Positions 1 to 64,000 of a stretch of 64,000 nucleotides of DNA are shown here, piece by piece; the stretch's first letter is position 1, and each line of letters begins with the position of its first letter. The translations under genes and the position numbers were made by a program. Below the pieces are notes generated by a model, which saw only the letters and a list, made by a program, of their open reading frames with translations, made no database searches and was not told the DNA's origin. This DNA is from Fulvia fulva. Taxonomy: Eukaryota; Ascomycota; Dothideomycetes; Mycosphaerellales; Mycosphaerellaceae. The DNA lies in assembly GCF_020509005.1 (NCBI RefSeq), contig NC_063023.1, forward strand, positions 1,426,001 through 1,490,000. The letters are read 5' to 3'.

Positions 1-1869
1 CTCTCCTTTCCTCTCTGTGGCAGGTCCTTTGAACTTCCTCATGTTTGCAAGGGAGCAGATCTTGCAGTTCTGGTGTTCAGAAGGAACAGGAATGGGATCT
101 TTCTTGTCAGTGACTCTATGCAGGTTTCTTAGCAGTCCCTTGCTAAGGTGTGCACATCTTCTATGCTATAGCTCCCACTGGTCCTGGGACTCAGTGGCAG
201 TCATAGCCTGTTCCAATTCACACTCAAAATGTGTACCTAACTTGGACAGATCCAAGTCATGCTCCTGTAGAGAGGCATATGCTTGAGGCATAGCTTCAAG
301 CTGCTCTGAAACACTTTGAATGAATGGAACACCCCCTCTCAGTTTTGTCTGGACAACAGGTTTTCCAGAAAGGGATTTAAGGGTGAAACTGGGTGGTTGG
401 ACAGCAAATTGTTGGCTGAACTGATTCCATTAAACAAGACTAACTCCAAGGCCAGGAACAAACAAGACATTTTCTAAGACAATTTGCTTTCCAGAAGGAC
501 CACCCATTACTGCACTTCCCATATGTGTAGCTTGTAGATAGCCACCCCCAACCTTGATCCACTTCCTCTTTTGAAGAGGCTTCAGTGTCCTGAATAGTGA
601 ATCTTGGTCAGTCATATGTGATGAAGCACAAGAGTCAAGCAACCACTCGGACGAGGGGTACTTGCCCTTGGCTTCCACAGTGCAATGGGCAACCTCATCA
701 ACATCATCATCTTCTGATGGTATCTCAGGGTCTGATGCGTCTTCCTGGGTCGCACGGGCCCTTGCAGGCTTCTTACTAGAGGAGGCCTTTGGCTTGCGGC
801 TCTCCTTCATCTGCTTTGCAAGGTCCGTCATCACCTTGAGGACATCACGAAGGTTTGGTGATGATGACCTCCTACGAGGTGGTGACGGTTGTCTCTTAGC
901 AGGGTAGGTAACCCTAGCTAGTTTGTCCTTGTTCCTAACAGCCTGCTGAGCTGCAGAAAGGTGTGGGCACTTGCTCATAAAATGGTCACCATTGCAGAGA
1001 TGGCACGTGAGCTTGCCCTGGAAACCCTTCTTAGCGAACATGGCTGTCCCTTGATGAATCATTGATTCTTGCTTCTCCCTAAGGATTGCAAGAATGTCTT
1101 GTGGTGAGAGATTCACCTGGGCATCAATTGCATCGCGAATTGAGCCAAATGAGTCTGGCAGAGCTGCTAAGAGTTGCTGGATCTTTCTGTCCTCAGTCTT
1201 GATGTCTTGGAACTGAGGCGAGATTAAAACAGCCCTCCTTGCAATTGAGCTAAGCTCCTGCCAGGCGTCATCTATTGACTGGTCCTCTGTCATCACGAAA
1301 TTGGTGTATTGCTGAAGCAAACTTCTTCCAGTAGCGAGAAGTCTTCTCTTGTATTTGGCTTCAGCCCATTCCCACAACTCCTTCGCATGCCGGATCTCGT
1401 ATGTCATCTCTTGGTCATCTGTCGACAGACAGATGTACATCTCATACAGGGCCGTTGCATTGTGCCGTCTGTACGATGCCTTCCTTATCGCTTGATCTAA
1501 AGGAAGGGATGACTCCGATGATGTAGAGGGTGTCGCTATAGATGGGGTTGCAGCGGGAATGTCCGTAATGATGTCTTCGAGGACCCAGTCAACCTGCTTT
1601 GATACCAGGTGTATTCTCATCAGCTTGAACCATGTTTCGTGGTTCTCTCTTGTCAGAACAGGTGCTACTCTCTTTCTTGTAAACCCAGTCTCGTTCTCCA
1701 TTTTTTGTAAGTTGAGGGACAGGTTGGCTGCCCTCAGGTAAAAGGATGTATTCGGTCGTACGCGATCGGATCGAAATGGGATAAAACGAACGCGAGGTTG
1801 ATGGCGGAGAGGATGGCTATCCGCCGGGAAGGGGAGGAAAGTCGAAGGATCGTGTTGGTGCTGAGACAC
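1..1869 (-). pseudogene. copia Gag-protease-pre-integrase polyprotein, partial, two nonsense codons
   Basis: The open part (430-1869, 479 codons) contains the copia N-terminus with TRENHETWFKLM, a UBN2/Gag region, a zinc knuckle of form CX2CX3HX4C (CHLCNGDHFMSKC) and the protease active-site region reading LDSCASSHM, where most copia elements have DSGAS or DTGAS. A TAA at 430-432 ends the ORF. The same frame continues to a TAG at 166-168 and then to the GAG-pre-integrase motif (HRRCAHLSKGL, then CKICSLANM). The TAG replaces the Trp of the usual LWHR. The likely true start is either the Met at 1869 or an internal Met (MENETGF) near 1698; the internal one fits family alignments better. The gene runs off the left edge. 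Confidence 0.8.
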
Positions 1870-2202
1870 TGTAGCGTAACTCTCTCAGCAGAGGGGGTTT
1901 CTGAGACACTGCGGCTCTCTCAGAATGAACAGTTAGTCGATGCGAACGCGATGTCCGGAGAGCGACTCTTCTCAGTAAGCTCGCCCACTTGTCTGAGGTA
2001 TTGGCACAGGCTCCCTGACTCGGAGTCTGACAGTGCCTCACTAGGCTCTTTCACGTCTTATATGCACCTACAGCACGGCTATAGCTTCCTATACAAGGCG
2101 GGTGCGGCCTCCAGTCTGCCTTCCTTTTGTTCTGAAGAGGAATAACTCCAATACGACTTTGTCGAGGGTGAAACACCGAGTTGCTAACCCGGGCTCATAA
2201 CC

Positions 2203-2420
2203 TATTAAACAGGTACGAGTTGCGCAGCAGTGGAAGACGGCGGATCACACAAAAGACGAAGAAGGACCCAATGGGATAGCGTGTATCTACATACAGTATC
2301 GCCGGTGTTGGTGTAGGTGTTTCAGGAGGGACAGCTGTACTTAGGACTTGACTAGCAAGCCCTGATTACTAATCCCCCTAAGCACCTAATGTTGACCCTA
2401 TGACCTGCATATTCTCAACA
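2203..2420 (-). repeat. copia 5' LTR (about 218 bp)
   Basis: On the minus strand the LTR starts TGTTGAGAATATG at 2420, a start typical of fungal copia LTRs. It is followed near 2202 by GGTTATGAGCCCGG, which is in the position expected of a primer-binding site. The right boundary is clear. The left boundary is only estimated from the putative primer-binding site, because the partner LTR is outside the window and cannot be aligned. Confidence 0.6.
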
Positions 2421-5400
2421 GGTTATACCTAAGCTTACGAGCGATTATAGAATAGATAATCCGCGCTCGAATTAAGAACAGAATTCTTAAGTATAGTTAA
2501 GGTACTTATACGAATACTTAGTTCTTAGTAGCGAAGAAGGTCGAGCTAAATAGTAAAGCTATACTATATAGGTTGATCAACTCCGCTATACTCTTAAACG
2601 AGGTAACGATAAGGGATACGAACATTCCCCTAGATACGGACGGGTTCTCGGAAGACTTTACTAGGTATAGAGTAGCCTCTTTAGTAGACTTGTTTTCGGG
2701 GTACGACTAGATTACGCTTAACGAAAGCAGCCGAGACTTAACGGCCTTTATAACGCCTCTTAGGCTTATACGGTATATAACGTTACTATAGGGTACAACG
2801 AACTTAGTTACTTAGTTCGTACGGGTAGTAACTAAGGTGTTAATAGACTATATTTCTTACCGAGCAAAACTATTTCTTAACGATATCGGCGTAAAAGGTC
2901 CTACTAAGGACTATAGTAACGCTAAGGTAGAGCCTAGCCTTCGACGATAGGTCGTAGAACATATTATATCCCTTAATCTTATTCTTACGGACCTAGAGAG
3001 GGCCGGAGCGATAGTCGTAGGGGAGAAGTCGTAGTGGCTTTATAAGACCCTAAAGATCGTAGGCTATATTACTAGCCCGAGCGGCCGCTATCTAGATCCT
3101 AAGGTAGTGGCTAAGATCTTAAACTAGCTGACCCTAAAGTATATAAAGGACGTTCGAGTTTATTTTAGGATCTATATTTACTTCCGGATTTAGGTCCCCT
3201 AGTTTGTGATCGTCGCTCGGCTAATATATAAGCTTTTAAGGAAGGACGTCGAGTTTGTCTAGACTAAGAATAAGTAGTTCTCGAAAGAGAACCTAGTAAG
3301 ATTCTTAGTAATAGTACTAGCGTTAGTGACTATCTCCTACGTCCTAGGAGCTAGTAGGATCTTCGTTTCTATTAACGCGAGTAGTATTAGGTAGGGTTAT
3401 ATAATATCGTAGGAACTACTAGATAATACTCGACGAAGACACCTAGTAAGATATAAGAGCAGCACCTAGAACGTAAACGAGGCTAAGTATAATATAGGAA
3501 AGCGGGAGTGCCTCGGAGTACTAAAGGGCCTTAAGAAGGTGTAGCGCTACCTCGTAGGAGTAGACTTTATCCTCGAAGTTGATACTAAAACGCTAGTATA
3601 GTAGTTAAATCGGCTAGTATCCGATATTCTAAACTCTCTAATAGTAAGGTAGGTTACTTAGATCCGGCTATTCACCTTTAAAGTAAGGTATGTCGATAGG
3701 AAGAAGCACTCTAGACCGGATATACTGTCTCGTAAACTACCTATAGCTAAGGAGCTTACAGAACCTAATAATAACATTAATAAGATAATTAACGACAAAT
3801 TATTCCGTTACGCTAAGCTAGTAACACTTTCCCCGTTATTCTAGAGCGTAAACGACTCCTCGAACCCTAGTATAGTAACAATTCCGAGCTTATAGCTTAT
3901 ATTCTAGTATATCGAACACGACCGGAAGGGGTCACCCGGGCTAAGTATCGAAACCTCGTTAAGAAGAGTCCTCGGTACTACTTAAGAGACAAGCTCTTAT
4001 TTTATTAGCGGCGAAGGGGTACACCGATATAGCTAGTAGTAGACGATAAAAATACTTAGAAAGAGATCGTAATATACTATTACGAAAAGTATAGTCACCG
4101 GAGCGTAGAGCTAGTATATAATCTTATTACTAGCCGGTATTACTAGGAGGGCTACTTCTCCGACGTATTAAATTAGGTAAGGACTTATACTCCTTATAAC
4201 TTTTACGAAGGTAACTAGAGAGTAGGAGAAATATACTTCTCGACTTAGTAGGTTATAGGAGAGAGGTAGTACTACAATCCCGTCTACGTATATAGAAACG
4301 GGTACTTACCTATCGCCCAAGAAGCTCTAAGTAGGTAGATTAAGGCGAAGGTCGTACGGAAGCCTCTAAATTTACGGGCGATTACTAAGTCTTTATACGA
4401 GATAGTATTTAGCCGGTATAGATACTACTATAAGATTGTGTTTAATAACGCTAGTATTAATAAAGTAGAGGTAGAGAGGATGCTTATTAGTATAGGTATT
4501 AAGTATATCCGGATCTTACCCTACTATCCGTAGTTAAATATAACTATAGAAGTAGGACATTAACCTGTTCTAGCTATATTAGCTAAGCTTACTAAGAATA
4601 CCTACAAGTCCTAGGAACGATAAATTGCTACAATACTTTAGGCTAATAGAACTACGGTATCTAGAATCACGGGTATAACGCCGGCGGAGGTCCTATATAG
4701 CTATTATACTATTCTCCCGATCGAGATAGAATACCCGATATAGGCAAACTATAAATAGGGATCTATTAGATCAAAGGAGGAGCTATTAGCTATTCGGGCG
4801 CGTTAATTATAGGTGCGGGACATAAGTCTTTAGGAGTTATAGTTACGAAGAGTAAGGCTTCGTGCCCTAAGTAAGGAATACTTCGATACTAAACGTAGTA
4901 TTAACTTCTAGAGGTTCTAGGTCGGAGATCTTATAGTCAAGTTCAACAAGCCGTATAAGAATAACCTATCTAGAAAGAATAGGTACCGCTAGCTTAGGCC
5001 GTATCGTATAGCTAAGGTGTACTCGGGGTTCAGTATATACGCCCTTAAAGAGCTTAATAGTACGAGGTTAAAGGGTATATAAGCCCGAGAGAACCTGAAG
5101 CTAATCCTATAGTTAAGACCGGACCCGGAGCTTAACCTTCCTAAAGCTAAAGACATTATAGCGCTAGAGAATAGGGTTAATGTCGCGAATATCGAAAAAG
5201 GCGATCTTCCGAATAAGAATAGACCTACTACGTCCGAATCTAACGACAAAGAGGATGACGATATACTTCTAATAGGCATTAATAGAGCTGCTACACTTCC
5301 GGAACTAGAATCTAAGCCGACGAGACTATAGGTGCGGCCTTATAACCTTACTACGGAGGAGATAGCCAAATTTACTAAGATTTAGGTTAAAGGAGGGATA
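2421..5400 (+). mobile_element. Ty3/gypsy pol remnant, heavily RIP-mutated
   Basis: No long ORF survives, but the plus-strand frames keep an ordered gypsy pol. The reverse transcriptase is at about 2660-3100 (DLFSGYD, ITPLRLIRY, then FLNDIGVKG). RNase H is at about 3340-3740 (ASSIR-GY, GKRE, RGVLKGLKKV, RKKHSRPDILSRK). The integrase zinc-binding and core regions are at about 4020-4800 (HRSVELVYNLITSRYY; YYYKIVFNNASINK; SIGIKYIRILPYYP; ILPIEIEYP). Stops are nearly all TAG where CAG or TGG is expected. At 2879-2881 the active-site Asp codon has become AAC (FLDD to FLND), a TpG to TpA change. CpA and TpG are almost absent. Gag is missing here, probably displaced by the copia insertion at 2420. 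Confidence 0.85.
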
Positions 5401-7270
5401 GGACTCTATTATTTCTTTTTTTCTTAGGCTTCTAGTACCTAGTTTCTAGCGTGCTTAACTGATTTCTAGGCTATATCCTTGATTTAAGAGTAGGCTTACT
5501 ACGAATACTAGACTTTGACTTAGCCTCCTTAGCCCCTTATAGAATGAACTTACGATCTCCTTAATATCTCTAGACTAACTACTTGACTAGACGCCGGATC
5601 CGCCTTCTTTACGTATAACTTATAGGTATAGTTTCTTAGTTTATATTAGCGTGGCGGAGGTGAAACTAGGGATAGTTTCGTAATAGGGGAGGATATATTA
5701 ACGAGCTAAGGGCCCCTTTAGACCCTAAAATTTGCGCGTCGAATCTCGTTAACCTTTAACGGTTAATTAAGTAGTAGGGGTATATAGGGGTACTACTGAG
5801 ATATATATAGTTAGGAGGCAACCTTAGTAGGAAAAAAAGATTTAGGAAGAATCTCTCTATAAGGCGAAAATACGGGAATCTAAAAATTTCAGATTTATTA
5901 TCTTTTAGGATCACTATATATATCTCACGGCCCGTAGACCGGCAAGTATACACACCTACACGTAAGCTATCCTAAGGTCACTAGGCGCGCCCTTGCTTAC
6001 TAGGGTAGTTAGTCGTCTTTACTACCTTTCCTTATTAGGAAGGATATATCTACTACTCAGCGTAGCTTACTACCTAGTATATCCTCTATTATTAGCTATT
6101 ACTACCTCGTAGCGTTCTCGTATACTCTGATATATACGTAATATGTCCTTAGGTATAAGCTTGGCCTATTCTTAATAGTAAGATTAAAGGTAGTAACTAT
6201 CGCGATCCGAGCGTATATATAGGTAATATCCTATTATTAGAACTTGAGGCTACGTACGCTAAGAATTAGGTGACTAATTAGTTACCTATAGCCTCTTTAA
6301 GAGCAACACCTATCTATTCTAGATAGATATATACAATATATAACCTACTTTTGAAACACCCTATATAAGCCCGTACAATAACTTCCTATACTTCTAACGT
6401 AATAGCAATACCTTCTAAGATAGATATAGATAGCCGGAAGGGGTTAGCGTAAATATAGGGGTTATAGAAACTATGTCTAGGACTATAGCTCCTCCGTCGA
6501 TCCTTAGATACTAGCGCGCGATACGGGCTAACTATAGCGCAATCTGATCGTCTAGCTTAATAACGTCGCGAGAGAACTAGACTTTAAACTAGAAGGCGTA
6601 GAGCCGAGTCTACTAACCGGCTAACTATCCGGTAGGTATATCCGGAAGGCGTGTCTTAGTACGAACGGGGAGCCGCGGGAAGTTGTTAGACACGGCCGAA
6701 GTATAGGTAACGGCGAGGGCGTCTATCTAAGCTATTAACTCCTCGCCCTAAGGAGAGCGCGGGACAGGAGCTATAGTAAGCTATAAGAGAGAAAGGAGTC
6801 TAAAACACGTTAGTATTACTATATTAACGCCGACACCGCGGCGCGGCTTATATATCTTGATCTGATTAAGAATAAGTTAGCTAAGGCTAAAGAAGGTTAA
6901 GGAAGAAGCTACCGAAGGGTAAAGAGGTTATTAAAGACTTAGTAAGCTTGAAGGTTAATGTTCGTAGTCAGATTGATTTAGAATAAGAGCGTGCTTTTAT
7001 ACTTACGTTCTATACGAGCTACCTAATACTACGAGCTTCTAACGATATAGGAAGGCGTAAACACGCGTAAGAAGCTCGCGGCGAGGTTATCTAACGGGGT
7101 TAGTAAGCTCGTAGTGAGCTTAGGTAGTAGAGTTAAGCCGCGCAAGGCAGTTGTATATACGGAGTGAAGTAAGCTAAAGGATTATAGGGTAGGAAGCCAC
7201 GACGAAGGAAGCTGAAGCTTCAGAATCTCTTTTGTTATCGATTCAAGTATATAGGCGATCAGGCTGGCCG
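5401..7270. repeat. RIP-mutated repeat sequence, identity unclear
   Basis: The base composition is the same CpA/TpG-poor, TA-rich type as the gypsy remnant and it continues without a break. The first part (about 5390-5960) lies where the gypsy 3' LTR should be: a purine run near 5393-5405, then non-coding AT-rich DNA. A weak degenerate frame is visible near 6897-7100 (LRKKLPKGKEVIKDL, then ERAFILTFYTSYLILRAS), but I do not recognise it. Composition returns to normal near 7270, just before the P450 gene. Confidence 0.55.
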
Positions 7271-7587
7271 CCTCAGGCTGATACAGGTGTGTCAGGGTCT
7301 AGTAGGGGAGGATGTGACGTTCTTATCCGAACACACCGCCGGCTTGGCGCTCAGCTTCATATTTAGAGTTTTCTCAGGTAGCTTTTCTGTATCTCAAATT
7401 CACACTCGCCAAGGTTCTCACACTATTGTAAAGACCTCTCGATCCCACTGCAAGTTTTGCTTGGGGGTGTGATGAAGTCGTAGCAATGTTGATGGAGAAT
7501 TGCTGTGCAAGTGCTCGCCGGGACGACGCTTGGCATTGAGTCGGTATGAGATGAAGTCTTTCATCAAGCACATCCGCTCAGTCGCGG

Positions 7588-9158
7588 TCAGGAAAAGACG
7601 GTCTTTTCAGGCCGCTTTCTAGTCTCAAGGCGCACGGCCGGATCCACCATCTGGAAAATACCATTCTTGACAGTCTTTGGTTCACACCCCTTCTGCAGTC
7701 TGAGATCGTACTGCAGCAGGACATGAGCCAGACATAATTTGATCTCGACCGCAGCAAGGAACCTGCCTGGACAAATGTGGTTCCCCATGCCGAAGACATT
7801 GTGCTCCTTGGTAGAGGACACAAAAGATGTACGCTCGTCGCCATCTTTCACCTTTCTGAGATACCGATAGCCGTCGAATTTCTCCGGGTCGTGGTGCAAA
7901 TTCGAATTCCACATCCCAGAAGAGGCAACAGCGATGATCGAGCCGCGAGGAAGTCGAGTGCCGGCTGGTAAGAAGACATCGCGGACAGCTTCACGCTCGA
8001 GACTGACTGTCATCTTGTAAGCTGAGCTCGAGTGTTAGGAATGGTACGTGGCTTACCTATCGATGGCGGTCCAAGCCTTTGCGACTCTTTCATAACGCTG
8101 TCAAGCAACTGCATGTTCGCCAGCGCCGCCTGTGTCAAGCCCGTCGCTCCGATGGCGTCAGTGATCTCCCCTCGCAATGGCTCGATGATGTTTGAGTGCT
8201 GGCAAATGTCTATGAGGACTTGTCGCAGCGCCTCAGAAGTTGTGAAAAGGGCAGCCATGGCGAAAGCAAGCTGCACTCCACCATGATCAATGGGTCTGCC
8301 AGCAGCGATCTCTTGGCTCCAGGCAATTGCATCTTGAAAGTCTTCCTCGCTTCCTGCCTCTGCTGCTACCAGTCGTCTGTCAAGTTCGACTTGCATAGCA
8401 TTCCTTACATCCTTCACCAGCTTTCGGCATGTTCGAGCTCCGGGCAGGAACCAATGAACAATCGGTCTCGTCCAGCTTGGCCATCTCTTCAGCTCAAAGG
8501 CGGCTGCAAAAAATCCGGTAGCATACGTCGTAGTCATACGCTGCCATTCAGCATCTCGCGCGAGATCAGGCCCCACGAATGCTGAAGCAGCAGCCCTCGA
8601 GACCAGGCTCATCGTGTCGGGAGTCCAGTTCAGCGTGTGCCAGTCGCCATCCAACCCGCAAACATCGTCAAGCGCTGCGCCAACATGCTCGCTAATGATA
8701 GGCACCAATCGTCCATTCTGCGACAGTTTCTTCTTGATGGTATCGATCACTATGTTGTCAGGGTTGTGGATGATAGCATTAGCTTCAAAGCCAGGGTAGT
8801 TGCCGAAGAAGTCATGGTAGATGAGTGCTTGATGATTGAGGTCCTTGTTGCTTTTCACCCAGTCTGTTAGAGAATCTGGCAGGATGATGCGAGGCCCTGA
8901 TGGCGTGTCTAGTGTGACGGGTCCATTGTGCTTTCGAAGACCGTTGGCGACGAGAGATCGGGCATTTCGCGCGTACTCAGCGTGTGCTTTCCTTCGAGTG
9001 AAGTCTCCGGGGTAGACATTGACGACTGGGAAGATTGACTTTCTGCTTGACGAGTAGTAGAATAGAGATACGACTGTGATCAGCAGAGCGAGCCAGGTAG
9101 GCAGACGTGAAAAGAGATCCAACGCGTACGAGATTACCATCTTGAGGGCGAAACACAA
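7588..9158 (-). CDS. cytochrome P450 monooxygenase
   Basis: A heme-thiolate monooxygenase, probably ER-anchored and oxidising a small lipophilic molecule; the substrate cannot be read from sequence. Exon 1 is 8057-9158 and exon 2 is 7588-8021, giving 511 residues, a normal P450 length. Visible features are an N-terminal membrane anchor (about 20-37), an I-helix region ending LFTTSEALRQVL, the K-helix ESQR (358-361) and the heme loop FGMGNHIC with ligand Cys451, followed by PGRFLAAVEIKL. The loop and following helix resemble fungal P450s of the ent-kaurene-oxidase-like type. The intron is only 35 nt (8022-8056) but has GTAAGC, a CTAAC branch site and CTCAG, and splicing it joins PPSI to AYKMTVS in frame. 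A second Met (9140) is an alternative start. No biosynthetic backbone gene lies nearby. Confidence 0.88.
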
Positions 9159-9201
9159 TGCTGCGGTGTACTCTTACCGTGGCTCAGTGCCAGCGAGGCT
9201 A

Positions 9202-9211
9202 CATATATATG
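9202..9211 (-). promoter_or_regulatory. probable TATA box of the P450 gene
   Basis: The self-complementary CATATATATG lies 44-53 bases upstream of the P450 start codon at 9158, at a plausible core promoter distance. Its only support is motif and position. Confidence 0.4.
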
Positions 9212-9518
9212 TTTGGGTGCCATGGTGATGAGCGTGCCGCCGTGATGGCGGTGTCAATGTTGAGGGCAAGTGCCAGTCGGAAGGACTGAAGAAAGGAGGA
9301 ACGGGAATTGGTCCGCGGACGAAAACGGACGAAAGGTCTTGGCAAACTCGGGATTCCATCCTTCCAACTTTCACCACTTGCGCAACACCATCAATACACT
9401 CTCAAGGTATGTTCCGATCATCGTAAGCCACCATACATTACTTACTTCGCCATAATGTGAGGCTGTACGGCGTTAATATGGACAGCTCTGCACCCACTAA
9501 TACACTCCCCTCCTAGGC
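9212..9518. other. P450 upstream region and 5' flank of the broken reductase
   Basis: No coding signal. An intron-like stretch lies at about 9407-9518 (GTATGT donor, ACTAATACA branch site, CCTAG acceptor) just before the reductase remnant. The exon that should precede it, with the glycine-rich nucleotide-binding motif, is not recognisable. Confidence 0.35.
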
Positions 9519-10486
9519 CACGTCTGCGACCAACTTCTCCAACTTGGCTACAGGGTCAAATGCACGCTACGGGACGAGACTCGTTGCAAATGGGTCATCG
9601 ATCACTTTAAAGAGAACTAACTTGGCCTATTCGAAGCCGTCGTGGTCACTGATCTGAGCTCGCCGGGTGTCTTCGACGCACTCTTACAGGATGCCAGCGG
9701 ATTGGCACATGTAGCTACAGAGGCTTTCGGCGGCTATGATCCCAACATTGTCGTCAACGCAACGATCGCGTCAACAAACACTTCAGATCTTCCAATCAGC
9801 GCTGAAGAGCCAAACGCTCAAGCGGTTTGTGCTCACATCATCTAGCAGTGCTCGCTACACCACAAGCCCAAAGTCGAAGAAGCCAAGGACTATCACTGCA
9901 CAGGACTGGAACATCGACGCAGTCGCCCGAGCATGGGCTTCGCCACCGTATACGCCAGATCGCTTCTTTGACGTGTATGCTGCATCGCAGACGCAGTCCG
10001 AACATGCTCTGTGGAAGGCTCTGCGCGAATGCGAGACTGACGTTGTAGTCAATGCTGTGGCACCAGACAGCAACTTTGGACCGTCTCTTGTTTCCGGCCA
10101 CAAGAGCAGCACCGGCAAAATTCTCTACGATGCTTGGAAGCAAAGTGATGGCTCCATGCTCAGGCCTTTCATGGACGGTGGTTATCGATGGCTGCTCGAC
10201 GTCCGAGATAGTGCGAGCTTGCACGTATCTGCTCTACTGGACCCAGATGTCCAGAACGAACGCCTTCTTGGATATGCCCATGAGTACAATGGACATCAGC
10301 TAAGTTGACTTTTTCAAGCAGCATGGCCAACACCTGGGTACCCATGTTGACTTCAAACCTGCTCTACCAGGCGACTGGTCTTGCATCGATCAGGTTGAGA
10401 AGTCGCGCTCGCTTGAGCTGCTTCGTCGTCTTGGAAAGAATGGCTGGATTGCAAAAGAGCAGACTTTGAGGGAGAACTTACAGTAG
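9519..10486 (+). pseudogene. NAD(P)-dependent epimerase/aldehyde-reductase-like (extended SDR), broken
   Basis: Three adjacent frames together read like a fungal extended short-chain reductase of the dihydroflavonol-reductase type. The first segment (9519 to about 9790, HVCDQLLQLGYRVKCTLRDE, ASGLAHVATEAF) has a TAA at 9618-9620. The second (about 9780-10306) has TLKRFVLTSSSSA, the YAASQTQSEHALWK motif with the catalytic Tyr and Lys, NFGPSLV and DVRDSASLHVSALLDP. The third (10307-10486) has DQVEKSRSLELLRRLGK and ends in TAG. The shifts near 9785 and 10300 are small indels, and the N-terminal GxxGxxG motif is missing. Codons between the breaks are well conserved, so decay looks recent. The lesions are not RIP-like. 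The gene next to it is a P450 on the opposite strand. Confidence 0.75.
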
Positions 10487-12062
10487 TAGCAGGACTGCGA
10501 TCAGCTGGACTGACAGCGTTGCATCGATTCACGGATTCCGCGAAAGCTCGAAGATCGTCAGTGCCAGAGGTCGCATTTGCCTAAACCCGCAGCGTAATAT
10601 TCACGGCATCCGTGTCGAGGGTCTGGCCTCTTCACAAAGTCCGGGCCCGAAGATTGAGAGAGTGACGCCCGAGGCTGGCTTGTTCCTGACGACGATTTGA
10701 AATGCTGTTGATTACGACTAAGCTACCGCCGTGGTCGAGCTGATCAGAGCGCGATCTAGGTGACCACGATCCTGCGGCCAGAAAGTTTTGCCGACACAAT
10801 CCGTATCCAGCGTTCTACACAGCGCCCCGATGAATGGGATAGTCTGGTCCCGTGCCGGCCGGTCCTTCTTGTCGGGTCTCGGCCGTCGACCTAGTGATTC
10901 TAGTCGCTATCAACTTGTATGGTGCCGCTATCTATGCCTTTTGCTTCTGTGTCGCATATACTACTGCTGATGAGAGGCAGGATCTTGACCAGATCTGGTA
11001 AGGATAGCTTGTGTATGCGGCACATCATCTATGCTGGAGGCAGATCACAGCAGGATTCGCACTCTTCCGGATCGACTGCCTCGTATTCCACAAACTCTGA
11101 GATGAGGAACGAAGAAGCAAACCTTTGATCCTCACGCGGAACCATGTATGAATCGCGGAAAGGCCGCTGCGGAAGCAGAAACTTGGTACCGGTCGTCGCA
11201 TGATTCGCAATCGGCTCAGCGTGGGCGCCACGCGCAAGCGCTTCGTGCCGGTAACTCAGCGGCCCACAGTGGCGATAGTTGCACAAACAACGAGCGACTG
11301 CGAACAACAACAACGTCTTGTCACCAACATTTTTGTCTAGACATCAACGTCGTCACAATGCTTCAGGGAAGCATGACTGTCAACGTGGTCTCATGGTCCT
11401 GCCATGCTGGACCAAGACCCGATTCTGCCGCCTGCTAGATATGATCGACGGCGCCTGCCCCTGACATCGGATGTACGACACTTAATATGCTCGGACGGCC
11501 GAACCTTGTCGCTTCGCAACGATCCGAATGGGTTCCAGGTCCTGCTCCAAATGGTATAGTCACGCCTCTATTCGAGCGTAACACTTGCCAAGCTCTCCAT
11601 TGCAATCACTTTCGGCATCACGGTCGATCGAGGCGCATGCATGCTCCTGCAACATGATTGACCACACTTCAGATCGTCTATTCACCAACCTCAGCTCTTG
11701 CTGCCAAAGATAGGCTGCTCGCCTATGTCCTGTTCGACTCTTGAGGTACCATCATGCTGCTTCTCTAGCAGGAAGACAGCGCACACCAGTGATGGTTTCG
11801 AACAGCCGTTGGGGCACTGTCGTCGTCGGCGATGGTCTCCTCGGAGGGCGAGACGGGACTGAAATGACCTCCACGCAGCACTATCGGCGCAGGTTCTGGT
11901 CCACCGCAGTGCTCGACACCGATCGTGAAAAGTTTGATAGGACCTAATGGACATGGGCGATGAGACTCCTCGTGGCTCATAAGTAGGCCTTTCGACCCCG
12001 TCGACACGACCTTGCTCTGCCTCATCGACAGCTCATCTTCTATTATTCTTCTTTCCAGCAAT
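10487..12062. other. intergenic, no supported gene
   Basis: Ordinary composition, no RIP signature. One minus-strand open stretch (11029-11313) has protein-like wording near its end (VEYEAVDPEECESCCDLP) and could be a gene remnant, but nothing around it supports a gene. The last 80 bases before 12063 are pyrimidine-rich, as in a fungal promoter/leader. Confidence 0.4.
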
Positions 12063-13699
12063 ATGGGATTTTCCAAATATATCGCCTTTGGCGCAGCTCT
12101 TGCTGTCGCCGTCCATGGGTCTCCGGCACCCCAAGCCCCAGCAATCACTGCCATTCAGGCCGCTCCAATCGTCGCTGACGGCCCACGCAATGATGGTTTC
12201 GGCAGCCAGACTGCCACACTTGTCACCACCTTTGCATCGCCATCTCCTAGCGCTGCTGCTGTTGCCCCATCCGCTCGCGACTTGAGCAAGCGCACCTTCT
12301 GGGGAGGATTTGGTTGGGAAGGATCTGGTGCCAGCAAGAAGTGCACCTGCCCCTTCTATGACCCCTTCTGTGTCTGGAACAAGCCTCAATGCCCACAACA
12401 ACCACAACAACCACAACAACCACAACAACCACAACAACCACAACAGCCACAACAACCACAACAACCACAACAACCACAACAACCGCAACAACCACAGCAA
12501 CCTAGCCCTCCAAAGCCAACCCAGCCTACCACTACCGCCCCTGCGGCCACAACCACAGGCCTTCCATCTTGCCCAAGCTCCGGCGCTTACACCCCTTACT
12601 ACCCGGCTCTCGCGACCGGCTACACCACTGATCCCGCACTCGCCGCCAGCCGTACCTCCACTGCTACTGGACCTTGCCCAACAACTCCAGAGGCTGGAAC
12701 ATACTGTGGATTCATCAATCCACTTGACCCATGCGCTCCTCAGCCAGATGGCTACGGTCCTGTCCCCAAGGGCGATTCTGTCGACACCTTCGTCAATGAC
12801 CCACAGCTGATGGCCAAGGCTCTTACTGCTCCAACTGTTGTTCCAGCTGCTGGCGGTAAGGAGTACACTCAGGTCTTCAAGAACTTGAAGGGTGCCACCA
12901 GTGCCCAATCTTACCTAGGTCTCCGCACACTCAAGGAGTACGATGTCAAGACATGTGCTGCTTTCTGTGACTGCACAGACCTTTGCACCAGCTTCAACAT
13001 GTGAGAACTGCGCATGTCTGTGCTGATGTATAACTGACAGGCTAACGACTTCTTCAGGTACATCGAGCGTGATCCATCGCTCAACCCAACCAACAACGAC
13101 TCTACCTACGACCCAGGCTACCCAACGGTCTGGGGACAGAACTGCCCCAACCCACCATCTATGACCTCCTACAAGTGCACTCTCTGGGGCTCCAAGATCG
13201 ACGCCTCTACCGCTACTAACACTGGCGAGAAGCGCAGTGGCTTCGAGGTCGTTATCACCGGCTCAAACGGATACAGCAAGACCAACGTAGCACCACCTCC
13301 ACAGCCAGTGCCTAACCCGCCAAAGGGTCCAAAGGACTGCGGAGGCAAGGGTATCAATGCACCAGAGTACTGCATCGGTAACAACTTCTTCCCAGGACCC
13401 TTCAACCCCAAGGTCTGCTACCTCTACGCTCTGTCGCTGAACAGCGCCAACTCCAAGGCTGGCATCAGACAGTCTTGTAAATTCTTCAACGCCTACGTAA
13501 GTCTTGGCATCATAACGTGTCATTCGCTATCAGAGTGATGCTAACTCCTCGATAGTACCTCTTCAAGAACGGCAAGCCATCGGGAACATACTGCAATCTG
13601 TTCAACAGCGAAATCGACATCTCCTTCGCTACCTACAGCGGCAGCAAGATTGGAGGCGACAGCTACACCTGTGGCCAGTCTTTCGGATACTTCTTGTAG
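12063..13699 (+). CDS. secreted PQQ-repeat protein with PAN-like cysteine domain
   Basis: A 506-residue predicted secreted protein of unknown function. Exons are 12063-13000, 13058-13496 and 13556-13699; both introns (57 and 59 nt) keep phase. An upstream in-frame Met at 12012 was rejected because the Met at 12063 directly starts a signal peptide (about 1-19, ending AVAVHG). A Kex2-type Lys-Arg (76-77) precedes TFWGGFGW. Residues 111-146 are twelve PQQ triplets, followed by a Pro/Thr linker. A Cys-rich region follows (CAAFCDCTDLCTSFNMY, then KCTLWGS, then GFEVVITGSNGY), like the PAN/apple-like segments common in ascomycete extracellular proteins. The C-terminus has further paired cysteines and ends CGQSFGYFL. 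A cell-wall or matrix role is plausible but inferred. Confidence 0.85.
12393..12500 (+). repeat. coding minisatellite, 12 x 9 bp (PQQ)
   Basis: Twelve tandem copies of CCACAACAA. Nine are identical; units 6, 11 and 12 differ by single A/G changes that leave the protein as Pro-Gln-Gln. The array lies inside exon 1 of the secreted protein and is likely to vary in length between strains. Confidence 0.95.
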
Positions 13700-14016
13700 A
13701 CATCTTGCGGGGATGAAATGGAAGAAGAGACGAATGATCGAGAGTAGAAAATGGCGGAAGCAATGTTTGATGTTCGCGAGCTCAGCGTGTAGTTTTTCTG
13801 CGACATGGTTACAGTCGACATAATTGATTGCTTCAAGCTACTCCTTCAACTCACAACTTTTCCATCGTTCCATGAGCTCCCCAGCTTTGAGGACGTACGC
13901 AGCACTCGGCAATACTTGCTCTATCAACGTGTTATGCAGTTCCACAGTCCTGTCACCACATGCATCACGAACGACCCATCATCAGTGGCCTGCTTCGCTG
14001 TGCTCAACACACAGCC
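13700..14016. other. intergenic / decayed 3' end of the isochorismatase gene
   Basis: The part near 13930-14016 continues the isochorismatase frame beyond its premature stop (GCVLSTAKQATDDGSFVMHVV on the minus strand). The remainder is the 3' flank of the secreted-protein gene, with no other signal. Confidence 0.5.
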
Positions 14017-14512
14017 CTATGTTGACAGACCACATATGATCAAGCTCTGTACGACATTAGTCACTTCACCAACACATAGTCAGGGTTCCTCTTTGCAAAC
14101 TTGCCTTGATATTCCTTTCCCCAAGCAATTCTCCTATGCCTTGCGACTTTAAACCCGATCTCAAGCCCGGCTGTCTCAAAACCCTCACCTCCTTCTCTCC
14201 ATCCAAAAATCTGAGGTCGATATGTTCCTCACCGGCTTCACCTTCGGCGGCGGCCAGGAAACTTCGCAGATGATCGCCTCCTTTCGCTGTCGGTAGACGA
14301 GTTCCGTTGACGTCTACCAGACAGTGTATCACCGGTATTTCTTGGCAGATAGCCCAGTCACGAAGGATGCGCGCTTGGCGGACGGCAGACAGACCAGTCT
14401 CGCCACAAATATCGACGACGGAGTTGTGGTAGTCGAGCAGCAGGAGGGCTGTGCGGGAGGATGGATAATGGAGGGGCGAGGAGGGGTCTGGAGAACTGGG
14501 AAGGACGGACAT
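14017..14512 (-). pseudogene. isochorismatase-like cysteine hydrolase with premature stop
   Basis: The family is alpha/beta hydrolases of isochorismatase/nicotinamidase fold using an Asp-Lys-Cys triad. The start at 14512 (MSVLPSSPD) precedes ALLLLDYHNS, with the catalytic Asp, then HCLVDVNGTR. Unspliced, the frame dies at 14066 before the Cys. A GC-AG intron at 14047-14104 (donor AAG/GCAAGT, branch TGACTAAT, acceptor GTACAG) restores the family pattern SLIICGLST, but the next codon is TAG (14017-14019), followed by GCVLSTA containing the expected nucleophile Cys. The stop stands where family members usually have Ser, and the change is not RIP-like. With the stop, the product lacks the nucleophile and should be inactive. 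A second intron may follow the Cys region. Readthrough cannot be excluded but has no support. Confidence 0.7.
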
Positions 14513-15185
14513 GGTGGTTGTGACGTGTCTTGAAGGTGGGCTGCGTGAGGTATGAAGTGTTGGGGTAGTGGATATGTAACATCGCTGTCCATGGAATTCA
14601 CCCGGAGATAGACGGAACTCACTTGCCGGTCTCGGCGGCTTGTGATGGAGGCCGCAACGATCACCCGGCGCCGCCACCCAATCTCTCTGCGCAATACTCA
14701 CCACCGCACTCAGGCACAGACTTCTCATCTTCGCGCCATCTGTCGCACCGGACAACCAGGACCCTGGCCCTCATCTGCTCCATGTCTGTCTGGCTTTCTG
14801 GTGATCAAGCTTCGAGTCGACGTGCGACACCCTGTATTGGCCGGCCATCGTATTTCCCATTGCGAATTGCCAGTACCTCCGCCATCAGCGGACCATCAGC
14901 ATCGTCTAGACTTCGCACACCAGGATGTGGGTCAAGCTGGATGTTCCGTGCAACTGATGCATCGTTCCAGGCCTTACGCTTGCTTTTCCAAGCCTCACCT
15001 GTATACCTCGAAAGAGCCTCACCAGGAGCACTGGAAGGCGTACCGAAGATATAAGTGTTTGGCTGGTCGTTGTTTCCAAGGTCTATATCTGCATCGAGAT
15101 TGGACGGTTCACCTGTGACGTCTTGCTGCGCTGGACGGGTCAGATCAAAGTTTACATCGGCAGCTGCCTGCTCGATGTCTTCTGT

Positions 15186-15195
15186 CATCTGATTG
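15186..15195 (+). repeat. target-site duplication, left copy
   Basis: CATCTGATTG directly abuts the left TIR; the identical 10-mer follows the right TIR at 17103-17112. The bases outside differ (T on the left copy, TTTGC after the right copy), so the duplication is exactly 10 bp. Confidence 0.85.
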
Positions 15196-15315
15196 CGGTG
15201 AATTACTCCGACAGGGACAATTATGTCAAGAATTACTACGACAGGGACCATTATGTATTTCTTACTCCGACAGGGACTTGCACGGTATCCATATTACTGC
15301 CACAGGGACCATTAT
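15196..15315 (+). repeat. left terminal inverted repeat, 120 bp
   Basis: Perfectly complementary to 16983-17102. It contains four copies of an ACAGGGAC core at 15211, 15241, 15270 and 15302 (spacing 30, 29, 32), most preceded by ATTACTCCG-like sequence and followed by AWTATG. Such iterated motifs are candidate transposase-binding sites. Confidence 0.9.
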
Positions 15316-15344
15316 TGCCACATCGTCGCATTCTCACCCCAACC

Positions 15345-15385
15345 CATTTAACCTGCTCTCCCATTCCAGCAGAGCACGTTAAATG
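15345..15385. repeat. hairpin unit A of the TIR element
   Basis: The arms CATTTAACCTGCTCT and AGAGCACGTTAAATG pair over 15 bases with one mismatch around an 11-base loop. The left arm contains an exact TTAACCTGCTC (15348-15358). Confidence 0.75.
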
Positions 15386-15449
15386 AGTTAGGGCAATGCC
15401 AGAAACGCATGGCCTTGTGAAGGCGAATGATCGTGAGCTACTGAGCCAT

Positions 15450-15720
15450 GAGCAGGTTAATCGTGGAGGTGAATGAACGAGGGGCACGAGCAGCGCGAGC
15501 AGGTTAATCGTGGAGGTGAATGCACGAGAGGCACGAGCAGGGCAATGAGACTATACGAGCAGGTTAATCGTGGAGATGAATGCAAGAGAGGCACGAGCAG
15601 CGCGAGCAGGTTAATTCAGTAGAGGTGAATGAACGAGAGGCACGAGCAGGGCAATAAGACGATGCGAGCAGGTTAATAAGACAATGCGAGCAGGTTAATG
15701 ACACAATGAGAGCAGGTTAA
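15450..15720 (+). repeat. direct-repeat array of GAGCAGGTTAA
   Basis: Seven exact copies of the 11-mer start at 15450, 15497, 15557, 15604, 15666, 15688 and 15710. The first four lie in longer repeats (ATCGTGGAGGTGAATG, then ACGAGAGGCACGAGCAG) of about 47-62 bp; the last three are spaced 22 bp. The same 11-mer forms the arms of the hairpins elsewhere in the element. Confidence 0.9.
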
Positions 15721-15785
15721 TGAGACGATAGACGGCCAAGAGAGTTCATTCGAGCAGAGCAGAGACAGACAGACACACCCTAAAG

Positions 15786-16214
15786 CTAATCACAATCCTT
15801 GCCTTGGTAGCGGTACCAGGCACACCGATTCATAGCGTCGACGCGAACGCCGACAGCAGAACGACCAGCCACAGAGTAACGCCAGCACCTATCACTCGTG
15901 TCACCCTCGGCGACACGGCCAACACAGCGACGGTATGGTGTTGGGCGAGCTTCACGAAGCTCAGGGCGCTCTATAATGTTGCCGACGTGCGTAGCTTCAC
16001 GAAGCTCGCTAGCAGCGTTCTCATCAAGATGAGCATTCAGCTCGTAAGCTGCCCACTTCGCAGCAGACCACGACCACCACTTGCCAGCGACCACAGGTTG
16101 CCTGCGAGTGACTTTCGTCGTACCCGCAGGACGACCTCTCTTCTTCTTGGGAGCAGGCAGCGGTGCGCTCAGACATGTCAGCTTCGAGGTCGTGAAGGGT
16201 TGAGAGAACGACAA
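15786..16214 (-). CDS. small AT-hook ORF inside the TIR element
   Basis: A 142-codon ORF, the longest in the element. Residues 23-34 (KKKRGRPAGTTK) match the AT-hook, a minor-groove DNA-binding motif centred on Gly-Arg-Pro. The rest (WWSWSAAKWAAYELNAHLDE and an Arg-rich tail) is unfamiliar. The first codons overlap another open frame (16024-16269), so a spliced start is possible. No DDE-type catalytic triad can be made out and the protein is too short for a known transposase. It could be an accessory DNA-binding protein, or a fragment of an autonomous element's gene. Confidence 0.35.
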   Translation of the reverse strand: MSFSQPFTTSKLTCLSAPLPAPKKKRGRPAGTTKVTRRQPVVAGKWWSWSAAKWAAYELNAHLDENAASELREATHVGNIIERPELREARPTPYRRCVGRVAEGDTSDRCWRYSVAGRSAVGVRVDAMNRCAWYRYQGKDCD

Positions 16215-16569
16215 GCTTGCTTGTCGTGTTCGAGGCTGAGGAGTGAGACTTACGCAGAGGAGGGACCATTGCGTTACTTATTATGTCGCTCGTGTAGTTC
16301 TTATGCTTGCTATAGTGTTGCGGGTAGTTGTAAGAGGGTGTATATAATAGTGTAGAGAGCGAGCAGTATAAAAGGTGTAGTCGAAAAGATAGACATCGCG
16401 AGACAATAGCGTAGCGTAGGTTATTGTGTATGTGAGGGTAGGGTATAAGGATAGGATGTGAGAATAGGATGTAAGCATATAGCCTCTTTGCTACCCACGT
16501 TACGACAATAGCAACGCTCGACTGTAGGGCTAGCAGGCTCGGCGATTATATACGTTATAGCATTGCCCT

Positions 16570-16630
16570 GTCTAGTATGATTTAACCTGCTCCGCAAGGA
16601 CAAGTGGGCAGGTAAAATCACACTAGACAT
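16570..16630. repeat. hairpin unit B of the TIR element
   Basis: Inverted arms of 24 bases (TGTCTAGTATGATTTAACCT... with its partner) have three mismatches around a 13-base loop, CGCAAGGACAAGT. The arm contains TTAACCTGCTC (16582-16592). Confidence 0.75.
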
Positions 16631-16711
16631 AGTGCCTATAACTGTATAAGGTCTAAGGAATAAGAACGCCGAGGGAGGGCTATAAGCTAGGCGATCAAAT
16701 GTATTATGCTA

Positions 16712-16774
16712 CTTCCCTGTATTATATAACCTGCTCACCTGTTCTTGCAGAGCAGGTTAAATCGCATAGGGAAG
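16712..16774. repeat. hairpin unit C of the TIR element
   Basis: The arms begin CTTCCCT and end AGGGAAG, with ATAACCTGCTC and GAGCAGGTTAA inside. The 13-base loop ACCTGTTCTTGCA is the exact reverse complement of the loop in unit D. The outer arm sequence differs from units B and D. Confidence 0.8.
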
Positions 16775-16881
16775 GCGCCTATAACTAGATAAGGTCTAGT
16801 TAACAAGAGAACGAAGTAAAGTACGGTTACACGGACATAGCTATTAACTCTCCTTTGCCTACCTATGCTACTTGATTTGTT

Positions 16882-16944
16882 GCTCCTATATCGCTTTAAC
16901 CTGCTCTGCAAGAACAGGTGAGCAGGTTAAAGCGATATAGGAAG
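16882..16944. repeat. hairpin unit D of the TIR element
   Basis: The best of the hairpins: TCCTATATCGCTTTAACCTG and its partner pair perfectly over about 23 bases around the loop TGCAAGAACAGGT. Both arms hold an exact 11-mer (16896-16906 and 16920-16930). Confidence 0.85.
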
Positions 16945-16982
16945 CTCTACCTGGCTATAGTACTTCATTTGTGTCGTTGGCG

Positions 16983-17102
16983 ATAATGGTCCCTGTGGCA
17001 GTAATATGGATACCGTGCAAGTCCCTGTCGGAGTAAGAAATACATAATGGTCCCTGTCGTAGTAATTCTTGACATAATTGTCCCTGTCGGAGTAATTCAC
17101 CG
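16983..17102 (-). repeat. right terminal inverted repeat, 120 bp
   Basis: Reverse complement of the left TIR without a mismatch over 120 bases. Beyond that the two sides diverge after one mismatch and four further matching bases. It carries the same four ACAGGGAC cores in opposite orientation. Confidence 0.9.
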
Positions 17103-17112
17103 CATCTGATTG
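17103..17112 (+). repeat. target-site duplication, right copy
   Basis: CATCTGATTG, identical to 15186-15195. On the minus strand it encodes Asn-Gln-Met of the interrupted ORF, and the same codons recur at the other copy. Confidence 0.85.
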
Positions 17113-17542
17113 TTTGCACGTTTGCTAAGCCTACCGAGCTTGATGAACTTGGTCTTGATGCTCACAGCGGCATCTTCGTATGCTTGTGGCGTCCAAGTGA
17201 CGTTGCGAACACGAGTGAAGATGGAAACCCGTTCATTTGTTGTCAAATGCTCGTACTCGGTTTCGAGCTTGTTGATAAGCTTCAATTCATCTTTCGATGG
17301 CATGGCTTGGGGGCTTAGTCTCACTTCGTGAGCAGGTGTACTTATCACAAGATGATGACTCTCCTTCCGTTCTATAACCCATGCGTGTTTGCTAAATCGT
17401 CCTTCAAAATCCGGAATAGAGCCAGTTGCAGTCTGCGGAAAGACGTTCGATCGATTGGAAGGCCAGCGCTAGAAGATGCCAGAAGCGTGATAAGTATTTA
17501 CAGAACGAGTTCTCTGTCTCAATCATGAAAACTCTCAGCTGT

Positions 17543-19076
17543 CTACTGATCCAGAGCCTCCAAGATCCTCGGTAGCACCTCATACTCCATAATGTTCCAG
17601 ATAGCACTCGAACCATGACTCTCCCATGCCGAACCAGTCCAGAACGTATTCGTCTCTCCTTGCAGTGCATTCATCTTGTCATAGAATCGATCTTTGATGG
17701 CATTGACCGAGACTTCCAGCTGTGTCGGACTATGGTTCTGGAACTCCACGATCCTGGGGCCGCCTTCTTCGGGCGAGGTGTAGTTGTAAGTTCTCTGCAC
17801 AGCTCTGGCGGCTTCCAAGATCGCGTTCTCGATTTCCTCGACTGGTTCATAGTGCGATGTGCCGTACCACACGATGTGCAGGCCCTCGAGTGGTGTTGGT
17901 GCGAATGCGTACGCTGCTGGCATTGGCGGAATGTCGGCGGGAGCTTCGGGGTCAAGGTTCGCGATGAGTGCATTTGATGGAAAGCCAGTGTTACCGACGA
18001 TGACTGCGTAGTGGAAGCTGTTGTTGAACTGTGAGAAGAGTGCTTATTCGTTCTCGGTAATTCCGAGGAACTGCTCAAGCTTCTGAACCTTTGGCGGAAT
18101 CGAAATCACGATCTTCTGAGCACGAATGAGCTTCTCACCAGACGGAGGACACGCTCGCACGGTGACACCAGTTTCGTTACGCTGCACCTCTGTGGGTATG
18201 CTGTCGAGGAAGACATTAATGCCCTCGCCAAGATGAGTCAAAGCAGAGTCGTCTGCGAGCTGTGAGTATTTGTACTGCATGAAGGCGTGTCGATGACTTA
18301 CACAAAGCTTGATAGTCGTTGTTGGCGTTCACGAAGCGAGAGCCAGGTACCTGCGCAAGACCCTGCGCTTGCAACAGGCCGAAATATTTCAGCATATATA
18401 GCGTCGGCTGAGCCAGGATATTGCCAGCGCCCTAAGCTAAGTCAGGACGGCATTTAGACAAAGGCTGGAATGATAGATCGAACCTCGTTGATGTACCACA
18501 CTGTCTGGGTCAATGCACTAAGATTGTACTTGTCCAAGAATTCGCCGTACGGGAGAAGTAGATCCTCTGGGATCGGATCAGGTAGATGGTATCCACTTGC
18601 CAGGTAAGGATACTTCTGCAACTGGCCAGCGTAGCCAAGCACGGCTGCAGCGACCTCGGTCTCGTTGTACGAAGGAGATACATCTGTCTCCTCAGCAAAA
18701 TCCGCATAGAGGGTCTTCTGGTCAGGGACATAGCCTTGGAATGTGCCCATCGGGATGCCGAGGAAGTTGAAGTAATCGCGCACCACTGTTATATTGACCA
18801 TAATGATGACTCCATAGTCGAAAGTCGTGTTTGTAGCCGCGTCCACATAGGTATTGACATGGCCACCCAACCTTTTTTGCTTCTCGATTACAGCAACACT
18901 CTTTCCCATCTGCTGGAGACGGATGGCAGTGTATATGCCACTTGAGCCGCCGCCGATGACTACAACATCACGTCGATGGTCTCGACAGTTGTGTTGGGTG
19001 CGCTGGTTGAGGAGGCGCAGGCGGCGAGTGCCTGCATTGCCAGCGAGGCCACGTAAGATAAGCGTAGCAAGAGCAT
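17543..19076 (-). pseudogene. FAD-dependent amine-oxidase-like oxidoreductase, secreted type, broken
   Basis: Resembles fungal flavin amine oxidoreductases of the beta-cyclopiazonate-dehydrogenase-like group. The exons read 18484-19076, 18302-18431 and 17543-18252, with introns of 52 and 49 nt. A signal peptide (MLLLRLSYVASLAMQALAA) starts at 19076, but a one-base shift near 18970-18980 separates it from the FAD-binding motif DVVVIGGGSSGIYTA and RLGGHVNTY. Exon 2 has NILAQPTLYMLKYFGLL. Exon 3 has VISIPPKVQKLEQF and then an in-frame TAA at 18044-18046, after which the same frame continues (ALFSQFNNSFHYAVIVGNTG, HIVWYGTSHYEPVEEIE, FWTGSAWESHGSS) to a normal end. Two independent lesions point to a pseudogene. 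Neither lesion is RIP-like. The donor of intron 1 (GTTCGA) is also poor. Confidence 0.75.
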
Positions 19077-21737
19077 GATGTCTTGATGCTGGATCGTAGC
19101 AAGAGATCACAGCGGAAATGGTTGAAGAGGTGCCTGCTGCCTCGATGCACACGCAGAAGCGTGCTTGTGCTCCTCGCGACTAGCAAGATCAGTGCGCAAC
19201 TTGTGCTTTCGTCGTTGAGAGTCAGAGAAGCCTGTGATGATGAATGATGCCAGGATTCGTTGAACAGAACTTGAGCCAGTAGTCGTGGAAGCGATTCGTA
19301 ACATATGTGAGAACAGTGGTCAAAGCAGCCGTCCTGGAGCCATAAGGTGGCAACCATCTTATACCAACAGGGTCTACGGTGAATGAAGAGTGACCAAAGA
19401 CATGCAAACCTGATCCCGCCCTGTAGCCGCGTTGGGTGTAACAGTCGGCACTTTCTTGACAGCCTGGCGAGCATCGGTACCGGTCTACACATGTCAATAC
19501 CAGCTGATCCTGCAGCTTCTGACCACTCGCATCCAGTGTGGTAGGTTAGTATGCAGCATAATTGAGCGAAGGGCAGCTTGAAGGGCATGCGAAAGTGAAC
19601 GAGGCGAGCTTGCGAGCCGGAGTGAACGGAGCATGTCCGTAAAGCTCCCGTAGCGAGAATAACAATCAGACTCTGTCACCTGTTGCCTCGCCGTGTTAAT
19701 CCGCATGTATGTGTATGCGGTCTGTGCTTAGTGGGGGTAGGTCGCTAGATAAGAGCCCTCGCTGCCAAATCCTGCTAGGACGCTTATTGGTTGAAAAAGG
19801 ACCTACAATTTTGCAATTAGCTCGCTTAGTAGCTCTGGCGCGGTAAATCCTATTCCGAGCACGTGAGAGCACATTGCGACGACGAGCATATGCATATGCA
19901 TATTGCGACGATGCCTACGATCTTTCTCGAGTCGTAGGAGCGCTGCCCTTCGCTCACTTCAATAAGGACATCGGCCTTTCAGCATATCATTTTAAACACC
20001 TACAGGTAGCTGTCAACACACGTTGGTCCTTCTGGCGCTAATTGAAGCTGCATGACGTGCCAGGATCGGAGAAGAATCCATGGCAGTGGATCATGCGGCG
20101 CAAGATTTCAGCTTCATGCAATATACGGTCAGTCAGGAGTGAACATGAAGGCGAAAAGGGTGTATGTTGCAAATATCGCTGTGCAACAAAAGGAGGCCAA
20201 GTTGTCGCCCCAAGTCTTGTTGGGAGGATAATTCCTCCGATCCTCTCCGCATGATCTCGGATGAGGCCCATTGATTTGAACGATACAACAGCAGGGTATC
20301 AGACTGTGATCCCTTCAGCGGCATGCCGCATCGACCCGTGCGTGTCGTCTTAACCGGAATGCCTGAATGTATGCAGTTGTGCTCGAGGGCGCTGTGTTTG
20401 GTGGGGAGATAACGATGAACATGCGTAGTGTCCCTCGTGGTGATCCGAACACCGCTCCTTACATGTCTTACTATCTCCAGCCATCATATGCCGACTCTTG
20501 TATCGCCCGCCACATATACAGTGCCGGTAGGACTGTAAGTGTCGTGCGATCTTCGTGTCCAAGATTTGAAGCCTCCAAGTACCAGGACGGACAATAATAA
20601 GTTGAAGTGGGCCAGCACAGCGGTGTAGGCTGGCGAACTCGATGACGGCGTGTGATTGACAGTAATTCTGCCCAGTCTCCGCAAGTGTGACAAGGGATGC
20701 GTGTCGTATTCCAGGAGGAGCAGAGTTGATGTTGCATCGTAAAGGAATAGAAGCTGGTGCAGCGCAGCAAAATCTCGGCTCAGCTAGACTACAACTAGCC
20801 GAAGGCCTGAATTGAGCTATGTACGGTATACTGCAGCGACGACCATTCCATCGTCTTTGTTTACTCTCTCGCTCCCTGATCCACCTACCTCTCTCCTTCT
20901 CTCAAGCTTCGATGCGGCCGGTGTTGCATCACAATCGTGTGAGGCCAGATCAACATTCGGCTGAGTAACTATACTATGCGTTTGAACGCTCCAATACGAA
21001 TCGTCTTCGGAGTTTCTGCTCTTGCCTGAAGGATCTTCGACTCAACTTCGCCCACAACGCGTCTTATACAAAATCAACGATGGCTCTGGCCTGCGTAATA
21101 CCACAGACATGGATCTAAGGCGCCTGTCCTCAAGGGAGTACTACACGGAATTGTCAAGGTCCCAATGATGGCGATGGCCTGAATAGTCCACATGGCCCGT
21201 TTAGATGAGCGAGGGCTGATGAAGAGGTGGCCACGCCATTGCTCCTCCTGCTCACTGTCCAAGAGGTCGAATCGACCGTCTGCAGTGCTAGGGGGGCGCT
21301 TGTAGCCTCGCATGTCGAGCATCGCTGAGTGTCTCGCCACATGCACTCCACTGCCACTACCAGTCCGCCTCTACTGGCCACGGGTCCGTTGACAGAACGA
21401 TCAGGCTGCAGTTGGGTTGGCTGGTAGACCTCAGAGCAGTGCAATGATGTAATGCTTTCATTGGAAGACCCAATTCTGGTGAGCGCCTTAGACAAATCGA
21501 CTCTCCGGGATGATACCTTCTCCTCATTAGTTCCTGCGCGCATTGCGACCTGGAGAACACGAAGGGTGAAGCAGACACTTTGTGGGGTGTGGGCGTGAGC
21601 CCAGATTCCGCAAAGTGGATGCTAAAAGGAGCTTAGCGCATACTTGACACGCAGACGATGGAGGCGTCACAATACTCAGCTGCCTTACCTCGTACCTCAG
21701 GGACCTCGCGACCGTGAATATCCAATAAGAATCTATA
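19077..21737. other. intergenic, 2.66 kb, nothing recognised
   Basis: Ordinary composition and no convincing coding frame on either strand. A short CATATG iteration occurs near 19890-19900. I see no transposon ends or tRNA-like sequence. Confidence 0.4.
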
Positions 21738-23568
21738 ACGTGCTTCACCACCGAGCGGGCCACTTCTGCCAAGAACTGTACCACTTCCACTTTGATTACG
21801 ACGGTATCTTAACACGACGACATCCTACAGAATCGTTACTAGGAGGACAATTCCTCTTCAGATTCTTCGCTATCTAGCAAGTCTACTTGACAGGTACGTA
21901 CGTTATGCCCCGACTCGCCATATCGCTTATAGCGTCGTAGCCTTAGTGCTAGCCGAACACTATCTAGCGACTCTCTACTTACTTCCTACCTCCTAGTATC
22001 CTCTAGAGGTATCAATTACGACGCCTTATCGAAGGTTAGAGACCCTCTAGACTGAATGTACTTACGCTTTCGTGCTTTTCGCTATATAAGGGCCTCGTTA
22101 GACTTACGTAGCTTACTAATCTCGCTTCGTATAAGAGCCATCTAATGCGCTATCTCTCTACTCCCTTTTATAAGCTGATACACCCCTTCCTATAACGAGT
22201 TTAGCGATGAACCTGCCCGGGCACGTATTTTGTTCGTTACTAGTATCGATTAAGAGTCGAATTCTTTTGTAGTTCGTAGTATCTTCGACTCCTAAGGGGT
22301 AGAGTCCGGAGCTAGAGGGGTTAGCGTACGTAGCTTGACATTAAGCTTGTCTATTACTACCTATAGATTAAATAGAACCAAACCAGCGCCTCTAAAGCTC
22401 GATAGGATGTTCTCCTGTCTAAATATAGCATTCTAGGCTGCCCAGAAGGCGCGTAGGAACTCTACTTTATCGATATAAGTAATGCGCTAGCGTACTAAGC
22501 CCGAGAGCTAAGCACCGTATACCTTCTTTAAAGGCGAATAGCACCTATATCTAATAGCTAGAGTAAGTACGAGGCGTACGATGGTATATATAGGGCCAAG
22601 ATCTTGTATTCCTTATATAGATTCTAGAATGCCTTCGAGTTATAGCTCTTGTAGCTATCGATAATAAGTAGTCTCTATGCCCTAGTCGTACGAGCTATAG
22701 TATGCTTCTAGAAATGCTCTAGCTACCGTATACCGAACTTATTATTAGTCTAGCCGTTCTCTATTAGCCCGATTGTCTAGTCTAGACCCAAGTTGCCGTC
22801 TTAGTACTAGGTACTAATGTGCTGTTTACCTATAAGGATGACGTAGGGTAGGAGCGCTGTTCCGTCTATATAGATAGTCTTAATCACTATTGCCTATTCT
22901 CTGTTACCCTATTAAACGACCTTCCTCTTTCCACTACGCCTTTCTAAACCCGTAACGACGCTCTGAGACGTAATGACACCTATTATAAACCCTGTCTCGT
23001 CGAAGTTGTAGGTGTCCTGGTCAAGGATGCTATACTTCTCCTTTATATTACGCACAAGCAAGAACCACCTCTCGATAACGTCTAGATCTTCTATTAGGGC
23101 TCGCTGACGATCGTATCTACGTGTTATGCGAACCTTTAGCTCACGATGCCGCCTAATGAACCTGTCTGTCCAATTGAGACTAGCGGGCTTAAGACCCTTC
23201 TCTTGTAGCAATGAATCGGCCATTGCTCGTACACTAGCCTTTGATGGCGGGAAACCTCTAAGATCCAGCTCGAGTATGTACTCAAGTATCACCCTCTCTT
23301 CTAGCTCTGTAAGCTTCTTCGAATTGGGCTCGCAGTCACCCCGAGGAGGTCGTCCATTCAATCGATACCCTAGTGTAGTTCGAGACGCGTCGTATACCTT
23401 TGCAGCAAGTCGATTCGTGACTGTCGCGTCGCGTTTCGTGGCCTGGACAGCTAAGGTCAGTTTGGCCTCGTTTGAAGACAATACACGCTGTAATGGTGGT
23501 TGCATAGCTGTATCTGTGGAAGTGGTACAGTTCTTGGCAAAAGTGGCCCGCTCGGTGGTGAAGCACGT
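21738..23568 (-). mobile_element. Fot1/pogo-type DNA transposon
   Basis: 53-bp terminal inverted repeats (21738-21790 and 23516-23568, beginning ACGTGCTTCACCACCGAG) with one mismatch are flanked by TA on each side (21736-21737, 23569-23570), the target duplication of the Tc1/mariner/pogo superfamily. At 1831 bp the element has the usual Fot1 size. It encodes a minus-strand transposase that is intact in its first third and destroyed by RIP-type changes further on. Confidence 0.9.
21800..23505 (-). pseudogene. Fot1/pogo transposase, 3' two-thirds RIP-mutated
   Basis: The open part (22912-23505, 197 codons) has an N-terminal helix-turn-helix, a CENP-B/Tc5-like DNA-binding region (GFPPSKASVRAMADSLLQ, NWTDRFIRRH) and the first catalytic Asp of the DDE domain in YNFDETGF. 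Downstream the frame continues through many TAG codons in place of Trp and Gln: GNRE-stop-AIVIKTIYIDGTALLPY, DGNLGLD-stop-TIGLIENG, then LLIIDSYKSYNS, where the second catalytic Asp is in LIID. The pattern matches C-to-T changes at CpA on both strands. The first third keeps CpA/TpG far better, so mutation was uneven along the element. No active transposase is expected. Confidence 0.85.
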
Positions 23569-23570
23569 TA

Positions 23571-24677
23571 CAATGCCTTGTTGTTGTTATAAATGTGTTG
23601 CAGAACTTGGCCTAAAGCATAACAAGGTTTGACAAGGCTTGAGGAAAGGCCGGTTTGGAACATTACATCAACCGATCTTAGTACATGTCTAGAAGCCTCT
23701 CGAACGCTTTGCTATGTCTCGATATCTGCCGTTGCACATTACTATAACGACGACGACAGTGGCAAAAAATTGTCGCTTCTGTGGATCGAACTGAACACGT
23801 TGTTAGAACCTGTGGGGTGCGTTAACTTGGTGAGCTCGACCTACCACAGTACCTCCAGATACCGCACAGTTGCGTTGACCAAAGTGGACTTCAGTCTGTC
23901 AAATCGTTAGTTTGCGGCCAAGGCAACAGGCTAATAGTTGAAGACGAACCTGGCGCTCTCCCAAGTGAGCTAAAGCGACGGAAACTATCGGGTGGGATGG
24001 GTTTGCTCTCCCTGGCTGGTAGGTCATAGGGGTCTAATTGAATATATAGTACATAATCTACAACAGCAGTCCTACATGGGGGTTTCCTAAAAGCTTTCAA
24101 TCGTCACATCGTACTTCGAAGCACTGCTGTGCAGCTTTGACCCCATGAGTGGAGAGGGATATGGCATGAATGGACCGGATCATAACTCCCTGCATACCGT
24201 TCGTCGGCCGTTCTGAATCATTGTAATATACCCACAACGTGCTTTACAGCCTGTCAAGACTTTCGTGCAAGTTGTGTAGGCACAAATTGGCGATGGGATC
24301 GGCTTCGAAGTTCGTGCTGTGAATTGGATTCCACTGGGCATGTCACACCTCGGCTGTGCGGACCCCACTGACTTCCTTTGCGTCAGTGTTCGATCTTCCA
24401 AAGTTCTTGCCTGCAGTGCTATATACTCTGTGTAACTCGAAGACACGACCTGCTGTATGCTAAGTCTCTTCTAACGATATGATTGCAAGATCCAGCTGAT
24501 CACCAGCTCGTCGGCATTAAGACTGCAGCAACGACAGTGACATCGTGAGCCACACCTTATTGGTCTCGTCCACTATCTCTCAGGACGCGAAGGACCTACT
24601 GCCATTTGCGGATATGTAGCAGCCTGGACAGCCCACAGCAACTCTTGCCTCCTCCATCAAGGCCGACGACCTCAGCT
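23571..24677. other. intergenic, upstream of the phosphodiesterase gene
   Basis: No gene recognised; composition is normal. The proximal part is the presumed promoter of the downstream sphingomyelinase-like gene. An in-frame ATG at 24606 was not taken as its start. Confidence 0.4.
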
Positions 24678-26513
24678 ATGATACCTTCATTCAGGCTGGC
24701 CGCGGCATTTTGCCTCCCACTGCTTGCCTTGACCCAGACTTCGCCACAGACAAGTGCACTCCTCAAAAAACTTGAAGGAATCGAATCATGTGCCGGATGC
24801 GAGACTCTTCTTGTCCAGCTTAAAGGCACCGCACTTCTAGGCGACACAGCCTTCATCGATGCCGTCGCCGGAGTATGCAAGCTGGCGAGAGCAGAAGACA
24901 GCGATGTCTGTGAGGGCATCGCAGAAGCAGAGGGACCAGTCCTGGCACATGCCCTCCGAGCAATGAGTCTACCTTCCCATACTTCTCAGCTCTTTTGTAC
25001 AGCAGTACTTGGCCGGTGCGATATCCCGAATGTCAGGCCCTACAATGTCACATTCCCAAAGCCTGAACCAGAAGCGACACGGCCTCCACCCAGTGGCAAG
25101 AAGCCTTTGCAGTTTGTGCACTTCAGTGACATACATGTCGACCACAAGTATGAAACAGGAAGCAACTCCAACTGCTCCAAACCACTTTGCTGTAGATCTT
25201 ACACACCAGAAGACGCTCCCGGCAACAACTCCTACCCAGCCGGACCAAACGGCGATCACATGTGCGACTCACCCAGATCCCTCGAAGAGAGCATGTACCA
25301 CGCCATCGAAGCGTTCGCTCCAAACGCTAGCTTCGCGCTCTTCACCGGCGACATCCCCGACCATGCAGTGTGGTCCATTGAGAAAGAAGACGTCAAGTAC
25401 AGTTTGCGGAACGCTTACGATACAATGGCATCTATCCTCACAATCCCCGTCTACGGCACAGTCGGCAACCACGAAGCAGCACCAACCAACAGCTTTCCCA
25501 GTCACGCCACAGTTGACCCAATAAGCAGCCAATGGGTCTACTCCATCCTCTCCAAAGCCTGGCGAAAATGGCTCAATAACGACTCCATCACAGCCTCCGA
25601 CTACGGCGCATACGCACACCACGTCCCAGGCACGAACCTCAAGGTCATCTCCGTAAACACCAACCTCTGGTACAAACTCAACCTCTGGGTCTACGAAGAC
25701 ACCATGCAATTCGACCCCAACTCTCAACTCGCCTGGCTCGTCTCCGAACTTCAAGCTTCCGAAGATGTCGGTGAGAGAGTGTATATTCTAGGCCACATGC
25801 CGCCCGGCGTCGACGATGCGCTGCGCGATAGTTCGAATTACTTCAATCAGATCGTGAACCGCTACGATGCTACGATTGCGGCGATGTGGTGGGGGCATAC
25901 GCATAAGGATCATTTTGAGATTACGTATGATGATTATGAGAACCAGAGGGCGGAAGGGGCGAGGATGGTGGGGTTTGTTGCTCCGTCACTTACTCCCACT
26001 TCGGGCTCGCCAGCGTTCCAGGTCATCACCGTCGATCCTGAGACTTTCGGAGTTCTGGATATCGAGACGTACGCTGCATCTCTGGAGCACCCAGAGTATC
26101 AAAAGTCTGGGCCGGTATGGGAGAGGCAGTACTCTACGAAAGAGAGCTATGGACCGTATCTGGGCGTTTCGGGCAACGGGGAAGAGCTTACGCCCGCATT
26201 TTGGCATAATCTCACTGAGGTGTTTGAGAGGGATGATGAAGTTTTCCAGGCTTACTTTGCCAGGAAGACGAGAGGGTGGAACGTCAGTCCTTGTGTTGAT
26301 GAATGTAAAAAAGATGAGATCTGCCAATTGAGGGCGGCGGAAGCACAGTACAATTGCATCAAGCCAGCGCCAAGGAGATTTGTCATGGAAATGGAGAGTG
26401 GAAGTAGAGAGAAGCAGAACGATGGCGAGGATTGCCATGGTGTTAGTACTGGGAGCATCTTGAAGGAGATTGCGGATAGGCATGTCAAGAGAGGTTACAA
26501 GCAGGACCTATAG
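24678..26513 (+). CDS. acid sphingomyelinase-like phosphodiesterase (saposin B + calcineurin-like phosphoesterase)
   Basis: Expected to hydrolyse sphingomyelin-type phosphodiesters using two bound metals, outside the cell or in the vacuole. Single exon, 611 residues from the Met at 24678, chosen because a signal peptide (FRLAAAFCLPLLALTQ) follows; an in-frame ATG at 24606 would put 24 residues before it. A saposin-B-like region spans about 38-114 with six cysteines (38, 41, 67, 78, 107, 114). The metallophosphoesterase motifs are in order: DIHVDH (151-156), GD (224-225), GNHE (263-266), GHMPPG (372-377) and GHTHKDH (406-412). N-glycosylation sequons are frequent. The length is normal for fungal members. 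Substrate preference cannot be read from sequence. Confidence 0.9.
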   Translation: MIPSFRLAAAFCLPLLALTQTSPQTSALLKKLEGIESCAGCETLLVQLKGTALLGDTAFIDAVAGVCKLARAEDSDVCEGIAEAEGPVLAHALRAMSLPSHTSQLFCTAVLGRCDIPNVRPYNVTFPKPEPEATRPPPSGKKPLQFVHFSDIHVDHKYETGSNSNCSKPLCCRSYTPEDAPGNNSYPAGPNGDHMCDSPRSLEESMYHAIEAFAPNASFALFTGDIPDHAVWSIEKEDVKYSLRNAYDTMASILTIPVYGTVGNHEAAPTNSFPSHATVDPISSQWVYSILSKAWRKWLNNDSITASDYGAYAHHVPGTNLKVISVNTNLWYKLNLWVYEDTMQFDPNSQLAWLVSELQASEDVGERVYILGHMPPGVDDALRDSSNYFNQIVNRYDATIAAMWWGHTHKDHFEITYDDYENQRAEGARMVGFVAPSLTPTSGSPAFQVITVDPETFGVLDIETYAASLEHPEYQKSGPVWERQYSTKESYGPYLGVSGNGEELTPAFWHNLTEVFERDDEVFQAYFARKTRGWNVSPCVDECKKDEICQLRAAEAQYNCIKPAPRRFVMEMESGSREKQNDGEDCHGVSTGSILKEIADRHVKRGYKQDL

Positions 26514-29119
26514 AGGTTGGAAGAATGTACTTTAGAGGGAAGGTGTAGAAGAAGCTAACGGCTCAACGCGTGAAGCATGTTAAAAGGAAGACGAAGAGTA
26601 TCATCAATCGAAAGGACCAGGCAAGAAGTCGAAACGACCCGAATCTCCATGATCTGACTCCGTCCCGAGTCGTATGACCCAAAAGCGGTCGCCACGCTTC
26701 GCTCACATCCATCCTTTCGCATTCCGCGTACACCGCACTCGATCCTTCGTCTCGCCCTAAGTATAAACTCGTGTGCAGTAACACTCTGCATCACCACTGA
26801 CTCATCGGAGCCTCCACGTGTTGTATCCAACAGGCAAGTGCTGTGCCACGCGCAGCGCTTCGAGCACTTGGCAAAGTGCCTCATTCGGCGAGGTGAAACG
26901 TACAAGGTGTGTTCGGTTGCTGGAGGGTTACTCAAATGAGGCTCTGCTGACGACTTCGTTTCATGTCGTGATCGAATCGAGAGGCGAGGCCGGTCAAAGT
27001 AATGCGGCGCCTGTCAGCTCAGAAGAGATTTTGTTTACACTGTTCACATTGTGATGCCATAAGTAACGTGCGTCGAAAGATGTCGTATGATTGACCAGGA
27101 TCCTCATCGTGAGTCTCACCTCACGAATCAAGACATTCAACACTTTGCTCTTCGGACTCGGTCATTCGCATAGGAATGCCAGGTTCCTGACGACGTATCG
27201 ACTCGCCTGCCACGCCTGCATCGTCAGAATATACTCCGCGTCACAGGGTTCATGACCAGCCTCCAGGGACCAGGGCACCTGCGTAGAGCGGAGCCCTATA
27301 TGTGACTTTGGCGCCGATGATCCGGTTTGACACATGGTATCCATGGTCCGGACAACGACTGTGCATTCTTGGCCTGCGACGAAGATCATTATCGCATGGC
27401 ATCGTCCTCTTGGTATTGTTATTCTTGACGTCCGCGTCATCGTGACCTCGTGTTTTGCTGACTGGCGTCTCAATCGGTTTACTGGCAAGCCGAACAATGG
27501 CTTGCACCCGGTTTGCGATTCTTCCGGAGAAGTCGTTGCTCAGCTCTCCGGTGGCCACGCGACTCAGGCAGAAGGGTCAGGCGAGGCATGCAGAAACAAG
27601 AGCATAAGGCAGGATTTCGATAGGGTGGGCATAAGCTCGTGGAACGAGAACGCCGATAGCTCTCATGAGCCCTAATATTTCGTCAACGATATCGATATGC
27701 GTGTGGATGCCTGATGGTGGCGGCCGGGTCAGCATTTCTTCCGCTTCAGTCTCGTGTTCTTGGTGTTCTTTCTTGCGGGATGCGCACTCTGCCTCGCGCC
27801 TGCCCCTCCAAGCAGCACAGCTTGGTGAGGTGCATCCATGTACGCGAGCAAGCCATTGCACCTAATAAGGACATGATAAGGTTGTTCCTACATTAGCACA
27901 TTGAAGGAATGCACACGGACTTTTCTCCAGGATCACACTTTTTGCATCTATTTTCAGCGCTTTGCAGTGACACGACCGACGCCACGGAGAATGTTCATTG
28001 GAGCGATGCCCGATGGCAGTTCTAGAAGCTGAGGCGCCGAGAACGAGCACCTGTGCGCGGTCAACGTGAAACGGTCTGGCGCTCCCAGATTCCCAGAACC
28101 AGACTCGGTTTCTGCACCACGCGCGCCGATGCAATGCGACATGAAGAGAGACTGCTTCTGGTTCCGGTCGCGCGAGACAGCTGCAGCGGAAATCGCAGGT
28201 CTGTAGTATCCACTCCGCGATTCAGCACATCCATACGGAAACAATAGCATTCTTCCCCGACCTTCAGGCTGAACAACACCTCTCGCCGTGTTCGCTGTCA
28301 TCGTCTCGTTTGTTTGTGGCGTCTGCGAGCCCGTTTCCGGGCAAGCTGCCGCACGCGTGTCCAATTTTATCAGCGCGCGTCGACCAGTAGGCACGCGCTC
28401 TTCGCAAACCCTCCTACAACTTACAAGAAGCAGGCTGGCGACATGCATCTGCTTATGCAGCACCTCGATCGCGACCCAATCGTCGCGCACGGCTTGACTA
28501 ACATCCCTACGGCACCGCTGCCACAGCCCTGCGCCTTGACGTCTTCGGCCAGGAAGAGGGCTTCGCTAACATCGACACCAGTCAGCGGCACGCCCAGCGC
28601 CAGTGCCGAGAAGTCCCCTGTCCCCTATTTCAGACGGTAGAGAGACCCACTGCTCGAACACGAACTCGAGGGCGCACGTCGCATGGCTTCCCTACTGGGT
28701 TTCACTGCTACCGCGCCAGCCAAAACCACGCCTACTGCCCTAGTCATTGGCAGCATGCCGTCTGGCTGTGCTGCACTGGCTCGAGCACCCACAGCAGTCG
28801 CAGACGTCCCCGCGAGAGGTGCAACGAAGCGAGACCCCGCGAGATGTGCAACACCAAGCCCGTGTTGGACTAAAGTCCTACAGTCCTACTGCAACCGTTG
28901 AGCGCCTCCCGTTCCTACACCCAACTGTCAAATCTCCCTTAAAGTGCCTCTCCGCTACCACGGCACTGGGGCCTTTTCTCGAAGCACATCAACCAACCCA
29001 TGCGCGCCAGCTTCTGCCTTCTGAGACTGTGACTCTCGTTTCTTACCATTGGCATTGCGCTCACCGTCAGGACCCTTCTTAATTCTTATTTCTATTGATT
29101 GACTGCCATCGTCTTCATC
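26514..29119. other. intergenic, 2.6 kb, nothing recognised
   Basis: Several short open frames exist on both strands, but none has a recognisable domain, signal peptide or plausible exon structure. Composition is normal. The last 60 bases before 29120 are pyrimidine-rich, as in a promoter/leader. Confidence 0.4.
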
Positions 29120-31138
29120 ATGCGCTTCTTCACCGCGGTCTCCGCCCTTTCTGTCGCTTTCACCTCCGTTTCCGCACACATCGCAGCACCTTCGGGAGAT
29201 GCGCCGACATTGCAAGAGCGCCAAAATGGCATTTTGGTTACCACTGGTGCGCAAGGCAACATTTACCCACGACTCGAGATCCGACAGATGAAGGACAACA
29301 ACCCGAATCAATACACTCTTTTGGTCTTGGCTATGGAGCGATGGCAACAACGGAACGAAGGCGACCAGAGCTCATTCTTTGGAGTCTCTGGAATTCACGG
29401 TGTACCGAGAATCAACTACAACAACGTAGGCCGATGCAGCAGCTGTCAAGGCGCTGACGGTTATTGCACACACGATTCTATTCACTTCCCCGCGTGGCAC
29501 CGTGTGTATCTTGCACACTTTGAGCAGGAGTTTTTGAAGGTGGTCAGGATCATTGCGAATGAGTACCCAGCTGGTAACGCCAGAAATACCATGGTAAATG
29601 CTGCCAATGTTATGCGATGGCCATACTGGGATTGGGCTGCGAAGCCACCGGCTGGCCGACCACACCTGCCCAAGATCGTGTCCGACTTCTCGGTCACGGT
29701 CAACGCACAACAGGGTACCCGAACCTTCAACAACCCACTTTTCCGCTACGACTTCAAGTCATCAGCTGGCATGGTCTACAGCCCATTCACCACATGGACT
29801 AGGACTTACCGCTATCCCAACAACAACGGCCCCAACGCCGCCAGTGACACCAATGCTTGCATCAACGCCTTCAACAATGTTCAACGCACTCTGCAAGATC
29901 AAGTTTACTCTCTTTTCACCAGCTGCAGGGACTACGCACACTTCAGCAACGACAACGCTGGTTCGAGCTCGACCCAATGCTCCAACAGCTTGGAGGGCAT
30001 TCACAACACCATCCACGGTGTCGCAGGTGGTCCAGGAAGCCAAAGTGTCTCCGCCGGCCACATGACTTACCTGTCCAGCGCCGCTTTCGATCCCCTGTTC
30101 TGGCTCCACCACGCCAACGTCGACCGTCTGTTCGCCATGTGGCAGAGGATCAACCCAAACCAATACGGTGGCGCTCAGACTGCTCCACACAACACCTGGA
30201 CCATCGCCCAAGGCTCGCGCCAGGACTCCAACTCACCCTTGACTCCGTTCTACAAGAACACCAACGGCCAATTCTGGACCACCAACGATGTGAGGGATTG
30301 GGCCAACACTTTCAGATACACATACCCAGAATTCTCCAACAGCGATGGCTCCGCCGCCTCGATCAACCGCTACATCAACGGTCTCTACAGCCCCAATGGT
30401 GGCAGGACCGCAGGCTCTTCCAAGCGTGAGGCCATGCCACAGCTGCCAGACCTCTCCAGCATCATCCCAGCCCTCAACACCTCTGTCCTCAGCGGCATCA
30501 CTGATGCTCTCGCCGATGCCCTCGACTCCAACCCACTGGCGGCCCAGAACGGTTCCCTCTACCAGTACGTCGCCAACATCAACACGCCCCGCTACAAGCT
30601 CGGTGGCTCTTACAGCATCTACTGCTTCACCGGCCAGCCCGAGTCCGAGGACCCCAAGACTTGGACCACCGCAAAGAATCTGGCAGGTCTTATGGGTGTC
30701 ATGGCCCAAGGCGGCATGGAGGAGAACCCAGTCATCATCGCTGGCTCCATCCCTCTCACCACATCCCTCTCAAGCCTGTTCGACAGCGGTGTCCTCGCCG
30801 GTCTGACCGAGGCCATCATCGCGCCTTTCCTCACCGCCAATCTCAACTGGCGCGTAATGGGCCCAGCCGGCACCAGCGTCGACCCAGGCACGATCGACGG
30901 CTTCGTGTTCTCCGTCGTCACATCAACCGCCAAGCAGCCAGCAGACTCCAACTCCCTCCCAGTCTACTCGCCCTTCATCGACCTGATCGATGTCACCAAG
31001 GACCAATCCGGTGGTGCCAACTCGACTGAGCAGGCCACCGCCGCGCAGTCTGGGATCAGCTCCGCCATGGATGCAGTTTCGTCGACTGTCTCGGATGTCC
31101 AGGAGGGTGTCAACTCGATGTTGTCGTCGGTAATGTAA
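29120..31138 (+). CDS. tyrosinase (polyphenol oxidase), secreted
   Basis: A type-3 copper enzyme that oxidises phenols to quinones, as in melanin formation or extracellular browning. Single exon, 672 residues from the Met at 29120 (an ATG at 29099 would precede the signal peptide MRFFTAVSALSVAFTSVSA). CuA ligands: His93 (GIHG), His118 and His127 (FPAWHR). Cys116 sits two residues before His118, matching the Cys-His thioether known in Neurospora tyrosinase. CuB lies in GIHNTIHG and DPLFWLHHANVDRLFAMWQ. A Lys-Arg at about 435-436 (SSKREAMPQ) lies between the catalytic domain and a C-terminal domain, where fungal tyrosinases are cleaved for activation. The C-terminus is Ser/Thr-rich. No melanin-pathway genes are next to it. 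Confidence 0.92.
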   Translation: MRFFTAVSALSVAFTSVSAHIAAPSGDAPTLQERQNGILVTTGAQGNIYPRLEIRQMKDNNPNQYTLLVLAMERWQQRNEGDQSSFFGVSGIHGVPRINYNNVGRCSSCQGADGYCTHDSIHFPAWHRVYLAHFEQEFLKVVRIIANEYPAGNARNTMVNAANVMRWPYWDWAAKPPAGRPHLPKIVSDFSVTVNAQQGTRTFNNPLFRYDFKSSAGMVYSPFTTWTRTYRYPNNNGPNAASDTNACINAFNNVQRTLQDQVYSLFTSCRDYAHFSNDNAGSSSTQCSNSLEGIHNTIHGVAGGPGSQSVSAGHMTYLSSAAFDPLFWLHHANVDRLFAMWQRINPNQYGGAQTAPHNTWTIAQGSRQDSNSPLTPFYKNTNGQFWTTNDVRDWANTFRYTYPEFSNSDGSAASINRYINGLYSPNGGRTAGSSKREAMPQLPDLSSIIPALNTSVLSGITDALADALDSNPLAAQNGSLYQYVANINTPRYKLGGSYSIYCFTGQPESEDPKTWTTAKNLAGLMGVMAQGGMEENPVIIAGSIPLTTSLSSLFDSGVLAGLTEAIIAPFLTANLNWRVMGPAGTSVDPGTIDGFVFSVVTSTAKQPADSNSLPVYSPFIDLIDVTKDQSGGANSTEQATAAQSGISSAMDAVSSTVSDVQEGVNSMLSSVM

Positions 31139-32681
31139 ATACGGGACAAGGCAAGGCATTGTTTTGGGGAGTACGACAGTTATTATTGGGAGACAAGACA
31201 ACAGCAAATTTGTACAGCTCATCGGCTTAAGGCTCGAGAGATAGTTTCCTTTTATCCTCATTTTGATCTGATATCTTTGTGCAGCACTCATTTCTATTGC
31301 ACAATTTTTGGCGCGATCAACTGCTGAACATAGCGAGATGATTAATGAAACAATCATAATCGATCAAAAAAGCCACCTCCTTCTTTTCGCACTCACTTGT
31401 TAGTGCATTGATTATCGCAGCCTTCACCAGGACAGCACATTCCCTCCATCAATTCGCTATATATGGCGCCATGCTCACAGTTCAGCATCTCCGAACCTCG
31501 GACGGAATATCGTAGCAAGCCAGAATATCTCTCACCAAACCTCTATCAAACATTCCGAATACAGTATCGCCAGCTTACACACGTGACACATCGACACTTT
31601 CCCGGGCTTACGCAATCCTCAATTGAAACATCAAAACGCCCACAAAGTCTCCGAATCTCCACAACAGAGTTCACGTGGAGGCGCAGCCGCGCAGTCTTTC
31701 CCAAAGAAGGCCGTTCCAAAGTCGTGTACCTCGTGTTTCCCGCTTCAGGAGATGGTGATCAGACAGATCAACCTGTGCAGCCAAAGCTTGTCGTGCACCG
31801 TTTCAAACAGCTTTGCCGAGATCTTCATTTGTGATGGCTAGGCCGGATTGGGAAGAGGATGTGGTCGGGTGTGGAGATTGGCTGACACGAAGATTGCCAA
31901 GGTGAGGAGGGTTTGTTGTCTACTTGAAGAAAGAAAGGGTACTTTGGGTAGGAGGGGCCGGGGGTGTTTGTGGTGATTGTGATTTGGATGTGTGGAAGGA
32001 TTGGAGGAAGGATGGGTGTGTGGACTTGCTTTCTCTTTGATATGATTACATGTTTCGACTGCCAAACAATGAGGATGAGAACGAAGCCGACGCCTTGCAA
32101 TGCCGACACATCGAATCGTGGACAGCCAAGCAGGAGAGTCGCAGAGGCGCACGGTTTGTGCCTGCCGAGTCGTGGTAGGGAGTGCGTGGCTGCCATGCAA
32201 GAAGTTTTCGGCGCATCGCCTGAGCCGTGAAACGCAGTGCTCGGCGGGAAGGTACTGCCCTGGTGTGTTGTGCTGTTCTGAACGCTGTCTCTGCTGTCAG
32301 ATGCGCTTTGATAATGTCAGGTAACTGTAGCAATTGGGACTTGAATTGGCAACCGATTCTGCCCGAGGCCTCAGAACGGCGCTGTACTGTGATGCTGTCG
32401 AGATCCTATCTCTCTGGTTTTCTCAGCTGACACAGCCTCCAAGCATCTTAACACGCTCTAGCCTCAGAATTCCAGTAAAAACAAGAGCGATAGCGAGCCA
32501 CCCAGACTATCCAAGCAGAAGCGACTGACCAGACAGCCTCGCAGCGCTCGAAGATACACGTACCGTATACCCCTTCCCTTGCCTAAGCAGCATCACATCT
32601 AAACCTCTCAGTCTACCACATCCATCAGCATCCCACATCCAACTCCCACCAGACTCATCAACTCACCCCACCCTTCTGACC
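31139..32681. other. intergenic, 1.5 kb, nothing recognised
   Basis: No supported gene on either strand; normal composition. It holds the 3' flank of the tyrosinase gene and the 3' flank of the convergent small secreted protein. Confidence 0.4.
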
Positions 32682-33086
32682 CTACCGACAATAAGGCCCA
32701 CACCAATCCTGGAAAGGCTGCACCCATCCCTCCGGCCCCGTCATCAACACCGCGCTCTGTGCATTCGCACTCGCCGCATAAGCCGCCTGCTGCGTAACTT
32801 CCGAATGCTGGACACAGTCTCCCACAACCTGGATGAATGTAGCGCCAACACACGCCGTTCCGTTGTTCGCACAGTCTTGGGCACAAGCTGCCAGGTCGGT
32901 GGAGGGGTAGCGGGCAAGGTCAGGGCCGATGATGTTGAGGCCACAGCCGATGAAGTATGTGAGCTCCTGGTTGTTCGCTGTGATTGTGACGTTTTTGGCG
33001 TTGTCGGTAGGGCAGGTTGGAGAGCATTGTGCCGTGGCGGAGAGGGCCAGGGTAAGGAGGGTAGTGACTGTGGTGGTGATATGCAT
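32682..33086 (-). CDS. small cysteine-rich secreted protein, PAN-like
   Basis: 134 residues. The Met at 33086 (MHITTTVTTLLTLALSATAQ) begins a clean signal peptide; the frame is open upstream to 33146, but that would bury it. The mature part has nine cysteines, including CSPTC, CGLN, LAACAQDC, TACVGATFIQ and GDCVQH. The pattern of Cys pairs with AACAQDCANN and CVGATF is like short PAN/apple-type domains in fungal extracellular proteins. It ends WCGPYCR. Small, Cys-rich and secreted fits an effector-like or cell-surface protein, but no function can be assigned. Confidence 0.75.
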   Translation of the reverse strand: MHITTTVTTLLTLALSATAQCSPTCPTDNAKNVTITANNQELTYFIGCGLNIIGPDLARYPSTDLAACAQDCANNGTACVGATFIQVVGDCVQHSEVTQQAAYAASANAQSAVLMTGPEGWVQPFQDWCGPYCR

Positions 33087-33596
33087 GATTGCGATTGTTA
33101 CCTTGAGGTGAGTTGGACTGTGGTGAGGGGCGGGGAAGGTGTTCAAGGCTGCACTCCTGTGGTTGATATAGCTTCGTCGAATAGATGAAGTCCTTATTAT
33201 AGGCCTTCGCTAATGGATGTATTCCGGTCTTGGCTTGTTTCGATGCTTGTATCGTGACACAAAACTGGAGTCAATACGATGTGTGGCCACAACATCCGCA
33301 TTTGTACAACAGGCCGGGGCGACCATCGTATGGATCCATTTCGTTTGGTCTTGCCCGCAAGAGTGGTGAGGGTTTGAGTACTGAAGTGTCGTGATATTTG
33401 GACAGCTTCCTGTGAAGCGGATTCTGAGCTGGACATGCTACGGGCAGATGTCGGGATCTACAGTTCTACAGATTCGTCCTTCGTCGAGACCCACATGTGT
33501 GGTCTAGACTGATACCTGCATTTGCAAGAATGAAGTCGTTTTGGCCTCAGGAATGTGATACTCTCAGCATGGCAAGGGATGTGCAACCCTCCAGTG
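33087..33596. other. intergenic, nothing recognised
   Basis: Promoter side of the small secreted protein and 3' flank of the frameshifted GH3 gene. No coding signal. Confidence 0.4.
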
Positions 33597-34654
33597 CTAC
33601 TTCAGTCCCCTCCTCGATTTCTCGAACGTCGCTCGATCCAGACGACCAGAGCTCAAAGCGGCTGCAATTGCATCTACCGCCTCACTGCCCTGCGACACTT
33701 GCCTCACCGAAGCAAGGACAATATCCATGCCAGCAAGCGATGCCAAGACCGCCAGCTCGCCTGTATTGCCAAAGCTCTTGATAGCGCCAGCTTCGAGTGC
33801 ATCACTAATGGTGACGCCCTGGAAGTTGAGTCTACCACGCAGCTCCTGCTGAAACCACTTCTTACTCAGACCCGACGGCTTCTTGCTGTCGAGCACTGGG
33901 TAGATTGCCCAAGATGGCATGATCATCTTAACTCCTGCCTTGATGGCATTCTTATATGGAGTTTCATCGAACTCCGTAAGTCTGCCAGCGACACATTAAG
34001 TGTGACAGGCTTAAGGTCCGTATTGGCAGTTTTACCAGCAGCGCCAAGGCCTGGGAAATGTTTCGCGGTGGCAACGTAACCTCTTGATTGCAGACTGGTC
34101 ACCCAGGATGCGGCGCGCTTGCCAACAATGGCAGTATCCATGCTGAATGAGCGACCTACGCTATCCGTGAAGTCTCCTTGCTCACGGAATACGTCCACGA
34201 CTGGAGCCAGGTCGCCATTGGTATTGTAGTTGGAAAAGACGTCAGCCACCGTCGAGCCGGCAGATGCAGCTTCTCCGGCAGGATCATTCGATGCACCGAT
34301 TGCTTTTGCCGACATTACGGGACCTCCTGGAAGACGATTGACTTTGCCACCCTCTTGATCTGTCACCACCAACAATGGAAAGCCGGGGTAGCTCTTGGAC
34401 TTCTTGTAAGCATCTTGTAACGACTCGAGCTGCGCAGGAAGTTGATCGTTAATATTCTCGCCGAAGAAGATGACTCCGCCCACTTTACCAGCGGTCGTGG
34501 CGTCTATCAGTTCTTGGGGTATGGATGTGCCTGGCCAGCTCCAGATAACGTGATATCCAGCCTGTACTGCATTGCTGTCGGCCTGAGCTGCCGCAAGACT
34601 CAGCGTAGCAATACTTGCCAAGACCAACCATACCGAGCTGTTCAACACCTTCAT
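33597..34654 (-). pseudogene. secreted GH3-family glycosidase (beta-N-acetylhexosaminidase-like), frameshifted
   Basis: A short, single-domain glycoside hydrolase family 3 protein, the type that includes NagZ-like exo-hexosaminidases. A signal peptide follows the Met at 34654 (MKVLNSSVWLVLASIATLSLA). Motifs: DQEGGKVNRLPG, GDLAPVVDV, the family signature AKHFPGLGAAGKTANTD and TISDALEAGA with the nucleophile Asp. One base appears to be missing between 33971 and 33972. Upstream of it the frame reads LADLRS; downstream, in the next frame, FDETPYKNAIKAGVKMIMPSWAIYP continues the family sequence without a gap. No intron signals occur at that point. Everything else looks intact, so this is either a very young pseudogene or a one-base sequence error. 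Confidence 0.75.
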
Positions 34655-34860
34655 GCTGTGTCGCTGCAATACACTCGATTTTGGAGCAAATTGTGCGAAC
34701 CCCTGTCCACGAGGTCAACTTTATACCCGAGGAATCGCTGTCCAGGTCCCCATGTGGTCAGTCTCCAATGGCAGGGTAGCACCCACGTGAAAACTCTATC
34801 GTAGATTGACAGTCGATGAACAGCGAGGTCATCGGACTTCAAGGAAGCCGCCTGCTCGCT

Positions 34861-35991
34861 TCACTTCAAGTAGTCCGCTGTCTGCTTCTCTGTCATGCCT
34901 GGGAACGCGATGCGAGTTGCAATCCACTCGGGGCTGAAAGGATGGACAGCAGTCTGGGCATTGTGCTCTGACAGATCGCTGGGTTTGATCTCGTCGACGG
35001 TCTTCTGCCACAACTTGTTAAGAACGGCACGATTCTCTTCCCATATAAGCCAAGTAACAGCTTGCAGTAAACAGTCGGCCAGGTCGTCCAGCTTGCCTCC
35101 TGCCATCGCGACAGCGTCTTTACTCTGACGTGGGTCCAACCTGAAAGCCTCTGCAATCTTGATCGCTTCTCCTTCGAATCGCAGATCGAGGTCCGATGTC
35201 CCTGCTACCCAAGAGCGGACGATATCAACCTTGTCTTTCTTGTCAATCTTCCTGCGATCAGACATGGCGTGCGTGATCATGGTTTGCACATTGCCATTGT
35301 CCTCGTCAAATAGAGTCGGCGGCTTCAAAGACATCGATGCTGCGGATGACCAGAATTGCGCCACTCTCGCTGGACTAACTGCGAGGACGGTTGGAAACGC
35401 ATCGGTCATCTTGCCTTCCTGTCGTAACGTTTCGAGGGACGCCCAGAGCATGCTTTCGAGCATGTTCACACGAACAGTCCACTCTTGGATGGCAGCAGCG
35501 CCGCCGGAACGAAATCTTTGACGCTCAATCAAAAGGGTGTCCGGTTCGTGGCTAAGCAGATCTTTCGTGACCCTGTACGCTGTTTTTGACAGCACTGCGG
35601 GGGTGAAAGAGTCTTTGGTCACTGGCGCAGCTAGCTTGGCTTTCACACGCTTAATTGATCGTTCTTGAGAAGTTTCCACGGCAATGTCCTCAGTGAAGTT
35701 GTCTGCAGCCGTCTCGAGCAGATCCATGCGTTTCCAGGAGTGCACAACCAGCGAGATCTGATTTGGCTTCTCTTTGGGCATACGAGGCTCAATAACGCAG
35801 TATGCCAGATTCCGAATGCCCATGTCCAGGCTGACAAGCCGTCGAGGAGTGTTCCCCTGTCTTTGCTGTGGAACGGTGGCCGTGAGTGACGATTGGAGCT
35901 CAGCTTTGGTTCCAGTCGTCGGTAAGCCAGTGAGATATGCCCAGTATCTGAGCTGCCAACCCTTTAGGGACGGCTGTCGAAGGATGGCCAT
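34861..35991 (-). CDS. CCE1: mitochondrial Holliday junction resolvase, Cce1/Ydc2 type
   Basis: Cleaves four-way DNA junctions, in yeasts to resolve recombination intermediates of mitochondrial DNA. Single exon, 376 residues. A SAP-like DNA-binding motif opens the protein (about 5-40, LKGWQLRYWAYLTGLPTTGTK). The RNase H-fold catalytic core follows, with the first acidic residue in SLDMGIRNLAYC (Asp56), then LLIERQRFRSGGAAAIQEW and, near the C-terminus, KLDDLADCLLQA, which supplies the last acidic pair. The order and spacing match the family. It lies 207 bases upstream of the GH3-like gene on the same strand, and is divergent from the beta-glucosidase. The start at 35991 is the first Met and puts the SAP motif at the very N-terminus, so any mitochondrial targeting signal is not obvious. 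Confidence 0.85.
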   Translation of the reverse strand: MAILRQPSLKGWQLRYWAYLTGLPTTGTKAELQSSLTATVPQQRQGNTPRRLVSLDMGIRNLAYCVIEPRMPKEKPNQISLVVHSWKRMDLLETAADNFTEDIAVETSQERSIKRVKAKLAAPVTKDSFTPAVLSKTAYRVTKDLLSHEPDTLLIERQRFRSGGAAAIQEWTVRVNMLESMLWASLETLRQEGKMTDAFPTVLAVSPARVAQFWSSAASMSLKPPTLFDEDNGNVQTMITHAMSDRRKIDKKDKVDIVRSWVAGTSDLDLRFEGEAIKIAEAFRLDPRQSKDAVAMAGGKLDDLADCLLQAVTWLIWEENRAVLNKLWQKTVDEIKPSDLSEHNAQTAVHPFSPEWIATRIAFPGMTEKQTADYLK

Positions 35992-36797
35992 GACGGGACA
36001 ATTGCAGTGCCCGGGCTAATTGAATCAAAGAAGAAGGTCTAGTCACTTCGATGGCGCTGTCTTCGTTCTCGTAGGCTGGCTTGTCACTGTCATCGCGACT
36101 ATTCCTAGCACCGCTCTCGGTTCCGTGGTCGTTACGCGTGATTGAAAGTTGATCGCGAAAGAACCGTCGCCGAGAAACACGAAAAGGGCACGGGCACGGA
36201 CCACTTACGACATATCATGTGTTTGACATTGGAGCAGTGCCAATCATCGCATGTGAAAGCAGTGCCCAGCGTAGAGCCTCTGTGTCTTGATTCGTGAAGA
36301 TGCGGAGGAATGTGTATGGTCGGAGAACACAGAGACACCCAGGGGCAACTGCCGACAGAACAGCCGAGGATCGGTCCGTGTTCGGCCGGCGACACGGCCC
36401 TGAGATCCAGCAAGATCTCACACTAAAACACCGCCATCTTGACGCCCTCTGTGGAGGGGTGTACAGCCACAGCAATCGTTGAAGCAGCATGTGATGCAGC
36501 ACTCTCTTCAAGGCCTTGTCAAACGTGGGCTCGGCGTTGATAGGGCGCCATGTGGCCCACCTGCTACGAATCTTCGGAGCGTCCCCGTCCAGCTACCACG
36601 TGGAACGGAGGGCCGCTCTCCGCTGCACTAGCCATGGGCTTGTGTGAACCTCAGTCGTCTTGATTAGGCTGAGTACCTTCACTGATCACTACAAGATAGA
36701 TCCTTGTCCCAAAGCAACACTCACCTCAAACACTGGGCATACAGCTGGCTGGAGCAGCCAGGTTTAATCTCGCTGCATAGCTTCGGAGGTAGACACC
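35992..36797. other. divergent promoter region between the resolvase and the beta-glucosidase
   Basis: Non-coding on both strands as far as can be seen; no repeats. Confidence 0.4.
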
Positions 36798-39358
36798 ATG
36801 AAGTACCAAGACTTCGATGCGGAGGAGACATTGGCCAAATTAACCATTACTGAGAAGACTTCGCTGGTCTCAGGTACTGACTTTTGGCATTTGGCTGGGA
36901 TCCCACGACTGGGCATACCCGCCATCCGAACCTCAGATGGGCCTAATGGTGTCAGAGGGACCAAGTTCTTCAATGGTGTTGCTGCAGCTTGTTTGCCTTG
37001 CGGTGAGTCGTATTGAAGCATTACCGCTCTATCGAAGTTGCTGAGAATCCCAATACAGGCACTGCACTCGGAGCGACATGGGACAAAGATCTTGTGCAGA
37101 GGGGTGGCGAGCTCATTGGCAAAGAATGTATAGCCAAAGGAGCGTCAATATCGCTAGGCCCGACTGTGAACATGCAGCGATCGCCGCTTGGCGGCAGAGG
37201 ATTCGAATCCTACTCAGAGGACCCAGTGCTCGCTGGTCACTGCGCAGCGGCGGCCGTCAGAGGCATACAGTCAACGGGTGTTGCAGCTACCTTGAAGCAC
37301 TTTGTCTGCAACGATCTGGAAGACAAGCGAATGTCCAGCAACAGCATAGTCACAGAGCGGGCGCTGCGGGAAGTGTATCTTCTGCCGTTCCAGATTGCAC
37401 AACGAGACGCCAAGCCGTGGGCATACATGACTGCATACAACTTACTTAATGGTCTACACTGTAGCGAGAACCCGAAGCTCCTCCAGGACATCTTACGCAA
37501 GGAGTGGGGCTTCGATGGAATGGTCATGTCTGACTGGTTTGGAACATACTCCACTACAGAAGCCTTGAAGGCTGGTCTGGATTTGGAAATGCCCGGACCA
37601 CCAAACCTTAGAGGACAACAAATCAGTTTGGCAATGAGCTGTGGCAAAGTGTTGAGGCACCATCTCGATGCACGAGTTAGAGAAGTTCTGAAGCTGATCA
37701 AGAAGCTGCTGCCTCTGCAGGTTGAGGAGAATGCTGAGGAGACGACCATCGATTCGCCAGAGACTGCTGCCCTTCTGCGATCAATAGCGGCTCAGAGTTT
37801 GATCCTACTAAAGAATGAAGACTCAGTTCTACCATACAAAAAGGACAAGACGACAGCTGTGATTGGACCGAACGCAGATTTCGCTGCATTTTCCGGAGGA
37901 GGATCTGCAGCTCTTCTTCCCTATTACGCTGTGACGCCCCTTGACGGTGTCAAGAGCAAGACGCAGAATATCCAGCACGAACTTGGCGCACCTGGCTGGA
38001 AGCGTCTGCCACTACTCTCGCGTGTGGCAAAGACAAACACTGGCAAGTCGGGCTTGATCATGAAATTCTACCTGGAACCACCAATCAAGTCCAATCGCAC
38101 TGCGATCGACGAGCTGCACATCCGCGACACAAGTATCTTCCTGTTCGACTACAAGAACCCACAGCTCAGAACACATCTCTTCTACGCCGACGTCGACTGC
38201 ACCTTCACACCTGACGAGACGGCAGAGTACGAGTTCAGCTGCTCAGTCGCAGGTACCGCAAAGATCTTTGTCGACGGCAAGCTAGTTGTCGACAACATGA
38301 CCAAGCAACGTCCTGGCGATTCGTTCTTCGGCATTGGTACCGAGGAAGAGATTGGCAGTATCCAGCTCGAAGCTGGCAAAGACTACGCCGTCCACGTCGA
38401 ATTCGGCTCGCTGCCCACTCTCACCTACAAGAAAGAGGGTGTGACAGCCTTCGGCGCCGGCGGAGTTCGACTAGGTTGCCACCGCAAAGTCGACACGAAA
38501 GTCGAGATCGAGCGTGCCGTAGCACTAGCGAAGAAAGTTGATCAAGTCGTCCTCTGCGCCGGTCTCAACAGCGACTGGGAATCGGAAGGCTACGATCGCG
38601 ACCACATGGACCTCCCACCTGGCTCGGACGAACTCATCGAAGCGGTCATCGCCGCGAATCCGAACACCACTGTCGTCGTGCAGTCGGGCACGCCCGTTAC
38701 AATGCCCTGGGCAAGCAAAGCCAAAGCCATCGTGCAAGCTTGGTACGGCGGTAACGAGACTGGAAACGCTATCGCTGATGTCGTATTTGGCGATGTCAAT
38801 CCTTCTGGAAAGTTGAGTCTGTCGTTTCCGAAGCGGAATGAAGACAATCCTGCTTTCCTCAACTACAAGAGCGATGACAACAGAGTCATCTACGGCGAGG
38901 ATGTATACATAGGCTACCGCTTCTACGAGAAGACCGGACGAGAAGTTCTCTTCCCCTTCGGCCACGGGTTGAGCTACACCACCTTCGACACTAAGAACCT
39001 CGCCATCAACGCCACAGACGATTCGGACGAGATCACAGTGACCGTCGACGTCTCGAATACTGGCAAAATTCCGGGATCTGAGGTCGTGCAGGTCTACATT
39101 GCTCCACAATCTCCTAGCATCAACAGGCCGAAAAAGGAGTTGAAGGGTTTCGGGAAAGTGTTTGTGGAAGCGGGCAAGACGGAGAAGGTGGAAGTGAAGC
39201 TTTTGAGGAAGTATGCGACGAGTTTCTATCACGAGGGGAAGGATGCTTGGTTGAGTGAGAAGGGGAAGTATACAGTGCTCGTGGGCAATTCGAGTGCGAA
39301 CACGTCGTTAAGTGGGGAGCTTGAGGTGGTGAAGGAGTTGGTCTGGAAAGGATTGTAG
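36798..39358 (+). CDS. GH3 beta-glucosidase with PA14 domain
   Basis: Hydrolyses terminal beta-glucosides, for example cellobiose or plant and fungal glucosides. Exons are 36798-37002 and 37059-39358; the 56-nt intron (GTGAGT ... ACAG) joins CLPCG to TALGATWD. 834 residues. The N-terminal TIM barrel has [16 protein letters not shown], the conserved [10 protein letters not shown] and the nucleophile Asp227 in VMSDWFGTY. The second alpha/beta domain follows ([14 protein letters not shown]). It is split by a PA14 domain (about 395-550; [28 protein letters not shown]) and closed by a fibronectin-III-like domain ([21 protein letters not shown]). There is no signal peptide, so it is probably intracellular or non-classically exported, as in many PA14-containing members. 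Confidence 0.92.
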
Positions 39359-39524
39359 ACGTTCCAAAGCCGCAGATTGTCTCATGGTTGAAGGACACGG
39401 GGTATCTATCCTGACATAGACCGAAGCGCTTTATGCTGTGGTGCCACCTCCATCTACCACGCCATTGTTTGCTGTGTCCGTATGCTCTGCGCGAACACGT
39501 ATTCAAAATATGCTTCGAACATCC

Positions 39525-42274
39525 TTAGACCTTGTTCAAGATCTTCATCGCATCCTTCAGACTTTCGATCTCCTTCTTCAACTGCGCCCTCATTCTCTGC
39601 AAGCCCGGCGCCTCTCCAGCAATCTCCCTCAACTCCTCCTTCTTGAGACGACTCACGTAAATCGGCGAGAAGAGCATCAATGGACTCTCCTCTCCGTGCA
39701 GAAGGTGATGGTTGACAGCCTGCTTGCATACGGAATCGACAAAAGTCTTGCGCGCAACCTTGTAGTACGACTTCAGGATGTCGTGAATGTCCTGGACGAT
39801 GAAGTCGTCATTGCTCATGTCGTGGGCGGCGACGGCTTGGCTGACTGGGACAACTTCTTGGGTCATGCTGTCCGGGGAACCGAATACACTGTTTTGGTTG
39901 AATCGCGATAAAGGGAATGCGTTCTTCCTCATGCTGGCCATGACTTTGCCCTGGCGACTGGAATCTGGTTAGTAGGCGCTCTAGAATCGCGAGAGCGCAG
40001 AACGCGCCAAGCTGCACACCCGCAGCCTGGGCACTGCTACTCCTCTCAAGACTTGAACGTACCTCTTCTGTAAGTTGTTGTTGAAACTAAAAGCAAAGAA
40101 TTCAAGGTCAGCAGGTGTCTCAGACACGCGAAGATGCCTGGCACCCTTCACTTTGCTTACCAGTGATTTTGAGTCGCCGGCGTGTTGCTCCTCTCGACTT
40201 GGAGCAGGAACTTGGTGTTTGTCATGGCCATGCCATAGCGAGTGTTGAGTTTGTCCGACATTTTGTTGAGAAGCGCTACGCGGACGTCTCGATCGGAGCA
40301 TAGAGAAGCCAGGGCAGACTCAATGAACATTTGGACCATCACCTAAACAGAAGTGCATTAGCCATTGTCAGAAACCGCGTTGCGATGTCTCAGCGAATGC
40401 TATTGAGCTGGGGTTGAGGCCTCCTGCCCTTCGAATTAACTCACGATGATGTCGCTCACGTAGCCCAAGCTGATGTCTTCCCACTTCTCCGACTGCTTAC
40501 GCATGGTCGTGGCAATGATTGAAGGGTTGAAGGTGCCTAATGGACAGATGTGTTAGCCAGAGTCCATGAATGGAGCGTACGGACTCTCGATCAAACCACC
40601 ACTTTCTGAGCCATTGTTCAATGCTTACCGATCTCGAAACCTCTGTTCTGCAGAAACTTCTCGTGCAGCCACGGTTTGATGTCGCCGGCTTCTCGACGTA
40701 ACAAGCTGATCTGCTTGTGAAGGACGTCGGCCAGCTCATCGATGTCTGCTTCCTTCCGCACGTTAAATTCGGTCTCCTCATCGGGCGGTGGAGGGACCGC
40801 ATCCTCGCCATCCTTACGCAGAAACGAATATGTTTGACCGAACTTCGCCATTTCGTCCGCAAACGTGTCTTGTCTGAACCTAACAGCAGGGGCGATGCGC
40901 AGCGTCTCGTTCGAGTTGAACACAGTATCAGCGGCATAGTTGGCGGTGAGAGCAAGAGTCACTAAGCGCTGGAAGTTGGTAGCTAGTTCGGTGAGGAACG
41001 AGTTTTGCTCAAAGAGCTCGCCTCGCTCAGGCCCGAGGTTTTTGAGCTTCTTCTGCTGTGCATTCAATTGGGTCTTAATCTCTTGCTTGACCTTTCTTAC
41101 TGTCAGTACGTGAAGTCTCTTGGTGGGTGAGATGATTGAGCTACCTTCGGGAACACCTTCTTCACCTGTCCAGATAGGATCTCCTTGAGTCGCAGACGTA
41201 GCGAGTTGATCCCGACCTTGTCCTTGTCGATGAGGTTCCATGGCGAAGTCGAACGAAAGAAGCTGTCCTCCAAGCTTGTGCGGTCCAACTCAGTGTCCGA
41301 GAGCTCCTTCTGGCCAGGGTTAACGATCATGTGCCAGCCAAGCTTCATGGATCGACTGCGGCCGTCCATCAGGTTTACGACATGTGACTCGGCGCCTTTG
41401 TCAACTAGGTCAGGCTTTGTAAGTACACCGAGCGTGCGATCCCCAGCAGGGTCAGCTTCTAGTGCCAGTTCGAGGATCTCTTGTGTGGCCACATCGACGT
41501 GGGCAGGAATGACAGCAAGCATGACTGACCGGGGGTTGATCATGTAGCCATGGACCATATTGCGCACCAACTCAATGTCAGCTTTGGTGGTGAGACCTTC
41601 GGTAGTGCTCTTGAAGATCCCTGGCACATCAACGACACTCAGATGCTCTTGATCAGGTCCAGAGACCTCGAGTCGCAAAATGTCGTTCGAGAAGGTGGGT
41701 GTGCGCTTGCCGTCTTCACCGGTCTTGGAGAGACCCATCTCGGTATGTACCTGCGCGTGGAGTCAGCATGTGGGCGTGGGTGGTATGACGACAGCAGCAA
41801 ACTGACCTCCTTCATGATCTCTGTAAAGACAGCGGAGTCGAGTGACTCCACGTCCTTCTTGTACGCCCGGACTCGCGCAGTATGCTCGGGTGAAGCGTGT
41901 TGGTCGGGGATGATCGAGACGACGATACCCTCAGATGCCTCCCTACGGAAGACAATCTGAGTGGCGAAGCGGGTGCATAGTCCGCTGTCGCGTGGTAGAG
42001 GCTTGTTGACGAGACCTTCCAGCACGCTGCTCTTGCCGGAAGACTGGTCGCCCACGACGACGATCTGCGGCAGATCAACCAATTCGCCAACACCACAGGC
42101 GAACAGCTTGTCAATCTTCTCGAGCATAGCGGGCTCGGCCAGGCCGTTGACCTCTTCCTTCTTGTTTGCCGCCATTGTTGGTGTCGACAAAGTTGTGGTG
42201 GCAGCCGGGAAGAGTGGCTTGGAAAAGGGGGATGGCTGGGCGAAGCGAATTTGCGTCGGTGCGAAAGATCCCAT
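39525..42274 (-). CDS. dynamin-family GTPase (Mx-like fungal dynamin)
   Basis: A large GTPase expected to self-assemble on membranes or, in Mx-like members, in cytoplasm. Seven exons: 41807-42274, 41145-41750, 40629-41091, 40445-40536, 40161-40342, 40063-40086 and 39525-39957; all junctions keep phase, giving 755 residues. GTPase motifs: GDQSSGKSSV (75-84), DVPGIFKST and TKPDLVDKG. The middle and stalk region includes ERGELFEQNSFLTELATNFQ. The C-terminal GTPase effector domain is in DIHDILKSYYKVARKTFVDSV. No PH domain or Pro-rich tail, so it is not a classical endocytic dynamin. Exon 6 is a 24-nt microexon. The Met at 42175 (MAANKKEEV) is an alternative start. The paralogue class (Mx-like rather than Vps1 or Dnm1) is a judgement from overall wording. 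Confidence 0.85.
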
Positions 42275-42570
42275 CTCTTCGGAGTTCTGTTCGGGGGCGA
42301 CTGAGGGAAAAGGTTGAAGTTCCAGTGACGGGTTAAAAGCGCTCGCCCGCAGCCCGCACGGCTATATATGCAAACGGTCATGCAGGTTCCCGCATTTAGC
42401 GCCGCAGCACATGTGAGGCAGGCACGACCATTCACAAAGCAGGCCGCGAGACAGTGTGTCTCAACGCGCGGAGCTACGGTGCAGTAGATGTAAGTCAACA
42501 GACTCCTGCGGGAATGTTATCGTGCTGTCACTCGTACCTGCCTCCGGCGTTGCAGCAAGGGTCGAGCGTT

Positions 42571-44921
42571 CTACCAGCTGTAGCTTTCCTCCACGAACGC
42601 CACTACAGCCTTCTTGTTCTCCCTAGCCAGCCTCGAGACGATGACTCGCACATCATCAGCCATACTCGGCGGCCCGCTGACAACAACAGCAGTACCATCG
42701 CCATCGCGACCCTCCTCACGAATCTCTCGCTCGAGTATCGCCTTCAGATTCATGCGCTCGCCATGCGTTATGCTGACCTCTGTACCGGCAAAGGCAGGCT
42801 CTCCGAGAGTATCACGAAGAGCATTCGCGAGGCTCGGTGTCCGCACGCCCCAGAACAGCTTGTTACGTCCAACCTGGCTCGAGAGGAAAGGTAGCACGGC
42901 AGTGATGCCAACGCCGCCAGCAATGCAGATGAGGTTCGGGTATGATGACAAGTCGTGGGCGCCCACCAAACTCTGACCGTAAGAAGATTCGACAAGGAGC
43001 GAGAGAGTCTTGCGGTCGCGTAGCTTCGACGTGAGTCCAGGATGGGTCCGAATAAAGAATGTCAGGCCGCCTTTGCAGGACTGCTGGTTCTGTGTGGACA
43101 AGCTGCGCGATCGAGCTGGAGAGCCCGAGGCAGAATCAGACTCAATCGCTTTAATCTCGTGCGCAGGCATCTTCTCATCGCTGACCAAGGCAGATCGTGG
43201 TGGCTGTGAAGTCTGATGCGCCTCAAGACCTCCGGCGATAGAGAAGGGATGATTCTCCCACACTCTCCATGTCAGCGTTGGAAAGTATAGGTAAGCTTGT
43301 CCGCTTGTTGAGACGCCAGGAATGTCAAGTCGTACGTAGTCTTCATCAATAATGGTGACGCGACCATATCTGACTCCATTCCTTGCAATTCGTAGGAACC
43401 GCATGAGGCGATCGGAACCCCAGAAACCAAAGGCGATGTAGAGCCATGTCTCATAGCCCCATTGGAAGTTGAAGCGCAGCACGACATGATAGAGACCACC
43501 AATGAGAACGAAAAACGCCAAGACCTGATGCCACACCAAGAAGAACTCGTATGCCTTTTGTCGTATCTTCAAGGCGGAGAGCGGAAGCATGACGACCAGA
43601 CCAAGCGTTGCGACGATGCCCCAGATCCAGTACGGCAGCTTTGATTCAGTGGCATGTTCGTGCGTGTCGAGGTAGAGCTTGAGGAGGATGGCAGAGTGAA
43701 GGCATGCCTGTAAAGTGGCAATGACGGCGATCCAGCGATGAAGCAACAAGTAGGTAGAGTGCGACCAGTTGGTGACGTACAGCAGTATATTGTTTCGACC
43801 GGCGTACAAGATCAACAGAGCCAGATTGACGAAGCTTAGGACACCAGTGCGGTAGGAGACTAGAGTCGCAACTTCGATGGGTACCGTAGCCCACCAGGCA
43901 TCGGGAGTCTTGACTTCGTACCCGAGTGAGCAGGCGAGGATGTTGATGATCCAGATATACGCGATGAACAGTGCTTGGCCTCGTGTGGGTACAAGCAAAG
44001 TGTTCGCAACTGGTACGCGGTGCTTGATGCCCCAGGCCGGTGGGTCAATGAAGATGGCATTGAAGCGAGTGACGAAGGTTCTTGGAAATGGAACAAATCT
44101 CAATAGTGACGTTGCGATGGGGATCCCAGCCCCAGTGAGCAGTAGTATGAGGCTGGCAATGATTAGCGCTGGCTCAAAAGCGAGTGAGACCATGATAGCA
44201 CCTACCCTAAGGTCACATGCATACGTTCATTCTTTTCGAAGACCGAGTCTCCGTGGAAATTGGCGAGCCAAGTCTCGTCCTCTACAAGGCTCGGCTCCAT
44301 GAGCATCTCCTCCGACTCGGTCACATTCGTTGGCGGGTTGACGACAATCTTGGCCAGTGACTGCTGGTAAGTTTCCTTCGGCTTTGGCTGGCCAGGTACT
44401 CTTCCCGTGACTCGACGATTCCACCACTGCTCAATCGTGTAGATGGGTATATCTTCACAATGCTGCGAGATGCAGTACGCCAACGATTGGAGGTACGGGT
44501 CGTTGACCGCGTAGCATGATGGCGATGGCGGGACCTTCTCTGCGCCCATCCCGGCCATGCGTCTCATGTGGGAGTGGTCCTGGTTGTCGCCTTCGCATTC
44601 GAGTGAGTACGCCGATAAGACATCGCGACATGCTGTCGCGCACGCCGGTTTGTACATCGTGATGCCTACTATCTTATCAGCTCATACCCAGCGTCACCGT
44701 GTCATGGGGTCCTTACCATATCCAACAAAGCCAGAGCCTGCCAAACAGAAGTGTGTCAGCCATACTCAAGAATCACATGGCAATGCCTCCGTAGGTGGTG
44801 CCAGACGGTGCCTTCTGCCATTCAGTGCCTACCTACCTCGTGTTCCCTTCGAGCAAAGGACTGAGGTAATGAACAGCGTGAGCAGGAGCCAGTGTGCCTT
44901 GCATATCGAATGGACAGCCAT
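42571..44921 (-). CDS. ferric reductase, FRE family (FAD/NADPH, plasma membrane)
   Basis: Moves electrons from cytosolic NADPH across the membrane to reduce ferric iron for uptake. Four exons (44837-44921, 44717-44737, 44206-44665, 42571-44152) give 715 residues. Exon 1 encodes a signal peptide (MAVHSICKAHWLLLTLFITS) and exon 2 is a 21-nt microexon. The outward N-terminal domain has GFVGYGITMYKPACATAC. Heme-binding His pairs lie in HRWIAVIATLQACLH and VWHQVLAFFVLIGGLYH of the ferric-reductase membrane domain. Then come FAD-binding HPFSIAG, NADPH-binding AGGVGITAVLPFL and the C-terminal VVVSGPPSMADDVR. The intron at 44153-44205 joins VTLG to LILLLTGAG in phase. I did not find a clear iron-regulator site upstream. 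Confidence 0.9.
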
Positions 44922-45986
44922 GGCGAGAGACGAGGGCCAGGGCCTTGATGGTCAACGAGCTTCGTTGAGTAGCTTTCACAGGTGAGATTGTCTAGTATCA
45001 TATACCAACGATCCTTTGGTACAACCGGTGACTGTGCTGACCCTGCATGTGCATCTCGCGTGCTCACAAGCTAGTCTCCCACGTTTCGATCGTACACTGG
45101 CGCTCTGCTCTGCCGAAGAAGGCGTTGTTGTGGAATCGCGATAGGTCGAGCATGCTGCGAGAGTTTCCCAGGACATCTCTAAACTTGCTCAATCGCTCTC
45201 GAGGCGTTCCTTGGCGGAGCAGGAGCTCTGCGTGGCATGGGAGGAGCAACACATGGAGAATCTAGACCTCACCTGTTGACTGATCAGGTCATATGTACTG
45301 TTTGAGCACGTACTCAAGGCATGCCAGGATGGTCAACCTGCTGCACTTCGTATCACAGTGTGCTGCCGTCTTGGACCCAAATGATCAACGTGCCTTCGCT
45401 GACTTCCGCCCACCTGCGTGAGTCCATGTATACTCGCGACGAGAGCTGACTGCTACCAAGAAGCAGCACCCGACGGCACAACGATCTCGACCTGGTAGAA
45501 AGATCATCGCCTTGAACTTGCTCAACAATGCAGCCAGTCAGTCCCGCTCAGTGTCCTTCTCCTTGCTTCGGCAATGCTTCCCTGCATCTCGCCCGTTTTC
45601 TATCGTGCAATCTTTACCGTGTACCGTCAGTTCATCACAAGATACCACAATACTGCTTCGAAGACCAATGTTCTAGGAACGCGTCGTGGAGAGGATCGTT
45701 TCGTTGCCGGGGCTGGATGAGCGCGGTCACCGCCGTATCAGTGTCGAGCTACAGGGAACGACACCAGGAAGAAGAGACGTTAGCGATACGTGCAAGAGGA
45801 GAAATGTCGCGGTCTAGATGTATAGCACGGATGAGAGAAGGGAGGAATTGGAGATCGAACACTGCCAGGATATATGTCTCTATAGAATAGTACGCCGTAC
45901 TTGCCCTGACAAGGGCTTCGGGCCGGTCATCCGAACCAAGCTGCCGAGGAACTTCAGCATGAGGCACAACATTCTTTCCCGTATAT
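44922..45986. other. intergenic, 1.06 kb, nothing recognised
   Basis: Promoter side of the ferric reductase gene, then the 3' flank of the F-box-like gene. No coding signal or repeat. Confidence 0.4.
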
Positions 45987-47423
45987 TTAACGCAAGGAGC
46001 CCTCGATGCTATCGAAGACAAAAGCGTCAGAACCTATCCTATAACTCCCGCTGAGGCTGCTTTTGATCTCAAGAGGTGCCTTGGTCCTCGAGACTTTTAT
46101 CCAAGAATCCGACCAAACTCGTCTCAACCTCCGTGCGCGGCGGATACCTAGGTAGCTCGCTTCCCTCCCGCTCCTCGTCACCCATACGACATGACCATCA
46201 TTCACCTTCCAGGATCCATACAGTAAGTCCTCTTTTGCCGCCTTCTCTGCTCGCTCCGTCTCCAGCCGATACACTTCATCATCATACTTGGACAACTCTG
46301 TATCGTAAGCCATCGCAGCCACCATTTCATTGTGCGCGACAATCATTTGCTTAATTCTTCGCTGTGCTCTTACCATTTCCACGTGACGCCTCATTTTCTC
46401 TTCTTGCCGTAGCGTATGCAATTGTTTAGCCTTCGTTGCACACCACCTGGCGCCTTCCCCGTTACCTTCAGCTAGGAATAGCCTCCTGAAGAACTTGACA
46501 ATGTCTCTCTGCGTAGAGAGCTGTACATTCTGGAACTGGCCACAGTCTTCGCTAAATCTCACCCAGCCTGTTGGTTCATCTTGCCAATATGATATGCCTT
46601 TGGTTGGCTTGGTCTTGTCTGGCGAATGGCGCTTGGCAGCTATGCAAATCCGGATATACCAATCCATCCTGTGGATTCCGTACGAGTCCGGCCACCAGAA
46701 AGGACGATGGTCTGAGGTCCTCCAGTCGCTCCAGTCGTCATAGCGATTATGATAAATCGTGGAGAAGAATTGTAGTCGAGGGTGTTCGGCTATGGCATGG
46801 ACCCACGGTATGTCCGTGAAAGGGTAACGGAAAGGGGTTCGTTGAACGATGTCCTCCACGGACGTACCAAGCGACCATCCTGATAACAAGTCACGGATAT
46901 CAAGACGAAGGTACCGCAGATTTGGTAAAAGAGCCAGGATCTCCTGGACATACATTGTGATCCCTGAATGCATTTCCCTCCTCTTTAGATCGAGTGTGAG
47001 ACAGACCGAAGTAAGCAAATTCCTCCATTCTTTGGTCACAGCCCTAAGGAGCACGACATCGTCCTCTCTAGCACGAAAAGCGAAGGTCCTTTTCCGGAAG
47101 TACGATCTCAGAGCCACGGCCCTGCACTGCTGCGATACGGCGAAATAGGGATGTGAGGGCCAGAACTCACGCTTCCCGCTGTGGCGGTTGAGCAAGAACA
47201 GCTCGCGGAGAGTAACATCGCGTGCATCAAAGAAGTCAGGAAGGCCTTGCTTGCGGAGTCTGATCCTGCGGGGCTCAGAGTCGCGGAACACTTCGTCAAA
47301 GATCAGTCCTTGGATTTCAGTGGGTAGGCGGAGAAAGCGTGATGGCTGTTCATGCCCATGAGCATCTGATCCCTGAAAAGGCCCGAGGGCGCTTGCTATG
47401 TTGAACTTGAGATTGCGAGCCAT
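45987..47423 (-). CDS. F-box-like / 2EXR-type protein of unknown role
   Basis: 478 residues in one exon. The N-terminal SRFLRLPTEIQGLIFDEVF is the short F-box-like motif typical of the many fungal F-box and 2EXR proteins. Next come AVSQQCRAVALRSYF and NLRYLRLDIRDLL, in the positions seen in this group. A long charged helical stretch (about 320-400, QEEKMRRHVEMVRAQRRIKQ and YRLETERAEKAAKE) could form a coiled coil. If the F-box binds Skp1 it would be a ubiquitin-ligase adaptor, but most such fungal proteins are uncharacterised. The start is the first Met. Confidence 0.7.
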   Translation of the reverse strand: MARNLKFNIASALGPFQGSDAHGHEQPSRFLRLPTEIQGLIFDEVFRDSEPRRIRLRKQGLPDFFDARDVTLRELFLLNRHSGKREFWPSHPYFAVSQQCRAVALRSYFRKRTFAFRAREDDVVLLRAVTKEWRNLLTSVCLTLDLKRREMHSGITMYVQEILALLPNLRYLRLDIRDLLSGWSLGTSVEDIVQRTPFRYPFTDIPWVHAIAEHPRLQFFSTIYHNRYDDWSDWRTSDHRPFWWPDSYGIHRMDWYIRICIAAKRHSPDKTKPTKGISYWQDEPTGWVRFSEDCGQFQNVQLSTQRDIVKFFRRLFLAEGNGEGARWCATKAKQLHTLRQEEKMRRHVEMVRAQRRIKQMIVAHNEMVAAMAYDTELSKYDDEVYRLETERAEKAAKEDLLYGSWKVNDGHVVWVTRSGREASYLGIRRARRLRRVWSDSWIKVSRTKAPLEIKSSLSGSYRIGSDAFVFDSIEGSLR

Positions 47424-48378
47424 GGGTGTAGCAGCTCCAGAGATAATTTTGATGGTATAGGCAGAAAAGTGGTGTGAGAAAATCTGACAGTGTATATCGA
47501 GACGCGGATGTACTGCTTGATGGCAGAGGACAAAGGTGCGCCTTATGAAGTAGACTTAAATTTGCACCCAGACATATTGGGGACGAGGTGTCCAATGAGC
47601 AGCTTGAGTATCGTAGCGACGCTTCGTTCTCGATTGGCCGGATGTTTCGATTGTCCTCAAAAGCAGTTCTTGGCAAAAATGCGGATCATGACTTGCCTAT
47701 CCTAGGCCATTGTCTAGTCTTCCGAGCAATGAGTGGCCACGCGATGCGACGCAAGCTTCTACGGATTGTTTGATTGGGTTGCCACAGTCGCTGCTCCAGA
47801 CGCTGATGCTTCAACAGAGCAGATCAGGGAAAGGGCATAATGAAGGGACATGTGGTGGGAGGCGCGTCTTGCTACACTGCACATCTCTATACCTTTGCAG
47901 GCGCCCGATAGCTCCGTGAATTCCCTGGTATATACGTCCTGAGATCAGAAGCGCAATGGTCGGAATAAGCCTTTGGGTCGACGGGGTTTGTCCAGATAGC
48001 AGACCGGTCATGGAGACGGTCACTCCAGAGGTTTGTTGCTATACTTCACAAGTATGGGTTGAGGTAGCGATCGAGTGAAGAGCGGAGCGGACGCAGGAGA
48101 GTCGCTGAACTCCGACCGTGCTGCTGGGGGCTCTGAAACATCCAGGTCACCAAATATCGTCAAACGTAGGACCGATGTTACTGTGTAGTCCAGACCAAGG
48201 CCAGGGTGTACTCACTGTTCAGAATCGAGGATCGATGCATCTGGGCATTTCGTTGCAACGTCCATGTTCGTTGAACACGAATGGGGGAGCCATGCCTCTG
48301 ATGTGGCAATGTCATTGAGCAGTCATCGGCAAAGTCCTTCAGCTACCATTGCCAGCAGGATCTGAAACAACGTCCACT
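47424..48378. other. intergenic, nothing recognised
   Basis: About 950 bases without a supported gene; short frames only. Confidence 0.4.
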
Positions 48379-49119
48379 TCAGACCAGCACTCCAACATAC
48401 TCCGCCCTTCCCTTGCCCTTGCCCTCCAGTGTAGGCCACTGCACCAGAAACCTGTCCACGACCCTACACAGCAACCATCCGCTCAAACTCAACCTCTTGA
48501 CTCTCGCCCAGCTCTCCACATATATAGTCCTCATTTTGCCCCTCGTCATACAACCTCCGATATTGAAGAACCTGAGCATTACACTTGCAAATACCAGAAT
48601 CGTCGCAGTCGCAGGCCCATTGCATAGCATGAGATCCGGATGACCCCTCTTCCCCAATAGCCCCAAGCAAACCCCCAGACATCGAAGGGACGACACCGGC
48701 GCGGTGTAGAGAGGCTGGTAAATTTCCCTTGCCCTCGGTACAACCTCAACATTCCACAACCCAACACCCTCTCCACCCTGCGCATCGGCGACCTCCCCCT
48801 CAAATTCCCCAACCCTCTCAGCTGAGATGCTATCTCCCGAACTTATGACCCAAGTCCTCATCGGAAAGTCTCTCCATGCCAGTCTCACTTCACTATCCTC
48901 CTCGTTCACAGCCCGGCGGAGCATCGCGATCATCTCTGCCGTGTGGCCGCCGGAGCCGAGAACGATGAGGAGGTGTCGCGGGACTTTGACGGGTTCATGC
49001 CTGCGGCGTCGAGGCTGGGGTCGGTCGGGGTTTAAGATCGTGGAGAGGCGGTGGTAGATTAGTGGGAGGGAGAGGAGGGCCAGGGAGAGGAATGTTGCGA
49101 TCCAGGCTGCGAGGTCCAT
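48379..49119 (-). CDS. ALG14: Alg14, membrane subunit of UDP-GlcNAc transferase
   Basis: Anchors Alg13 at the ER to form the enzyme adding the second GlcNAc to the dolichol-linked oligosaccharide of N-glycosylation. 246 residues, single exon. An N-terminal membrane helix (about 3-22, AAWIATFLSLALLSLPLIYH) is followed by the hallmark VLGSGGHTAEM, TWVISSGD, PDLMLCNGPATA and YVESWARVKRLSLSG. The C-terminus is RFLVQWPTL then AEYVGVLV, the hydrophobic tail that binds Alg13 in yeast. The length is slightly above yeast Alg14. It is transcribed divergently from the peptidase gene, with about 310 bases between the starts. Confidence 0.9.
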   Translation of the reverse strand: MDLAAWIATFLSLALLSLPLIYHRLSTILNPDRPQPRRRRHEPVKVPRHLLIVLGSGGHTAEMIAMLRRAVNEEDSEVRLAWRDFPMRTWVISSGDSISAERVGEFEGEVADAQGGEGVGLWNVEVVPRAREIYQPLYTAPVSSLRCLGVCLGLLGKRGHPDLMLCNGPATATILVFASVMLRFFNIGGCMTRGKMRTIYVESWARVKRLSLSGWLLCRVVDRFLVQWPTLEGKGKGRAEYVGVLV

Positions 49120-49431
49120 GGTTGAGGGTGAGTTGTGGGGCGGCGGGGAGGTTGGTTATCGTGGTAGCATTTTGAGCGTGGAAGGATGGGCGCACCGGTG
49201 GAAGTAAGGCCGGGGAGGTGTTGTCGTGTGGGAGAGATGGGAAGGTTGCATGAGGTATTGATGGGGCAGTAAGTAAAGCTTGATTGGAGACATATCTCAA
49301 TCGGGCATCGAGCTCTGGTGAACACATTGATGGTCACATCGCGGTTGCCGACATTGTCAATCCAACATATTGAATGTTCTTCTGGTCACTGCGATCGCTA
49401 TAGCAGCACAGGAAACACAACAGGCGTCACC
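49120..49431. other. divergent promoter region, ALG14 / proline iminopeptidase
   Basis: The frame of the peptidase is open upstream to 49318, but the Met at 49432 (MGAGYQHPP) gives the usual family N-terminus. No other feature. Confidence 0.4.
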
Positions 49432-50561
49432 ATGGGAGCCGGCTACCAACACCCACCAGCATGGGACAGCGGCCATCTACCAGTCGGCGAAGTTCACAGG
49501 CTCTACTACGAACAATACGGCCAACATGATGGCAAACCAGTAATCTTTCTACACGGCGGTCCAGGCGGAAGTACTGCACCAGACAACGCCGCTTTCTTCG
49601 ATCCTGATATTTATCGAGTCGTGCTTTTTGACCAGCGCGGTAAGTAGTAGAACGTGGGCAGAGATGCAGTCCAGAACGTACCGTCGATAGTCACCAGATG
49701 ATATCACGACTTCTTCGGGGAGACAGACGTTGATTTATGAATAGGCTGCGGCAAATCAACTCCCCATGCCGAGCTGCGGGAGAACACGACCTGGCACCTC
49801 GTCGCCGACATTGAAGCCCTCAAAGCTCATCTTGGCATCACCAAGTGGCACGTAGTCTTCGGTGGTTCTTGGGGCAGTACACTGGCTCTCGCATACTCAC
49901 AGACTCACCCTACCAGTTGCGGCTCGCTCGTCCTGCGTGGAATCTTCGCGATGCGGAAAGTCGAGACAGATTTCATGTTCGAAGATAAGGGCGTTGCGAT
50001 GATCTACCCAGAGTTGTGGGATAGGTTTGTCAGTCATCTGAAGCCAGAGGCGAGGAGCGATCCGAGAGACGCGTACTTGAGATTGATGACGGCTGATGAT
50101 CCTGCCGTGAGTTTGCCAGCGGCCAAGTTATGGAATACACTGGAGATGAGTGTCAGTAGGGTCGAGCCTGCTGCTGAAGATGTTGATAAGGTTGAAAATG
50201 ATGCGTGGGGTATTGCTCATGCGAGGTTGGAGGCGCACTACTTCGTCAATGGGGGTTTCATGCAGGATGGCGATCTGTTGAAGGAGGAGAACGTGGAGAA
50301 GATTAGGCACATTCCATGTAAGTCTTTGGCTCGACATGATGTCTGCTGGCGAGAAGTCTTTGATACTGATGGACAACAGGCAGCATCGTGCAGGGCCGTC
50401 TTGACCTGGTGTGTCCGGCGAGGACGGCTTGGGAGCTGCACCAGCTTTTGCCGCAATCAAAGCTGTACATGATACCTGTTGCTGGTCATAGTGCGAAGGA
50501 GCCGGGCACTTATTCGAAGTTGATTGAGGTGTGCGACGCGTATGCGAAGGATGACTTTTGA
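49432..50561 (+). CDS. proline iminopeptidase (alpha/beta hydrolase, S33)
   Basis: Releases N-terminal proline from peptides; cytosolic, with no targeting signal. Exons are 49432-49639, 49745-50317 and 50380-50561; the introns of 105 and 62 nt keep phase and give 320 residues, the normal size. HGGPGGS is the oxyanion-hole motif and DQRGCGKS the next signature, split by intron 1. The nucleophile Ser is in GGSWGSTLAL. The acid residue is in GRLDLVCP and the His in PVAGHSAKEPG. LVLRGIF and the cap region (YPELWDRFVSHL) also match. The last exon is short and read in a frame reached only by splicing. Confidence 0.92.
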
Positions 50562-51187
50562 GGGTTGTCGTCCAGCACTGACGACGTTTCGACCTTGCTG
50601 ATGACCTGGTAATGATGACTCGGCCTGGTGCGTGATAGCGAAGGAACAAGTAGTCAGTCCAATGATCTTGATGAAAACATGGCATTCTTCCAACAGTACG
50701 TGTTATCTCATTGGTTGTTGGTGCGTCCAAGTTTTGCTGTTGATTCCAGAGTTGTAATATGACACTGGCACGGCGCCCTACTTTGGAGCCATTACGGTCA
50801 GTCGAACATACCAATCTTTCAACAGCGCATGTGATCTCGTGAGTAAGTGGTGTGTCGGTGAATGATAGGGACGCGCTTTCCGCGAAACAACGCGTACCTG
50901 CGTCATTTATTAAGGTTTACGCCAAAGCACGGCCTCTGCCCCGCCGCTAGCTTCACAGCCGCGATTGCTCGAGCTCTCACCTCCAGCCTGAAACTCAGCC
51001 AGCATTTGTCTTCACGACATCACCACTGCGACAAGTAGTCTCGAGACGTTCGCCACGACATCATCACCACACCCGTCTCTGCCTCACTTGCTGCATGTAC
51101 CCTGACAACAACGTTGGTCCAACGCTACCAACCGGCGACCGACTTCTCGAAAGTAGCACTGCCACGACGGCACACACCACCACCGCA
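50562..51187. other. intergenic / promoter of the cap-binding gene
   Basis: No coding signal. The last part is C-rich, like a 5' leader. An in-frame ATG at 51095 would add 31 residues to the next gene and remains possible. Confidence 0.4.
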
Positions 51188-52694
51188 ATGGCCGACTCCA
51201 ACATGGACGTAGACATGGACATCGACTTCGATCAGGAAGACCCAGAGATCGCGCGCATGCGAGCCGAGGCCGAACAAATGCAAGCGGTACGCCATCGAAA
51301 CGACCGAAGGGGAGGGATGGAGGACTAACAACATGTGATACTTGTAGTTGCCAGAGGTTGAAATGACGACTGAAGCCATGGCCATGGATGCCGTGGAGGA
51401 GGGAGAAGTGGGTCCGAACGAAGTTGTGCCCAACAAGATTCACATCGAGGGCATCGAGTCACTCACCACGAATGACATTGAGAACTTCGCGAACGACAAC
51501 TTCCCGACGGATGCGCCCGTGAAGATTGAGTGGGTGCATGACAACTCTGCGAACATCATCTACAGGACGAGCGAGGCTGCGACGGAGGCACTGCGACAAC
51601 TCGCGACAGCACACCCGGAAGACCCTCTGGAGTTACGCCCAGCTGCGAAGCTCCTTACGAACCCCGACATCGAGCTCTTCGTGCGACGAGCAACCTCGGC
51701 AGATGTTAAGAAGAAGGGTGCGGCACGAGAGAGTAGATTCTACCTCAATCACCCGGAGTGGGACCCAGAGAATCGACCTCGAGGCAGCTTTCGTGGACGA
51801 GGCAGAGGACGCGGTAGAGGTCGCGGAGGACGATACGATGAGCGAGCTTCTAGGAGGAGTTCCGGCGCATCGGAGTCGTTCAATGTTGACCTCTACGATG
51901 ACAAACCACAGGCAAAGATGCCAGAGCGACAATTGACGGAGGATCTGTACGCAATGCGACAAGCCAGGCGGTCGGAGCGACAAGACGAGGACTTGATCAC
52001 AAGCAGAAAAGACGGCCGACTACGCAATCGAAGCGCGTCGCCTATGCATGATGGCGATGGACGATACGGGTTTAGAGATGACCAGCCTCAGCGCCGTACT
52101 GCACGCTACAGATCCCCACCTCCTCCCCGCCCACGCTCGAACACAGACAACTACGGCGCTCGTGATAGCATCCGTACTGAGCTTTTCCCCAACAAGAAAG
52201 GTAGCGCTGCACTCGGTCGCAGCAAAGACCCAGTCGAACTCTTCCCAGGCCGCTCCTCTTCTCCAGCAAACGGTAAGGCCGATCTCTTCGCCAACAAACT
52301 CACCAACAAGCGTCAGCCGGACGTACATCCCAACGAAGTGGCGCACGCCATCGGTAAATGCACCCTGAACAACAACCACGTAACGTTTGCTCACAACACC
52401 TCAGATCGACGACCGAGCCACCGTAACGAAGACAGCAAGCCCCGCGACCTATTCTCCCGAATTGACGGCGGCAAAGGGCTCGCCCTCAAGCCCAAAGCCG
52501 GCATCCTCAGCGAAGCGAACGAAGGCGACAGCGGCAGTGGTTTCAGCATCAAGGGCGCCGGTGGCATCAAGGACTTCAGCGTTAGAGGTGCTAGCAGAGT
52601 TGCGCCGCCTGTGAGGGAGCCGATGCCAGCGAAACCGGACCTCTTTGCGAACAAGATGAATTCGAGGCGGAGGCAGGCGGAGGACTTCTATTAG
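51188..52694 (+). CDS. NCBP3-like nuclear cap-binding / mRNA export protein
   Basis: NCBP3 binds capped RNA and pairs with the cap-binding complex in animals; fungal homologues are little studied. Exons are 51188-51286 and 51348-52694 (61-nt intron), 481 residues from MADSNMDVD. The core has NKIHIEGIESLTTNDIENF, then PVKIEWVHDNSANIIYRT, the degenerate RNA-recognition fold that defines this family, and PLELRPAAKLL. FYLNHPEWDPENRPRG precedes an Arg-Gly array (RGSFRGRGRGRGRGRGGR) and a long disordered tail with repeated DLFANK/ELFPGR-type motifs. The frame stops at TAG 52692-52694 but stays open for 75 more codons of the same charged, Arg/Asp/Tyr-rich character; this is listed separately. Confidence 0.8.
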
Positions 52695-52922
52695 GAGAAG
52701 GATTTCTACACCGCTGCCCCTCGCGGTGATTCACCTATAGAGAGTGAGGACGAGCGAGATCGAGCTCCACCACGTGGACGAGACGAATATCGACCACGCT
52801 ACACCGATCGCTATCCCGATCAGTACACGGACGATGCTGGCTACGATGGAGATCACAACGAGAGCTATAAGAAGAATCGTCACATCCACAAGGACCGCCG
52901 GTCGGATCGCATGGTGCATTAG
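52695..52922 (+). other. in-frame open extension after the NCBP3-like stop codon
   Basis: Directly after TAG 52692-52694 the same frame encodes EKDFYTAAPRGDSPIESEDE and on to RRSDRMVH, ending at TAG 52920-52922. Its Arg/Asp/Tyr/Pro-rich composition matches the tail of the preceding protein and not random intergenic sequence. Either a recent nonsense mutation cut off the C-terminus or the stop is read through. Confidence 0.5.
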
Positions 52923-53300
52923 AGGCCGAGTCACTTGGCGTGATACGCTGCGACGGCCGCAACTCTCGAACTCATGATCACGCGACCCCACCACTCACCA
53001 TATTCTTCTCCCCTCAAACACCATAACGGCCTTGATCAGCATATTTTATCATAACGAGGCGGGCGATCATTTTCTTTGGGGCTTCAGCGAGGCGTTGAGG
53101 AGTTTGCGTTCTGTAAGCACTGTACCGTGCCACATCATCCTGCATGGGAGAGTGGGAAAGGAATGGGGTTAGAGCCTTCGATTAGATACCCTAAATGAGA
53201 ATGCCCAGTGCTCTGAATGCTATTTTCGACAGTCTCTGATCACGCCTGCAACTGTTGATATTAAAGAGGATCACGGCAGAACTGATGCTACTCCTTCGCC
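52923..53300. other. intergenic between convergent genes
   Basis: 3' flanks of the NCBP3-like and MLH3 genes; nothing else seen. Confidence 0.4.
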
Positions 53301-56300
53301 TCAGGCTATCGCACTCTCGTCTACATCGTGTTTGGCTCCAGGCTTCTTCCCTTTCATCCACGCCCCCAACGCCCCGACATCAACACCGCCTTCCCTGCTG
53401 CTCCACTTGATCTCATACTCCTCACTTTCATCTTTAGACCTCCTTGTCCACCTAGTATCTTTCTCGATATCCCCTATCCCAGTTCCTATCCCTTCACCGT
53501 CTTTCCCCATATCAACCAAAGGCACCATGCTAACCCTACCATGCGCACACCCGAAAGGAAACACACGACCTCCCAAATCTGTAACGAGAGCTTCGCACTG
53601 GGAGAAAGACAGGAAATCATTGAACATGACTGCGCTTCGACATGAGCGGGACTGGAGGAGCGCAAGGAGTCTGGGTGGTAGGAGTGGTAGGATTTTGATC
53701 CAGTATGGCTCATTCCTCGCCAGCTCGTGTTCGCGTGACGCGGAGAGGGTACTGACGGCGTTGCGAGTGCCGTCATGGAGACTCCAGATTTCGGAGCGAA
53801 GGAGGTCGATGCAGATCGTTGGAAGTCTGGAACAACGTTCCGCGATGACGGTTGGGAGGTCTGTCACGACTAAGCGGTATTGTTGTTTTGCTGCATTGGT
53901 AGCGAGGGGCTGGGTGGGTTGGGAATTGTAATGGATACCGAAGAGGTTGAAGTGGGCCTGGTATTTCTGGAAGAGGGAGTGTTCCTGTGCTGAGATGATG
54001 TAGCGGAGAGTTTGGGCTTTGGTAGTCTCCAGCGCGATGTTCGTGGTTGCGACGACACCATCTTTAGTAAAGAGTGAACTGAGAAGCGATTCGAGAATAA
54101 CACGTTCGGAGGCGGCGTGTTGGTCGATCAGGACGAGCAGCGTGGAAGGAGCGGATGTGACGTGTGGGATCGTTGCTGATGCTGGCATTTTGCAGAGTAT
54201 GAATTTCCGATCGACTTGAGCGATGACCTGTGCGTGCTTGAGGGCTACCTTGGACAGCTTGGTGCCAGCCGCGTGAACGCTGGCTTGTACGGAAGTATGC
54301 AGGCCAGCAGCGCCACGAGCACAACAGTTGGCTTGATCTTCATGCTCGAGAAGGCCCGGCCCATCGATCGAGGCGACGGATATTTGCTCTTCCTGTCTGG
54401 ACACGAAGACAGGGTTGTTCCACTCTTTCAAGAAACCCGGGAGCCATTTAGCTTTCGTGGCCAAATCCTCCTTTGTGCCATCTTTCGCTGCAAGAGCTGC
54501 TCTTTTGGAGAGACTCAATGGCTTTCCAGTCGATGATAAGGCAGTGTTGATACCTGCACTCTGCCGTTTTGCCGAGTCAGTGTCAGCTCCCAAACTAGGC
54601 TGCTCGGGAGCCGATGTTGCAGGAAGTACGACGCCCGTCCTCGAATTCACCCGATACGGCTGCTTGCTGACCGGATCTCTCCAGGATACAATGTCCTCCC
54701 CGCCCATTTCTTCAGTATCCAGCAAGGTAGCAGCAGGAGCTGGACCAAGACCACTGTCCTCCTCGGCCTGAAGTATATCGGCATCGTCTAGACCACTAAA
54801 GTCGTCACTTGTTGGTGCAGGCTTATCATTTGGACTATGTCCCGTGGCAGCTACAACGTTGTTTTGATCTGTGCTCGAAGGCCGTAACATTGTACCTGAT
54901 GTTGGAATCCTGACGCTGTGCGCTTGTTGATCTGCATTCTCGAGACTGTTTGCTCGCAGCGGCTTGGAGCCAGGGTCATCGATCGTAGCTTGAGAACGAA
55001 CTGGGCTGCTTCGATCAACAGTATGGTGTGGTTGAGATCTTTCATCCGTAACCTCTGGCGCTCTCTTAGTGACTGAGAACGTCGGTCTATGGATACCATG
55101 CGGTTTGCCTTCCAGCCTGCCAGCACGTATGTGGCTTTGTAGCATTACATCGGCCTCGTGATCTTGTAGTGCTCTTGGCCTACTGGCCGCAGACGCATCG
55201 CCGGTGGATAGATCGACGATCTTTCTGCGCTTAGAAGTGGGCCGTAGTGCGTCGCGGTCCTGATTGATGAAACTCTGCTCAGGCACAGACGAGCTTTGAG
55301 ATACTGGACGACGACACGATAGAGTTCGTGAAGTAGAACCCGCAGACTGCCGTAGAGTCGAGTTTGATGCTACTGCTGGACGTTGCTGTAGTTCGTTCCG
55401 TCTTCTTCTACGTTTCCTGGGCCGGAAACCATGGCTATCGAGCCAGGCTGTGACAGATGCCTCGAGAATGTCAACCAAACTTTTCAGCGTGGCATCGTTG
55501 AGATTCTCGGCAGCTGATCCAGCACGCTGACCTGGCATGCGGAAAGCCAGCTGTATGCAATACATGGGAAAGCGATCTACGCCCTTTTGAGCTTGCAGCT
55601 GTTTCTCTGTGTATCCACTATTCGTCTCTTGGTCCTGACCGTTTCCAGCACTTTCGGGCCGTTCTTCTACGACACCAAAGCTACTGTTGGCAAAGACTTT
55701 GTTGACCGCATCGGGAAGCTCGTTGTTACCACTACCACTTCCGCAAGGGCTGATGCCCAGTGCCAGAAACTGGCATTGCTTTGTTGGAGCAGGATCAAGA
55801 CATATCATGCCTTTCAGAGCAATTGTAGGAGTAGAAGCCGATAGTGGCACCCATCGAGACGCAGATTCCGGCGGAGCCAGTCCGGCGTGAAACAGCATTG
55901 GCATATTATCACGTAGATCGAATTCGGTCTTTTTGCCAGAGAGCTGATTGAGGCTCTTCTCCGTGAGAGCCGACGCCACTCTAGGATGGTGACCAACGAT
56001 GTTCATAGCATTATGCTGTCCGCTCGAATCCCGAAGCTTGACTGCGCAAGGAAGAGGCCATGCGAGAAGAAGCGCAACAATGCCTCTTTTAAGTTCGTGT
56101 CTGTCTTTGTCGTGACTACCTTCGGCCACCAATGCACGCTGCTTGACACGAACCGGCATGTTGCCAAACAGGTCCCGCACTGATATGTTCGTACCATGAA
56201 GCCGACAAGTGCTGGGTAAGTTCACATTGTTTAGAGGAGCCATATATCGGGTGATGGTTTTGCCTTGGTGAAGGGCCAAGGTTGACGAATCGTGGTCGCC

Positions 56301-56759
56301 TGTCTGCATGGATGTAATGCTCAGCAACGACATTGCTGCTAGCTCAGCCAGGAAAGTGCCGTTCGAACCATGGAAAGTGGTAGTCGGGCTGGTTGACAAA
56401 GTTCCAACAGGAGCACGTTTCGAAGTACAGTACATCCTTCCAAGACCACCAATCTCGGCAAACTCTGCTCGGGGGATGCCGACGCCATCGTCGTTGATTG
56501 AACAGCCTCCTCGTCTCCAGTCAACCGAGATGTCAACTTCGCTTGATCTGGCGTCCAGACTGTTCTCCAGCAAGGCAAGCACCACGGCCTGCAAGCTGGT
56601 GATGTGTTTCGAGGAATGAATTTGTGAGATGGCTTCAGCACTCAGTGGCAAGATTCGATGTGGCGATGCTGATGATAATGGCGATGGTTGTGAAAATGGA
56701 GGCCGTGTAGGCTTTGACATGTCTTTCAAGGCGGCATGATCCTCTTTCTTCGACGACAT
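53301..56759 (-). CDS. MLH3: DNA mismatch repair protein Mlh3 (MutL family)
   Basis: Partner of Mlh1 in the MutL-gamma endonuclease that resolves meiotic crossovers and repairs some mismatches. Single exon; 1152 residues from the Met at 56759 (MSSKKEDH), while an ATG at 56846 would add 29. GHKL ATPase motifs are ordered: LLENSLDARSSEVDI, INDDGVGI, GSNGTFLAELA (family GFRGEAL) and HGTNISVRDLFGNMPVR. A long divergent, basic linker follows (RKRRRRRNELQQRP). The C-terminal endonuclease motif reads DQHAASERVILE, matching DQHAX2EX4E, so nuclease activity is expected. Then come SCRSAVMFND and FPFGCAHGRVSMVPL, the metal-binding parts of the same domain. The gene is transcribed divergently from the Ser-rich protein gene. 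Confidence 0.92.
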   Translation of the reverse strand: MSSKKEDHAALKDMSKPTRPPFSQPSPLSSASPHRILPLSAEAISQIHSSKHITSLQAVVLALLENSLDARSSEVDISVDWRRGGCSINDDGVGIPRAEFAEIGGLGRMYCTSKRAPVGTLSTSPTTTFHGSNGTFLAELAAMSLLSITSMQTGDHDSSTLALHQGKTITRYMAPLNNVNLPSTCRLHGTNISVRDLFGNMPVRVKQRALVAEGSHDKDRHELKRGIVALLLAWPLPCAVKLRDSSGQHNAMNIVGHHPRVASALTEKSLNQLSGKKTEFDLRDNMPMLFHAGLAPPESASRWVPLSASTPTIALKGMICLDPAPTKQCQFLALGISPCGSGSGNNELPDAVNKVFANSSFGVVEERPESAGNGQDQETNSGYTEKQLQAQKGVDRFPMYCIQLAFRMPGQRAGSAAENLNDATLKSLVDILEASVTAWLDSHGFRPRKRRRRRNELQQRPAVASNSTLRQSAGSTSRTLSCRRPVSQSSSVPEQSFINQDRDALRPTSKRRKIVDLSTGDASAASRPRALQDHEADVMLQSHIRAGRLEGKPHGIHRPTFSVTKRAPEVTDERSQPHHTVDRSSPVRSQATIDDPGSKPLRANSLENADQQAHSVRIPTSGTMLRPSSTDQNNVVAATGHSPNDKPAPTSDDFSGLDDADILQAEEDSGLGPAPAATLLDTEEMGGEDIVSWRDPVSKQPYRVNSRTGVVLPATSAPEQPSLGADTDSAKRQSAGINTALSSTGKPLSLSKRAALAAKDGTKEDLATKAKWLPGFLKEWNNPVFVSRQEEQISVASIDGPGLLEHEDQANCCARGAAGLHTSVQASVHAAGTKLSKVALKHAQVIAQVDRKFILCKMPASATIPHVTSAPSTLLVLIDQHAASERVILESLLSSLFTKDGVVATTNIALETTKAQTLRYIISAQEHSLFQKYQAHFNLFGIHYNSQPTQPLATNAAKQQYRLVVTDLPTVIAERCSRLPTICIDLLRSEIWSLHDGTRNAVSTLSASREHELARNEPYWIKILPLLPPRLLALLQSRSCRSAVMFNDFLSFSQCEALVTDLGGRVFPFGCAHGRVSMVPLVDMGKDGEGIGTGIGDIEKDTRWTRRSKDESEEYEIKWSSREGGVDVGALGAWMKGKKPGAKHDVDESAIA

Positions 56760-57289
56760 ATCTCCAAACTTTGTGCTAACATTTGGATAAGGATGTTGAC
56801 TTTGGGTGGCAAACGGAGAAGCCACGACCAGCCGATATAGTGTCAAGTGTTGTCAATGCAGATATGTCGGCTGAACAAGCGCCTTTCGCGATGAAGGGAC
56901 AGATTTCCCGAGTGTTGTATGTCAATGCAAGGAGGATATCGTCTTTTGTGAAAGAGAGCGTGGATAGGTCTTCCCACGTGAGCGACAGGGGTGTGGGTGG
57001 CTGCTTCCGCCCGGTGGCCCGCGTGGTTGCGTCTGACGCAGGGACTCGTGGGACTGGCCCGATAGGAAAGGCCAGCTCCTCGCTCGAAGCAGGAACGACC
57101 GTCGACGAGGGAGGAAGCTGCGTCGACTACCTACCTAGGTACTGTATCACCAACGCTCCGACACGCCCACACAGTCGCGACTCCGCACCGCCGCCATTCA
57201 CACTCCTGTGGCCATCTGATTGCCTGTTTGCTGCTCCATCAATTGCTACGCGCAGGCTTTCTTTGTCGACGAGACCCATTACTACGACG
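56760..57289. other. divergent promoter region, MLH3 / Ser-rich protein
   Basis: The plus-strand frame of the next gene is open through this stretch, but its composition (Cys, Trp, mixed) differs from the low-complexity protein downstream, so it is taken as 5' flank. Confidence 0.4.
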
Positions 57290-58750
57290 ATGGCTACTGC
57301 TGAGGTTGCGAGCAGACCTGCTGGTACGTCGATCCAACGCCATATCGAGCCAATGTGTTTTACGAGCCGCAGGGAGCGATTCGACCGCAAGACTGACACG
57401 CGAGCCGCAGACCACCCAATCAAGAAGAAGCCATTCGCGAACTTCATCCGCAAGCTAGGCATCAAGACCAACGACTCCGACAAGGCAAAGAGCAAAAAGG
57501 CGAATGGCAAGAAGAGCGTGAAGAACAACCCATATCCCGAGTCAGGACACCTGGCAGTGCAGCAGCAGGCGAGCCAGCCGTCCTTTGGCGAGTCGCAACA
57601 ACACACCTACAGCAGCTCGTTCGCATCACTCCCTGCTAGTAACGGGCAAGAGCATGGCAACAGCAACAAGAGCGGCGCACCCACGCTTGCCACCAATCCT
57701 GAGACCGTCAATAGCGATGGCGGTAACAGCAGGGCCGCAACGAATACCACAGGTGCTGGCGCGCTGAGCAGCATGGATGGCCAAGGCGCAAACAGCACTT
57801 TCAGCTCTCCAAATCAGAGCAACCACTCTCTCGCTACCACACTCACCACAATCCAGTCACAGGCCAATGCTGCAGGCGCACCAAATGCCGCTTCTGGCAG
57901 CAATTACTCGCACAATAATCAGAGCCAGGGCATGGGCACCTCGTTCAGCCATCAATACCCCGTGTCACCATCAGCGAACTCCGCTTTGACCGGCACCGCT
58001 TCAGCCATCCCTCGACATCTTACCACCGATGCCAACACACCAGCCACTTACAACTCAGCCACAGCGAACAATCTGCTGAGCGACAACGCGAGCATTTTGA
58101 CCTTGGCATCCTCCTCCAAGCGACGCAGACGCAGCATGGACACAGACGCCTCAGTACGAGCCATGGCACCCCAATCCGTCTTCGGCGGCAGCCGCGAGTC
58201 CCTTCCCCTCAGCGTCCTCAGCGGCACCATCACCAGCCCCGACGCTCCGCGCCAGTCCTACTCCCACGGCGTCTATGGCTCCGCCGCAGCCGAGCGTGCC
58301 TCCGTCTACTCCTCCGCAGGCCTTCGCGAGAACATGGTCTCCCCAGTACCACCAGGCTCCGAGCGCAACTCCTACTACGCCAAGCAATCTGATGCCAAAT
58401 CCCTCCGCTCTGTCAACAACCTCAAGGACGATGCTCGCTCTATCACGGGCATCTATCCTCGCTCGGAACTCGATAACCGCTCCTTGAACACTACCGGCGA
58501 TGTCGCCAGTCTGAGGAGCTTTGAGGCGAATAGCGGTTTCCAACACGCCCGGAATGGTAGTATCCCCGGAAGTATTGGGAATTTCACTTCGCCACCGAGC
58601 TTATTGAGGCAGGCTAGTACAAGCGGTGCTACGGCGCTTAGTATGGGAAGGACAGATAGTGATTGGCGTGAAGGCGATGACGAAGAGCCGACTGCTGTTG
58701 ATGTGGAAGAGCATCAGGATGGTGGTGAGGATGTGAAGAAGCATGGTTAG
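57290..58750 (+). CDS. conserved Ser/Asn-rich, mostly disordered fungal protein
   Basis: 486 residues from the Met at 57290 (MATAEVASRPAG); the frame is open upstream to 56783 but the composition changes there. The N-terminus has a basic segment (HPIKKKPFANFIRKLGIK, KSKKANGKKSVKN), then a long Ser/Asn/Gln/Thr-rich stretch. The best ordered part is NASILTLASSSKRRRRSMD followed by SVRAMAPQSVFGGSRESLPL and VYGSAAAERASVYSS. This block is well kept in ascomycete homologues that databases often label as polycystin-like channels, but I see no membrane segments, so that label is unsupported. The C-terminus is acidic. Function unknown; the basic cluster could be a nuclear localisation signal. Confidence 0.75.
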   Translation: MATAEVASRPAGTSIQRHIEPMCFTSRRERFDRKTDTRAADHPIKKKPFANFIRKLGIKTNDSDKAKSKKANGKKSVKNNPYPESGHLAVQQQASQPSFGESQQHTYSSSFASLPASNGQEHGNSNKSGAPTLATNPETVNSDGGNSRAATNTTGAGALSSMDGQGANSTFSSPNQSNHSLATTLTTIQSQANAAGAPNAASGSNYSHNNQSQGMGTSFSHQYPVSPSANSALTGTASAIPRHLTTDANTPATYNSATANNLLSDNASILTLASSSKRRRRSMDTDASVRAMAPQSVFGGSRESLPLSVLSGTITSPDAPRQSYSHGVYGSAAAERASVYSSAGLRENMVSPVPPGSERNSYYAKQSDAKSLRSVNNLKDDARSITGIYPRSELDNRSLNTTGDVASLRSFEANSGFQHARNGSIPGSIGNFTSPPSLLRQASTSGATALSMGRTDSDWREGDDEEPTAVDVEEHQDGGEDVKKHG

Positions 58751-59588
58751 GAACAGCCTTGTGTGGAGAAGCGCGGACGGGAGAAGGAGCAGAGTGACTA
58801 TTGGAGGAGGATGGTGTTATGCAATGCCACGTGGATGGCTTGGGATGAGGCGTATCAGGCGAAGATGGGGTGGCTGGAAGCGATATGCGCGGAGCAGCTG
58901 TGACGAGAGAGAAGTCATCATTCTTGCAGGCGACGGAGAAGAAAGTTCCGCTATTCATTTGGAGTCTCTACAAGTCTTTCAGATAGCACGATACCCCAAC
59001 GAATCAAGGTCGCTTTTCGGTTTTACCAGCGACCAGCCATGCATGGCACGGCAGCCTCATCGCTGCATAATCAACCCTTACCACAGGAAGCATTTCCTTG
59101 CCTTTCTTCCCTTACATTTTCGAGTGGGTTTAGGTTGGCAAGATTCGCATCTTTGCGCCGCATGGAATGAGGTGAGCTCTTCTTTTCGTTCCTTCTGCTC
59201 TTGGGACTCGCGTCTGTCCATGTTTGCCGCAGGGATATGTAGATGCTGAAGATGAGGAGAAGGCGGCGATGGGGATTGGTGTAGTCGAATGATGTGATGT
59301 GGTAGAGGAAGGTTTGGTGCGTATTATCTTGTGCACGGGGCTTACTGATGGTTAGAAGCAAAGCGTGGCTCAGGTGGAAGTCGCTGGAGGAGTTGAGGGA
59401 CTGGATGAAAGTTAGTCTTCACGAAACGCGCGATGGTCGGCATGGTGTGGCTGACTGGAGTGACGGTGGCATGGTGGCGGTGCGTGGAGTCAATTCGGTG
59501 CGAAGATGAAGAGACTTAACCGGCGATGGAGGGTGCATCAGAGAAAGGCCAATGGGATATGCCAGTCAAGCCTCCAGGATCATACTGT
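58751..59588. other. intergenic, nothing recognised
   Basis: About 840 bases of 3' flanking DNA between convergent genes; no coding signal. Confidence 0.4.
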
Positions 59589-59834
59589 TTATCGTCTCCC
59601 GTAAGATCTTATCATTGACACAGCCACTGTGGTCGAAAGAGTTTCTGAGTGAATAGCTTTGCACGTCTTCAGAAGCGCGGTATAGGGTTGTGAATGGGCG
59701 CGCTCCAGCTTGCAGGCACTTTCTGACACATCCCAAGCCGCGGTCAGCTCGATGCACTCCTCCTCTTGTAGCGAGAGCTGCCAGATAGAGTTGCGCAGTT
59801 CTGCTGCCAGTTTTCCGAGTCGAGAGTTGTCCAT
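59589..59834 (-). pseudogene. truncated copy of the adjacent F-box-like gene
   Basis: 81 codons starting MDNSRLGKLAAELRNSIW, matching the start of the neighbouring gene (MDNSRLGKLPAELRNKIS). It shares LLKTCKAIHSET with the neighbour's ISKTCKALYDET and then ends after an unrelated 14-residue tail. The shared N-terminus and same orientation show a tandem duplication. The remaining 110 or so residues of the full copy have no counterpart here. It could still be expressed as a short protein. Confidence 0.55.
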
Positions 59835-60061
59835 TGTGATGTTTTGATGCTGGGAGTGGGGAGTGGAGTTGTAGGGAAGCTGTCCAGATGGCGGATGCGG
59901 AGAAGTGGAGGGTAGTATCTGACGAGCTGGGTGTTGATGTATGATGTTTTCGGTGGTGTGTTGTAGTAGAAGGAAGGCGGGTGGAGGGCGCGAGATAAGC
60001 TGCGCGAATTGGGGCGCGCTTTCGGCATCTGCCGGTGCTAAGCATGTGATCGCGCCCCCAT

Positions 60062-60685
60062 TCACTTCTCAGCCGACAAGCGCTCACCCTGCTCCTTGAG
60101 TAGCGCCATGACCTCAAAGACCGATTCCTGGTTGTCATCAGAGATTACAGCGTGTGGAAAACCCTCGCTCTCCGTGTCTTCGAACTTATAGGCCATGTCC
60201 CACAGGCTCTTGTCAATGCCACTCGCCCGTATCTTGTCGTACGTCTCGAAGATCCATTGTGCGTACATGGCCCGTACAAGGTCGTACATGAGCTGGGTAT
60301 TGGATGCTGGAGCGGGGGCGGTTGGTGGCAGTGGTATGCACTCATTCATAGGGAGAGTGATCACAACATGAGGCTGCTTTTCGAGGTTGCGTCGGGCGGA
60401 AGCCTGAGACCCATGGAACGCGACCAAGAACTGGCGGCAGTCGCCCGGGGCCCGGGGGTCGATGGTGAAGGTGTTATGCGCGTAGAAAATTCCTCGAGTC
60501 TCGTCGTAGAGAGCCTTGCAAGTCTTTGAGATACCAAGAGGATGCTTCTCGCGTGCGTCCCGAGGAGCATGACAGATGCCTCGGCTGTCGTGTATGAGCT
60601 TGATAGGTTTGTCCTGGGATACAGCGAACATCGAAATCTTGTTGCGCAGCTCCGCAGGCAACTTGCCGAGTCGAGAGTTGTCCAT
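60062..60685 (-). CDS. small F-box-like / 2EXR-type protein
   Basis: 207 residues, single exon, starting MDNSRLGKLPAELRNKISMFAV, the short F-box-like LPxELR motif found at the start of many Dothideomycete small proteins. Then ISKTCKALYDETRGIFYAHNTFTID is the second conserved block of this group, usually followed, as here, by a less conserved C-terminal half (QLMYDLVRAMYAQWIFETYD). A truncated tandem copy lies 227 bases downstream on the same strand. Such families expand in fungi and are mostly uncharacterised. Confidence 0.7.
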   Translation of the reverse strand: MDNSRLGKLPAELRNKISMFAVSQDKPIKLIHDSRGICHAPRDAREKHPLGISKTCKALYDETRGIFYAHNTFTIDPRAPGDCRQFLVAFHGSQASARRNLEKQPHVVITLPMNECIPLPPTAPAPASNTQLMYDLVRAMYAQWIFETYDKIRASGIDKSLWDMAYKFEDTESEGFPHAVISDDNQESVFEVMALLKEQGERLSAEK

Positions 60686-61143
60686 CTCGGGTTGTGGTAT
60701 GCTGGCGTCAGTGTCCGAGCTGTAGGAGAGGCAGATAGCGCCAGGTAGGAGTCGTTGAGGAGTTGCGTGGAAGTTGGAAGGCGTATAGTGCTACTATCAG
60801 ATGGTTTGTTGTTTTTGTTAGAAACGTCGAAAGAGAGAAGAATTTGAAGCAGCTCGGCCCCCGAAAGCACCAAGTCACATGCTTCGAGCCGCGCTGTTCC
60901 GATGTAGGTGAATGTACGGGCCCTCGCTAACTTCCCCTTGTTCATGCACTTCGTCTATGACATGGGAGATCCGATTGAGTTCTCATAGGTGGCGCGGCAT
61001 GTGTGTGTCCGCCAGCCAACCACTCGGGCGTCTTCACTTCTGCAGCTCATCTGCCTGTGAACATCAACATTGATACCACGACCACCACTGCCCAAGCAAC
61101 GCGCAAGCAATAACCATCCTTGAAACGACTAGATCCTCGCCAA
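60686..61143. other. intergenic, nothing recognised
   Basis: Promoter side of the F-box-like gene and, on the other side, the flank of a doubtful small gene. No coding signal. Confidence 0.4.
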
Positions 61144-61144
61144 C

Positions 61145-61490
61145 ATGTTTCACTTCCAACCATTACACTTCTCCGATAGGAAGCGAGGTGACTACTAGAA
61201 GGTGGAGCGCCATGAACACGACAATAGAACCGAGATCCGCGACTTGCTGACGCAGAGATATGGCTGCCAAATTTCCTCCACGGCCTTCAACCCCACTCGC
61301 TTCAGATACCTCAGGTCTCGTGCCACGTGCACCAAGTCGTTTTGAAGGGCGAGGCACTTTTCAGCGGCGAAGAGACTTGAGTGCAGCCGGGTCAACGGCC
61401 TCGCAAGAGCAGGCGAAGAAGTACGCTACCGGCGAAGATGTTGACTTTGGTCTTGAAGAGCTGCCAGAGAGAGGCATGGCCGTGGTCTGA
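61145..61490 (+). CDS. possible small two-exon protein, doubtful
   Basis: The ORF at 61260-61490 (76 codons) reads MAAKFPPRPSTPLASDTSG, FEGRGTFQRRRD, then EDVDFGLEELPERGMAVV, with no recognised domain but protein-like wording. A possible first exon at 61145-61187 (MFHFQPLHFSDRKR, preceded by CCAAC) joins in frame if GTGACT ... CGCAGAG (about 61188-61256) is removed; the branch-like GCTGACGC is well placed but the donor is weak. Either form is small and Pro/Arg-rich. Confidence 0.3.
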
Positions 61491-61767
61491 AAGTGCGACT
61501 GTATCGGTACGACCTCGCCAGTGAGCCACACGCTAGCTAACTTTGTCACCTGCCCTCAGAACTGTATTACTGAGTGGCTGCGCGATAAGGCGACGGTCCG
61601 GGCAGATTCATGCCAGATACCACAGTATGCCAAGTAGGCTCGGTGATACTCCGCCCGAGAAGGCTGGAAAATAAAGCATTCTGTAAGCTCTACCATCTCT
61701 CTGCAGAATTCTATGCAAACCTGTGCAACGGCACACTCTATCCATCGCAATGCCCCTAAAAGGCCCC

Positions 61768-64000
61768 TCACGCCTTCTTCTCCTTCTTCCCCCTACCCGC
61801 CTTCTTCGGCACCCTAACCAGCCAGTAAAAGAACACAGCCGCAAAAATATTGAAGATAATAAACGCCCACAGAATCCCAAAGTTCCTCCACCTATCCGCA
61901 TAATCGATGTTCACGCTCTGGAGGAAGACGTTCGAGTCATCATAACTACAATATTGGCAGTCGGAAGTGGCCTGGTCATTCTGCAAGTACCCGCCGAAGT
62001 CGGCGATGTAGTCTCGCATGTAGTCGATGCAAGTCTGGCCAGCTTGGCCGGGTTGGAAGGTGAGGAATTCGTTGTCGGCGCAGGTGACGGCGGTGTTGGC
62101 GATGCCGGTGGCGAGGAAGCCGCCGACGAGGTAGGTGAAGGGGGAGATGCGGTACATGAAGATCCTGTGGAGATGTTAGTCATGACTGTAAAGAATGTGT
62201 CAAATGTTGGGATTGACTTACCAGAACCCAGGCAGACTCTCTGGTGTCGCGAGGACACCACAGAAGATGAGGCAGAGGGTGAACATCAAGTTGGCGATGT
62301 TACCACCTGTCTCCGCACTGTCCATGCCGGCGATGATCATGTTCGTGAATGAGGAGGTGAAGAGCAGGAACTCCAGCATGAAGAGGAAGAACAGCGCTCC
62401 TCGCTCATGTGTGGCGCCAGTCGAGGCTGCATTGTTGTAGAGGCCGACAGGGTAGTAGTAGCAGAAGAACATAATTACCGCCATGAGCGCATTCCACGGC
62501 AGTTCAACCGCAATGTTGCTGATCATGAACGACTGCCAGCTGTACGTCTTCGACGGTCGCTCACGAACCTCGTAGAGTGCACGTTGCGTAACGAAGTGCG
62601 GCATTATCTGCTGGACGAGCTGGCCGAAGATGGTGAAAGTCATGAAGATTGAGAACATTTGGTTCTGGAGACCTTGGTGCGTGACTGGTGCGTTGTAGAA
62701 GATGAAGCCGATGAAGAGGGCCGAGAAGAGACAGAGCGCGGTCTTCGAGTAGATGTAGGAGGGTGTTCGCCAGTATTGTTGGAAGACACGGATCGTGACT
62801 TGCATGAGTTGCTCGCCGAATGGTGCGGCGAATTCGCGGTAGCTTTCGGCGTCGTTCTCGTTCGAAGATGGCTCGGTCTGCTTGGGTCGCTCGCTTGCGA
62901 GGTAAGCTAGGTGTTCCTGGACTTCTCTGTACTCTGGGCTGTTGCGCCACACTTGGTGCCAGTCGATGTCGGTGGTGGTACCGGGCGCAGCGCCAATGAC
63001 TTCAAGCATCCACTCTGCTGGGTTGGCATCAGCAGGACACTTGTGTCCACCATTGCGCTCGAAGTAAGCGGACAGGATGTGCGAGTTCTCGCCAACGTCG
63101 CCAAAGTAGACGGTGCGACCACCCTTCGCAAGGAAGAGCAAGCGGTCGAAGCGTTGGAACAACATGGCCGAAGGCTGGTGAATAGTGCACAGAATTGCTT
63201 GACCGGAGTTCTTGAGCTTCTCCATCAGATCGCAAATGGCCCAAGATGTTTGAGAGTCGAGACCGGATGTTGGCTCGTCAAGGAACAGAAGCAATTCTGG
63301 CTTGGCCGCAAGCTCAACACCAATGGTGAGACGCTTTCGCTGCTCGACGTTGAGACCTTCACCGGGCACACCGACAACTGCATCGGCGTATTCCTCCATG
63401 TCCAGGAGCTTGATTACTTCGTTGACGTATTCGAGCTTTGCGGCCTTGGGTGTAGACTTGGGCTGACGCAGCAGTGCGCTGAAGTTCAACGCCTCACGAA
63501 CAGTCGAAGTCTGAAGATGCAGATCCTGTTGTTGCACATATCCGGTCTTTCGCTGGAACGAGGAATCACGTTGGCGGCCATCAACGAGCATGTCGCCAGA
63601 AATGACACCCATGGTGACGCGAGTAGCCAGCACGTCCAAAAGTGTCGTCTTACCGGCACCAGAAACACCCATGAGTGCTGTCAAAGTGCCTGGTTTGACC
63701 CAGCCGTCGACGTGATCCAAAATGCGACGCTCCTCACTCTTGATCTTGATGTCGTAGCAGACATCCTTCCAGCTGAATATGGCAGTCTGCTTAAGGATGA
63801 TGTCGGTAGCCTCGGTGTAGCTTTGTTGCTTCTCGAGAGCATTCGAATCGTTGCGACCAGCATCGGCAGTCTCCTCGTCATTCTTCTTCTCCTTGAGGGC
63901 ACGTGGGATGTGGCCTTTCTGGAAGAGAAGGACTTCACCCTTGGACTTCTTGGCGCTGATGAACTCCGTAGCGGCGAGGTATGTGCACATGAGGAAGATC
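61768..64000 (-). CDS. PDR-type ABC transporter (ABCG), C-terminal half
   Basis: A full-size pleiotropic drug resistance exporter of the plasma membrane, cut by the window edge; the first nucleotide-binding domain and most of the first membrane domain lie outside. Exons seen: 62222-64000 (partial) and 61768-62164; the 57-nt intron splits a Trp codon. The second nucleotide-binding domain has Walker [10 protein letters not shown], the Q-loop region YVQQQDLH, the signature position [19 protein letters not shown] (degenerate LSGGQ, usual for the second PDR half) and Walker [16 protein letters not shown]. Six membrane helices follow with [13 protein letters not shown] and ELPWNA, typical of Cdr/Pdr5 proteins. 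An extracellular Cys-rich loop (CQYC, near [14 protein letters not shown]) precedes the last helix, and a basic tail ends GKKEKKA. Confidence 0.93.

What the first reader, a model, noticed from the sequence alone, without database searches (positions are those of the whole stretch)
15196..17102. Recent, RIP-free TIR element with 120-bp perfect ends and a 10-bp target duplication
Seen directly: perfect inverted ends, an exact 10-bp duplication of CATCTGATTG, and an uninterrupted ORF on either side that is in frame once the element is ignored. No transposase is present. A long TIR plus a 9-10 bp duplication is known for Mutator-like elements, but the iterated TIR, AT-hook ORF and hairpin interior do not fit any fungal family I can name. 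It could be a new non-autonomous family mobilised by a partner elsewhere.
Basis: partly seen in the sequence, partly recalled or inferred. Interest (0 to 1): 0.8.

Follow-up and report, generated by a model that had tools for sequence, protein, structure and literature searches.

The report
Orphan fungal jumping-DNA family, ends intact
This is a genuine, recently multiplied jumping element without an enzyme of its own, found in many copies in one fungal genome; in damaged copies the fungus's own defence has mutated the middle far more than the ends, which may help explain how such orphan elements persist.

Summary
Window 15196-17102 is a 1,907-bp element with terminal inverted repeats (TIRs; first 120 bp identical, 124/125 overall) and an exact 10-bp target duplication (TSD), CATCTGATTG. 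It is not an artefact: its terminal 23-mer occurs at 29 ends in this genome, reversed control 0. They form 11 facing pairs and 7 single ends; 10 of 11 pairs fit an exact 10-bp TSD. Copies are deletion derivatives or interrupted by other repeats, and no transposase of their own was found: a non-autonomous DNA-transposon family. Copies differ almost only by CpA>TpA changes (RIP), 0-6 transversions per alignment, so the family is young. Resident MULE families make 9-bp TSDs (5 of 5 copies) and have unrelated TIRs, so they are poor partner candidates. A lost MULE and an AcademH-type transposase both remain possible. 'RIP-free' is only nearly true. The flanking frame is continuous but no longer than at random positions, so gene disruption is not shown. 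New here: in damaged copies RIP falls from 80-89% of sites in the centre to 13/65 and 0/54 in the outer 60 bp, similarly in two MULE families.

The parts
15186..15195 (.). target site duplication, left copy, CATCTGATTG
   Evidence: exact 10-bp match to 17103-17112
15196..17102 (+). whole element, 1,907 bp
   Evidence: inverted ends plus TSD; family copies in the genome
15196..15320 (+). left TIR, 125 bp; iteron cores start at 15203, 15233, 15262, 15294
   Evidence: genome-wide every one of 69 iteron matches lies in an end of this family
15348..15720 (+). left subterminal array of GAGCAGGTTAA, mostly direct; possible protein-binding sites (function inferred)
   Evidence: array present in five other copies examined
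15786..16214 (-). AT-hook-like ORF, 142 aa; probably not a real gene
   Evidence: no Pfam match, no homologue, overlapped and shorter in other copies; 'AT-hook' is a motif resemblance, no call names it
16266..16268 (.). internal-deletion junction relative to longer copies (about 915|2091 in coordinates of the 2,925-bp C3 copy)
16582..16942 (.). right subterminal inverted pairs of the same motif (the hairpins)
   Evidence: longest: 23-bp arms 16884-16906 / 16920-16942, fully complementary
16978..17102 (-). right TIR, 125 bp; iteron cores at 16989, 17021, 17050, 17080
17103..17112 (.). target site duplication, right copy, CATCTGATTG

Best explanation
A non-autonomous cut-and-paste DNA transposon family. 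A DDE-type transposase supplied in trans is inferred to bind the four TIR iterons, perhaps also the subterminal motif array, to cut at the CGGTG ends and to insert through a 10-bp staggered cut that becomes the TSD. The window copy is an internal-deletion derivative of a longer parent. Shown: ends, TSDs, copy number, different internal deletions sharing both ends, few transversions between copies, no transposase in the copies examined. Inferred: cut-and-paste, supply in trans, iterons as binding sites, and that the partner is lost or was destroyed by RIP. Superfamily undecided; my estimate is MULE-type 0.5, AcademH-type 0.25, other 0.25.
For: 29 ends, control 0; 10 of 11 pairs with an exact 10-bp TSD, all different; heterogeneous deletions with shared ends; 0-6 transversions in 16 alignments of 240-532 bp from 15 loci; one end (C5:1298462 copy) lost about 115 bp while the flanks still read as a 10-bp duplication with one mismatch, as after an abortive excision (reading inferred); Pfam on 73 interior frames found only two reverse transcriptases and one DDE_3, the DDE_3 lying in a 3.67-kb repeat that also occurs outside the family.
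Against: No transposase that fits was found, so mobility in trans is inferred. Mobility was not seen directly: no other strain was available. One pair (C3:1654163 and 1760300) fits 12 bp with one mismatch, not 10. The two C4 pairs fit only after undoing an assumed inversion. Most of the interiors of the 106-kb and 187-kb pairs and all of several single-end loci were not read.
Confidence: 0.93

Rival explanations
1. More specific: a non-autonomous Mutator-like element (MULE) whose MULE transposase source is lost from this assembly or has diverged ends.
For: MULE TSDs are 8-11 bp and TIRs 14-500 bp; the ascomycete Mutyl makes 9-10 bp TSDs (PMC6446971, passages); fungal VdMULE TIRs are 73-86 bp and carry internal direct duplications (PMC3441728, passages).
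Against: Of 16 MULE-domain matches in the genome none is inside a pair or within 200 kb of a listed end; the nearest is 221 kb away. Resident MULE families A and B make 9-bp TSDs in 5 of 5 copies and share no TIR motif longer than 7 bp.
Confidence: 0.5
2. More specific: a non-autonomous AcademH element, moved by an Academ transposase with helicase.
For: AcademH makes 9 or 10 bp TSDs (PMC10045372, passage) and is recorded at low copy in Ascomycota (PMC10799480, passage).
Against: None of 87 Helicase_C matches lies inside a pair. AcademH terminal sequences could not be compared: the original paper is not held and no AcademH profile or sequence was at hand.
Confidence: 0.25
3. Assembly error or chance rearrangement rather than a mobile family.
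For: Only one assembly was searched.
Against: 11 pairs on 6 contigs with different flanks and TSDs.
Confidence: 0.01
4. For the RIP gradient: selection for functional ends rather than an edge effect of RIP. Only copies whose ends were still intact could transpose, so intact ends are enriched.
For: All three families measured have functional-type TIRs. Copies were found largely through their TIRs, so copies with ruined ends may be missed; the one C13 copy L028 has 5 of 8 outer sites mutated.
Against: The decline reaches about 250-500 bp inwards, beyond the TIR, and is similar in two MULE families with 41- and 51-bp TIRs that were found by their central domain.
Confidence: 0.3

Closest known systems
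Fungal Mutator-like elements (Hop, Mutyl, VdMULE)
   Same: TSD within 8-11 bp, long TIRs, internal direct duplications in TIRs, internal-deletion derivatives (PMC6446971, PMC3441728, passages; Hop itself recalled)
   Different: no MULE transposase in any copy examined; the two MULE families measured in this genome make 9-bp TSDs and have other TIRs
AcademH DNA transposons
   Same: TSD of 9 or 10 bp, present in Ascomycota (PMC10045372, PMC10799480, passages)
   Different: no transposase with helicase found between these ends; termini not compared
Tm1 Mutator/Foldback family of root-knot nematodes
   Same: composite TIRs, mostly non-autonomous members (PMC3169594, abstract and outline)
   Different: 9-bp TSD; TIRs of variable length, whereas here the iteron number is nearly constant
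CACTA/En-Spm and hAT/Ac elements (recalled)
   Same: subterminal arrays of short motifs that bind transposase proteins (recalled, no call)
   Different: those make 3-bp and 8-bp TSDs; here 10 bp
MITEs
   Same: non-autonomous, TIR and TSD
   Different: 1.9-2.9 kb rather than a few hundred bp (size limit recalled)

Membership tests
Non-autonomous TIR DNA transposon (as a kind) | inverted ends, TSD, several copies, no transposase | tested here: met
MULE | TSD of 8-11 bp | tested here: met
   10 of 11 pairs exactly 10 bp
MULE | long TIRs | tested here: met
   125 bp
MULE | a related copy that encodes a MULE transposase | tested here: not met
   none of 16 MULE-domain matches lies at this family's ends; it may be lost, so membership stays open rather than claimed
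MULE | same TSD length and TIR as resident MULE families | tested here: not met
   9 bp in 5 of 5 copies (one with a mismatch), unrelated TIRs
AcademH | TSD of 9 or 10 bp | tested here: met
AcademH | Academ transposase with helicase in a related copy | tested here: inconclusive
   Helicase_C absent from all pairs; no Academ transposase profile available; large interiors unread
AcademH | AcademH terminal sequence | not testable with these tools
   paper not held
Foldback-type element | TIR made of direct repeats of variable number | tested here: inconclusive
   repeats present; an iteron is missing at one end of two copies, C6 and C8

The most novel reading that the evidence does not exclude
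RIP mutates the centre of dispersed transposon copies but hardly touches their outermost 60-250 bp. It would thus kill transposase genes while leaving the inverted ends usable, and so turn DNA-transposon families into orphan, still mobilisable non-autonomous families. The present family would be such a survivor, possibly served by a transposase of an unrecognised superfamily.
Probability: 0.35. Interest if true: 0.6.

Novelty: new member of a known kind. Interest (0 to 1): 0.4.

Why it matters
The family is a set of end-intact insertions with an almost constant 10-bp TSD in a RIP-active fungus. It gives a natural measure of how RIP intensity falls towards the edge of a repeat, seen in three families here. 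If transposon ends escape RIP in general, that would help explain why non-autonomous families outlive their transposase genes in such genomes. Presence or absence of the copies between isolates would show directly whether the family still moves.

Tried and rejected
Resident MULE families as the partner: measured, rejected as a likely source. Giant element with cargo: the 21-kb, 106-kb and 187-kb pairs looked like giant elements. The 21-kb interior was read and is made of repeats, with the family sequence resuming on the far side, so cargo is rejected there; for the other two only stretches near the ends and one inner piece were read, so it is only unlikely. The C1 5.8-kb copy as the autonomous element: its 3.67-kb interior with a DDE_3 domain also occurs at C12:363998-367666 and C1:4026226-4029473, so rejected. 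Gene capture in the C3 2.9-kb copy: a 399-bp stretch at 98% also lies at C4:3712562, with weaker pieces at C4:3311912 and C6:1840264; left open. AT-hook ORF as a gene: not supported. Disrupted host gene: not above random positions; a search with one half of the frame found nothing at E<=0.01 among 59 candidates, which says little because it is unknown how many fungal proteins that library holds. A common ancestral interior among RIP-damaged copies: looked for, not found.

First version of the RIP count counted one stretch twice because two fetched loci overlap (L014, L015); one search repeats it with the pieces merged by copy, and its numbers are used here.

Literature: searches for 10-bp TSDs, for this species with inverted repeats and non-autonomous elements and for RIP at edges or ends listed no title or abstract that describes this family or the end-to-centre gradient; I opened few of the listed papers, and the library lacks most subscription journals. 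The 'asymmetric RIP' of PMC10823647 concerns genomic regions, not positions inside elements (section 13).

Full report
Setting. The window is G000:C12:1426001-1490000 of a genome of 67,169,167 bases in 14 contigs. Size and number equal those reported for Cladosporium fulvum Race 5, 67.17 Mb in 14 chromosomes (PMC9453070, abstract and passages). The species is therefore inferred, not given by a tool. That abstract reports 49.7% repeats and RIP over 39.2% of the genome.

The element. Ends 15196-15320 and 16978-17102 match at 124 of 125 positions, the first 120 all identical, flanked by CATCTGATTG. Each TIR holds four copies of a 16-bp core with starts 30, 29 and 32 bp apart, near three helical turns (inference). 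Inside is an array of GAGCAGGTTAA: 14 sites with at most one mismatch in the element against 15 in the window; on the left mostly direct, on the right in inverted pairs that make the hairpins.

The family. The TIR as query gives 31 matches. The terminal 23-mer with up to 3 mismatches gives 29 ends, 0 for the reversed pattern: 11 facing pairs and 7 single ends (pairing is mine). Six simple pairs (window; C1 5.8 kb; C2 5.7 kb; C3 2.9 kb; C12 2.07 kb; C4 2.1 kb) have exact 10-bp TSDs, all different; the C1 pair would also fit 11 bp. So do a 21-kb pair on C3 and a 22.6-kb pair on C8 (with the right flank). On C4, the ends at 27300, 36818, 51318 and 238923 carry 10-mers that match only as reverse complements between elements; one inversion of the 14.5 kb between 36818 and 51318 restores two perfect 10-bp TSDs. 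The last pair, C3:1654163 and 1760300, fits 12 bp with one mismatch. So 10 of 11 pairs fit an exact 10-bp TSD, two of them after undoing the inversion. The single end C5:1298462 belongs to a copy whose other end lost about 115 bp, with flanks that still read as a 10-bp duplication with one mismatch.

Copies share both ends but differ in internal deletions. In coordinates of the 2,925-bp copy the junctions are about 915|2091 (window), 1066|2095 (C12 and C3 21 kb), 1293|2166 (C4 2.1 kb) and 1254-1267|2589 (C4:27300, C4:238923, C5:1298462). Longer copies are short copies interrupted by other repeats. Of 73 interior frames of at least 75 codons (all that 14 interior stretches gave; 12 of the 14 gave any), Pfam at E<=0.001 found RVT_1 in two and DDE_3 in one; the DDE_3 lies in a 3.67-kb repeat that occurs elsewhere. 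RIP-broken frames shorter than 75 codons were not scanned.

Age and RIP. Over window 15735-16266, 16 alignments of at least 150 bp from 15 loci differ from the window by 0-6 transversions each and one 1-bp gap in all; most other changes are C>T at CpA or the complement. The family is young and its apparent divergence is RIP. The window copy is among the least affected, with 25 of 271 CpA/TpG sites in the mutated state.

Ends spared by RIP. In 12 damaged copies (of 19 tabulated; the other seven, the window included, are light), mutated CpA/TpG sites from left end to centre are 13/65 (outer 60 bp), 35/98, 78/187, 112/191, 143/237, 216/268, 220/262, and from the right end inwards 0/54 (outer 60 bp), 15/54, 27/72, 54/106, 53/88, 56/69, 35/40. 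Restricted to the 178 sites unmutated in the window and five light copies, the outer values are 5/57 and 0/54 and bin 701-850 is 111/128. One copy, L028 on C13, has 5 of 8 outer sites mutated. Caveat: copies were found mostly through their TIRs, so ruined ends may be missed. Two MULE families, found by their central domain, behave alike: family A (3 copies) has polymorphic CpA-type sites at 0/7 and 0/11 in the two outer 60 bp, 2/17 and 3/14 in the next 65 bp, 75/146 and 69/136 in the centre; family B (2 copies) 0/33 and 0/33 in the outer 250 bp on either side, 33/74 and 20/80 in the centre. An edge effect of RIP is more likely than selection on one TIR, but selection is not excluded. RIP weakening at repeat edges may already be known from Neurospora; I have only an uncertain recollection, and two searches listed nothing on it.

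Who moves it. TSD length is usually set by the transposase. MULEs make 8-11 bp (PMC6446971, passages), AcademH 9 or 10 bp (PMC10045372, passage). The genome's own MULE families, used as a control, make 9-bp TSDs in 5 of 5 copies (one with a mismatch) and have TIRs unlike this one. Of 16 MULE-domain matches none lies inside a pair, the nearest 221 kb from an end. Of 87 Helicase_C matches none lies inside a pair. Both lists are lower bounds. All 69 matches to the iteron (up to 3 mismatches) lie in ends of this family. No copy with a fitting transposase is visible and the superfamily stays open.

The frame across the empty site is real (248 codons), but random window positions give a median of 196 and an upper quartile of 278; eleven sites of the family give 76 to 257. 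The AT-hook ORF has no Pfam match or homologue and is overlapped by a longer frame.

Verdict. A real, young, non-autonomous TIR transposon family of a known kind, not met in my limited literature searches. The most interesting by-product is the decay of RIP towards transposon ends.

Noticed in passing
G000:C4:36819-51317 (flanks in L014, L015, L022, L024): A 14.5-kb stretch near the start of contig C4 appears inverted by recombination between two copies of the family; the swapped TSDs record it.
   Followed up: partly
G000:C1:10744635-10748278, C3:871038-874672, C1:2251372-2254997 and C3:2382178-2385371, C6:1983593-1986789 (coordinates worked out): Two MULE families (about 3.63 and 3.2 kb) with 41- and 51-bp TIRs, 9-bp TSDs and CpA-type differences concentrated in the centre.
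   Followed up: partly
L011:1425-1823: 399 bp of the C3 2.9-kb copy recur at C4:3712562-3712959 at 98% and in weaker pieces at C4:3311912 and C6:1840264: a nested repeat or a captured fragment.
   Followed up: partly
L016:2150 / L018:1300 and L022:1213 / L041:578: What looks like the same other repeat is inserted at or beside the GAGCAGGTTAA motif in two copies of the family; perhaps a target preference.
   Followed up: no
window 12012-13004, + strand: A 330-aa frame with a long run of PQQ repeats and a hydrophobic start, possibly a secreted repeat protein.
   Followed up: no
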